A stretch of 42,782 nt of DNA, taken from the NCBI GenBank assembly GCA_009377575.1, contig WHTU01000025.1, positions 1-42,782 on the forward strand, given 5' to 3'. Positions within the stretch are counted from its first letter, which is position 1. The number at the start of each line of letters is the position of its first letter. The translations under genes and the position numbers were made by a program. The notes beneath the pieces were generated by a model. The model did no database searches, was not told where the DNA came from, and worked only from the letters and a program-made list of their open reading frames with translations. Below are positions 1-42,782 of the stretch, piece by piece. Origin of the DNA: Nitrososphaeraceae archaeon (GTDB lineage Archaea; Thermoproteota; Nitrososphaeria; Nitrososphaerales; Nitrososphaeraceae).

Positions 1-370
1 TTATTTCCCATGCCGAAATGAGCTTGATGGTTACGGGTCAATTTGAATGTGCGTAAAGGAAGACAGTATTCCTTCATAGGGACTTCTTATCCACGTCGGG
101 TTATCAATGAAGGTTGTGATTGCCTTGAGCTTTTGTAGTACGTGAATCAGACCTCCTGGAATCGAACTGAATTTTTAGAAATCAGTTGTTAAACGTCTTC
201 AGGGCGATGGCTTGGCCTCATTTTTTTTTAGAAAGTTAGATCATGTTTCATTTGGTATGGGGGAAACGGCTATTAGTGAGGAGGGTGGTAGAATCTGATC
301 CATTCTCTTGCCACTGATTAGAAAGTTGCCTCTATCGAGAACCATTAAATAAGAGTTGGAGCTGATCCGA
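1..370. other. intergenic, no gene seen
   Basis: I see no open frame of convincing length or RNA gene here. A T-rich run near 222-230 and a TATA-like element (CATTAAATAAG, 341-351) lie in it. The latter sits about 25 bases before the ATG at 371 and is the likely promoter of the small zinc protein downstream. Confidence 0.4.
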
Positions 371-583
371 ATGGTATTGAAAAGAGTGTGTGAGAGCTGT
401 CTCTATACCGGTGACGATTATGAGTATCTGCAGGCAGGCGACTTTTGTACAGAATGTATAAGCGTACATTCTATGTGTCCGCGATGCAATGCAGCTTATC
501 ACAGTGCATTGATTACCGATGATACTTTAGTCTTTGAAAGACAGCATATAATGAACAATGAACAGCATCAATTACAACGTTAG
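371..583 (+). CDS. small zinc-ribbon-like protein
   Basis: Seventy-residue protein whose N-terminal half carries three CxxC-type knuckles (CESC, CTEC, CPRC) followed by HS and an unstructured tail, so it very probably binds one or two zinc ions. An in-frame TTG exists at 356, but the TATA element at 341-351 would start a transcript near 371, so the ATG at 371 as a leaderless start is preferred. Function is unknown; such stand-alone ribbons in archaea can be nucleic-acid or protein adaptors. The C-terminus (MNNEQHQLQR) is polar and low in complexity. A 61-codon frame overlapping its end (558-743) has no promoter and is not called. Confidence 0.5.
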   Translation: MVLKRVCESCLYTGDDYEYLQAGDFCTECISVHSMCPRCNAAYHSALITDDTLVFERQHIMNNEQHQLQR

Positions 584-790
584 TCCCATGCTTTTGAAAC
601 AATCATGCTTTGAAGACTACCGGCTCGAATGCATTGTATTTATAACCGATAATCTTTGTAATTTACTTCCACTAGTCGTACCGGATGATGAAGAGCAAGA
701 TAGTCCCCCTATTATTCTGGCAAATCAATGTCAGAAGAGATGAAGAGAATGACCGGACTACTGAATCCTGAATAGACATTCATGTTTCAT

Positions 791-896
791 GCTCCGGCCG
801 GGATTTGTTCCGTTGCGGTATTGACCGCAGTCCGATTGAACCCGGGATCTCCGCCTTGAGAGGGCGAAATGCTTAACCGGACTACACCACCGGAGC
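791..896 (-). tRNA. tRNA-Glu (CTC) with a T-loop intron
   Basis: Read on the minus strand, the gene folds as a complete tRNA: acceptor GCTCCGG/CCGGAGC, D-arm GTGT/GCAT, anticodon arm TCGCC-CTCTCAA-GGCGG with anticodon CTC (Glu), and T-stem CCGGG/CCCGG. The T-loop is interrupted: TTCAA is followed by about 31 extra bases before AT-CCCGG. Removing them gives a normal 75-base tRNA with a TTCAAAT loop. The intron therefore lies in the T-loop, a non-canonical place known in several archaea and cut by the tRNA splicing endonuclease at a bulge-helix-bulge fold. No CCA is encoded. Confidence 0.9.
805..835 (-). other. tRNA-Glu T-loop intron
   Basis: About 31 bases between TTCAA and ATCCCGG of the tRNA; the exact ends are ambiguous by one or two bases because the flanks share A residues. 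The insert contains TGCGGT and ACCGCA, which can pair into a 6-bp helix with a small loop, as expected for a bulge-helix-bulge splicing substrate. Confidence 0.75.
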
Positions 897-1046
897 TCAA
901 CACATTGCAGGTTATTCATCATATAAAAATTGCGTTTAAGATTACTTAACTTATACTCGATCTATCCCCTTGCTTAAAATTTGTTCGGATAACACACAAC
1001 TAATGGATTGCATTATATTTGGTAGTCACTAGATGAACCTAATTTA

Positions 1047-1961
1047 TTGGAAGACAACGACATTCCACCGGCTATTTCTACCTATCTCCATGAAGTTTTA
1101 AAAGCGCCAGCTTTGCTCGTTGGTTGTAGAGCGATCGGGTTAGGAATATCAAAGCCCTGCTGTGAATTTGATATAATTGTCTTATCGAATGAAAATCATC
1201 CTCATAAGGTGACGAAACTCGGTTCACACTGGATGGAGCTTGTACATATCCCCTTGAAATCTGAGGTACGAAAAGTAGTACTAGATAACATCGAGGAAAT
1301 CGTGCTAAATGATACGGATGATCTCGTGCTATCTTCGATAAAAAATACCGACACGAATAGGAAAAGACGGACTACTAGCAAATCGGCAATCGCAAGAAAG
1401 TTGCTCATTTCTTGCTTAATGAGACACAACGAAATAGAAGGAATGTCACAGAGATCGCCCATAATTTCGTCAATGCTACTCAAAATTTCTGCCTATGAAA
1501 TCATGCAGAGTCTGGTATATTTTTCTGGGTTACCGGGATCGCCGTTGCATCAGATGGATTTGATCAGAAAAACGCTGGAGCCAAATCGGTTCGAGTCTGA
1601 GAGCATTTCATTGGCATTAGAAATCATCGGGGTGGAGAGAGCATCAAGTTCTGTACTGAGACGATCCATCCCTTCCTATTCTCAACTTGCCGCGCAAAGG
1701 TACGATAGACAGCTGATCGAAGCCAAAATTAATTTTCTTTACGAATCCGGCATGACTGTAGATTGTTATTACTATATCGGGAAAATGTGTTCCGAGATTC
1801 TCAGACCACTGAACAGTAATTTTTGGCAAACCTATGGAAAGCTGATACAAATTGGAATGGATCTAAGCTTGGACGTTGAGCATATTCAAAGATGGAATTC
1901 ACAGCTGACCCTAGCAGCCAAGCAGCTGCTGCGGTCTCACCGAACGGTTAGCGCAGGTTGA
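1047..1961 (+). CDS. conserved hypothetical protein, 304 residues
   Basis: Unrecognised soluble, mixed alpha/beta protein. The N-terminal 90 residues contain alternating hydrophobic strands (LLVGCRAIGLGIS, FDIIVLS, WMELVHIPL) and look like a small Rossmann-like or nucleotidyltransferase-like fold with the pattern G-x-G then E-F-D at about residues 31-42. That similarity is weak and only an inference. The C-terminal two thirds is predicted helical. The start is a TTG: a TATA box (CATTATATTTGG, 1010-1021) lies 26-37 bases before it and the nearby ATG at 1033 is out of frame. Its 3' end overlaps the convergent small zinc gene by 25 bases. Confidence 0.7.
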   Translation: MEDNDIPPAISTYLHEVLKAPALLVGCRAIGLGISKPCCEFDIIVLSNENHPHKVTKLGSHWMELVHIPLKSEVRKVVLDNIEEIVLNDTDDLVLSSIKNTDTNRKRRTTSKSAIARKLLISCLMRHNEIEGMSQRSPIISSMLLKISAYEIMQSLVYFSGLPGSPLHQMDLIRKTLEPNRFESESISLALEIIGVERASSSVLRRSIPSYSQLAAQRYDRQLIEAKINFLYESGMTVDCYYYIGKMCSEILRPLNSNFWQTYGKLIQIGMDLSLDVEHIQRWNSQLTLAAKQLLRSHRTVSAG

Positions 1962-2176
1962 GTTATTTCAACTCTCTTACTTCTAGCACGCAATTTTGCT
2001 TTGTACTTGAGATTTCTTGGCTTAGTTCTTAGCCTATAACCACAACAGGGACACCATAATCCTTCCCATTTTATAAAAATTTCACAAATCTGGCAACGTC
2101 TTTGACCACTAACGTACCTGCCCGACCCGACAGGCTTTTGTGCCCTATGCCTAATACAGATGCCTTTACACGTCAT
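1937..2176 (-). CDS. thaumarchaeal small zinc-ribbon protein (CxxC/CPCC)
   Basis: Basic 79-residue protein with C3, C7, a CQIC knuckle and CPCCGYRLR, the layout of a small zinc-ribbon family that I recognise as frequent and multicopy in Nitrososphaeria (CKG-x-C, GQRRCxxC, WEGxxCPCCGxxLRxxPR). The many Arg/Lys residues after the ribbon suggest nucleic-acid or ribosome association, but function is unknown. The start ATG has a TATA box (TGTTTAAATAGTA on the minus strand, about 2205-2217) at the usual distance. The gene ends inside the 3' end of the convergent upstream gene. Confidence 0.8.
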   Translation of the reverse strand: MTCKGICIRHRAQKPVGSGRYVSGQRRCQICEIFIKWEGLWCPCCGYRLRTKPRNLKYKAKLRARSKRVEITQPALTVR

Positions 2177-2294
2177 CGTATGACCTAAATCAAGGTCTTG
2201 TAATACTATTTAAACATGAGTAACTATTTTTAGTGATCTATTAATTACAACAGTCTGACAAATAAAAAAGAGATAAACTAAGCGGAGGCGCGCC

Positions 2295-2549
2295 TTACTT
2301 AATTGAAACGCTCTTGGCTTCGAATGCTTCGTTCATTGTGAGATACTCGTCGATTTTCATCTTGACATCTTCTGGTTCGGTATCATCCATCCCTGAAAAC
2401 CCAGCCTTAAATGAGATCTTGTTACCTGAGACATTGACCTCTTCAATCTCCATATCCGCATAGACATTCGTAAGTTCAGTTACCCATTCCTTGGCTTCGT
2501 TTTCATTAACGCCACCTGTTTCTATGTTTACGGTTAGCATCTTGGTCAT
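2295..2549 (-). CDS. small acidic hypothetical protein
   Basis: Eighty-four residues, strongly acidic, with an alternating strand-helix-strand pattern (MLTVNIETGG, a helix rich in Glu, then NKISFKAGF) ending in a helix and a short strand. It reads like a small alpha/beta-sandwich stand-alone domain. No family recognised. It has a strong promoter region of two tandem TATA-like boxes just upstream (2576-2620), so it may be well expressed. Start ATG at 2549 is the only in-frame ATG near those boxes. Confidence 0.65.
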   Translation of the reverse strand: MTKMLTVNIETGGVNENEAKEWVTELTNVYADMEIEEVNVSGNKISFKAGFSGMDDTEPEDVKMKIDEYLTMNEAFEAKSVSIK

Positions 2550-2575
2550 TCAAAATCACCTAAACCAAGTTCATT

Positions 2576-2620
2576 CCGGCTATTAATAAAGTTGACGTAT
2601 GGTTTTCCGACTATTAATAG
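2576..2620 (-). promoter_or_regulatory. two tandem TATA-type boxes before the 84-residue gene
   Basis: The 13-base word CCG(G/A)CTATTAATA occurs at 2576-2588 and 2607-2619, 31 bases apart with one mismatch. On the minus strand each reads TATTAATAG, a good archaeal TATA box. The first lies about 30 bases before the ATG at 2549. The repeat may be a double promoter or an operator embracing the TATA box. Confidence 0.5.
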
Positions 2621-2836
2621 CTTTGAAGCATTTCCACCTCTTTATATCTTCAAGTTTTTTGGGGTGGATTTGAAGATATTGTCAAATGCCAACATATGAT
2701 AAGAAAATTCTGGTTATGGCGAAAATGCTAGTGAGAAATGGTTGCAATATCACGTCTACTGGTTTACTGCCCTTTTAATAGTCAGATTTGCATCAAGAAG
2801 CGTTGAAAAATACTCGTAAGAAATAAGTGTCCTGAA

Positions 2837-2992
2837 TTATTCCATGTTCCACATTTTCGTTAGTTCTTTGTTGAATTTGGTTGCTTGTTCATCTGTGAGG
2901 GGATCCCCACAATTCTTGTGTGTTGGAACCACCTGCATTCCCCATAGCTTGAACTCAACTTCATAGAATTGGATATTGGGACAGCTACACAT
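2837..2992 (-). CDS. small Cys-containing hypothetical protein, 51 residues
   Basis: A short gene: begins MCSCPNIQFYEVEF, continues with a strand-like hydrophobic stretch, THKNCGDPLTDEQA, and a helical end KMWNME. Three cysteines and one histidine (CxC ... HKNC) could hold a metal. A TATA box (CATAAATATGAC on the minus strand, near 3020-3031) is about 30 bases before the ATG, supporting real expression. No family recognised. Confidence 0.55.
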   Translation of the reverse strand: MCSCPNIQFYEVEFKLWGMQVVPTHKNCGDPLTDEQATKFNKELTKMWNME

Positions 2993-3105
2993 ACATAACT
3001 AGGAGGGGAACATCAGTCATATTTATGTTAGCTGTTGAATAGGAACCTGATGATGGGTGGCGCCTATTGAAACATTTATCAGTTCCTTTTTGAACATATC
3101 AGTTA

Positions 3106-4188
3106 ATGAAAAACTACTTAGCCAAGACCTCAAGGAGCTTCCGAGCTAACTTGGAAGTATGTTTCCTTGTTACTATTCTGGGATCAAGCATTTTGTTAAT
3201 GAATACACTAGACCCCAGCCGTGCTTTTGCACAGGGAGATAGTTGGTATGTGGGAAAGGGCGCAAAGCCCGACACTTATTATACATACCAGATTCAGAAT
3301 CTTGACACTAATCAGGGCAGACCATTTCTGATGACAATTTATCTAGAGGAATTCGATGAGTCTAACGGATATTGGATCGCTCCAGTATTCGTAGTCGATC
3401 AAGGAGAGGTGTACAATGGTACGTTCCATCTCAGTGATCTGGACATGAGCGCATTAGGATCCTCAGTCGTGCCTCCTGAAATGGCCCCATACAGAAACGC
3501 TTACTCTAGTTCACTGCAGTGGCTGGCATCCTACGTCCCTAAGCCTGGGCAGTCCCTTAGTGCTCCTAATTGGGGGAAGATAGCAGCCATAGGAGGCTCG
3601 GCTATTTCTCCTGGCGGGTCAGCCAAGGTCACAACACCTGCTGGTACATTTGACACGGTTGATGTATCTTGGACATATGGTGCTACAAATCATATCTGGG
3701 TAAATCCCAATTTACCGTATCCCGTGAAGGCAGAGACCTTTGCTGGGGTGACTAGCGGAAAACCTCCTGTCCTATTTGCATTCGAACTCCAAGCCACTAG
3801 TAACGGTCAACCACCACCTCCCGAAGCCGTCATAGAGAGCCCTAAATCGCCGTTAAACCAGCTAACCGGTAGGGGTTCCTATAGTATTCAGTTGATATGG
3901 GAACCAGATCCGATTATTGCTGGCCAGGAAACGAAGCTCGGCTTAATCTTTAGCGATAGTTTTGGGGCAACCGTTAGCCGAGTCACGTATGATTTTACGA
4001 TAACTGGGGAGAATGAAACCGTATTAACTGAGCTGAAGAACCAAAGAGCTGATGATGGTACAAACCTACATACTGTAAACTTCCCCTCTCCAGGCCCGTA
4101 TGACTTGGAGGTGACCGTAACCTCAGAAGAAGGAGTAACGACAGGAGAATTCGTAGAGAGCGCAACCTTCAGGGTTGTAGCAACTTAA
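3106..4188 (+). CDS. exported protein with C-terminal Ig-like domain
   Basis: 360 residues. An N-terminal signal peptide (hydrophobic VCFLVTILGSSILLMNTL, cleavage plausible after SRAFA-Q) exports it. Residues about 45-240 form a domain with WYVGKGAKPDTYYTYQI near its start and HIWVNPNLPYPVKAETF near its end. Residues about 245-360 (SYSIQLIWEPDP, GPYDLEVTVTSEEG) look like an immunoglobulin-like beta-sandwich seen in thaumarchaeal surface proteins. It is probably a cell-surface or secreted protein of unknown ligand. A TATA element (ACATTTATCAG, 3070-3080) places the start at or near ATG 3106. The next gene is a shorter paralogue of the first domain. Confidence 0.8.
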   Translation: MKNYLAKTSRSFRANLEVCFLVTILGSSILLMNTLDPSRAFAQGDSWYVGKGAKPDTYYTYQIQNLDTNQGRPFLMTIYLEEFDESNGYWIAPVFVVDQGEVYNGTFHLSDLDMSALGSSVVPPEMAPYRNAYSSSLQWLASYVPKPGQSLSAPNWGKIAAIGGSAISPGGSAKVTTPAGTFDTVDVSWTYGATNHIWVNPNLPYPVKAETFAGVTSGKPPVLFAFELQATSNGQPPPPEAVIESPKSPLNQLTGRGSYSIQLIWEPDPIIAGQETKLGLIFSDSFGATVSRVTYDFTITGENETVLTELKNQRADDGTNLHTVNFPSPGPYDLEVTVTSEEGVTTGEFVESATFRVVAT

Positions 4189-4266
4189 TGAGGGAATCAT
4201 AATTCCGTCCCAACAGTCTTTTTTTGGTTCTTTAGTTTTAAGAACAATCGTATTTGGAAAGAGATA

Positions 4267-4962
4267 ATGTCTCCCGTACGGCAGGTAATCCTGCTCACTT
4301 TGGTTTTAGCGACATTAGGGATTGTTGTTAGTTTGGTGATAGTGGCTGTTGGAGGCGGCTTTTCGGGTCCTGTTCCTTCACTATTGAGTCCACCATCTTC
4401 AAAGGATCTGTGGATAGTGGGAGAAGGATTAAGAAATAATACACGCATAAACTATATTCTAACCTCAACTAGTCCCACCGCGCTATCGCTAATCAATTCA
4501 ACTGTTTCTATTCAATTCATTCAAGAAGGAAATGACTCTTGGAAAGCAAACTTTAACATAATCAATGGTTCCTACGATTATACGGGAAGCATCCTTCTTT
4601 CAAAAGAGTATCTAACCAACAGGCAGATGCCTGAAGGCGATTTGGCTGACGTTTATAGGATTATAGAATCGTCATTATTTGATATTCGTAATTTCGCCAG
4701 GGAACCTAAATATCTGGCTCCAGGAGCGCGTTGGGACAACGTAGTTTCTGGCGCTCTCACAGCGCCGATTAGGATTACCGGACAAGACTCGATCATGGTC
4801 AATGGCACAACAGTTGATTCTTACGTGTTGCAGTATGATCTTCCGTCCAAAGTAAGCAAGATTTGGATCGCCCATGGATTTCCATTACCTATTAAAGCCG
4901 ATGTAGGCGATTCTGACAGCAGCACAAGATACACATTTGAGATGGTCGGATACAGAAGATGA
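4267..4962 (+). CDS. membrane-anchored paralogue of the upstream exported protein
   Basis: 231 residues: an N-terminal transmembrane anchor (residues about 5-30, VILLTLVLATLGIVVSLVIV), then an extracellular domain with several NxS/T sequons. It shares landmarks with the previous gene: LWIVGEGLRNNTRINY matches WYVGKGAKPDTYYTY, and IWIAHGFPLPIKADV matches IWVNPNLPYPVKAETF. It lacks the Ig-like C-terminal domain. The pair thus looks like an old tandem duplication with different membrane attachment. A TATA box (AGTTTTAAGAAC, about 4230-4241) gives it its own promoter. Function unknown. Confidence 0.78.
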   Translation: MSPVRQVILLTLVLATLGIVVSLVIVAVGGGFSGPVPSLLSPPSSKDLWIVGEGLRNNTRINYILTSTSPTALSLINSTVSIQFIQEGNDSWKANFNIINGSYDYTGSILLSKEYLTNRQMPEGDLADVYRIIESSLFDIRNFAREPKYLAPGARWDNVVSGALTAPIRITGQDSIMVNGTTVDSYVLQYDLPSKVSKIWIAHGFPLPIKADVGDSDSSTRYTFEMVGYRR

Positions 4963-5025
4963 GAGTCGACTTCCGGCTATTAGATAGCCATGAAGTTCTC
5001 CCTAAATATACGTCAGCATAACTGA

Positions 5026-5559
5026 CTAGTGAGGATTGCTAAAATTATACACATTCTCAAATAACCAGTCCACAAACTCTTTTACTCCATCCTTCTCCAC
5101 ATTACACCACAGGTGAATGGATCCTGGCAGAATTTCTAACCTACCTTCGGCAAAGGTTATCCGCACACCTTCCTTGCCTTCGTACATATATGCATCATCA
5201 GCTTTGGAGGCAGGAAACATTTCGAGAGCCTTCTGCTTTATAGTTTCGCGTTCAATGGGAAACCGTTTTCTATGCTTGTCGAATATGATCCCCAGGTTCT
5301 CGGTGCCATAGGAATCAATTACAGACACTCTTCGGTGGTCAGGGAAGTGTATCTGCAGGTTTAGGTAGTACCTGGAGCCAACAAACCTTGTTATCTCGTT
5401 AACCTTTTGATAAGCCACTCCAGGATTAGCCCTCAAAGAACTTTCCAAAACCTGTCTGTTGTAATCGATATTAGATCTAAGCTCCTGAAGTAATGCCGAA
5501 AAGGTTATTGTCAAAGCTTCAATGGTCTCTCCAAAGTCACAACCATAATCTAGTTGCAT
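5026..5559 (-). CDS. conserved hypothetical protein, 177 residues
   Basis: Soluble protein with a helical first half (residues 1-60) and a beta-rich second half. The strands contain YYLNLQIHFPDHRRVSVID and GVRITFAEGRLEILPGSIHLW, followed by a final helix rich in aromatic residues (FVDWLFENVYNF). No known motif seen. The ATG start is supported by a TATA element at 5584-5596. It is divergent from the next gene and the two appear to share that TATA element. Confidence 0.65.
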   Translation of the reverse strand: MQLDYGCDFGETIEALTITFSALLQELRSNIDYNRQVLESSLRANPGVAYQKVNEITRFVGSRYYLNLQIHFPDHRRVSVIDSYGTENLGIIFDKHRKRFPIERETIKQKALEMFPASKADDAYMYEGKEGVRITFAEGRLEILPGSIHLWCNVEKDGVKEFVDWLFENVYNFSNPH

Positions 5560-5583
5560 TCATCTTAATATTGAGATGCTAAG

Positions 5584-5596
5584 TTAGTATATATTC
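5584..5596. promoter_or_regulatory. near-palindromic TATA element between divergent genes
   Basis: TAGTATATATTCG reads as a TATA box on both strands. For the minus gene it gives a start near 5563, just before ATG 5559. For the plus gene it predicts transcription from about 5615, slightly inside the annotated TTG at 5608, so that start is uncertain. Only about 50 bases separate the two genes. Confidence 0.45.
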
Positions 5597-5607
5597 GATT
5601 ACTAGCT

Positions 5608-6228
5608 TTGGTATTTAGAGACACTACATCTGAACGAGCCTCTAGCGTCCAGGACTATCAAGTAACTTGCTCGGATTTCATAAGTGACATTAGCAGAGAT
5701 TACAAGGAGTGGGTTGATAGATATCAGCTCAGTGCCCCAGAATCAGTCGAACGGAAAGAAGGCATCGACTTGGTTGCGCGAACAACATCTAACTGGATTT
5801 TCAAGTATGGTCTTAACATAAAGAAAATCGATATCATAATGAATGATGGCATAAATAAGATGGCGGAGTATACTGCAGGATACCCGTTTGATTATGAGAT
5901 TGTTGTCGGATCTGCCAAGCGGTTTGTCAAACAACCCTTACGAAAAATTGCCTTAACCGTTAATGCGGTCCCAAGACTAGGGAGAATGGTTAAAATTGGG
6001 AATTATCAAAAAGGTCAGGTTTTTCTATTAAGTTCGGAAAATGAAGTAAATTACTCTGCTAGTAAGGAGAGTTTTGTCGGTGGAGACATACTTAAAGATA
6101 TGGTAGTATTAGAAACGACAGGATGCAAGAGTGGCGATCTGGTTTCTATTACCATAGTAGTCGAAGAGATTCAAGATTCGTATGTGACAGAGAAAAGGGG
6201 TTACACGACTCTCATTTTATTAAGATAG
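5608..6228 (+). CDS. hypothetical protein, 206 residues
   Basis: No family recognised. The N-terminal half is helical (DYKEWVDRYQL, TSNWIFKYGLNIKKIDIIM); the C-terminal half has strands GQVFLLSSENEVNYS and VSITIVVEEI and may be a beta-barrel. No signal peptide or membrane segment. The only possible starts in the 5' part are TTG 5608 or an even weaker codon downstream; the shared TATA box at 5584-5596 is uncomfortably close, so the true N-terminus may be a little shorter. Confidence 0.6.
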   Translation: MVFRDTTSERASSVQDYQVTCSDFISDISRDYKEWVDRYQLSAPESVERKEGIDLVARTTSNWIFKYGLNIKKIDIIMNDGINKMAEYTAGYPFDYEIVVGSAKRFVKQPLRKIALTVNAVPRLGRMVKIGNYQKGQVFLLSSENEVNYSASKESFVGGDILKDMVVLETTGCKSGDLVSITIVVEEIQDSYVTEKRGYTTLILLR

Positions 6229-6463
6229 AGTCACGAGTTCTCGACGGGTCCTGGAGTTCGAATAATTTGTGTACTGGATGCGTGACACATGGATCCTTTT
6301 CATGGTCCAAATCTTGATTGCTGATGATCTCGGTGTATTTGTTACCATATCAATGAATTACATTTTTTCTAAAGTACAAAATTGCACGAGTATTCTTCAG
6401 TACATTTTTCGATTTTAAGGCACCGAAAGGTTGTTAAAGAGTCTTTCATAAATCTCGTAAGAT

Positions 6464-6538
6464 GCGACGGTCGTCCAGTTTGGTCTAGGACATCAGATTG
6501 CCAATCTGGTAACCCGGGTTCAAATCCCGGCCGTCGCA
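6464..6538 (+). tRNA. tRNA-Gly (GCC)
   Basis: Complete cloverleaf without intron: acceptor GCGACGG/CCGTCGC with discriminator A, D-stem GTCC/GGAC, anticodon arm TCAGA-TTGCCAA-TCTGG (anticodon GCC, Gly), T-arm CCGGG-TTCAAAT-CCCGG. CCA is not encoded. A TATA-like box is not obvious immediately upstream. Confidence 0.95.
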
Positions 6539-6589
6539 TGTCAGTCACTATAAAAGGTAGCTGCCTTGACCTGCGCTGGTCTGTTCCTA

Positions 6590-7036
6590 TTACTCAAGTC
6601 CTGTCTTGTCTGTGTATCTTGAAATTATTTGGAAAGCCTCTTCCAATTTGTCTTTTTTTGGTAGCTGTATTGCAAAGATATTTTCAGACATTAAAGATGG
6701 ATCATTTGGCGACAGCACAATTAACGCGCTTTCCAACATCACCTTAAAAAATGCTACCATTTCATTGGCATGAAACAAAAAGGAGTGTTCAAAGGCCGTG
6801 TCCATTATTTTCAAATTTATTTGAACAAAAACATCCTTCCCGTTATGATAGATATCCAGATTCGTATCTACAGCCATTTTTTTACCAGCAGCATAGTTGA
6901 TAAATGTCCTGAACTGGTTGTTATCAAGGTAAATGCAAGGTGCTGTCCCTTTATTAAACTCGATAATTGAAGCACCGCTAGTATGTAGATTCCTATAGAA
7001 ATCGTCGTAACTGGAGAATTTCTTTTTGTTGCTCAT
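6590..7036 (-). CDS. hypothetical protein, 148 residues
   Basis: Unrecognised soluble protein. A Lys/Ser-rich N-terminus is followed by an alpha/beta pattern with strands APCIYLDNN and KDVFVQINLKIMDT, and helices HANEMVAFFKVMLESALIVL and DKLEEAFQIISRYTD. It lies 34 bases downstream of the 91-residue zinc-type gene, separated by a T-rich segment, and may share its transcript. No catalytic motif seen. Confidence 0.65.
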   Translation of the reverse strand: MSNKKKFSSYDDFYRNLHTSGASIIEFNKGTAPCIYLDNNQFRTFINYAAGKKMAVDTNLDIYHNGKDVFVQINLKIMDTAFEHSFLFHANEMVAFFKVMLESALIVLSPNDPSLMSENIFAIQLPKKDKLEEAFQIISRYTDKTGLE

Positions 7037-7070
7037 TATTAAAAAAGGGGCAGCTTAAATTCAATTATCA

Positions 7071-7346
7071 TTAACGGTTTGCATTTACTGTCTCTCGAAA
7101 GTATTCTGTTAGTTCAATATTATTTTGCATTCGCTCATAAATGTACTCATGTGCTTTGCAAAGATAGAAGGGCATCTGGTTAAGCGAATTCATTAGACTA
7201 TAATTGCTCCTGTCCCACACTAATTCAAGTTGAACTACGAAATCCGCATCCTTTCCACAGACGTTGCAAGCGATTGAACCGTCAAGTTCGTAGTCTTCGA
7301 CGTTGTCTTGACCAGGCCACTCGCCAAAATTTCCCTCTTTCAACAC
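7071..7346 (-). CDS. small protein with CxxC ... CxxH putative zinc site
   Basis: Ninety-one residues. CNVCG at about 28-32 and CKAHEY at about 63-68 form a likely four-ligand zinc site (C-x2-C ... C-x2-H), separated by a strand-helix segment containing VVQLELVWDRSNY. The start is GTG at 7346, supported by a TATA box (CTTTTATGTG on the minus strand, about 7366-7376) 20-30 bases upstream. Function unknown; the following gene may be co-transcribed. Confidence 0.6.
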   Translation of the reverse strand: MLKEGNFGEWPGQDNVEDYELDGSIACNVCGKDADFVVQLELVWDRSNYSLMNSLNQMPFYLCKAHEYIYERMQNNIELTEYFRETVNANR

Positions 7347-7453
7347 AGCATGTAAGCAGTACCCACATAAAAGAGTTCTAATAACTTCTCACGGCCCTCA
7401 TTTGGAAGCATATTTCCAATGATAGTATGATCTGTTTGGGAGGGCAGCAATGG

Positions 7454-9106
7454 TTAAGGAAGCTCTATCGATCTTGCGAGCATTGAGGCTCGTTTAAGAT
7501 CGTCATCTGAGATCTGACTATCTCTATATTTTGAACTAAAATAAATCAAATCAATGAGTTTCGAGCCATCCATATTAACATTCCTCACTTGCAGACCAAT
7601 TTCTTTTTGTGCATCAAATTGGTTTGGTCTATCAGACAGAATCAGGACCTTATTAACATGACCTGAAAATTGAGACCTTGTAATCCCTTGATTAATCTTG
7701 CATGACTTCTCCTTGTCAAGAGCAACTGAAACAGCAACTTTATCGCCTTGAGAATCACGATATAACACATCAAATAACTCAGATGTATCTTCAGACAGAT
7801 CAAGAGGGCTTAAAGAACTTTCGCCTTCGGTACATTGAACAAGATCTCGTACTGCGTTCTTTACCCTGTCTTCCAATTCTTGAAGGTTATTGGACATCCT
7901 TCTGATTTTCATGAAGTCTGAGACTGGGACTGACATTATACTACCTTTGATCCTCAATCCTGGAAACGCTGTCTTAATTGTCTCATCCAATGCCTGTTCG
8001 TCGATGCTTCCGGCATCACGCTTGCCAGCTAATTCTGTTGCGTGATAGAGGATATTTATCATGGAACGAACGTTTCTGAAATCAGGAAATTCATCGTAAA
8101 TAATTTTGATCTTGGAAGATAGATCATACTCAGATTCTAAGGTAAATTCGCCGGTAGCATCGCTAGTGCGCATGTATTCAAGAACAATATCATTTATCTC
8201 GCTAAATGTATTGGAACCCGCAAGATCGATTTTGTAATTTGCTTTCTCCAATCTATCATATAATGAGGTATTCCTTTTCCTTATCTCGTCGTATGATGCA
8301 GGTGTCATAATGAGCAAAATCATGCTTGAAGGAAGGACGAAATTAATAATGGCCTTGATGAACTCCATCGATTCACCTTCTGAATCAAATTCATCGAACT
8401 CAAATACAGTCACCTTATCAAGAAGCTTTTGATTTAGACTAATAATCGATGTGAGCAATTCCAACATGTCACTCAGTGATTCGATTGAGCTAACCCAATT
8501 TTTTACTTCGTCATTAAGAGTGTAGTATATAAACTGCTTTTCCAATTCGGTGAAATTTCTTCCTAATATTTCACTTAAAGTATCTTCGTCTCTAATCTTG
8601 ATTCTTTTTTGAAGTAACAATCCGATCTTGTCGTCGATTGATTCTCCCTTGATTTCTGCTAGCAGACCATGTTTGAATATTTTCTTGACAAGTTTTGCCT
8701 TTTCTCTGTCATGTAGTGAAGCCATCATCAGACCGATTAGTGTTGTTCGTAGGGCCTCTAAATCGCCTTCTCTGAAGCCATTCAGAATGGAAGATAGTAT
8801 AACATTCTTGCTTCTAGGTGATACCTGTGAAAAATCAACATATGATATTACAGACTTTGCAGACATCTCTTCAACCGTCTGCATATGAAGTGCAAGGTGA
8901 GTCTTGCCAGATCCGACGTCTTGAATTATTGTGACGACGCGAAGGTCTTTTTCTGAAAGAGCTATCTTGGAGCAAAGATCGTGCATACATGAAAGGATTG
9001 CACTTTTTGCTTCCTTGTGGCGCTCTCCACCGAGAATGGCTGAATCTGAAAACCTAGGAGTCGGGCTACTGTGATATGGATTATGCTTCAAGCCGTATGG
9101 ATACAT
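7454..9106 (-). CDS. AAA-type P-loop ATPase, 550 residues
   Basis: The N-terminus (YGLKHNPYHSS...GGERHKEAK) resembles that of Orc1/Cdc6- and ExeA-like AAA ATPases that load onto DNA. Walker A is QDVGSGKTHLA (residues 62-72, Lys68; the first Gly of the classic motif is Gln). Walker B is VTVFEFDEFDSE around residue 238. Residues about 410-550 form an extra C-terminal domain with strands KVAVSVALDK, KVLILSDR and LIDLIYFSS, weakly like a restriction-endonuclease fold, but no full catalytic set is visible. It starts one base after the stop of the winged-helix gene, so the two are surely co-translated. It is probably a DNA-acting ATPase whose target is set by its partner; the exact role is unknown. 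Confidence 0.75.
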   Translation of the reverse strand: MYPYGLKHNPYHSSPTPRFSDSAILGGERHKEAKSAILSCMHDLCSKIALSEKDLRVVTIIQDVGSGKTHLALHMQTVEEMSAKSVISYVDFSQVSPRSKNVILSSILNGFREGDLEALRTTLIGLMMASLHDREKAKLVKKIFKHGLLAEIKGESIDDKIGLLLQKRIKIRDEDTLSEILGRNFTELEKQFIYYTLNDEVKNWVSSIESLSDMLELLTSIISLNQKLLDKVTVFEFDEFDSEGESMEFIKAIINFVLPSSMILLIMTPASYDEIRKRNTSLYDRLEKANYKIDLAGSNTFSEINDIVLEYMRTSDATGEFTLESEYDLSSKIKIIYDEFPDFRNVRSMINILYHATELAGKRDAGSIDEQALDETIKTAFPGLRIKGSIMSVPVSDFMKIRRMSNNLQELEDRVKNAVRDLVQCTEGESSLSPLDLSEDTSELFDVLYRDSQGDKVAVSVALDKEKSCKINQGITRSQFSGHVNKVLILSDRPNQFDAQKEIGLQVRNVNMDGSKLIDLIYFSSKYRDSQISDDDLKRASMLARSIELP

Positions 9107-9107
9107 C

Positions 9108-9773
9108 CTAAATACACCTCACGAACCCGTGGAGTAATCCTCTTAATTGTATTCCTTCCTCTCCACCAGTGGAAAGTTCGTATTTGTCATAGTTACTGGA
9201 AACAACTTCTTCAAGCGAGTGGTAAAATTGTTCTCGAGAGATATTCATCTTAGAGCAAAGATTTTTTCGTAAATTACACAATTCGACCCAACCAATGGAA
9301 CTTGATGCGCTGGCTATTGCGTGATCAAGTTGCTCTTTGAAATTGTCATAATTGATCTTGGTTGCATTAATTTGCTCTTGAGGAATTAGTTCATTTGTGC
9401 CAGCATCTCTCTGTTCAAAACTTGTTAGAACCCGTATTTCTTTAGTTATTTCACTGACTTCTCTGCTAACTTCATCCAACCTTTGACTGATTGAATCGAA
9501 TCTAGTGATCAATAAATCCTGCAAGGAATTCACTGAGGAATATAAGAGCGAAAACTTTTGATCTGTGTTCAATAATTTCTGCAGATAATAGTTCTTGTGC
9601 CAACAATAGATTGAATTGCCTTTCTTTTCAATGAATATTTCCTGAGTTCTGACTAATTCCTGGAGTATCAAATCGAGCTCTGCTACTTCTTGGATTTCCC
9701 GCCGCAGTTCTGTCTTTTTGATTCCTTCCATTCCCGTGGCTGCTATACTGGCGACTATCTTCTCGAGTGACAT
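9108..9773 (-). CDS. winged-helix/coiled-coil partner of the AAA ATPase
   Basis: 221 residues in three parts. Residues 1-60 look like a winged helix (helix-turn-helix in KKTELRREIQEVAELDLILQ, wing IFIEKKGNSIYCW). Residues about 75-125 are a heptad-rich coiled coil (SISQRLDEVSREVSEITKEI). Residues about 140-221 form a second helical bundle that could be another winged helix. The likely role is DNA binding and recruitment of the ATPase encoded one base downstream. The ATG has a TATA box (CCTTTAAATATCG on the minus strand, about 9798-9810) at leaderless spacing. No recognised family name. Confidence 0.65.
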   Translation of the reverse strand: MSLEKIVASIAATGMEGIKKTELRREIQEVAELDLILQELVRTQEIFIEKKGNSIYCWHKNYYLQKLLNTDQKFSLLYSSVNSLQDLLITRFDSISQRLDEVSREVSEITKEIRVLTSFEQRDAGTNELIPQEQINATKINYDNFKEQLDHAIASASSSIGWVELCNLRKNLCSKMNISREQFYHSLEEVVSSNYDKYELSTGGEEGIQLRGLLHGFVRCI

Positions 9774-10168
9774 GACATCGAAGCTGATTTAAGAACGATA
9801 TTTAAAGGAGAGAGTAATGAAATCTGACTGGTTTAATTAATATAATTATACAGTTAAGTAATATCGCATAAAAATAGAGATTGCGCGCGGGGATGATGAT
9901 TGAATACTCTGATCCATGAAGAAAGAACTAGGGTAACTGACCCAGCCTTGACTGAATTTGGCCATCTAGAAATCGCATTAAAGTTCAAGGCAGCATCGTC
10001 ATTTGATATGTCAACAAATTCTTGTTTTGGGTAGAAATAACACGGCTGTGTATCCGCCCTCTTGGAGCAGAGAGTGTCATTGCAAACAAAACCAGACTGG
10101 GGGGCATTGGATCCTTTCTAGATTTGTAATTTGATTTAGTTCAGTTTTGGATTATTTGATTCTTAATG
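9774..10168. other. 395-base intergenic stretch with one doubtful short frame
   Basis: It holds the promoter of the winged-helix/ATPase operon and little else. A 44-codon plus-strand frame starting with TTG at 9900 and ending at 10034 has a protein-like sequence (RTRVTDPALTEFGHLEIALK) but no clear TATA box and no partner. It may be a gene remnant. Confidence 0.35.
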
Positions 10169-11200
10169 TTATCCTTTATTGAATATCTTGACACACTGTG
10201 GAGGACAGACATTTTCACATGCCATACAAAATATACAATCCTTTTCTCTTATCATGAATGGTTTCTTTTCAGAGGCAGGATGTCCAGGAGTGTCAAGCCA
10301 TTCGAAAACATTTACCGGACATGCTTCGATACAAGCTCCATCAGCGACACAGATATCAAAATCCACTGTAACTTCTGAACCCCAGATACCTAATCGTCCA
10401 GGAGCATCCACATCACCCCAGACCTTTATACCTTGAAATGTACCAACAACACTGCGTTTTGATTTAAAATCAGGATCAATGGGACCTTCAACTTTAGAGT
10501 AACTTGTCCCATCCCCTGTCAGCGAAATGGTCGTATTTCCACTGCCTGCCGCGCTCATTTGCGGAGAAGGTGGTGCCTCCAACTGCTTCTGTTCAGAGCC
10601 TGCAATCGACTGTGCTTTGGATTCAGATATCTGAGGTGAAGTCTCGGTGTTAGGCGGTCCAGCAAGTCTATTCTTAGGGCTTTTTGCGAGTGGAGAAAGA
10701 TCTTGTAATTTTTTTACTGCGTCCTCAAAAGATAGTTTATTGGCTTTTTGGTAGTGAGCAATTAGTTTGTCGCCTATTTTGGTGTTGAGCAAAATGGTAT
10801 CTAAGATCATCTTGGCGTTCTGGTCGGCCTTCGTCCTGTAGTTCTTTATCCAGTAATGATCACCAAAATACTCTAATGGTTTGATCTGATAAATAATATC
10901 CACAACTTCTCCTGTCACAATCTCTACCATAATCGAAAGATTTGCTTTCAGGCGCTTTTGTTCCATTTGATCGAACTCCTCCTCAGTCCATTTGTAAGTG
11001 ATGTATATCCTGTCAGCATAAGTATCTACAGAAAATCCTAATTTTTTCATTTCATTTGCTACCTGAGTGATCTCTGTATTGCTAGTGAGATCGATCGGGA
11101 TTCTATACAAACCCAGTCGCGACGCATGCAATGGATACACACCTCTCTTAGCCACCTCCGAGAGCATTACCCAAACACGGTCAGTTAGAAGTGTAGACAT
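10169..11200 (-). CDS. 7Fe-type ferredoxin fused to an unknown N-terminal domain
   Basis: 343 residues. Residues 1-170 form an unknown alpha/beta domain. About 171-238 is a Pro/Ser-rich linker. Residues 240-343 match the zinc-containing ferredoxins of Sulfolobus almost throughout. Cysteines 284, 290 and 294 with Asp287 (CVADGAC...CP) fit a [3Fe-4S] cluster, and Cys322, 325, 328 (plus 332 and 336) fit a [4Fe-4S] cluster. The four zinc ligands of the Sulfolobus protein (three His, one Asp) align here to Phe255, Ile258, Trp273 and Phe315, so zinc is not expected. It likely serves as an electron carrier tied to a specific partner by the N-domain. TATA box CTCTTAAACTG (about 11219-11230) supports ATG 11200. 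Confidence 0.82.
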
Positions 11201-11331
11201 AGCTATTGCTACAAACAGTTTAAGAGGTGAGAGCCTAAAAGGCTTTCGATTTAATTCTTTATCTTGATGATCACATCAAATGCTTTTGAGATATTTCACG
11301 TATACGAATTGTCAGTTGGAGGAAATCAGAC

Positions 11332-11523
11332 CTAATCAAGTGGTTCAGGCATCTGTTTCATGATATGTTCTTGCATTATACGTGTTTCTTGAAAATATCG
11401 CGGATTTTTAGCATACCAATTTGTCGGTTTTATCGAACATTCGTGGAGGGGTTCAAAGCTCTCGCACCTCAATCCTCTTGTTTGGTTAAATACACTCAAA
11501 TAAATGAATTCAGCAATATTCAC
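11332..11523 (-). CDS. possible small protein, 63 residues
   Basis: Starts at GTG 11523 with a weak TATA-like TTCTTAAGAG about 20 bases upstream. The sequence is mixed (FIYLSVFNQTRGLRCESF ... ETRIMQEHIMKQMPEPLD) without recognised motifs. It may be real or chance; nothing else in the 11.2-11.8 kb interval is open. Confidence 0.3.
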   Translation of the reverse strand: MNIAEFIYLSVFNQTRGLRCESFEPLHECSIKPTNWYAKNPRYFQETRIMQEHIMKQMPEPLD

Positions 11524-11792
11524 CGTGCCGTTTACTCTTAAGAATCAAGAACACATTCATTTGTTCGTTTTGCGACGGAGGGGAGTAGTTACCGGACTTA
11601 GAATTCGCCCTCTAAAATACGATATCACTTGATATTCTAGGACTTAACAATCAACTAGTATTCAGCCCTGTAGGCTCACCATTTACCCGATAGGATACCC
11701 TGAATAGGAAATAATTAAATCAAGAAAAAATGCGTCACAGGCTCCTTCTAAAGGATTAAATTATCATACCTCTATGAGCGTAATGGATTAGG

Positions 11793-11889
11793 GGGCCGGT
11801 AGTTCAGTCTGGTAGAATACCTGCCTTGCATACCTTGAAATAGGTAGAGGAGACGTAGGTGGTCGTGGGTTCGAATCCCACCCGGTCCA
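11793..11889 (+). tRNA. tRNA-Ala (TGC) with anticodon-loop intron
   Basis: Acceptor GGGCCGG/CCGGTCC includes the G3-U70 pair that identifies alanine tRNA; discriminator A. The anticodon loop reads CTTGCA, giving anticodon TGC. A 23-base intron (about 11831-11853) follows position 37, the canonical archaeal site, and its removal closes the anticodon stem CCTGC/GTAGG. The T-arm is GTGGG-TTCGAAT-CCCAC. No CCA encoded. Confidence 0.93.
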
Positions 11890-12059
11890 CTATAATTGAA
11901 TGAAGTTATGTCAGGTGTTGCCATTCCCACCCGACTGGTTTGTTGAATGCCAAGAGCCTTTTAACTAAATGGTTTTCCCACTCACCAAGTCTGTTGGATG
12001 TGTTGACGTCCGTTCAAAAAAAAGAAATAAAGGTTCAGATTTTGCAATTGTTAGGACTT

Positions 12060-12296
12060 TTATACTCTATACCTTTCAAGTTCATCAAGTTCATCAAGGG
12101 TATTTTTTATGAATACCTCAGCACCATTAAATCCATCTACCCGGGTTTTGGGTAAATTATACTCTCGACGGTCACCTTGCCTTGTGATTACTACAATATC
12201 TTCCAGTATCGCGTCTACGTTTCCTGCATCTTGACCATCCTTAGATCTTACATTTTTATGTACAATTGCTTCCCAATTGATGATGGCATCAGACAA
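12060..12296 (-). CDS. PRC-barrel-like small protein (copy 1)
   Basis: About 78 residues, a small beta-barrel-type protein that aligns without gaps with the next gene: SDAIINWEAIVHKNV matches MSPEIYDWEATLHKLV, and VDGFNGAEVFIK matches VEGFDGHSVSLK. This pattern (GNVDA...V.I/VS.EG...Y.IPK..VEGFDG..V.L) fits PRC-barrel/DUF2171 proteins. The TTG at 12296 is chosen because it aligns with the paralogue's ATG and lies about 12 bases past the start predicted by the TATA box TTTATTAAATA (12328-12338). The longer open frame to 12476 runs through that promoter. Function unknown. Confidence 0.68.
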   Translation of the reverse strand: MSDAIINWEAIVHKNVRSKDGQDAGNVDAILEDIVVITRQGDRREYNLPKTRVDGFNGAEVFIKNTLDELDELERYRV

Positions 12297-12550
12297 TTCT
12301 TGTCCAGTACTATAGTACATAATGAAGTATTTAATAAATTGGTGCGGACAAAAAAAAGTATCACTGATGTATATAGTTGCTAAAGGGGCACGAATTGCTG
12401 CATGCCAGAAGAATATGGAATTCGCTTGATATTGATGATTATTGGCGGAGGGCTCGATTTGTTTTAAGCTTGCCACGGAGTTACTTATCTAACACCACTA
12501 TTTTGATGGCAAACATGAATTGAAATGGTTCCGCGAAAGATATTGTTCTC

Positions 12551-12808
12551 CTATTTTACCTTACCAAATCCCTCTCCTTGATCTTCTTTGAATCTTTCCA
12601 GTTCCCGCTTCTGAACCTTAAGCGAAACCGAATGACCATCGAATCCTTCAACCAGATGTTTTGGAATTCTATAATGTGTTCGTGCACCTTCAGTAGATAC
12701 AAGGACGTTTGTGTCATCAACGGCATCTACGTTCCCTACTAGGTCCCCCTCGCTGGATGTGACAAGCTTATGAAGAGTCGCCTCCCAATCATATATTTCT
12801 GGAGACAT
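12551..12808 (-). CDS. PRC-barrel-like small protein (copy 2)
   Basis: Eighty-five residues, a tandem paralogue of the gene about 250 bases downstream with the same WEA...GNVDAV...HYRIPKHLVEGFDG landmarks and a more charged C-terminus. PRC barrels are small beta-barrels that bind protein partners or RNA-processing factors; which applies here is unknown. A TATA-like CCTAATAACTC (about 12830-12840) precedes the ATG. Each copy has its own promoter, so the two can be regulated separately. Confidence 0.72.
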   Translation of the reverse strand: MSPEIYDWEATLHKLVTSSEGDLVGNVDAVDDTNVLVSTEGARTHYRIPKHLVEGFDGHSVSLKVQKRELERFKEDQGEGFGKVK

Positions 12809-13026
12809 AGTTGACAGTATTATTCTGACGAGTTATTAGGTCTTTCCATGTCCAATATGATCGGTCTTAAACATTGTCTTCTTTTCTTAGTCCTTCTCCT
12901 CATCTAAACTATGAGTGAGCCCTTGGCTACCTCCGCATAATAACAAAGACATATTTGAATTGGAATGAATAAGAACATGGATTGCAGCTGCCCATATCCA
13001 TGCATTTCTTTATTATTATCCTTGCT

Positions 13027-13842
13027 TTATTTGATGCCATAATTTTGGCGTATGTTTGTCAGCATTGCAATTAATGCATCAAAATCCTTATCATCAAGTG
13101 TCTCTACTCTCTCTATTTGATCCTTAATCAATTCTTTGGTCTTTGTAGGAAGATCATTTCGTACTAGTTCGATTTTTTTTTCCTTTGTGGGGGGCTCGTT
13201 CAACTTGAACTCAATAAGTTTTGACCCGAGTGCAGTTATGAATGTGGCAAGAATTCCGATTCCTGCAAACATCACGAAAATTCCAATTATCCTCCCCTCT
13301 GGGGTAACAGGATACACATCACCATAACCGACTGTGCTAACGGTCTCTACTGCCCACCAAAACGCATCAGATAGACTTTTTATATTAGCTCCTGCATATT
13401 GGGCTTCCGTAAGATAAACTCCAAGCGCTCCGAACACTATTGTTATGATTGAGAAAGCTGATAGTAACACAAATCGACTTCCCTGGATCAACGTAAGAAT
13501 ATAATAAAGCCTAACAAGCCTGAAAAATGCAATAGCCCTGAATTGTTCTACTACTTGACCAGCTAGGGTTGATGTATCTGCCGAAGCATAGAGTATCAAC
13601 GGTAGCATTGCCGGAATTTCATACCAATGATTCATGATATATCGACTCCTCTTGGCTGATCTTCGCACCCTAAAAGCGAAATCAGTAGCCAATACAATGA
13701 CAACAACAAGATCAAAAACATAAATGAATGTCTTTTGTTCAGTGTTCAAAGGAAAGAAGATATCAATTAGGATTACCATTAGTGAGACAACAGTTAATAA
13801 CGCTATAACTATCTCAATTAACTCTAGCCTTAAATTCAGCAT
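13027..13842 (-). CDS. voltage-gated-type potassium channel
   Basis: Ion-transport family subunit with six membrane spans. S1 (residues about 8-30 from this start) and S2-S3 are followed by a poorly charged S4 (FRAIAFFRLVRLYYIL, three Arg), then a pore helix and the filter TVGYGD (residues 170-175) with S6. A charged C-terminal helix of about 70 residues follows, without a full RCK domain. It conducts potassium, presumably as a tetramer. The weak S4 suggests limited voltage sensing. The frame stays open to a TTG at 13908, but a TATA-like ATTTAAGTAG near 13887-13896 favours the ATG at 13842. Confidence 0.9.
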   Translation of the reverse strand: MLNLRLELIEIVIALLTVVSLMVILIDIFFPLNTEQKTFIYVFDLVVVIVLATDFAFRVRRSAKRSRYIMNHWYEIPAMLPLILYASADTSTLAGQVVEQFRAIAFFRLVRLYYILTLIQGSRFVLLSAFSIITIVFGALGVYLTEAQYAGANIKSLSDAFWWAVETVSTVGYGDVYPVTPEGRIIGIFVMFAGIGILATFITALGSKLIEFKLNEPPTKEKKIELVRNDLPTKTKELIKDQIERVETLDDKDFDALIAMLTNIRQNYGIK

Positions 13843-13908
13843 TCTCCTAGGACTGATATATTTGAGCTTGATAGTAGAGAACAAAAGTCTACTTAAATTG
13901 ATAAACAA

Positions 13909-14372
13909 GACAAGTTAACGGATGTATTCGAATTACGTTGCTGAAAATTCAAGGAAACCGCCGAATATGCAACCTAGTCTTCAAAATTAAGAGGAGATAA
14001 AAGGACCGAACAAGAACTGTCGAGAATTTGAGGAGCAGATAAGAATACGATATTTAAGAATTATTAGTGATAGAGAATAGAAGTGTTGATGTTGCGTGAT
14101 GGGTAGTTGGGGGGGGATGGTTGGTTAACGACTTTGTGTTACGCCATTGTTTTGACATGATTCTTGACAATTGAGTTTTCTATTCTAACCCATTTTTCGA
14201 TATTGATTCTGTGATTGTTGCTTGATTGCAATGCGTGGATGTTGCTGTGATTATATGTCTGAATCCGTGTCTGCGTGAACATGTGTGAGTACAAAAATAC
14301 TCCAGATTCACTAGATTCAATTTTAGTTGTTTTTATTAGAAATTGTAAATATTTATGGTTGGTGATGATAGT
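13909..14372. other. intergenic, no gene seen
   Basis: No credible frame on either strand. It contains a run of eight G at about 14109-14116, GT-rich sequence (TGTG/GTGT words at 14200-14300) and, at its end, TATA box GTAAATATTTATGG (14345-14358) for the following small exported protein. Confidence 0.4.
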
Positions 14373-14717
14373 ATGAATATGCGACTTATATGCGCCTGTA
14401 CAGCCTCTCGAAGTTTAATGACAGCATCTTTGATCTTTTACGTTCTCCTTTCTTCAATCGTTATTGGCATTACGGAAAGCCAGAGCAAACCGGATTACAA
14501 CGAAAAATCGACGCATGATGGAAAGAATGACAGATACCCGACAAACTCTAATGATGGGAAGGCGGGTAATGGAATAGGAATACAAGGGGATCAGATTATC
14601 TATTGTGAAGGAGATTTGAGTTCATGTCACAACGTCCTTACAAATATTATCTGTTCTAATGTAAAGTACTGCATCGTCGGAGACGTAACTCCCTTCGTTA
14701 TGTCAAATCCTCTCTAG
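14373..14717 (+). CDS. small exported Cys-containing protein
   Basis: About 115 residues. A signal peptide (SLMTASLIFYVLLSSIVIGI) is followed by a very polar, Asn/Asp/Gly-rich segment and a compact C-terminal region with four Cys in IYCEGDLSSCHNVL ... CSNVKYC, probably two disulfides. The frame begins at ATG 14355, but that ATG overlaps the TATA box; ATG 14373 is where a leaderless transcript would start. Likely a secreted or surface-bound small protein of unknown role. Confidence 0.65.
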   Translation: MNMRLICACTASRSLMTASLIFYVLLSSIVIGITESQSKPDYNEKSTHDGKNDRYPTNSNDGKAGNGIGIQGDQIIYCEGDLSSCHNVLTNIICSNVKYCIVGDVTPFVMSNPL

Positions 14718-14785
14718 ACTTGATTTCTTTTAAAGTCTAAAATATAATTCGAGTTCATTTCAAGAGCTTTTGGTAGTAAGATAGC

Positions 14786-15430
14786 ATGTCCACTTTTCCC
14801 ATGCTCGCGGAATTACAAAGAGTCTTGTCAAAGATGGTCATATCCACGGATCTAGCTCCTATCAATTCAATCAGGCAAGTATGTGGTGTTGACGTGTCAT
14901 ATCATATGAATATGGCGTTCTCTTCCGTGGTTAACATGGATCGAGATTCCTTTGATATTATCGAAATAAAGGAGTCTCGATCTTCCATTGAATTTCCGTA
15001 CATTTCAGGATTTTTCATGCTAAGGGAGGCAGGCCCAATCTTTACAGTTCTTAAGAAACTAAAATCCTCCTTCGATGTGCTTATTGTAAACGGCCACGGC
15101 GTTCTTCATCCTCGACGAATGGGTCTTGCGTCATTTATAGGTCTCTTAGTAGACAAGCCGACAATTGGAATAGCCAAACGACTACTGTGTGGGATAGAAG
15201 ATGTTGATAACTACGTATCCATTGATCATGATATTTGTGGGAAGAAAATAATCAGAAAGGAACACAGTCACGTTTACGTTAGTGTTGGGCACAAGATAAG
15301 TTTGGAAACTTCCATAAATCTTGTCACAGAACTCTTCAGAGAAGAAGGCAGATTTCCGGAACCACTTATGACTGCTGACCTTATGTCGAAGAAAGCCAGA
15401 CATTTTTACATGTCACAGTGGAAAAATTAA
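14786..15430 (+). CDS. nfi: endonuclease V (deaminated-base repair), atypical active site
   Basis: 214 residues, full length for the family. Endonuclease V nicks DNA (or RNA) one base 3' of inosine. Landmarks: GVDVSY (Asp36), PYISGF then Glu81, the GHGVLHPRRMGLAS block (His108), DKPTIGIAKRLL (Lys131), YVSVGHKISL and a C-terminal PEP. The Asp that normally opens DGHG is Asn102 here, and REGP is read as REAGP. Since that Asp is a metal ligand, activity may be reduced or altered. TATA box CTAAAATATAATTC (14738-14751) supports the ATG. Confidence 0.9.
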   Translation: MSTFPMLAELQRVLSKMVISTDLAPINSIRQVCGVDVSYHMNMAFSSVVNMDRDSFDIIEIKESRSSIEFPYISGFFMLREAGPIFTVLKKLKSSFDVLIVNGHGVLHPRRMGLASFIGLLVDKPTIGIAKRLLCGIEDVDNYVSIDHDICGKKIIRKEHSHVYVSVGHKISLETSINLVTELFREEGRFPEPLMTADLMSKKARHFYMSQWKN

Positions 15431-15478
15431 GCCCTTCCAGAAAGATTAATTTGGGCTTTTTCTATTATAAATAAAGGA

Positions 15479-15769
15479 TTGTCTTTCTTCGGGAACACAT
15501 CGGGTGACAGCGTAGACAAAACCAAGTATGAGCATTTGACGATGAGTATTAAGCAGACCGTTCTGGAAAAGGCTCACCATCGATGTCAGACCTGCAATAT
15601 CAGATTTCACGGCAGCACGCAGACTTTTTTTGAACATATCAACGGCTCCAGGAAGGATAACAGGCCTGGTAATTTGCGTGCTTTGTGTCCCAAGTGTTTC
15701 AAGAAGGTCGAAAAAAAGGAGAACAAGAAAGGCCTCTTAGACAGCCTATTTGGTAAACTGAAATCATAG
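15479..15769 (+). CDS. HNH/treble-clef-like small protein
   Basis: Up to 96 residues. CQTCNIRF ... FEHINGSRKDNRPGNLRALCPKC is the pattern of an HNH-type treble clef (CxxC, H-I-N-G, N-R, LCPKC), followed by a Lys-rich helix. It probably binds zinc and nucleic acid; nuclease activity is uncertain because only one central His is clear. The frame opens with TTG 15479, yet the TATA box TATTATAAATA (15463-15474) predicts transcription from about 15494. The ATG at 15542, giving 75 residues with the whole zinc domain, is therefore a serious alternative. Its stop overlaps the convergent 48-residue gene. Confidence 0.68.
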   Translation: MSFFGNTSGDSVDKTKYEHLTMSIKQTVLEKAHHRCQTCNIRFHGSTQTFFEHINGSRKDNRPGNLRALCPKCFKKVEKKENKKGLLDSLFGKLKS

Positions 15770-15910
15770 ATTAGAATTCAAAAATGCGGCTCTATGCTCT
15801 TCCGAGCAAAATTGCTCGATTCTGGACACACCACGGTTAGAATCTCCCTCGACATGTGGCCAGCCTTTCCCCTTAAAACTTCTCCCACAGTAGGCACAGA
15901 CGTTATCCAA
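15764..15910 (-). CDS. TRASH-like zinc protein, 48 residues
   Basis: A very short gene: NVCAYCGRSFKGKG near the start and QFCSEEHRAAFL near the end give C-x2-C ... C-S-x2-H, as in TRASH/MYM-type treble-clef proteins in which FCS precedes the last ligand. Start TTG at 15910 (or 15916, two codons earlier, right after an in-frame stop). It converges on the HNH-like gene and overlaps its 3' end by 6 bases. Such mini-zinc proteins may handle metals or bind nucleic acid; the role is unknown. Confidence 0.6.
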   Translation of the reverse strand: MDNVCAYCGRSFKGKGWPHVEGDSNRGVSRIEQFCSEEHRAAFLNSNL

Positions 15911-16037
15911 GGCCAATGGCCCTTAAACTAGAAGGGTTCATATGAATTTTTATCTTTTCTGGCGGTACTGGACAGTCAGCAATAATCGCTCCTTCACAAA
16001 GCTATTCTTATATTAAGTTCTCTCATAATTATCTAGA

Positions 16038-16208
16038 ATGATTTTTCAGCAGTTGATTTGTGATGATTGTAAAAAGGTGATATTGGAAAAGCCGGGTAAG
16101 GAATCTTTGGAAACTGGACGGTTTCCTATCTCGACTGAAGAAGCTTCGGTCATCGACGATCAACATAGAGGTCATCAATGTCATATTGAGGCTGTGGAAA
16201 GAGAATGA
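16038..16208 (+). CDS. small CxxC ... HxxHxC protein, 56 residues
   Basis: Begins MIFQQLICDDCKKVILEKPG and ends with DDQHRGHQCHIEAVERE. CDDC and HRGHQC supply four or more metal ligands, so a single zinc site is likely. The ATG lies about 20 bases past a TATA-like TTCTTATATTAAG (16003-16015). A second frame continues 20 codons further but has no start of its own. Function unknown. Confidence 0.55.
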   Translation: MIFQQLICDDCKKVILEKPGKESLETGRFPISTEEASVIDDQHRGHQCHIEAVERE

Positions 16209-16441
16209 TATTACTGAAGAATTCGAAAATCTGCGGAAAGACAATAAGAATTCGCCATCTTTAGACTTCTTCAATCCTTGGGAGAATTATTGACCTGTTA
16301 AGCGAGAATAGACATTATTGATCTCCTCGTAGAAAGGCAAGTTCATACGCATACGAGGAATTTGTCGCATTCTACAGATATAATATTGCAAAAAACTACA
16401 ATAAAGGGGTGGTCTAATGGTAGTATGTTATCTGATTAGTA
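16209..16441. other. intergenic with a possible 5' tRNA-like fragment
   Basis: Around 16405-16430 the sequence GGGGTGGTCTAATGGTAG resembles an acceptor plus D-arm of a tRNA and is preceded by a TATA-like CAATAAAG, but no anticodon arm, T-arm or matching 3' acceptor follows. It could be a truncated tRNA or chance. Confidence 0.3.
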
Positions 16442-17038
16442 TTGCTCAAGAAATTCAAATGCGTAGAGGGTTGCTCTGATTGTTGTATAAATAGAGAGTA
16501 TTTTCCTTCTAAGGAGTTTGGGAAGATAGGGGTTCTCTTGCTGCCCAAGGAAAAGAAAATGATTGAGCAGCTAGCAGAGACAATGAATGTGAACGTCAAG
16601 ATTTTACCAAGAATAGGAGTGGGTACGAGTAGCAATGATTCAAGTCCTAAAAGCATCCTTTTGTATCAGCTAATGGGAATAGACAGAGACGGAAATACTT
16701 GTCCCTTCCTCGGAACTGATGGGCAGGAGTTATCCCCTCATGGCGGAGCACCCTGCACAATTTATGATCAACGACCCGCTGCTTGTAAAGCCTATCCCCT
16801 TGTTAGTATCGATCCCACCATTTCTACGTTGGACAGCAAATGTAGTTATTGCGTTTCGACCAAGGATAATATGGTCTGCAATTTGGGTTTGAGCAATGAA
16901 ATAAAGGCATTGAGTGAGATAATGATCTCGACATGCGTGGACGAACGCACTCAGCTTTGGAGATATGCTACAAATGTTGGTGATCCTAGCGATGGAAAGA
17001 TGCTGCCTGAAGGATGGATAAAAGTACAAGCCACCTGA
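16442..17038 (+). CDS. YkgJ-type CxxxCxxCC cysteine-cluster protein
   Basis: 198 residues. CVEGCSDCC at 7-15, GNTCPFL, then PCTIYDQRPAACKAYPL and CSYC reproduce the zinc- or iron-chelating cysteine-cluster family (YkgJ). The family binds a metal or Fe-S cluster through eight cysteines; its biochemical role is not settled, with links to protein methylation and electron transfer. The start is a TTG: both nearby ATGs (16417, 16425) are out of frame. The gene stands alone, facing leuC-leuD tail to tail. Confidence 0.8.
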   Translation: MLKKFKCVEGCSDCCINREYFPSKEFGKIGVLLLPKEKKMIEQLAETMNVNVKILPRIGVGTSSNDSSPKSILLYQLMGIDRDGNTCPFLGTDGQELSPHGGAPCTIYDQRPAACKAYPLVSIDPTISTLDSKCSYCVSTKDNMVCNLGLSNEIKALSEIMISTCVDERTQLWRYATNVGDPSDGKMLPEGWIKVQAT

Positions 17039-17164
17039 AATGTATTCAAATAAAGAAACAGCAAAAGGTGAAGAGACTGTACCGGAAGGATGAAATGTCG
17101 TAAAAATTAGTCGTTATAGTGCATTACCTATCCGAGTATTGACTATCCGAATAATGACAAATTC

Positions 17165-17677
17165 CTATACATCAATCAATTGGTGAGGATCAAGGTTAAT
17201 CAGGCCACCTGCTTCAATAATTCTTGCAATTAAGGCGGGAAATGGTTTAGTGTCGTAAGATTTCCTGCCTTGTGTGACATTCACCAGCTTGCTGTTCAGT
17301 GTGTCCACGATAATTCTGTCTCCATTTTCGATCTGTCGACACGTTTCCTCTCCTACTTCGATTGGAAGCAGATACCCGCCATCGACTGCGTTTCTGTAAA
17401 AGATCCTTGCGAATGAGGGTGCTATGATCGCCTTTATACCAGAATTGGCCAAAGCGATGGGAGCATGCTCTCTGCTTGACCCGCATCCAAAGTTCCTTCC
17501 GCAAAGCAAAAAGTCACCTTCACTAACTTTTTTAGAAAATTCGACATCGATACCTTCCATCGCATGTTTTGCAAGCTCTTTATGATCGTGAATTTTAAGA
17601 TACTGGCCAGGAATGATCACATCGGTGTCGATGTTGTCTCGATAGTATTTATGGACAACTCCCTCTAATTGATTCAT
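17165..17677 (-). CDS. leuD: 3-isopropylmalate dehydratase small subunit
   Basis: 170 residues, the usual length of the archaeal LeuD swivelling domain. Signatures are NIDTDVIIPGQYL near the N-terminus and GRNFGCGSSREHAP in the middle (substrate loop). With LeuC it isomerises 2-isopropylmalate to 3-isopropylmalate in leucine synthesis. The ATG overlaps the end of leuC by four bases (ATGA), so the subunits are translationally coupled. Archaeal homologues can also act on homologous substrates such as citramalate, which the sequence cannot exclude. Confidence 0.92.
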   Translation of the reverse strand: MNQLEGVVHKYYRDNIDTDVIIPGQYLKIHDHKELAKHAMEGIDVEFSKKVSEGDFLLCGRNFGCGSSREHAPIALANSGIKAIIAPSFARIFYRNAVDGGYLLPIEVGEETCRQIENGDRIIVDTLNSKLVNVTQGRKSYDTKPFPALIARIIEAGGLINLDPHQLIDV

Positions 17678-18954
17678 GTCGTGATGTCCCTTGGGTCAGT
17701 TATCTTTCCGCTTATTGCCGATGCAGCGACCACCAGCGGAGACGCTAGAAAAGTTTTTGATTCTATATCACCCATTCGCCCCGGAAAATTCCTATTCGTG
17801 GTACTGATGCAGATCTCCTTGGGGCCCAAAACTCCCATATGGGCCCCGCAACAAGCACCACAGGTAGGAGGGCCAACAACACAGCCAGCATCAACAAAGA
17901 TGTTTACAAGTCCCTCATGAAGTGCAGAAATATAGATTGATTGTGCAGCAGGTAACACTTCAGTTCGAACTTTCACCTTTCTGCCTTTGAAAAGTCGTGA
18001 GGCAGCTCGAAGATCCTCAAGTTTGGCCCCTGTGCAAGAGCCAATATATGCCTTGTCAATCTCTACACCTTGAACCTCTCGCACATCACAAGTATTGGCT
18101 GGTGAGAATGGTCTGGCTACGATAGGGCCCATTTGATTAAGCTCGTAATGGTGGATCTCTGAATAATTAGCATCTTCATCGCCCAAAACACATTGAAACG
18201 GAACTTCTGTTCTCTCCTTGAGATAGCTCTCAGTAATTGAATCTGGTTCTATTATCCCGTTCTTAGCACCTGCCTCTGTGGTCATATTCGTAAGAGTAAG
18301 TCGTTCTTCCATACTCATCCGGTCTATTGCTTCGCCAGAAAACTGCATGCACTTGTAATTTCCACCTTCTGTTCCTATATCGCCAATTATCCGCAAAATG
18401 ACGTCCTTTGCCATCACATAACTTGGCAACTCACCGTGTAATTTGAAAAGAATCGTTTCTGGTACCTTGAACCAGATTTGCCCATGGTGGAGTACATATG
18501 CAATGTCGCTGTGACCAAGGCCAGCGGCGAAGGCCCCTAACGCTCCAGTGGTGTTAGTATGCGAATCACCGCCTACGTAGACTTCTCCAGGAAGAACCAG
18601 CGCTTCTTCGTGAGAGAGAGTATGACAAATGCCGTATTGACCCAGTCCATATTTGAAATGTTTTTTGATGCCAAACCTTTTCGTCCAGTTACTGAGTGTG
18701 ATGATATTTTTTGCAGATATCTTGTCAGCTGCCGGCACAAAATGATCCTCTGTAACCCATACCTTATCAGGGTCCCAGACCCGTTTCAAATTTGTCCCTC
18801 TCTTTTTCCACTCTTCCAATACTTTAATTACACCGGGCCCTGAAACGTCGTGCATCATCAATTTATCTACTTTAGCAAATACAACGTCCCCAGGAGCTAC
18901 GGAATCTTTTCCGGCTCCCCTTGCCAAGATCTTTTCAGTTAGGGTCATTCCCAC
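17674..18954 (-). CDS. leuC: 3-isopropylmalate dehydratase large subunit
   Basis: 426 residues, aconitase-superfamily catalytic subunit. The [4Fe-4S] ligands are Cys307 (GSCTGAK) and Cys365/Cys368 (PPTCGAC). GGDSHTNTTGALG and the MMHDVSGP segment are typical. It forms the active enzyme with LeuD, encoded next with a 4-base overlap. The frame begins with GTG 18954; ATG 18948, two codons later, is an equally good start. A TATA-like TTCTAATAAG (about 18980-18990) lies upstream and divides this operon from the divergent cofE. Confidence 0.93.
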   Translation of the reverse strand: MGMTLTEKILARGAGKDSVAPGDVVFAKVDKLMMHDVSGPGVIKVLEEWKKRGTNLKRVWDPDKVWVTEDHFVPAADKISAKNIITLSNWTKRFGIKKHFKYGLGQYGICHTLSHEEALVLPGEVYVGGDSHTNTTGALGAFAAGLGHSDIAYVLHHGQIWFKVPETILFKLHGELPSYVMAKDVILRIIGDIGTEGGNYKCMQFSGEAIDRMSMEERLTLTNMTTEAGAKNGIIEPDSITESYLKERTEVPFQCVLGDEDANYSEIHHYELNQMGPIVARPFSPANTCDVREVQGVEIDKAYIGSCTGAKLEDLRAASRLFKGRKVKVRTEVLPAAQSIYISALHEGLVNIFVDAGCVVGPPTCGACCGAHMGVLGPKEICISTTNRNFPGRMGDIESKTFLASPLVVAASAISGKITDPRDITT

Positions 18955-19010
18955 TCCGAAGTCACCTGAGATGGATTCTTATTAGAATCGTCATTAAAAC
19001 CTTCTGCGGA

Positions 19011-19811
19011 TTGACCAACACAAGTATTCAGAGCTTAGAACGTAATAAGGTAGCTTCGAGATTTGAGGTTTTCGCATTAAGACTTCCGCCGAGGATTCAA
19101 CCATTCGATCTTTATGAAGCCATCTTAAAGACAAACTTTCGGTTTAAGCAAAATGATATTGTAATAGTTTCGAGCAAATTTGTTTCCATAAGCGAAGGCG
19201 CAGTCGTTCAGATCGACAAGATTAGAGTATCCCATAAGGCCAAGGTAACTGCGAAGAAATTCCAAATGGATGAGAAACTGACCGAACTGGTCTTAAGGGA
19301 GGCCGATCAGGTTTACGGGGGAATTCCTGGATTCTTGTTGTGCAAGAAGAACGGGATGTTATGTCCTAACGCTGGGATCGATAAATCCAATATCCCGAGG
19401 GGCTATGCAGTATTGTATCCGCACTTGCCTTTTGAATCCGCCGACAAACTTAGACTGAATTTTATTAACAATAATAGACTCAAGTTATTTGTTGTTATTT
19501 CAGATAGTCGCCTTATGCCTGGAAGATTGGGCACAACGGGGATCGCCATCGCTGTTTCAGGTTTTAAGCCAGTGATAGATCATCGAGGTGAGCAAGATCT
19601 ATTTGGAAACATTTTGAGAGTGACTATGAGAGCAGTAGCAGATGGTTTGGCCTCCGTGGGAGTCGCTTTAATGGGCGAAGGTCGTGAGTCAACGCCCGTT
19701 GTAGTTGTGAGAGGATTTGAAGTCAATGAAGAAGATAGGAAAATGAATTGGCAAGATCTAGCTATAGATCCTCTAGAAGATATCTATATAAGATCTTTCA
19801 AGTCGAAATAA
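19011..19811 (+). CDS. cofE: coenzyme F420:L-glutamate ligase
   Basis: About 267 residues from TTG 19011; family members are about 250. CofE adds glutamates to F420-0 using GTP. Landmarks are QNDIVIVSSKFVSISEGAVV near the N-terminus, GGIPGFLLCKKNGMLCPNAGID, then VISDSRLMPGRLGTTGIAIA and the C-terminal DLFGNILRVT and ADGLASVGVALMGEG blocks. The frame is open upstream to 18921, but that part overlaps leuC, and a TATA-like TTCTTATTAG (18976-18985) predicts a start near 19007. F420 is made by ammonia-oxidising archaea, which fits the setting. Confidence 0.9.
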   Translation: MTNTSIQSLERNKVASRFEVFALRLPPRIQPFDLYEAILKTNFRFKQNDIVIVSSKFVSISEGAVVQIDKIRVSHKAKVTAKKFQMDEKLTELVLREADQVYGGIPGFLLCKKNGMLCPNAGIDKSNIPRGYAVLYPHLPFESADKLRLNFINNNRLKLFVVISDSRLMPGRLGTTGIAIAVSGFKPVIDHRGEQDLFGNILRVTMRAVADGLASVGVALMGEGRESTPVVVVRGFEVNEEDRKMNWQDLAIDPLEDIYIRSFKSK

Positions 19812-19882
19812 ATCTTTGATTAAAGTGATTGTAATAACACAGTTTTAATATTCCATAGTGAATTACGAAGTTATCAACGCAA

Positions 19883-20440
19883 ATGTCTGAATTTCTTACA
19901 AGCTATCCCCGCCGAATGAATGTTGTTAAAGGACTGCAAGACCTGATCAGGCACGAGGAAATAGAGCTTGATCAGTTGTACATCGCAGTTAGAATGAAAA
20001 AGGATGACATAATACGAACACTCACCTCCGAGGGCTTCAAGAAAGTGAAACTAGAGAATAAGATGACTTCTCAAATTGGCAGTGGTTTTGCAAAGTCACT
20101 GTCCAAACCATGGGAGATGCATGTAAGGCTAGTCGATATTCATCAACAAGGATTGATCGCCATTAGAGGCGAAGTTGAAGTCTCGAGGAGATATATCCAA
20201 CATCTTACCTCGGTAAGATGTCCTGTAATTTATGAATTGGAATCCATATTGAAGAAACATAGCATTGAGTATAGAATTTGGAACTCAAAAGTTCGAGACT
20301 ATATCTCTCAAATTATTGACGATCATCAAATAAGACTGCTTGCTCCACGCCTGCCCGCGATGCCATGGAAGGTAATGGCGTGCGTTGTTATGACCTTGGC
20401 AATGTGCACTACACTGAAGTTTTTAGAAATATGGAAATGA
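19883..20440 (+). CDS. hypothetical protein with C-terminal membrane segment
   Basis: 185 residues. The soluble N-terminal part has a helix-turn-helix-like segment (DQLYIAVRMKKDDIIRTLTSEG) and strands WEMHVRLVDI and GLIAIRGEVEVS. The C-terminus (MACVVMTLAMCTTLKFL) could be a membrane anchor. TATA box AGTTTTAATATTCC (19840-19853) precedes ATG by about 30 bases. A tail-anchored regulator is an inference; no family was recognised. Confidence 0.62.
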   Translation: MSEFLTSYPRRMNVVKGLQDLIRHEEIELDQLYIAVRMKKDDIIRTLTSEGFKKVKLENKMTSQIGSGFAKSLSKPWEMHVRLVDIHQQGLIAIRGEVEVSRRYIQHLTSVRCPVIYELESILKKHSIEYRIWNSKVRDYISQIIDDHQIRLLAPRLPAMPWKVMACVVMTLAMCTTLKFLEIWK

Positions 20441-20577
20441 ATCTTTCTTAGAGGCCTTCATAAATCTGATGAGGGCCCATAAGGAAGAATGAGATCAGAG
20501 AAGAGCTGAATATATCATTGCTTGCTTCATACCTCTGTTTCTGTTCTTGCTTACCAGTTTTAAGGAAATAAAAACAT

Positions 20578-20772
20578 TTGACAACTGATTTAAAGTTTAC
20601 AGGGTCTGCAATTTTACAACTTAGTGGAATGTCAGAAATGGAGTCGTCTAGGTCCTTTCAAAGGAACATAAAGTCAACAATGTTTCAGTTTAGAACCATA
20701 ATTTATGGATTTTACGAGAGACTAGTAGTGAAGCTTTTTGGCATGTCATCCTCTGTGACAAACGGCAAGTAG
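20578..20772 (+). CDS. possible small hypothetical protein
   Basis: Sixty-four codons from TTG 20578, or 47 from ATG 20629. Sequence is Ser/Met-rich with one amphipathic stretch (TMFQFRTIIYGFYERLVVKL). A TATA-like AGTTTTAAGG (20554-20563) lies upstream. It sits immediately outside the putative integrated element and may be a disrupted gene end; evidence that it is real is modest. Confidence 0.3.
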   Translation: MTTDLKFTGSAILQLSGMSEMESSRSFQRNIKSTMFQFRTIIYGFYERLVVKLFGMSSSVTNGK

Positions 20773-20793
20773 TAACAGGGGCCATTTGGATAT

Positions 20794-20880
20794 TCAGCTA
20801 CTATCGAATGTTATCTCACATCCACAGTTGTTTCTGCAATAGATTGGCTTTCCTTCTTGTTGTTGAGTTACTTGACTCAT
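20794..20880 (-). CDS. truncated 28-residue CxxxCxC protein
   Basis: MSQVTQQQEGKPIYCRNNCG, then CEITFDSS and stop. This resembles the N-terminus of a small thaumarchaeal zinc protein family (IYCxNNCGxxIxFD...), which as I recall continues with a Lys/Pro segment and a C-terminal His-Cys pair. Here the second half is missing, leaving three Cys and no partner ligands. That suggests truncation at the element boundary. It is divergent from the ribbon-helix-helix gene across a 94-base control region. Confidence 0.45.
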   Translation of the reverse strand: MSQVTQQQEGKPIYCRNNCGCEITFDSS

Positions 20881-20885
20881 AGGTT

Positions 20886-20925
20886 ACTAAGTAAACCGGG
20901 TACCTAATAAACTTAGTGAACCCGG
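20886..20925. repeat. paired 15-base direct repeats in a divergent promoter region
   Basis: ACTAAGTAAACCGGG (20886-20900) and ACTTAGTGAACCCGG (20911-20925) match at 12 of 15 positions and start 25 bases apart. They lie just upstream of the TATA box CCTATATATTC (20939-20949) of the ribbon-helix-helix gene and before the divergent 28-residue gene, so they are well placed as operators for that regulator. Confidence 0.45.
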
Positions 20926-20974
20926 CAAACTGGGAAAACCTATATATTCTAATACTACCATTCTTATCATAGCA

Positions 20975-21127
20975 ATGTCAGAGTTGGTTAAGCAGATTAA
21001 GATTAAAGATGACACTTATGATGAGTTAGTTGATTTAAGTACTAACAAAAATGACACCTTTGATTCCATCATAAAGAGATGCATAAATGATAGCAAGACA
21101 TATAGAAAATTACAAGGCAAGAAATGA
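20975..21127 (+). CDS. ribbon-helix-helix-like / VapB-type small regulator
   Basis: Fifty residues: strand LVKQIKIKDDTYDELVDL, then DTFDSIIKRCINDSK. This is the plan of MetJ/Arc-type and VapB antitoxins (one beta strand, two helices; the T/S-F-D-S-I-I pattern is typical of archaeal VapB). No toxin gene of PIN type follows, so it is more likely a transcription repressor, perhaps acting on the repeats at 20886-20925. The TATA box at 20939-20949 sits 26-36 bases before the ATG. Confidence 0.6.
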   Translation: MSELVKQIKIKDDTYDELVDLSTNKNDTFDSIIKRCINDSKTYRKLQGKK

Positions 21128-21146
21128 CTGAATCGGATAGATAGTA

Positions 21147-21374
21147 ATGACACTTCTCACTTTTGGCACTAAACTGGTATTGATTGGAGGCATCATTTTT
21201 GTCACAGCATTAATTATGTACATGCAGCCTGGTCTGGGATTCGAAGAACAAGGTCTGTTATCATGGACTATGATGGCAAGTTTCATAGTTTGGATAGTTG
21301 GTGCAATCTATCTTGGAGTAGCTGGGGATCATTGGCTTAGTCGGGGAATACGATACCAAAGCAACCAGAAATGA
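21147..21374 (+). CDS. small two-span membrane protein
   Basis: Seventy-five residues with two hydrophobic segments (residues about 6-27 and 38-60) joined by a short loop containing PGLGFEEQ, and a basic C-terminus (RGIRYQSNQK). It follows the regulator by 19 bases and overlaps the next gene by the ATGA junction, so all three form one operon. No family recognised; small membrane proteins of this kind are common in archaeal viruses and plasmids. Confidence 0.6.
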   Translation: MTLLTFGTKLVLIGGIIFVTALIMYMQPGLGFEEQGLLSWTMMASFIVWIVGAIYLGVAGDHWLSRGIRYQSNQK

Positions 21375-21493
21375 CGATGAATGATGATAATGATAAGAAC
21401 CAACCATATGGTAAATTGAAATGGGTAGATGTTATGATTCTTCTAGGTATTTTGGCAGGGGCCACAATATTCTTGTTGTTTTACTTCAACTAG
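21371..21493 (+). CDS. single-span mini membrane protein, 40 residues
   Basis: An acidic/Asn-rich N-terminus (MTMNDDNDKNQPYGK) and one membrane segment (VMILLGILAGATIFLLFYF). Its ATG overlaps the TGA of the preceding membrane-protein gene, which argues for translation. Function unknown; possibly a partner of the two-span protein. Confidence 0.5.
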   Translation: MTMNDDNDKNQPYGKLKWVDVMILLGILAGATIFLLFYFN

Positions 21494-21920
21494 TAACCTA
21501 CCGAGTCGGGGAATCAACCTAACTTATGCAGGATCATTTATTTCCTGCAAGAGGAAATTTGATGATAATATTAACCAACAGAAGAAGGTAGGAGAAAAGT
21601 TCATCGATGATGTATTAGCACCTAAGTGCAGCTGTGAAGTCGACTAAAGTATCTAATATAGTTCCTCTGAATTCATGGGGTAAGCACTGAATTAAGTACA
21701 ATTGAGCCCCCTAGAATCTAGAAGCCTAGGGGGCTGAAAGTTGCAGGTGGTTTCTTATGTCATCATTTTGCCATGCTATTCTGCTCTTGTTGTTGTACTT
21801 TGCTTCAATGTGCAATTCGAAGCAATAGTATTAAACAAAGTAATAATTAATTAATTTTTCATGCTCATGTTAGATATTGAAAATACAAAAATTTTGATGT
21901 AAGAAAGTTATACCATGGAG
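21494..21920. other. intergenic region with hairpin and a startless short frame
   Basis: On the plus strand about 21539-21647 is an open stretch without a start codon whose product would read KRKFDDNINQQKKVGEKFID ... CSCEVD; this may be a frameshifted remnant of a small gene beginning at ATG 21525. A 10-bp hairpin lies at 21705-21735. The last 150 bases are AT-rich and hold nothing recognisable. Confidence 0.35.
21705..21735. terminator. 10-bp perfect hairpin between converging operons
   Basis: AGCCCCCTAG (21705-21714) pairs perfectly with CTAGGGGGCT (21726-21735) across an 11-base loop. It sits between the plus-strand regulator operon and the minus-strand cargo operon. No T-run follows directly, so termination is not certain; an RNA-end stabiliser is an alternative. 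Confidence 0.5.
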
Positions 21921-22064
21921 CTAACCATTGTAAACTAATAGTATATAGTGGTTGTTACTGCCATATGCATTCCCGACAACATAATCAATCGATATGATTT
22001 GATTACTTTCTATCCTGTTTTCTAATATGAATTGCTCTAGCTCTTCAGTTACTTCACTTTTCAT
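21921..22064 (-). CDS. small acidic protein, 47 residues, last gene of the cargo operon
   Basis: Begins MKSEVTEELEQFILENRIES and continues with strands QIISIDYVVG and YILLVYNG, a compact helix-strand-strand unit. The frame is open up to ATG 22103, but AAGGGGG lies 8 bases before ATG 22064 and gives the better start. As an operon-internal gene it relies on a Shine-Dalgarno site rather than leaderless initiation. Function unknown. Confidence 0.5.
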   Translation of the reverse strand: MKSEVTEELEQFILENRIESNQIISIDYVVGNAYGSNNHYILLVYNG

Positions 22065-22095
22065 TTTATTGCCCCCTTGAGGAAATATCACTGAC

Positions 22096-22407
22096 CTAAT
22101 CATGTTCTATTGTTGTATCATTCTTTAGCAACTTTACCAGTTCTTGATAGCATATATCACTCTCCTTGTCTAAAGTATTCACAGGGTTACCTAGCTGTTC
22201 ATGCAAATCAATGCAGTTTTGATATAAACTTTCATCAATATCCGGGGAAGCATAAACTAACAAGTCTGCTATCGGTATGTTTCTATATGTTTCAAAGTAT
22301 ACTGAGTATATGATTGCAGCGTCAGTTGTTATTATTGCAAAAATGATAGAATAGAAGATAAACTTCTGTCTTTTGGTTATGGTATCATTCATGATGATGG
22401 TGTTCAT
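22096..22407 (-). CDS. membrane-anchored extracellular hypothetical protein
   Basis: 103 residues: a short basic N-terminus, one membrane segment (FIFYSIIFAIITTDAAIIYSV) and an acidic external domain with two Cys (QNCIDL, DICYQEL) that could form a disulfide. The ATG overlaps the end of the upstream secreted-protein gene by 4 bases. Unknown family. Confidence 0.6.
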   Translation of the reverse strand: MNTIIMNDTITKRQKFIFYSIIFAIITTDAAIIYSVYFETYRNIPIADLLVYASPDIDESLYQNCIDLHEQLGNPVNTLDKESDICYQELVKLLKNDTTIEHD

Positions 22408-22961
22408 TGTTGTTGCTTTGCAGTCTTGCCTGCTGTTAGCATAAGTCTTCCTTCATCCCCATCATCTGTAAATGTCACATTTCCAAATATCACATATTTT
22501 CCTCCTGATATAATCCCTGAAAAGAATGAGCCTCCTGATACTGTCATATCTCCCCAAATGTCTTCCTCAACTGTTCCATGATCTGTATTGGTTGTTTGTG
22601 AGCTCATAGGCTTCAGGTCAGCCCTTAGTGGAAATTGGTCTGTTTCGGTATCACTTCCATCTTTCTTTTCATGTGTTATTGAAAGTGTACCTTCAAGCAC
22701 ATAGCCATAATTAGTCCTATTTGGTCTAAACTCTGCATCCTCATCAAATTCAAATGTGCAAGGGGTAACATAATAGCAAAATGGCACCATTCCAGCATTG
22801 TTTTCTGTTTCAGTTACCTTAAGGCTTTCAATGTTGTACTGGTCATCTCTCTGATTTTCTAGCTCGATATCAAAATTAACTGCAGCAAAGACCAAAGTCG
22901 GGGACAAAACCAAAACAGCACTTAGCAAGGCAGCGCCTATTATCAATTGTCTATTCATCAT
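22404..22961 (-). CDS. secreted beta-rich hypothetical protein
   Basis: 185 residues. A clear signal peptide (LIIGAALLSAVLVLSPTLVFA, cleavage after VFA or FAA) is followed by a beta-rich mature part with a Cys pair in PFCYYVTPCTFEF, a sequon, and glycine-rich strands (GGSFFSGIISGGKYVIFGN). This could be a small surface or particle protein. Its ATG directly follows the stop of the PsbP-like gene, and it overlaps the next gene, so it belongs to the seven-gene minus-strand operon. No family recognised. Confidence 0.65.
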   Translation of the reverse strand: MMNRQLIIGAALLSAVLVLSPTLVFAAVNFDIELENQRDDQYNIESLKVTETENNAGMVPFCYYVTPCTFEFDEDAEFRPNRTNYGYVLEGTLSITHEKKDGSDTETDQFPLRADLKPMSSQTTNTDHGTVEEDIWGDMTVSGGSFFSGIISGGKYVIFGNVTFTDDGDEGRLMLTAGKTAKQQQ

Positions 22962-23540
22962 TTAGCTAACCACTTTGAAAGACTCTATCATTTGCTTTAC
23001 TATCGATGAATATTCATCAAAATAACCTGGATGTGTATTGTATAATACAAAGAAGATTTCATTATCCACTACAGCAAGGACCTCCCTAGCCTTGAGATTA
23101 TCAGTATCTGTATAGCCTGTGTACATATCATAATTATATGTATTCTCAATGGCTGGAAAACCTGAGAGTGTGGTTAAATTCTTACTTATTATTCGGGTAT
23201 TTACTGTATCCTTAATTCCATATTCCCGATCTACATCGGTTATATTCAGATTCTTATTAGGCCAAAGAACACTCTATATTGAAACTGTTGCAGGGGATTG
23301 TAATTCATCATACTCTTCTAGATTGGGGTAAAAAATTACAGTTTGATTGGGTTGTAGGTGGTCTTCTTTTGCAAGCCAATTGGGTGGATAATCTATACTA
23401 AAACCATAATCTTCATTTGTATAGGTTTTAAATTCTTCTGATGTTGTGGAGGCATTAGCTAGGCCGGGGGCAACAAGTAGTAGCAGCAGCACAGCAGTAG
23501 AAAGCATAGCAGTACCAGCAGCAAACAATTTCTTATTCAT
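22962..23540 (-). pseudogene. PsbP-like exported protein interrupted by in-frame TAG
   Basis: Reading from ATG 23540 gives a signal peptide (lipobox-poor; AVLLLLLVAPGLANA) and the PsbP-like opening FKTYTNEDYGFSIDYPPNWL. At codon 89 there is TAG (23276-23274). In the same frame, without any shift, 103 further codons encode the expected rest: VLWPNKNLNITDV, SKNLTTLSGFPAIENTY, AREVLAVVDNEIFFVLYN, IVKQMIESFKVVS, ending at TAA next to the following ATG. The whole is 192 residues, the normal size for this family. A Shine-Dalgarno AAAGGAGAAG precedes the start. Either a recent nonsense mutation, a sequence error, or stop readthrough. Confidence 0.75.
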
Positions 23541-23809
23541 TCTAACTTCTCCTTTAAGCTAGAATACAATTGTACAAACTTCAAACCCTTTTCTGTAGTA
23601 ATATAAGTTCCTTCGGTAATATTGTAGCTCAGTAGGCCATAATTAATTAACTCCTTAGCATATTCATTTGTTTGCTCCCAGGATGTCATTGATTCATAGA
23701 GTAATCTGGTCCTAGTTTTAGGAGACCTTGCAGCATCCAACATTAAATACATTATCTCCTGCTTATGCCTATATGGCTGCTTTTGCCTCTTCATAATTAT
23801 TTGGGACAT
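23537..23809 (-). CDS. winged helix-turn-helix regulator
   Basis: Ninety residues. YRHKQEIMYLMLDAARSPKT leads into a helix-turn-helix and a wing (GLLSYNITEGTYITTEKGLKF), matching the thaumarchaeal stand-alone wHTH (ArnR1/HTH_45-like). It probably regulates its own operon. It lies 4 bases after the preceding gene and overlaps the PsbP-like gene by 4 bases (ATGA). Confidence 0.78.
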   Translation of the reverse strand: MSQIIMKRQKQPYRHKQEIMYLMLDAARSPKTRTRLLYESMTSWEQTNEYAKELINYGLLSYNITEGTYITTEKGLKFVQLYSSLKEKLE

Positions 23810-23813
23810 TTGA

Positions 23814-24029
23814 TTAAAGCAAGTCTCCAGCCCTTACATACTCAAACCCTATGGCTTCCATTGCTTCAATGAACGCATTTTGAGATATTCTCATTTCCCC
23901 TTTCCTAATCAGGTCTCCATTCCTTGATACTAAAGAAAAGTAAATCTTATCCCCACTCTCTTCGAAGAAGAGCCAATTACCATTTCCATTTATAAACCTC
24001 ATAGTACGAGTCTTGCACATTTCTAGCAT
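23814..24029 (-). CDS. hypothetical protein, 71 residues
   Basis: Strands RFINGNGNWLFFEE, DKIYFSLVSRNGDLIRKGEM and a closing helix (SQNAFIEAMEAIGFEYV) make a small beta-beta-alpha unit, unrecognised. The open frame reaches ATG 24074, but ATG 24029 overlaps the stop of the SWIM frame as TGATG, the typical translational coupling of this operon, and is preferred. Confidence 0.5.
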   Translation of the reverse strand: MLEMCKTRTMRFINGNGNWLFFEESGDKIYFSLVSRNGDLIRKGEMRISQNAFIEAMEAIGFEYVRAGDLL

Positions 24030-24275
24030 CAGACACCAACCTCTAGCTGTAGTACCTTCATAATGTGCTTGCATACTTCACTTGTCTGTTGAAAATAATC
24101 ACAAGCACAGTATAGCTGCACAGTATTGCTGTCTTCTGGCAAAAATATGACCTTGTACCCATAACTGCTTATGGCTTTCACTTCTAACCCAATAATATCC
24201 CCTTGGACGTCCCCTTATCCTTTGTACCGGTCCTTCTGTGTGGTTTTTTCTATTATGAGCAATTGTTGTACTCAT
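24029..24275 (-). pseudogene. SWIM zinc-finger protein with AT-hook-like start, +1 frameshifted
   Basis: ATG 24275 opens a frame with an AT-hook-like RIRGRPRGYYW and would end out of frame at 24099. One base further on the other frame encodes EVKAISSYGYKVIFLPED and YCACDYFQQTSEVCKHIMKV, i.e. C-x-C-x9-C-x-H, the SWIM zinc finger. Dropping one G of the GGG at 24188-24190 joins both into one 80-residue protein (GRPRGYYW-LEVKAIS). Without the join, the SWIM part could only start at GTG 24181. SWIM domains bind DNA or proteins. The gene heads the cargo operon behind TATA box CATATATATAG (24323-24333). Confidence 0.6.
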
Positions 24276-24322
24276 TACAAGTATACGATATCACATTGTC
24301 ATATGCTGACTACAAAGTTACA

Positions 24323-24350
24323 CTATATATATGATAAGTTATATATACCA
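24323..24350. promoter_or_regulatory. divergent TATA boxes
   Basis: On the minus strand CATATATATAG (24323-24333) serves the cargo operon starting at 24275. On the plus strand GTTATATATACC (24338-24349) can serve the regulator gene at 24408. The boxes are back to back with 4 bases between them, so binding at one should affect the other. Confidence 0.5.
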
Positions 24351-24407
24351 AGTGGATCAGATCACATAAGTCTACATTTAATAATTGTAGATGTATGTTT
24401 ATATGTT

Positions 24408-24602
24408 ATGAAAGCCTACATGGTTACATTGCCACATAGTTCTGGTGAATCCAGCACAGTAAGATTAAGTCATAATGCCAAGGTTAAGCTGGTAAAAATC
24501 GGGGCCAGATTAGCCTTAAAAGATGGTGATCCGAGAAGTATGGAAGAGGTAATCGAACTACTCATAAAAGAGTATGAAAAAAACCATAAGGAAGAGTTGT
24601 AA
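24408..24602 (+). CDS. ribbon-helix-helix-like regulator, 64 residues
   Basis: MKAYMVTLPHSSGE leads to a strand (SSTVRLSHNAKVKLVKIGA) and helices with RSMEEVIELLIKEYEKNHKE, the strand-helix-helix plan of archaeal RHH/VapB-type proteins. The frame is open back to 24171, but that part overlaps the SWIM gene and promoters; ATG 24408 or 24420 is more likely. It probably controls the divergent promoter region or forms an antitoxin with the next gene. Confidence 0.6.
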   Translation: MKAYMVTLPHSSGESSTVRLSHNAKVKLVKIGARLALKDGDPRSMEEVIELLIKEYEKNHKEEL

Positions 24603-24659
24603 ATCGGGGGCAAAGTACTAGGTAAACATAAAAATAAGCACAATTGGGGATAGTAGAAA

Positions 24660-24905
24660 ATGTCTGAATCAAGTAAAGGGTATAAATTCAAAATAGAATT
24701 TGAAATGCCAAATGAGCCAGAACCTGTCAAAGTTCCAGATGGACCTGTTGAGGGTTTTCTTAACAGCATGACTAGGATTACCTCATTTGGTGATACTCCC
24801 AAAGAGGCAGTAGATGGACATTTTGAAATCATGAAAGTATGGGAAAGTTCCTTGGATAAGCAAGCCAGAAGACAATCTTACAGGGACAAGAAGGGACTAA
24901 AATAA
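24660..24905 (+). CDS. HicB-like small protein
   Basis: Eighty-one residues: strand YKFKIEFEMPNEPEPVKVPDG, then SMTRITSFGDTPKEAVDGHFEIM, which has the HicB hallmark G-D-T-P-x-E-A. No HicA-type toxin is beside it, so it may be an orphan regulator of the element. It follows the ribbon-helix-helix gene by 57 bases on the same strand, and converges on the integrase. Confidence 0.58.
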   Translation: MSESSKGYKFKIEFEMPNEPEPVKVPDGPVEGFLNSMTRITSFGDTPKEAVDGHFEIMKVWESSLDKQARRQSYRDKKGLK

Positions 24906-24940
24906 GTACTCGAGTTAGTCAATTACTTAAGACTCATTGT

Positions 24941-26089
24941 TTAGACTGGTTCTATCTTCTGCCCTCGAATCAAAGCTAACTCTTTATGTATCCCATCAAT
25001 TTCCATCTGTATCTGTACAAACCTTTCAAGTTTGCTATGCAGGGATTTATTTTCCATCATTAGTCTATTGGCTTCATCTATGGTTAATGCATTGATTCCA
25101 GCAGTATAGCCCCTCACTTTATCTCCATTTCCTTCCAATAATTGAAGGGCTGTTGGCCTTGAGTATACTGTTTTTAGGCCCACATCATGCCCCAAGAGCA
25201 ATTCAACATATACAGGATTTACTCCTTCTGTCTCCATCATAGTAGCAAAATACTTTCTAAAACCATGGGCAGACATTATCTCTGTTCTAGCAGAGCCTTG
25301 CTTGACTGTTTCAGTAATGGGTTGATTTTCGACTATACCTGCTTGCAACCTAATTTTTCTGAGCATGTTGGAAATGACCAAGTTAGTAATAGGTCTAACT
25401 CTGACTCTGATATCTTTGGATTCATATCTATTAAATTCCTTTCTAAACAGTGGTGATTCAGGGGTTAGTTTTTCCCCATATTTCTTCCTCCAACCAAGGT
25501 ATTCTTCAATAGCTTTTCGACATTCTGGTGTGCAAAATGTCACATAGTGCTCCTTCGATTTCTTGTATACTTCAATCATGAAAAGGTTGTATTTGTTAAA
25601 AGGCTTCAGATGCTTAAGCTGTAGATTGGTAAGACCACCAACTCGAATGCCACTGCTGGAAAATAATAAAATAATAGCTTTATTTCTGATATCTGCCACA
25701 TTGAGAAGCTTGGTAATCTCCTCCCTTGTGTAGGGTCTGTCTTCTGCTACCTTGTAAAACTCTCCCTGAAATTTCTTGACTTTCTTCCAGTTTATACCTT
25801 CAATGTCATTAATGGAAAAGAAAGCCTGCAATGCTGATGTCCTTAACCTAATGGTATTGGGGGCAAGCTTTCTCTCATCTCTCATATTGACTATGAACTG
25901 GATTACCAAAGCTTGAATCTGCTTTGCTGGGACCTCGAGTAGGTCCTCACATGTCTTGTCAGAACCAAAGAATTTAATAAAGTAGTTGAGAGTATCTGCA
26001 TATTTGAGTTTAGTAGCTTTTGATCTTAAAGATGATATGAACAGTATGTATGCCGGTGAGCTTTCTAATTGTGATAATTGTCTCCCCAT
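24941..26089 (-). CDS. tyrosine recombinase/integrase
   Basis: About 382 residues. An N-terminal SAM-like core-binding domain (residues about 10-100) is followed by the catalytic domain with Arg149 (SSSGIRVGGL), a Lys in the beta-hairpin (VYKKSKEHY), His275-x2-Arg278 (HGFRKYFAT), His301 (LLGHD) and Tyr309 (KTVYSRP). All residues needed for catalysis are present. The C-terminal tail is a coiled coil. This is the archaeal virus/plasmid integrase type (SSV/XerA-like) and presumably mobilises the element. The frame reaches ATG 26131, but ATG 26089 is about 25 bases after GGTAATATACAAG and starts the recognisable protein. Confidence 0.88.
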   Translation of the reverse strand: MGRQLSQLESSPAYILFISSLRSKATKLKYADTLNYFIKFFGSDKTCEDLLEVPAKQIQALVIQFIVNMRDERKLAPNTIRLRTSALQAFFSINDIEGINWKKVKKFQGEFYKVAEDRPYTREEITKLLNVADIRNKAIILLFSSSGIRVGGLTNLQLKHLKPFNKYNLFMIEVYKKSKEHYVTFCTPECRKAIEEYLGWRKKYGEKLTPESPLFRKEFNRYESKDIRVRVRPITNLVISNMLRKIRLQAGIVENQPITETVKQGSARTEIMSAHGFRKYFATMMETEGVNPVYVELLLGHDVGLKTVYSRPTALQLLEGNGDKVRGYTAGINALTIDEANRLMMENKSLHSKLERFVQIQMEIDGIHKELALIRGQKIEPV

Positions 26090-26312
26090 CCCACAGCAGT
26101 ATATAAAGAACTTGTATATTACCATATCCATATGGGTGATGTAACTTATATTACCATTTTTCTGTATACATATTTGAATTGATTAGCTGTTTAGATTTTT
26201 CATCTTACTGGTTTCCAAGGTTTTCACTTTGTGACCTTGAATACGAGATCGTCACAATTTGGTTCATTTTCCATGGATTGCAACGAAAAAACGAGGATTA
26301 ATCATTAAAAAG

Positions 26313-27425
26313 ATGGGCATTCCAGAAAAAATTAAAGCAATTCAAGAGGAAATACACAAGACTCAGATAAACAAAGCTACTGAGCACCATATAGGCTTGC
26401 TTAAGGCAAAGATAGCCCGGCTAAAGAAAGAAATGGAGGGAGATATTCACGGTAAGACCGTTTCTTCCAAAAGCAGGTCTGGCGGGTATAGTGTGAGGAA
26501 AACAGGTGACGGAACAGTGGTATTGATTGGTCTGCCGAGCGTTGGAAAATCGACACTGCTCAACAGGCTAACTAATGCTAACTCAAAGGTTGGATCGTAC
26601 AGGTTCACAACCCTTACTGTGGTGCCGGGAATGATGGAATACCGAGGGGCGAGAATTCAAATCTTGGACATGCCAGGAATTATAGAAGGCGCGGCATCAG
26701 GTCGTGGATTAGGTAAGCGAGTATTAGCAGTCGCAAGATCCGCTGATATGGTCTTACTTATTCTTGATGTCTTTCAACCTCAACATATAGATCTTCTTAA
26801 GAGAGAATTATCTGAGATCGGGATAAAGGTTGACCAGAAGCCGCCTGATGTTTTGATAGAGAAAACAGAGACTGGTGGAATTTCGATAAATGCACAGGTA
26901 AAATCTCGGGTATCTGATAGTCTTGCAAAAGACATCTTAAGAGTTTATGGGGTTCATAACTGTAGGCTTACTTTAAGAGAACCTAACCTAACTGATGATC
27001 AACTCATTGATTTATTGGCTGGAAACAGAGTCTATGTCCCTTCAATCGTCGTTTTGAACAAGATCGATTTGGTCGATAATACTCTCCTCACGGAACTACG
27101 TCGCAAAATAGGAAACAACTTTATCCCTATTTCAGCTGACGGCGACAAGAATATAGAATCTGTCAGGGATGCTATATTTCAGAAACTTGATTTCATTCGT
27201 GTCTTTCTAAAGCCCAAAGGTCAAGCTGCAGATCTTGAAGAGCCACTCATAGTAAGAAGTGAATGTACTGTCAGTGACGTCTGCACGAAGATACGCAGAA
27301 CTATGGCCACTGACTTCAAGTATGCTCAGGTTTGGGGCAATAGCGTAAAATTTAGCGCGCAAAAAGTAGGACTAGACCATAGATTGGCCGACGGAGACAT
27401 AGTTAGTATTACTAAAAAGAGCTAG
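26313..27425 (+). CDS. DRG-family GTPase (Obg-related)
   Basis: About 370 residues, the archaeal relative of eukaryotic DRG1/2. An N-terminal helical part is followed by the G domain: G1 GLPSVGKS (73-80), G3 DMPG (119-122), G4 NKID, G5 SAD. A TGS domain ends the protein (residues about 295-368, IVRSECTVSDVCTKIRRTM ... GDIVSITKK). DRGs act on ribosomes during translation, binding through partner proteins. The open frame starts at 26259, but MGIPEKIKAIQEEI at 26313 is the family N-terminus. It flanks the right end of the putative element. Confidence 0.92.
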   Translation: MGIPEKIKAIQEEIHKTQINKATEHHIGLLKAKIARLKKEMEGDIHGKTVSSKSRSGGYSVRKTGDGTVVLIGLPSVGKSTLLNRLTNANSKVGSYRFTTLTVVPGMMEYRGARIQILDMPGIIEGAASGRGLGKRVLAVARSADMVLLILDVFQPQHIDLLKRELSEIGIKVDQKPPDVLIEKTETGGISINAQVKSRVSDSLAKDILRVYGVHNCRLTLREPNLTDDQLIDLLAGNRVYVPSIVVLNKIDLVDNTLLTELRRKIGNNFIPISADGDKNIESVRDAIFQKLDFIRVFLKPKGQAADLEEPLIVRSECTVSDVCTKIRRTMATDFKYAQVWGNSVKFSAQKVGLDHRLADGDIVSITKKS

Positions 27426-27625
27426 AAATCCAATCCCAATGAAACACAGGAGGATCCATGAATTTTCTTTACCTGTAATTCGTTCCAAAGACCATCCTTA
27501 AATTCATTAAAGGTTAGATTTGGCAGTAACGCTAGTTCAATGAGCAAAAGAAAACAGCAGCATACGTCGAATGGCACTTAGAATGGATTCGAATATCATA
27601 GTCCCCTACAATCGCTAAAACTTAA

Positions 27626-27739
27626 GAACTTGACAATTACGCGCTTAGATTAATTGACGGAAGTATGATACGGGCCGACACTGCCGATGTTTTTGCCAAG
27701 ATTTACACCGAAATCATAGTACCCGGCTTCAGACTTTAG
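27626..27739 (+). pseudogene. possible gene remnant
   Basis: Thirty-seven sense codons between stops, with a regular hydrophobic pattern (LIDGSMIRADTADVFAKIY, EIIVPGFRL). An internal ATG at 27665 would give 24 residues. It resembles the middle of a conserved enzyme more than random sequence, but I cannot name the family. Low confidence. Confidence 0.25.
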
Positions 27740-27789
27740 TTACAATGTAGTACTAAAGAGACCTAATCTTTTTTTATGGAAGTGGCAGC

Positions 27790-27867
27790 TCAGACAAATA
27801 CCTTCTCCTCATTAACAACACGAAAATCTTCAGTGTAACTCTGAATCTTCATTGCTGCCACCATCAT
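27790..27867 (-). CDS. possible 25-residue peptide or gene remnant
   Basis: MMVAAMKIQSYTEDFRVVNE ending EKVFV. In-frame codons continue upstream for 14 residues (KPNEAFYTQSYHK) to a TGA, so this may be the C-terminal scrap of a lost gene rather than a mini-gene. No promoter seen. Confidence 0.22.
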   Translation of the reverse strand: MMVAAMKIQSYTEDFRVVNEEKVFV

Positions 27868-28150
27868 CTTATGATATGATTGTGTATAGAAAGCTTCGTT
27901 TGGTTTTTTTCAAATCGCAAAAATTCAAAGCATGTTTACATTTTTTTTCTTAAATATCTGAAGAGTCCTAGGGATTATGTGCTCGTACAAACATTGTGAG
28001 TTAATTAATGCTGGGTCAATTTTGATTTTCGTCTTGATGATATCGAACGGGACACTAGTGCTATAATACACCGATGCACCCCTACCATCCAACAAAATAC
28101 GGGCGGGGTATCAGTAACGTAAAAAAGAGGTTAGTTTAACCTGTCTTACC

Positions 28151-30982
28151 ATGCTTGATGGTAGTAAAACGCTGCTGAAAACAGGACGTTTCCACTTTCA
28201 ACTCAAACACTTGCTAGTGATAGCAGTACTTGCAATATCATTTTCGACCGCCTTCATTATCAGGTCTTATCCTATAAAATATGGCTACTTTCTCAACGAA
28301 TTTGATCCCTATTTTGATTATCGAGCGACCAAATACATCGTTGATAATGGTCTGCAAGCATATCTAAACTGGCACGATACAATGTCCTGGTATCCAGAGG
28401 GAAGGGACGTCCCTGCTACATCCCAGACGGGTTTACATATCGTGGCAGCATTTCTTTATGAGATATTTGGGGCTGGTTCCTCGCTTCTGGATTTCGTCAT
28501 AATTTTTCCTGTTATTATGGGTTCATTTACTACTATAGCAATTTTTGCACTCGTTAGAACATTGAAGGGTACTTCAGCGGGCCTTTTTGCTTCCCTCTTC
28601 TTCGCCTTTACTCCAGCTATAATTCAAAGGGGGAACCTAGGGTGGTTCAAGTCAGAACCATTGGGATTATTCCTCGGTATTGTCGCAACGTACCTATTTG
28701 TTTCCGCAATAAAAGGGAGGCAAGTTAAATTTGTAATACTCAAAGCGCTATTGGCTGGATTCTTGCTAGGTTTGGCAAATGCTTCGTGGGGTGGCATTCA
28801 ATACTTTGCAATACCTCTATCGATCTTCTTTATTGCTGTCCCATTTTTCCGAAAAGACTTGGGTATTCCTTTGGTAGTAGCTATATGCATAACCGTCATA
28901 ACCTTAGCCACTGCTGGAATATTTCCGAGGCCCGGAATTTCGTTTGTATTTGGGCCCCCAGGAATCGCATTGATTGGTGGAACCGTATTCTTGGCGGCCA
29001 CTTTCTTTGTGAGGAAATTTACGTCATCTGATCATTCGATTCGGAATTCCGGAATCGTTCTTGGTGCATTCATCGTTATTAGCGTTGGGGTAATTTTGAC
29101 TGAAGCGTACTATTCACCTTCGTTTAGATACTTAAATGCAATAAACCCATTTCTTTCAGCTCAAAATCAATTAACAGCATCAGTAGCCGAACATTTTACA
29201 CCGACCATAGTAGATTACTTCATTGATTACTCGATACTGATGATGTTCGCTGGATTTGGCATATGGATGGCGTTTCGGAAGAGAAATGATATGACGATCT
29301 TTGCTCTGATACTGGGGATCACCGGGCTGTATGTAAGCGCGACATTCGCAAGGCTGCTTGTCTTCTCCTCGATCAGCATTATAGTTCTGGCATCAATGGG
29401 GCTGTTCGATTTGACCAGAATCTTTATGGAAAGGTACTCTTCCTCCGATGCTTCTACTGCAGCTCCAAATAAAGCGGCGAGAGGTAGGGAAAAGAAGAGA
29501 ACCGAGCGTCTTCATTCAAAGCCCTCTCATAATAAGCCAATAGTAATATCATTTGCAGTGGTCCTTATTTTCCTTTTAACCCTCCCCCTATTTTATCCCC
29601 CTAATATCAATTGGGTAACCTCAGCTGATGTTCCGCCGTCCATTGCAAATGGAGGAACTGGATACAGGATGCAGGTAACGGATTGGATCGATGCTTTAAA
29701 TTGGATTTCCAATAACACTCCTAAGGATTCTGTTGTCGCTTCCTGGTGGGACTATGGGTATTGGATAACTACCTTGGCTAATCGAACGAGTCTGGCCGAC
29801 AATGCCACCATAAACCAGACACGGATAGCCGAGCTTGCCAAAATGTTCATCGAGCCAGAGAAAGAAGGCTACGAAATAGCCAAGGAATTAGATTCAGACT
29901 ACGTGGTATTGTACCTGGTGGGGCAGAGATTCCCAGGTGCCAATGGAACTTCCTTCTACACACTTGGGAGTGGAGGGGACGAAAGCAAGAAACAATGGTT
30001 TATTCGGATTGGTGGATTCAATGAAATGGATTATTTGGAAGAGGACGGTTTTACTCCTACTCCCATGTTTTGGAATAATACATTACTTGGGAAGCTCATC
30101 CCATATAGTCCACAGGCATATGCCTCGATTCAGGGAGGACAACTTGCAGGGATTCAGCCAGTATATCAACCAGGTACGATAGCATTATACACTCAGGATT
30201 TGAAGTTCCCCTTAAGTGAGCAACCAGACCAACCATTTAGCCTTGTTTACGCGTCGCCCAGCTTTGTATCCAATACACCGGGCCTTGTTTTCGGTGTATT
30301 GGTTTATAAAGTTAATCAGGACTATCAGTCTGAATCTATGTCAGGTGAAAAACAAGATAATAGTACTAGTACCAGTACTAATTTCAATAGCACAACAGGA
30401 GGCTCTCGACCTGTAGCACCGAATTCAGCCAACTCTGCTAACTCGAATTCCACCCAGGAAACTGCCATCATTCAAACGGCACAAGGCCCAATAACGATTG
30501 AATTTCTACCGCAGGTGGCACCAAACCATGTCGAGAATTTTAAGAAACTTGCACAGGATGGGTTTTACAACAATACTATTTTTCATAGAATAATTGGTAA
30601 TTTCATGATCCAAGGAGGAGATCCCAATACCAAAGGGAATGAATCACAGCGAAACAACTGGGGCACTGGAGGTCCTGGATATGCTATAGATAAGGAGTTC
30701 AATGACGTATCACACATTCGAGGCATTGTTTCTATGGCAAGATCTTCTGACCCCAATAGTGCTGGATCACAATTTTTTATCGTTACTAATAATTCTCAGT
30801 TCTTGGACGGACAATACACTGCATTCGGAAGAGTAATTCAGGGTATGGATACTGTGGACAAAATAGCTGGTCTCGCTACTACTTCTTCCTTCGGACAAGC
30901 AGATCAGCCCAATAATCCGGATGACGCTAGAATAACAGGGATAAGTATTGTGAATAGCAGCTCAGCTGAAACCGGGGGATAG
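28151..30982 (+). CDS. aglB: AglB-type oligosaccharyltransferase fused to a cyclophilin
   Basis: 943 residues. The N-terminal half has about 12-13 membrane spans with the first acidic motif EFDPYFDYR (Asp52, Asp56) in the first outer loop. The outer domain carries WWDYGYW (residues 532-538), the sequon-binding site of STT3/AglB. It transfers lipid-linked glycan to Asn of NxS/T. After an Asn/Ser/Thr-rich linker (about 716-768), residues 770-940 are a complete cyclophilin-type peptidyl-prolyl isomerase: IEFLPQVAPNHVENF, FHRIIGNFMIQGGDP, GSQFFIV and LDGQYTAFGRV. No stop separates the parts. The isomerase should lie outside the membrane, next to the glycosylation site, where it could fold or present acceptors. 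Confidence 0.93.
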   Translation: MLDGSKTLLKTGRFHFQLKHLLVIAVLAISFSTAFIIRSYPIKYGYFLNEFDPYFDYRATKYIVDNGLQAYLNWHDTMSWYPEGRDVPATSQTGLHIVAAFLYEIFGAGSSLLDFVIIFPVIMGSFTTIAIFALVRTLKGTSAGLFASLFFAFTPAIIQRGNLGWFKSEPLGLFLGIVATYLFVSAIKGRQVKFVILKALLAGFLLGLANASWGGIQYFAIPLSIFFIAVPFFRKDLGIPLVVAICITVITLATAGIFPRPGISFVFGPPGIALIGGTVFLAATFFVRKFTSSDHSIRNSGIVLGAFIVISVGVILTEAYYSPSFRYLNAINPFLSAQNQLTASVAEHFTPTIVDYFIDYSILMMFAGFGIWMAFRKRNDMTIFALILGITGLYVSATFARLLVFSSISIIVLASMGLFDLTRIFMERYSSSDASTAAPNKAARGREKKRTERLHSKPSHNKPIVISFAVVLIFLLTLPLFYPPNINWVTSADVPPSIANGGTGYRMQVTDWIDALNWISNNTPKDSVVASWWDYGYWITTLANRTSLADNATINQTRIAELAKMFIEPEKEGYEIAKELDSDYVVLYLVGQRFPGANGTSFYTLGSGGDESKKQWFIRIGGFNEMDYLEEDGFTPTPMFWNNTLLGKLIPYSPQAYASIQGGQLAGIQPVYQPGTIALYTQDLKFPLSEQPDQPFSLVYASPSFVSNTPGLVFGVLVYKVNQDYQSESMSGEKQDNSTSTSTNFNSTTGGSRPVAPNSANSANSNSTQETAIIQTAQGPITIEFLPQVAPNHVENFKKLAQDGFYNNTIFHRIIGNFMIQGGDPNTKGNESQRNNWGTGGPGYAIDKEFNDVSHIRGIVSMARSSDPNSAGSQFFIVTNNSQFLDGQYTAFGRVIQGMDTVDKIAGLATTSSFGQADQPNNPDDARITGISIVNSSSAETGG

Positions 30983-31074
30983 TTCTCATCGCTTAGGAAA
31001 TGGCTCAACACATCATAATTGATTGAGCTACTTCCATTAGAGCCGTTTTTATATGAATAAGGCGGTTAACTCTC

Positions 31075-31284
31075 ATGGTTTACAAGTACATTCACATCGT
31101 CGGTACATCTCCTGAAAGTATTGCCGAAGCAATGAAGGACGCCGTTGATGAAGCTGCGAAATCAGTCAAGAATTTAAGATGGGCAGAACTAGGAAGAGTG
31201 ACGCTAAGAATAGAAGATCAAAAGATAGAGGAATATCAGGCAGAAGTGAAAATCGGTTTTGAAGTAGAACGAGGACAAAGATAG
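31075..31284 (+). CDS. dodecin-family flavin-binding protein
   Basis: Sixty-nine residues, standard dodecin length. KYIHIVGTSPESIAEAMKDAV, NLRWAELG and RIEDQKIEEYQAEVKIGFEV cover the whole fold. Dodecins form dodecamers that store flavin or CoA; the Trp in LRWAE is the residue that stacks on flavin. A strong TATA box (GTTTTTATATGAAT, 31044-31057) lies at leaderless distance. Monocistronic. Confidence 0.93.
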   Translation: MVYKYIHIVGTSPESIAEAMKDAVDEAAKSVKNLRWAELGRVTLRIEDQKIEEYQAEVKIGFEVERGQR

Positions 31285-31625
31285 CCCCTACTTTTGGCTC
31301 GAAGATAAGACAATGAATTAACTCTATCTGGTACGAGGTAACAACGCTTATTCATCAGACGTACCCCGTTCTTGTCAGTCTAATTTCGAGGAGTTTTGAT
31401 GGCTAGCCTTCACGCTCGAGTACGCTTTATCTTGACGTAAATGAATACCCAGTTGTTCGACCCTAAAATTTGATGTTCCAATCTGATATCTTATTCACGC
31501 GATCTCCTAATGAGAGCATCCAGGTCTGACTTCAATTAGCTTACTTTCCCCTGCTTTGAAATGGATATTAACCAATTTTTGATCTTTCAAACCTTTTAAG
31601 AGAGATTTATGCAATTATTATTCGT
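31285..31625. other. intergenic, no gene seen
   Basis: No credible frame. The final part has CCTTTTAAGAGAG (31592-31604), a TATA-type box about 25 bases before the following ATG. Confidence 0.4.
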
Positions 31626-32405
31626 ATGTTTGAGAGAAATGGTCATACCAATAATGCTAAATTGTCTCAAGGGTTTTCATCAGGCGCGCATAGGGTTCTT
31701 CCCATTAAAGTTAAGGTTAGACGCACATACGGATGGCTTTGTCCGTATAAAGATTACAGATCAAATAGATGGTCTAACGCCCAAAGGCATATCAATACGA
31801 TTCATGAGGGTGCCGGAAACCCAGTAGATAGCAGAACAGGAGAAACGAGGGATCAAAAAATTGCAAATGCTTTAAATCGAAGTAACATGCCCAATATTCT
31901 GTCCGGTTACAGGGTGCCACATCTAAGTGTCATCTCGGCGGATCGATCGAATGAACGATCTGGAGCTAGGATCGACAGCAGCCAGGCACAATTGCCTGTA
32001 ACGGAATTCGGGAATTTTCAGAATCCAAAAGATGTTACTCTATCGCCTGTTGCCGGAAGTTCTTGTCCGATGCCATTTCTTGACGCCCAGGCAAAGAGGG
32101 TCAAAGAGCTTGGCTATGATGTTCCAATTCGGTCACAGAAAGATATCCCTTCGTCTATTGAGAAACCTCGATCCGAGCAGCAGAGGGTGTTTTCATCACC
32201 AATAGCAGGGAATTTTCCAGGTGACGTAAATTCAGCATTGAATAAACCTAACAATGAAAAGCCCATTAACATTAACGTTCACAGAGACATACACAAAGAT
32301 AGTTATCACGATCCTTCTGATCATGTAGATCTACTAGCTCCTTTTGACCCTCAAATGGCTTATTGTCAGCAGATGCGCAAGTTTTTAGATCAATTCAAAT
32401 CATAG
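31626..32405 (+). CDS. protein with N-terminal C2H2-like zinc finger
   Basis: 259 residues. Residues 30-65 contain VRRTYGWLCPYKDYRSNRWS followed by RHINTIHEG; the Cys/His spacing recalls a C2H2 finger with one Cys replaced (only one clear Cys, then H-x4-H). The rest is hydrophilic, Pro/Ser/Asn-rich and probably disordered, with a second small motif SSCPMPFLDAQ and a C-terminal helix QMAYCQQMRKFLDQF. It may act as a nucleic-acid-binding scaffold. The ATG has a TATA box at 31592-31604. A 72-codon frame at 31609 is its shadow. Confidence 0.65.
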   Translation: MFERNGHTNNAKLSQGFSSGAHRVLPIKVKVRRTYGWLCPYKDYRSNRWSNAQRHINTIHEGAGNPVDSRTGETRDQKIANALNRSNMPNILSGYRVPHLSVISADRSNERSGARIDSSQAQLPVTEFGNFQNPKDVTLSPVAGSSCPMPFLDAQAKRVKELGYDVPIRSQKDIPSSIEKPRSEQQRVFSSPIAGNFPGDVNSALNKPNNEKPININVHRDIHKDSYHDPSDHVDLLAPFDPQMAYCQQMRKFLDQFKS

Positions 32406-32872
32406 GGGATGCCAGGTTCCTAGGCATATCAGAGATCCAGTCCGATGCAGTTAGCAAATGAACGGACTAAACAAGGAAACGGAGTAAATTTATTGGCCTT
32501 GCAACTCTAGTGAGGTGGAAGTTAAAATACAATCCATCATTCCGAAGGTGATGGTGCGTTGTGGATTTGGCACATTCTGATCTTAGCAGACATTTGATGA
32601 ATACCTTCAGATGAATTCATCGACAATTTGCTTTTTCGTGAACTAGAGCGCCGAGATTCTATGAGACAGCAATTAAATCAAGTATCGGAATGCTTGAGCA
32701 ACTCATGAGCAACTCATGAGCAACTCATGAGCAACTCATGTGCAAGTCACAAGATATGTGGCTGAAATAGACCACGGCATCCACATCTTTTGCCGGATCG
32801 TTTAAATTTTGCAATGTGAGTCGGCGACTGTCTAAGAAGTTTTAATAGTCTCCAGTCAAAGATCGAGATACA
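32406..32872. other. intergenic with an 11-base tandem repeat
   Basis: No gene seen. Holds the tandem repeat at 32696-32750 and the TATA box AGTTTTAATAG (32837-32847) of the following gene. Confidence 0.45.
32696..32750. repeat. GAGCAACTCAT tandem repeat, four exact copies plus one degenerate
   Basis: Four identical 11-base units run from 32696 to 32739; a fifth, GTGCAAGTCAC (32740-32750), matches at 8 of 11 positions. One helical turn per unit means the same face of DNA would be presented five times. It lies about 90 bases upstream of the TATA box of the 181-residue gene. Confidence 0.85.
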
Positions 32873-33418
32873 ATGTCTACAGATCATGAGCATAATCGCA
32901 AGAATTTATTAGAAAAGCTACATGAGCGTGATTTCTCGATAAGGGGAAAATACCTCATAAGTGTATCGTCATTAGATTCGCTGATTCGGGACATAATTTC
33001 ATACCATTTTTGCCCACCTGGTCAAGATGAGAGGCGCGGACAATTCATTTCCCTGATATTAGAGCAGCATCTGCAAGAATCGCACAGTGTTTTAAGCATA
33101 CTAGAGAAGATAATTTCGATAAACTACTCAGATCAGTTAAAGAAATATCCTGCTCTGTTCGAAGATTTGTGGGGAATATCTGACTACACCCTCTGGCTTT
33201 CAAGCGCTATTTTAGATACGTCTAAATCGTTGCCTGATAATACAGAACAGGTAGATGGTACCAGACTGACATACTATGACCAGAATGGCGTTCTATGTCA
33301 CAAGGAGGTTAGTCAGGAGCAAATAGAAGAGAAACTTTCTGATTGTTCTAACCTCCATTTCGCGCTTGAAGACATCCGTTCTGAAATTAAAGACAAGATT
33401 CTCACGAGTAGCAAATGA
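32873..33418 (+). CDS. helical hypothetical protein, 181 residues
   Basis: Almost wholly helical: RGKYLISVSSLDSLIRDII, GQFISLILEQHLQESHSVLS, ALFEDLWGISDYTLWLSSAI, and a C-terminal Glu/Lys-rich helix. The first helices resemble HEPN-like four-helix bundles, but no R-x4-6-H motif is evident, so that is only a guess. TATA box AGTTTTAATAG precedes the ATG at the usual distance. Confidence 0.6.
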   Translation: MSTDHEHNRKNLLEKLHERDFSIRGKYLISVSSLDSLIRDIISYHFCPPGQDERRGQFISLILEQHLQESHSVLSILEKIISINYSDQLKKYPALFEDLWGISDYTLWLSSAILDTSKSLPDNTEQVDGTRLTYYDQNGVLCHKEVSQEQIEEKLSDCSNLHFALEDIRSEIKDKILTSSK

Positions 33419-33543
33419 CCACTATTGAAGGGAGCTGGGACGAAGCACCGTGTTTAGTTATGAACGAGCCGTAGGCTACGTCAAGGGTACGATTTAGTTC
33501 AAATAATATGCATCCCACATTTTTAAATTCACTAGAATCGTCG

Positions 33544-33660
33544 ATGTTCAACGCAGAAATTTGCATCGAAGAAATAACCCAAATTGCTACAAATATTCAC
33601 CAAGATAATTTCAAAACGAATAAGAGAATGGATGAACTGATCTTCATTTGGGATACATGA
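33544..33660 (+). CDS. small hypothetical protein, 38 residues
   Basis: MFNAEICIEEITQIATNIHQ, then DNFKTNKRMDELIFIWDT: an amphipathic helical peptide. TATA box CATTTTTAAATTC (33517-33529) lies 15-27 bases before the ATG. The stop TGA touches the TTG start of the next gene with no gap, so they look like a two-gene unit. Unknown role. Confidence 0.42.
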   Translation: MFNAEICIEEITQIATNIHQDNFKTNKRMDELIFIWDT

Positions 33661-33843
33661 TTGGAACCCAACAGGATTCGTCTCCAACTTGGGGAAACGT
33701 CTATCACTGTAAGGATCGAGCTGTACAGTGGTGTTTTGACCGAGAGGACCTTAACCGGAGAAAATTGCTATCGTGAGCTGTTGGAATACCTGAAGCGGAT
33801 CGAATCCAGAGATAGTCTGCATGCTGAAATTGAGGTAGAATAA
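33661..33843 (+). CDS. small hypothetical protein, 60 residues
   Basis: Start TTG 33661, immediately after the preceding stop. Two strands (RIRLQLGETSITVRIELYSG) and a helix (CYRELLEYLKRIESRD) followed by a last strand form a compact beta-beta-alpha-beta unit. No family recognised. Confidence 0.48.
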   Translation: MEPNRIRLQLGETSITVRIELYSGVLTERTLTGENCYRELLEYLKRIESRDSLHAEIEVE

Positions 33844-34385
33844 ATGCTTGCATATCTCATTACGGGCAGCCCTCTTCGTAATTGCTGACGATTCCAATAC
33901 TCTGGACTAGTTTTACGTCAAATGGAGAAACGAAATGTCGCAAATATTGATATGATCTATTAATGCACTATCGTCAAATACAACTTATGGAACCTATTAG
34001 ATTTGGACTCTGCTGCAATTAGGGAATGAATCCAGCAGCATATCAGTATTTCGAACAACCGTTAGGGAAGCGCACGATACCTATGATAGTTCAGATGCAA
34101 CCGATGCTTGTCAGTCGTTGAACTATTATAAAATATCCCATCTCTGCAAAATGCTCCCTTTTGAAAAAGACTTATTGGTCAAATCGACAGCGTTTGGTGC
34201 TAATTTTATAGTATCAGGTTGATATACGAGTCAAACGTACAAAGCGGGTAGGAAGAGACGTGGCGTCAAATGTGAGGTCATATCATAGTGGTGGACGAGG
34301 AATATGCGTTAATGTAGCATTCACGGAGATGAAACATAACTTTCTAAAAGGAAGGCCCAGCAACGAGGGTGGCGGTCATAAATAA
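33844..34385. other. 540-base intergenic region
   Basis: All frames are closed by stops at short intervals and no RNA gene could be folded by eye. TATA-like ACTTTCTAAAAGG (34340-34352) is a possible promoter for the cyclase gene. The length is unusual for this compact window. Confidence 0.4.
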
Positions 34386-35159
34386 ATGAGCGACAAGAAA
34401 TCTGACGACTATATAGAATATCATGGACCGGAAACGGGTGGAGGGGGCACAAACGAACTCGTTGATCTGCAGACCTTGTCTACCCAGAGACAGGACCGAC
34501 TAGTCAACGCCTTAAAGGAACGCTACCAGTACAATACGTCAATCAAGCGGAGTCAGGATTTCCTACGCAAACACGTCAGCTCCAAGGTTCCACTTGTAAT
34601 CATGTACGCGGATCTAGTGGGCTCGACTAAAATGAGTATGACTTTACCGGCAGAAAAATTGGTGACAATTATCAGAGCATTTTCTCACGAACTGTCTACA
34701 GTTATAGAAAGTTATGAAGGATACGTATTGAAATATGTAGGCGATGCTGTTATAGCATTCTTTCCGTACGGCTTCAACAGATACCTTACATGTGATAAAT
34801 CAGTCGAATGCGGAAAATCAATGGTTAGTGTGTTAAGAGAAGGAATTAATCCTATTCTTAGTAAACTAGATTACCCGGAGCTTTCTGTTAAGGTTGGCAT
34901 AGACGAAGGAGAGAACGTAGTTGTTCAATACGGATATGATCAGAGCTCCCCAATTGATATCCTTGGATATGGGATGAACGTAGCTGCAAAGATAACTTCT
35001 CTAACTGATTCTAATAAGGTTTCTGTTGGAGAGAATGTATTCAAGTTATTACATCCGAGTCTTCAATCTGAATATCATGCGCTTGTCACCTCAGAAGCTG
35101 AATGGAAGTATGTCAATCTTGAAACGGGAAACCCATACAATGTTTACACATCAAATTAA
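34386..35159 (+). CDS. class III nucleotidyl cyclase
   Basis: 257 residues; the cyclase homology domain spans residues about 65-250 with no membrane span or sensor domain. Metal-binding Asp76 (MYADLVGST) and Asp120 (LKYVGDAV) are present. Lys116 and Asp191 fit the adenine-specifying pair, suggesting adenylate cyclase. In IDILGYGMNVAAKI the transition-state Asn198 is kept but the partner Arg is Lys202. It would make cAMP from ATP as a dimer, perhaps slowly. The N-terminal 60 residues are polar and may be a docking segment. Confidence 0.85.
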   Translation: MSDKKSDDYIEYHGPETGGGGTNELVDLQTLSTQRQDRLVNALKERYQYNTSIKRSQDFLRKHVSSKVPLVIMYADLVGSTKMSMTLPAEKLVTIIRAFSHELSTVIESYEGYVLKYVGDAVIAFFPYGFNRYLTCDKSVECGKSMVSVLREGINPILSKLDYPELSVKVGIDEGENVVVQYGYDQSSPIDILGYGMNVAAKITSLTDSNKVSVGENVFKLLHPSLQSEYHALVTSEAEWKYVNLETGNPYNVYTSN

Positions 35160-35517
35160 AGAGTTTATTCTTGATTATGATTATTTCTCGGCTTTCAGCC
35201 AGGATTCACTTAAACCTCTATTTCATAATACAAATACTTACAAGTGATCGTAGAAATAATGCAAATCGCATTCACTTAAAAAAATTACGAAGTCGACTAC
35301 TTTTCCGTCGAGGCTTATTATGGAAGTAGAATCTAATAAGAACAGGCCCTTTCCCCTACATAATTAGATCTGCCTTCGAGTATACTGTCAACTAGAATCA
35401 TCTATGAGATTTACTATGGTCCAGTTAGTATGCGCTCGTAGACTGGCTTCCAGAATTTAGTCCAGTCTTAAATCTCCCTATGGTCGAAACCATTCTCGAT
35501 GCAACGATAAATTCTGT
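35160..35517. other. intergenic, no gene seen
   Basis: Short frames only. It separates the cyclase and the nitroreductase, which converge on it; a run of A at 35276-35285 and AT-rich tracts probably end transcription. Confidence 0.4.
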
Positions 35518-36135
35518 TCATACTTCATGTATGAGCTCCTTGAGATTTCTCTTTGGTTTTGGATGGAGCAACTTTAATGGGTATCCTAAACAAAGGATAG
35601 ACGAAGGAACATATTCAGTAGACAAAGCCTGCTTCACCTTCTCTTCATCAATCATTCCGATCCATATGGATCTCAATCCTAGTGCATGCGCGGCAAGCTG
35701 GGCGTATGCTGCGGCTAATGTAGCGTCTTGAAGTGAGAATTTCTGAAGAAGGGCCTGAGGAAAGTTTAATTTGACTCTTGAAGGATTCATACAGAAGACT
35801 AATACTAAAGGAGAGTTGACGTAAGGCTGTTTATTTGCGGCCTCAACCAACTTTGTCTTAACTTGCGCATCTGTTACATGATATATCTCGAATCCTTGAA
35901 ATCCACCTGCTGTTGGAGCAGTGTCGGCTGCGGCAAAAATCATGTCCATTTTCCAGTCTTCGACCGGCCTGTCTTCAAATTTCCTCTGTGATCTCCTATT
36001 TAGCATAACGTTAAAGATATTAGTTTGAAGGATATCATCAAAGTCCTGCTTCGATTCTTCTTCCAATTTGGGATAGACCTTGTCATGTATTGTGTCTGTT
36101 TGATACATTCTGGAAAGTATGTCTGATGGCTGCAT
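35518..36135 (-). CDS. nitroreductase-family flavoprotein
   Basis: 205 residues. FNVMLNRRSQRKFEDRPVED and TAPTAGGFQGFEIYHV are the FMN-binding blocks, and ALGLRSIWIGM and ILCLGYPLK complete the fold. Family members are dimeric FMN enzymes using NAD(P)H to reduce nitro compounds, quinones or flavins, or acting in dehalogenation; the substrate is not evident. The final helix is short. TATA box CTTTTATGCATG (about 36157-36168) supports ATG 36135. Confidence 0.9.
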   Translation of the reverse strand: MQPSDILSRMYQTDTIHDKVYPKLEEESKQDFDDILQTNIFNVMLNRRSQRKFEDRPVEDWKMDMIFAAADTAPTAGGFQGFEIYHVTDAQVKTKLVEAANKQPYVNSPLVLVFCMNPSRVKLNFPQALLQKFSLQDATLAAAYAQLAAHALGLRSIWIGMIDEEKVKQALSTEYVPSSILCLGYPLKLLHPKPKRNLKELIHEV

Positions 36136-36409
36136 TTACAAACTAATAACGAAACCCATGCATAAAAGAATTAAGTAGATTTATTTAAATTACTGCTATC
36201 CTGTACAATTTGAGTTCGTGAAAGTTCGCTGAAGTTGCATTTGTTTGAGCATTTAGGTAACTAAATTTAGAAGGTTTCGACTTGTGCTGTAGACAGAGTG
36301 TTATTGCTATTTAGTACAAGGATGTCCAAAAATGGTATGCAGGTAGGCTCAGAGTATTTTTAGCAATCTCCTAAAAATAGATTGTTTGCAATGGATCCAA
36401 ATTAGGAAT

Positions 36410-36562
36410 TTATCTTTTACCCGTAATCCAAAACTCTGAAACTCTTATAGTGTGTCGTTCATTTTCTTTATGAGAATTTGCTGTCCATCTGTCATCAAAG
36501 ACTAAGTTACAATCCTCACACCAAGCGGTTATGCTTTTCTTACTTATATCGAATGCATTCAA
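36410..36562 (-). CDS. C2H2-like zinc protein, 50 residues
   Basis: AWCEDCNLVFDDRWTANSHK, then ENERHTIRV: C-x2-C-x12-H-x6-H, a C2H2-type finger with a long H-H spacer. Start TTG 36562 follows the TATA box ATTTTTATAAGG (36587-36598) by about 25 bases, a clean leaderless arrangement. Small stand-alone fingers of this kind recur in this group of archaea; they may bind nucleic acid. Confidence 0.6.
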   Translation of the reverse strand: MNAFDISKKSITAWCEDCNLVFDDRWTANSHKENERHTIRVSEFWITGKR

Positions 36563-37083
36563 TGCTAGAAGATATATTGTCGTAGTCCTTATAAAAATAT
36601 TCAGCGATTAGTAGGAGTAGTACTACTGAAGAGATGTCGCTTTTGTATGATCCATTCATTCTACCTCAGCGTGACAGACATGACATAGTTAATCCTCGAG
36701 ATAGTCTTATGCCAAGCGGCTTTACCGCAATCAGATGAATCTGGCACATGTGAGTAATATTATGAAATATGTAATGGCCATAAGACGGAAATAAATGGTC
36801 CTATCTACATCATAATTCATCCGATGAAAGTACAAGACTAGGTTTGTATATCAATCATTGCAAGGTAAACCATCAAGGAAAGTCAATAGCGTGTGCAAAT
36901 AAATTTACATTTGCACGGTTGACCAATATTCTCTATCAGAGGATCGGGAAACGCAGTCTGAAAGGAGGAAGTGATTACAGTGGGTTATGTGTTACAACAT
37001 TAAGGCGAGCATGGCCACCAGTCCAATCGAACCAGATTGCTTTAAGAATTGACAGATGAATCTAAATATTGAAATATTATCGG
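36563..37083. other. 520-base region without a supported gene
   Basis: Contains the promoter of the C2H2-like gene and an unsupported 71-codon frame (36844-37059) with no promoter or protein-like pattern. Nothing else recognised. Confidence 0.4.
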
Positions 37084-37416
37084 TTATTTCGAGATAGGGC
37101 TATGTCTGCTACGTCTCCTGTCTATGATAACTAGAACTGTTCCTCCGATGAGTGCAATAATTCCGTTGACCATTAAAGTAACACTAACAAGTATACCAAG
37201 AAAAGCCAATCCCACGTCAATCCCAATGCTCCTGAGAGATTCTTTGATAGCAGTTTGGTTCATGTTAAGAGCGAAGTTAATAACGTCTTTAGTAGAAGTG
37301 TTTGTCGGCATTGATTCTGCCAGCGAAGCAAGTGCATAAATCGATGGCACTGCAATACTTACACTCGCAACTAATAGTATTCCGCCTACAATTAGTAAAC
37401 TATAACCGCGTCGCAT
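37084..37416 (-). CDS. two-span membrane protein, 110 residues
   Basis: Span 1 (SLLIVGGILLVASVSIAVPS) and span 2 (VGLAFLGILVSVTLMVNGII, extending as a third hydrophobic stretch GGTVLVIID) flank an outer loop with two sequons (TNTSTK, MNQTAI), ending in a basic tail RRRSRH. No family recognised. TATA box TCTATATATAACCC (37443-37456) precedes the ATG. Confidence 0.62.
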   Translation of the reverse strand: MRRGYSLLIVGGILLVASVSIAVPSIYALASLAESMPTNTSTKDVINFALNMNQTAIKESLRSIGIDVGLAFLGILVSVTLMVNGIIALIGGTVLVIIDRRRSRHSPISK

Positions 37417-37792
37417 TTTCCATACTAACTGTTCTCCAATGTAGGGTTATATATAGACGATTAGGCGTGTTCCAGCCGGTACTGGCTTAGCACCAATTCA
37501 TGCCCCCGCCTATTAGTAACAAATTTTCCAATTTATACAGCAATTTCAACAGCATAAAGTCACTTGGTTGATTTCCATACCTGTGCTAGCGCAGCGGATC
37601 TTTTTTCAAATATCACTAGTGATTATTCCCATATAATGACGTACTTATTTAAAATTTATTTGCTGAGCTCTGCTCTAAGCTGAATCTTACCTCGCCTTGC
37701 AATGAGTCTTTAGGCGTCGATGTTTGCTGAATTACTTGTTCCCATGGATAATTATTGCCTCACAATCTTTATAATTATGACGGAGACTTTTT
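37417..37792. other. intergenic, promoters on both sides
   Basis: Divergent control region: TATA box at 37443-37456 for the minus gene and ATCTTTATAATTATG (37767-37781) close to the plus gene. No gene between. Confidence 0.42.
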
Positions 37793-38797
37793 ATGGTTAT
37801 CAGATTATCTCAAATGATAGAAGACAACACCTCAAAATTCAGAGGCTTGGACAATGGGCGTATTACAGAAAAAATTTCTAACATTGCTAAAGGGCTAAAC
37901 TTTAGTGATGAAAGAATGACTTTCATCGAACATATGATCTCATTGAATAGGTTATTAAGCTCGTACGACCCACATGAATCAACCTCATTTCGAACTGTAG
38001 ATGAAAAAGCACAGGATCCTACGTACTTCATTGCGACCTATTTTGATACGAAAGATATTGACCAGGCATTGTGGGTATATAGACTAGTAAGGCTTTTGAC
38101 TAGATACATTCTTCTTTCTGATAAATTTTTTGAGACAGACAAAGTTGAATTTGCTTTGATAGCCAAGAGGGTGCGTACCCGGATAGATGAATTCCTCCTC
38201 AATAGAACCGATAAGGATCATCTTAATTATTCTTTAGATTATTCATTAACCCAATTTTGGGCGTTTTGGAAATTTGAGCAGATTATCAAATGTCGTACAC
38301 TTGCGGGAAACACTTTTTCATACAACGAAATACGGCATTTTAATCTGTTCAAGTCCTCTGATGCTCCAATAGTCTATTCAAGAGTTTTAGATGCAAAGCT
38401 ACCAAGCTTTACTGAGAATGTTTCATTAGTTCTTCATTATAACCAAGCTTTACTTGATTTGCAAGATGACTGGGAAGATATAGAAGAAGATGTTCAGGCT
38501 GACATGCCCAACGTCTTTGTCATGGCCGCTGTTCAGGATGTTTCTTACAACAGTATAAAAAGTTCTACGAATGACAGAATCAGGAACATTGTACTGAAAA
38601 GATCAGATTCGTCAAAGGCATCAATTATTAGATTGGTAAACGAGTATCAGTCGTCAATCAGGAACATTTGTATTCCTAACAACCTTGCCTTCTTAAAATC
38701 CCTCTCTGATCATTATGCTGATACATTAAGAGGAACGATATTGTCACCAGCACTTTATCAATATTGTGATCGAATAGTTGGATCACAAGAGCAATAA
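37793..38797 (+). CDS. helical protein with a DDxxDxxxD aspartate motif
   Basis: 334 residues, all-helical. Around residues 220-240 it reads HYNQALLDLQDDWEDIEEDV, then PNVFVMAA, which recalls the second aspartate-rich motif of isoprenoid synthases (Q/N-x-x-L-D-x-x-D-D-x-x-D). The first DDxxD motif is not evident, so a prenyltransferase function is only an inference; it might be an inactive or regulatory relative. ATG 37793 is close to its TATA box; ATG 37814 (eighth codon) is an alternative. Confidence 0.62.
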   Translation: MVIRLSQMIEDNTSKFRGLDNGRITEKISNIAKGLNFSDERMTFIEHMISLNRLLSSYDPHESTSFRTVDEKAQDPTYFIATYFDTKDIDQALWVYRLVRLLTRYILLSDKFFETDKVEFALIAKRVRTRIDEFLLNRTDKDHLNYSLDYSLTQFWAFWKFEQIIKCRTLAGNTFSYNEIRHFNLFKSSDAPIVYSRVLDAKLPSFTENVSLVLHYNQALLDLQDDWEDIEEDVQADMPNVFVMAAVQDVSYNSIKSSTNDRIRNIVLKRSDSSKASIIRLVNEYQSSIRNICIPNNLAFLKSLSDHYADTLRGTILSPALYQYCDRIVGSQEQ

Positions 38798-39071
38798 TAT
38801 GCGGTAAGTGAAGTGTCATAACGCAGTGTGCCATGATCGGCTGAGACAAAAAGGTAGACAGGACCAGTAGAGATTCGCCTCACCAGGTACAACCAAGGAT
38901 CGGTGAGTTTAAGGCGATCTAAAAATTTTGAAGTTTCCTGTTAGAGACTAGAACGGATTCCCGTGGTGGCTGCATAATTCTCGAGATTCCGAAGAAATCT
39001 CAGATTCCGATTGGAATATTTATGGCGAATCTAGAAAAAACTTTATCTAGCTGAAGTAGGACAATGATTTT

Positions 39072-39437
39072 ATGAAGGAATTAAGTATCATTGTTTTTAC
39101 GCATCATCTTCCCCAATTGACTGAAATTCTGCGCAAATATAACATTGCAGGTATGGCTTCTCACGAAATACATGCGACTGGACATACTAAACGAAAAGAG
39201 ACTCCCGAGATCGTACTTGCATATCACTATGGCAAGATGGTCACTCCCGAGACAGAAAAACGAACTAAGGTAGAGACACTTGTACCTGATTCAGTGGCGG
39301 AGAATGTTATACAAGAACTAGTAAGTAGTTTGGGATCAGAGTCTGAGCCTGGAGGTCTTGTATATGTTACTGATGTATCAAATGCTTACCTGCTTGGAAC
39401 AAAGCGTAGTGGAGACTCACTATTAATCAAGGAGTAG
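39072..39437 (+). CDS. PII-like nitrogen-regulatory-type protein
   Basis: 121 residues. LSIIVFTHHLPQLTEILRKY, GMASHEIHATGHTKRKE, KVETLVPDSVAENVIQELV and a final VYVTDVSNAYLLGTKRSGD follow the GlnB/PII fold from first strand to C-loop. The T-loop region is shorter and lacks the usual Tyr; the C-terminal pattern lacks the RTGE box, so nucleotide sensing may differ. Nitrososphaeria carry many PII paralogues, thought to link nitrogen state to target proteins. No amt gene adjoins. TATA box AACTTTATCTAG (39040-39051). Confidence 0.75.
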   Translation: MKELSIIVFTHHLPQLTEILRKYNIAGMASHEIHATGHTKRKETPEIVLAYHYGKMVTPETEKRTKVETLVPDSVAENVIQELVSSLGSESEPGGLVYVTDVSNAYLLGTKRSGDSLLIKE

Positions 39438-39785
39438 ACCCATTTTTGGTTAATTTGATTTTATTTTTGCAGGTCTCCCATCCGTCCAGTAGTACACTGC
39501 TTAAATCTTTCTCGTAATAGGTCCTCTAACTAGATGATTTTTAAAACTTAAGTCTGTCAGGTTTTCTTGATGACTCCATTATTGCATCCATAGAGTCGAA
39601 TATATCGTCATTAATTGAGTTGATATACGAACTCATCAATATTTGCTTTTTTGATTGTCTAATAAAATGAATACCTTCAAAACTATTTTTTTGTTGGAAA
39701 GAGCATAGTTCACAGGCTCATTGTTGTCTTATCCATACACTATTTTTGAAGTATTTTGGAAAGATTCGTAGTGTCCGGCACACAC
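39438..39785. other. intergenic, no gene seen
   Basis: AT-rich, with T-runs at about 39686-39692 and 39463-39467. No frame or RNA recognised. Confidence 0.4.
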
Positions 39786-40070
39786 TTATCGACATATCTC
39801 CCTACATTTGTCGAGGCCGCTGGAAGTAATTCTAACCTCTTGATCAAGGTTCCAGGTTTGAACAAAGCCTTTGGACTCCAATTCACGAAGTATTGCCTGA
39901 GTCGCTTCATAACCGTAAGATGGTCTTTCATATGCGCCAGTACTAATGGTTTTAAAAAATATCTCCATGCTATTAGCTGAGTGGTCTAAACTTCCGCCAG
40001 TCTGTCCATATAGACCACACAAAAATTTTTCTCCATATCTTTGCAATTCTTCCTTTGTAAATAATCCCAT
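39786..40070 (-). CDS. small protein with C-terminal winged-helix-like part
   Basis: Ninety-four residues. The N-terminal half (MGLFTKEELQRYGEKFLCGL ... ANSMEIFFKTIS) is unrecognised; the second half YEATQAILRELESKGFVQTW, then NLDQEVRITSSGLDKCREI is the helix-helix-wing pattern of a wHTH. It may be a transcription regulator. The start ATG is preceded by AT-rich sequence without a clean TATA box. Confidence 0.55.
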   Translation of the reverse strand: MGLFTKEELQRYGEKFLCGLYGQTGGSLDHSANSMEIFFKTISTGAYERPSYGYEATQAILRELESKGFVQTWNLDQEVRITSSGLDKCREICR

Positions 40071-40786
40071 CTAATTTAATCTATTTCAAACTAGACACCT
40101 ATATAGACTGTCAGGCTTAAGTTTATATCAATTGAAATTCATTTGTTGAAACTAAAGACATCAGAAATCCAGATAAATCGAGAGGAATTCAGTAGGATAA
40201 TAAACACTTTGTGGATCTGCCGACATCGACAGAAAGAAACTCCTTATTCACAAATACCAGACATTTGTGTTTTTTCATGGAAAGCGGTTCACTCGCGCCT
40301 TTTCCCCCCTTAAACAGTAACCTGATCAAAGCATTACTACACAAAATGACCTTGGCTTTGGATTTTTCGATACCAGCAATGACTTGAGGAAATTTGTCAA
40401 GACAACATTCCACTTAAAGAAGAATGTCCAAAGCTAGGGTAGACACTCTTGGCTAAGTTCATATTTCCCTTATTATTTTTCCTGTATAATAATCATGTGT
40501 CAACAAACAGTTGCCTCTCTCCACTACCACTTAATGAGAAACAGATTACCATTACAGTATGTACTCCAATGTTATTTTGCTTTCATCAACTTATGTCGTT
40601 TTATGATTGGAGTCTAATTTATAAGAACCGAGACGAGCTGCCAATATCCCCAGAAAAGAGCAGTACACCCCTATTTTTACTCGTGATCAATAACCATTGC
40701 CATAAAAATTTCATAGATGAGAATAACTGGAGCATGAAGTATGCAATGCTTTCCTTCCTCTGCTAGATGTCAAATGCTAATGTAGG
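40071..40786. other. 715-base region without a supported gene
   Basis: Two frames of 74 (minus, 40189-40413) and 105 codons (plus, 40449-40766) exist but start with GTG/TTG, have no promoter and show no family pattern; I do not call them. The minus frame has the more protein-like sequence. Confidence 0.4.
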
Positions 40787-41290
40787 TTAATGATTTCGTA
40801 CGCCGTCCCGTCTATACTTGACTATCATCAGGATGTAAGATGTAGCGACAGGGATTAGAAGAAGAAATGCTACAAGCAGAATCGGATCATTTACTTCGCC
40901 AGATAATAAGGTGTTCGCCATGTATCGTATAAGTATTATAGTGACGGGGACAACAAGAGCGAAGAACGAAATCAGATAGAGTCTTTTTGTAAAGATAGAA
41001 AGCTTGTGTTCCTGACCAATGTAGAACCCGAAAATCACAAATGCTAATCCCATCATAAATCCAATTACGAAAAGGTAGACCGTAACCTCCTGTACTTGCT
41101 TCAACACTGCGAACCGGTCACTCATCATTGTTAAGCGCTCTACTACTTCTCCCATCTGAGTACTCATGTTTTCTAGTGAGTGTTCCATACGTGAGGTATT
41201 GCTGAATTCCTGAGCCCAAATTGGCTGAATCACTCCCGTCCCGAAGGAGATAAAGAGTATCACAAGAATCGGTATAGTTGTCGGTAACAA
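40787..41290 (-). CDS. exported/membrane protein with coiled coil
   Basis: 167 residues: signal peptide (IPILVILFISFGTGVIQPIWA), an external heptad segment (MEHSLENMSTQMGEVVERLT), then three membrane spans (VYLFVIGFMMGLAFVIFGFY, LISFFALVVPVTIILI, ILLVAFLLLIPVATSYILM) and a basic tail. TTG 41290 is the start: the TATA box AAGTTTAATAGTC (41314-41326) lies about 25 bases upstream. Unknown role, probably an envelope-sensing or assembly protein. Confidence 0.65.
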   Translation of the reverse strand: MLPTTIPILVILFISFGTGVIQPIWAQEFSNTSRMEHSLENMSTQMGEVVERLTMMSDRFAVLKQVQEVTVYLFVIGFMMGLAFVIFGFYIGQEHKLSIFTKRLYLISFFALVVPVTIILIRYMANTLLSGEVNDPILLVAFLLLIPVATSYILMIVKYRRDGVRNH

Positions 41291-41743
41291 TCATATGGTC
41301 GGTAGCTAGAAGACTATTAAACTTATTGTACCTATCTTGCCGTTTAATATTTTCAATATAATTTCAGCCTTTGAAATTCTTCATAAGAGTCTATGATGCA
41401 GAACACTTGGCGAATTGTGAAAAGAGCATCAAATGGATAATCAAATCCTATTGAAACACCATTAACTTTATTCTTTCACCGGTCTCGGGCGATCCCAGCG
41501 TCTGATTAGCCACAGGACAAGACATGACCAGTCATTCTTCATAGAGAAAGGAAATATTTAGAACAGGATTGCATTGTAGCACCTTCTCCGAAAGCTTAAG
41601 TGCGCCGAACTTGGTATTTGTGTCGTCATTCATTCTTACTATCAATATCTATGCATTGTCAACGTTAATGCAAGACAAATACGTACACAGGGGTAAAAAC
41701 TTCTTTTAGTACGGGATCCATCCGTTACAGTATATTTCAATAA
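41291..41743. other. intergenic, no gene seen
   Basis: No frame longer than a few tens of codons on either strand. Contains the promoter of the membrane protein at its left edge. Confidence 0.4.
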
Positions 41744-42634
41744 TCATGTTATTTGCGTTCTGGCTATTGTTGATCTAATTAATTTTATTGCGTCTGCAAG
41801 TATCATGTTCCTAATAATACAAACATTGGTAACATTAAAATCAGAAGTTTTATTTGGATCATTTAAAGCTATTCCACCTACGAAGATAGTCAAAGAAGGG
41901 AATTTAGTTCTAATTTTTCTGATTAAATTCCTAGTTATTTGAATATGATCTGTTAACGTTATAGAGATCAGAATTGCATCAGGGAATATATCACTCAATG
42001 AATTAATTATCGAGTCTGCAGGTAATGAAGGGGAGGCATTATAAACTTTATACCCCTTAGATAACAAAACAGATTCTATAATATTGCATGCTAGGTTATG
42101 TCGTTCTCCATTTGGAGTACAGATAAAGATCCTGCCCTTATTACGACGAGTAGTAACACGAATTAATTGCCTTTCGTCAATTATCTTTATCAATGCGTTA
42201 GCTGTATTAACGCATACATGTTCTGTTGCGATATCAAGTTTTCCTTCTGCCCATTACTGACCCATATCGTACATTACTGGTTTTAGTAGATTGTCATAAA
42301 ATTGAATCATCCCGAAAAGATTGGAATATTTATCATAAATCTTGATTAAACCTTGCAGGTCACCTGCAGAAAGCATCCTAAATAAATCTTGCCCTAATTT
42401 TTTGGTAAGAGAATTATTCTTCTTGCCATTGACAGTGCTATAGCGGGTTATAAATGAAATTATGGCTGGATCATCACGGTATTCTACAGGAATCATTTCT
42501 TGTGTAACTCGAGACACTTTCCCCAGGTACTTTACTGTCTCCTGTCTTGAGGTCCTATTCGTATGATCCCATATACTTTTCACCATGTATGCATAATCAA
42601 TGCCTTTTACTGTTTTTCTCCGTATGTATACCAA
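41744..42634 (-). pseudogene. cobalamin-binding protein interrupted by in-frame TAA
   Basis: From TTG 42634 (TATA box TTTTAAATAGC at 42660-42670) the frame runs 126 codons, stops at TAA (42256-42254), and continues in the same frame for 169 codons to 41744. Residues 1-75 form a unit (RRKTVKGIDYAYMVKS ... SRQETVKYLGK) like the N-terminus of some transposases. Residues 80-150 are a four-helix B12-binding bundle whose motif reads MGQ-stop-WAEGKLDIATEH. The last 135 residues are a Rossmann-like B12-binding domain with GERHNLACNII in place of ExHxxG, and IFVGGIAL. The intact protein would be about 296 residues. The second half alone can only start at TTG 42193. Confidence 0.75.
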
Positions 42635-42782
42635 CTAATAAGAATTATGAAGTAGATTGCTATTTAAAATAATGGGTAAATAAAAATCATAGTGCTAAAT
42701 CCAATAGCTAGGGATAAGCCAACCCTCTATTCAATCCAATTCTTAAAAATAATGTACATTAAATCACCCCGATACGTGCCTT

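Follow-up and report, generated by a model that had tools for sequence, protein, structure and literature searches.

A gene for a putative CarH-like regulator in a Nitrososphaeraceae archaeon, probably inactivated by a single recent nonsense mutation

Near the end of a contig from a Nitrososphaeraceae archaeon, the reading frame for a cobalamin-binding protein is interrupted by a stop codon. Is the gene broken, is the stop an error, or is it somehow bypassed? And what does the protein do where it is intact? To answer these questions, we analyzed a window of 42,782 nucleotides (the whole stretch of DNA), which comes from a 3.89 Mb genome assembly in 380 contigs whose relatives are Nitrososphaeraceae. 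We believe that it belongs to a family of CarH-like, cobalamin-binding regulators from ammonia-oxidizing archaea, and that this copy was probably inactivated by one recent nonsense change.

The frame lies on the minus strand and runs from a TTG start at 42634 through 296 codons to a final stop at 41744-41746. The only in-frame interruption is a TAA at codon 127, which reads TTA on the plus strand; 126 codons of the same frame precede it and 169 codons follow. The translation around the stop is LLKPVMYDMGQ, then the stop, then WAEGKLDIATEHV. If the stop is read through, then Pfam's B12-binding_2 domain (1.9e-7) spans it and the B12-binding domain (8.6e-11) follows (Table 1). The stop is the codon directly before the tryptophan (W128) of the Wx9EH motif. 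Nowhere else in the window does one frame have two consecutive open stretches with lengths of 126 codons or more and 169 codons or more, and none of 200 Markov-shuffled windows had such a pair. A sequence-only reading had described two open halves (126 and 169 codons) of one gene, with a TAA inside a motif of the B12 domain and with the stop standing in for exactly one residue. All of this holds on the minus strand: relatives align end to end, with no gap at the stop column. The same reading counted two B12 domains. Pfam does find both, but they are the two halves of one cobalamin module of the CarH/MetH type.

Table 1. Features of the interrupted gene and of its upstream region, in window coordinates.
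Feature	Positions	Strand	Basis or remark
Whole interrupted gene	41744..42634	-	ORF reading and alignment to relatives
In-frame TAA, codon 127	42254..42256	-	CAA (Gln) in the closest relative
5' part, 126 codons: the N-terminal domain, then the first helices of the four-helix bundle	42257..42634	-	
3' part, 169 codons: remaining helix bundle and B12-binding Rossmann domain	41747..42253	-	
N-terminal domain, residues 1-66	42437..42634	-	Predicted three-stranded beta sheet and helix
B12-binding_2 (four-helix bundle), residues 82-151	42182..42391	-	Pfam
Wx9EH motif, W128...E138 H139, right after the stop	42218..42253	-	Motif definition from PMC9304148
B12-binding Rossmann domain, residues 169-256; ExH 177-179, SxT 224-226, GG 253-254	41867..42130	-	
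Candidate operator TTAGCACTA	42690..42698	-	Motif common to homologous upstream regions
TATA-like TTTAAA	42663..42668	-	29 nt downstream from the motif and ~34 nt ahead of the TTG start
Final 44 bases of the contig	42739..42782	.	Homology to the closest relative stops at 42738

We compared the gene to its homologs in two sets of genomes. Among 70 genomes of Nitrososphaeraceae, about 25 have a full-length, uninterrupted homolog. A scan of named genomes gave 107 relatives, of which we kept 80, all from ammonia-oxidizing archaea (including Nitrosopumilus, Nitrosarchaeum, Nitrosopelagicus, Nitrosotenuis, Nitrosocosmicus, and Nitrosopolaris); 79 of these are complete from the first codon and one begins at a contig end. 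The position of the stop is read through in all 80 homologs and in the ~25 full-length relatives from the family. Seven different residues occupy it among the 80 homologs (Leu in 31, Asp in 27, Glu in 11, Asn in 4, His in 4, Gln in 2, and Met in 1), so the position is variable, and G125, W128, E138, H139, G176, E177, and H179 are invariant. None of the aligned proteins (the ~25 family relatives and the 80 homologs) ends at MGQ, so the frame is an interrupted gene, as the sequence-only reading had it, rather than a shorter gene with its natural end there.

In the closest relative (L004/L054, 83-84% identity), the codons CAG CAA TGG stand where the interrupted gene has CAG TAA TGG, so a single C-to-T transition from CAA to TAA explains the stop. 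This relative is colinear with positions 42738-40810 of the window (~1.97 kb, 78% DNA identity), and the gene has no other disruption. Both halves of the gene seem to have been under selection: relative to the closest relative, dN/dS is 0.13 before the stop and 0.21 after it, while other pairs within the family give 0.08-0.37 before the stop position and 0.13-0.26 after it. Because both halves keep the purifying selection that is typical of the family, we think that the stop is recent. In sum, intact homologs have a sense codon at the site and constraint is kept elsewhere in the gene, as would be expected for a pseudogene made by a recent nonsense mutation.

The changes on the gene's own branch give a similar picture. 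We polarized 11 nonsynonymous and 17 synonymous changes on this branch, and 15 and 18 on the sister branch. Using approximate inputs (site numbers of N = 680 and S = 205, with 0.17 as the background ratio), the probability of 11 or fewer nonsynonymous changes is 0.034 if 30% of the branch was neutral and 0.003 if 50% was. We regard a neutral phase that covers 30% or more of the branch as unlikely. Given the constraint on this branch, either the gene was functional during most of the period after the split, or else the stop is an error and the gene still works.

Under the second of these options, the TAA arose in sequencing or assembly, or it is an allele from a minority strain that entered the consensus, and the gene is intact in most cells. 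The stop is a lone substitution (the rest of the frame is intact and normally constrained), and it lies ~530 bases from the contig end in a fragmented assembly (380 contigs), so an error in the consensus or a minority allele is conceivable. We consider it unlikely, though: the ~1.97 kb that can be compared with the relative shows the gene without further disruption, and true decay is common in this family, with broken copies or remnants in at least five other genomes. The copy in genome G069 has a frameshift and two TAA codons; the one in G064 is split by ~1 kb; G023, which is a single-contig genome, has a second copy that is shortened to ~72 residues; G001, from the same genus, has a 59-residue remnant; and G028 has a remnant with six stops. 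Since decay recurs in the family, a lesion here is not unusual, and we rank a real lesion above a sequencing error. By locus, the broken or partial copies are at L051, L052, L040, L041, and L042 (a frameshift, an interruption of ~1 kb, remnants of 59 and 72 residues, and an internal fragment).

Two other explanations for the stop are both very improbable. Programmed readthrough or recoding of the TAA would yield a full-length protein, and it would fit with the constraint that persists 3' of the stop and with the promoter, which is apparently intact and near-leaderless. But recency accounts equally well for the constraint, none of the aligned relatives has a stop there, and TAA is the commonest ordinary stop among the ORFs of the window (11 of 27). 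Also, selenocysteine is encoded by TGA and pyrrolysine by TAG, and TAA is neither. We set aside a reassigned genetic code as well. Two separate proteins, with the second restarted at an internal codon, are equally hard to credit: each half has an open frame (126 and 169 codons) and there is a TTG at codon 21 past the stop, but the stop sits within one folded unit (the four-helix bundle), a restart at that TTG would drop Wx9EH, we saw no Shine-Dalgarno-like sequence ahead of the downstream starts, and such a split is absent from all of the aligned relatives. So, of the three readings that were offered from the sequence alone, a fresh nonsense mutation has the strongest support, a sequencing error retains a small share of the probability, and readthrough is unsupported. 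Taken by itself, the stop is most likely an ordinary recent pseudogene.

What, then, is the intact protein? Wx9EH, which is said to separate CarH proteins that sense light via adenosylcobalamin (AdoCbl) from CarA (PMC9304148), is present in the interrupted gene (W128, E138, H139) and in 80 of 80 homologs. The full signature for AdoCbl-sensing CarH is Wx9EH plus D/ExHx2G/P x41 SxT/V x22-27 GG (PMC9304148). Here, the Rossmann part of the signature is ExHx2A-x41-SxT-x26-GG, which fits the CarH pattern except that Gly is replaced by Ala. The remark that ExH is not followed by this Gly is thus true of this copy, yet 64 of the 80 homologs do have Gly, and 12 have Ala. Also, many CarH proteins have His after the tryptophan of the motif (PMC9304148), while the archaeal proteins have Ala, Ser, Glu, or Gln.

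Comparisons to solved structures point to light-responsive proteins. In a profile search, photocobilins (SasPcob, 8j2w, and AbPcob, 8j2y) came first (1e-20), then CtMerR from Chloracidobacterium thermophilum (8jbs); methionine synthases and corrinoid proteins followed, and CarH was at 1e-10 to 1e-11. The best match for the single sequence was CtMerR (2e-12). We also compared a predicted structure for the nearest intact relative (pLDDT 87.9) to known folds. The 50 best folds were photocobilin, CtMerR, and CarH, with 8.9e-12 for photocobilins (the best), 1.5e-11 for CtMerR, and E ~ 1e-10 over ~215 residues for CarH from Thermus thermophilus (5c8d). NCBIfam gave only sub-threshold matches, the best of them to CarH; the equivalogs for corrinoid methyl carriers (MtaC, MtbC, MtgC, and MetH) scored at most 45 bits, as compared to cut-offs of 215-1497 (110 for one).

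Although the archaeal family shares the cobalamin module (four-helix bundle and Rossmann domain, Wx9EH, and ExH-SxT-GG) with CarH/class I LitR, and in both groups the module lies C-terminal to a small N-terminal domain and there are candidate sites at the gene's own promoter, it lacks the MerR winged-helix domain of CarH and has a different, beta-rich domain of 66 residues in its place. Pfam found no MerR domain in this protein or in 37 homologs, so the protein is not a CarH by membership. CtMerR, which has a light-responsive cobalamin module, differs from the archaeal family in the same way, as it has a MerR DNA-binding domain. Photocobilins have the same Trp/Glu-His and E/DxH motifs (PMC10979010), but the archaeal protein has no bilin-binding, globin-like domain: it ends with the Rossmann domain and has another domain at its N terminus. 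By analogy, the family may work like CarH, and a role in sensing light is suggested on the same grounds.

The N-terminal domain (residues 1-66) is confidently predicted to form a three-stranded sheet and a helix (pLDDT 91.5). It is highly conserved, with R5, K7, K10, Y14, Y16, W22, Q31, K35, Y36, L37, and G38 invariant. It has no Pfam family, and a fold search found no solved fold below E = 0.3. We presume that it is a DNA-binding or interaction domain. It had been called transposase-like from the sequence, which is at most a hint. In a tblastn search of plasmids, two records with an IS1634-family transposase matched at ~35% identity over 59 residues, with E = 10, which is not significant, and the archaeal protein lacks the catalytic region of those transposases. 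Pfam, the plasmid search, and the fold search do not establish a transposase origin.

The genes near the 80 homologs also suggest a link to light. Within these loci, we found a short-chain dehydrogenase with a membrane tail in 58, transcription factor B (TFB) in 36, an FAD oxidoreductase similar to CrtI or amine oxidases in 31, a small SRPBCC-like protein in 30 (which we assigned by eye; Pfam gives a weak match to a DUF), a photolyase in 9, and a MEDS-domain protein in 9. Like CarH/class I LitR, the family thus has a genomic link with light-damage genes, through the dehydrogenase, the oxidoreductase, and the photolyase. Across the 70 genomes of the family, 21 have both an intact regulator and the dehydrogenase, 33 have neither, and just 4 and 12 have only one of them, so the two genes occur together more often than expected (P = 4e-6, Fisher exact test, uncorrected for phylogeny). 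In Pseudomonas, the light-inducible pmlR1/phrB cluster has a photolyase, a short-chain dehydrogenase, and an FAD-dependent oxidoreductase near a regulator of the LitR/CarH family (PMC9758184). The enzymes are of the same kinds as those around the archaeal family. The Pseudomonas regulator differs: it is a class II LitR, which keeps the four-helix part only and is not thought to bind B12.

Some details of these neighborhoods are worth recording. TFB recurs near the regulator (for example, L130:7235-8146) and is possibly a dedicated TFB for a light response. At 9-10 loci, mostly of the Nitrosopelagicus type, a protein with a MEDS domain and a winged-helix protein lie directly before the regulator (L083:3001-3552 and L083:3635-3910); MEDS is among the domains that have been reported as fused to light-responsive cobalamin modules (PMC11796333). 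The dehydrogenase has broken copies as well, including a truncated one beside the photolyase of G003. This is a third copy of the dehydrogenase (108 residues; L138:1307-1633, minus strand, contig C191), and it is divergent from the photolyase gene, with the promoter motif that is described below ~55 bp before its start.

Together, the exact Wx9EH, the top structural matches to CarH and photocobilins, the neighborhood, and the promoter motif support the suggestion, first made from the sequence alone, of a light- or B12-sensing regulator, and we infer that the intact proteins are transcription regulators that respond to light or B12. Instead, the family might sense the state of cobalamin or redox without being photoreceptors, or it might carry methyl groups on a corrinoid and not be a regulator at all. 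Methionine synthases and corrinoid methyl-transfer proteins do match the module, and a light response is not readable from sequence. We find this alternative somewhat doubtful, given that Wx9EH is invariant, that structures of CarH and photocobilins are the top matches, and that the photolyase, dehydrogenase, and FAD oxidoreductase neighbors resemble the Pseudomonas cluster.

There is a candidate binding site upstream of the regulator genes. The sequence TTAGCACT occurs in 55 of 79 upstream regions (1.5 expected). Counting close variants, we found the motif in 68 of 79 regions. In most of them it starts 56 nt ahead of the start codon and, if a TATA-like box can be recognized, 28 nt ahead of the box. 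More broadly, a TTAGCACTA box at about -56/-57 from the start codon is common to the regulator and several of its neighbors (loci L054-L133). The same phasing is seen for the FAD oxidoreductase (28/34), TFB (15/37), a protein of 119 residues that begins with MPHIV (21/27), and a secreted PDWVKNNAGWWADG protein (25/28). In six other families of neighbors, the motif was found upstream of 0 or 1 of 7-24 genes, and in two more it was at ~10%; as a background, 3.3% of 130-bp segments have it. The dehydrogenase of the nearest relatives has the motif upstream, too.

We then considered entire genomes. A short pattern for the motif was too loose, with 8 matches in this genome as compared to 6 for a reversed control, so we relied on a strict pattern of motif plus TATA box. 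Across 91 genomes of the order, this pattern has 29 matches and its reversed control has 8. Of the genomes that we sampled from the family, 8 of 8 with the regulator have the pattern, and 0 of 11 without it do. Sites in the regulator's own promoter are trivially tied to the regulator gene, so we left them out, and the pattern was still present in 6 of 8 versus 0 of 11 genomes (P = 0.001). We infer that the regulator binds the TTAGCACTA motif. There is about an even chance, in our judgment, that ammonia-oxidizing archaea have an undescribed class of cobalamin-dependent photoreceptors. These would combine a CarH-type light-sensing module with a new N-terminal DNA-binding domain, would bind TTAGCACTA boxes that precede the TATA box by ~28 nt, and would control a light-response regulon (the regulator itself, the CrtI-like oxidoreductase, the short-chain dehydrogenase, a dedicated TFB, and photolyase). 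The window would then capture the decay of this system in one lineage from soil.

In this genome, the strict pattern occurs only at the regulator's own promoter. Neither the dehydrogenase partner nor the photolyase was found in the genome, which is 99% complete, while the relative G003 has both. However, the homology at the contig's end stops ~10 bp short of where the relative's short-chain dehydrogenase gene ends. The expected place of the partner is exactly past the end of the contig, and a gap may explain why it is missing. Only 7 of 70 genomes in the family have a photolyase, which makes the lack of one weak evidence, and we rejected its loss as a strong indicator. Still, given that neither enzyme was found and that the strict motif is confined to the promoter of the regulator, this gene might already have been redundant when it broke. 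We propose that a dehydrogenase/photolyase target module would have been lost first in this lineage, which would have left the regulator free to break. A C-to-T change, presumably real in the population, would then have turned CAA into TAA in the codon before the tryptophan of Wx9EH, and the product of 126 residues, lacking the whole cobalamin site, would not work. Intact proteins would bind adenosylcobalamin and would switch their target promoters according to light or B12 state, via the TTAGCACTA sites.

Archaeal ammonia oxidation is photoinhibited in nature. Our search of open-access journal papers found no description of a CarH-like protein in ammonia-oxidizing archaea and no light sensor for these organisms. 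The intact family supplies candidates for a sensor, an operator, and a set of targets. It is found in genera that include cultured strains, such as Nitrosotenuis chungbukensis MY2, so the idea of a light sensor is directly testable. If it is true, then this would be an archaeal example of photoregulation through B12 in which the DNA-binding domain is not of the MerR type. The broken copy sets up a natural contrast between sister species that have the system and those that lack it. The part worth following looks like the archaeal CarH-like family, with its new N-terminal domain and candidate operator; the broken copy itself is ordinary.

Elsewhere in the window, at 14786-15766 on the plus strand, an ORF that looks by eye like endonuclease V (214 amino acids) is followed by another 112 open codons in the same frame. 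For shuffled windows, the expected number of pairs of open stretches in the same frame, each with 100 codons or more, is 0.07 per window.
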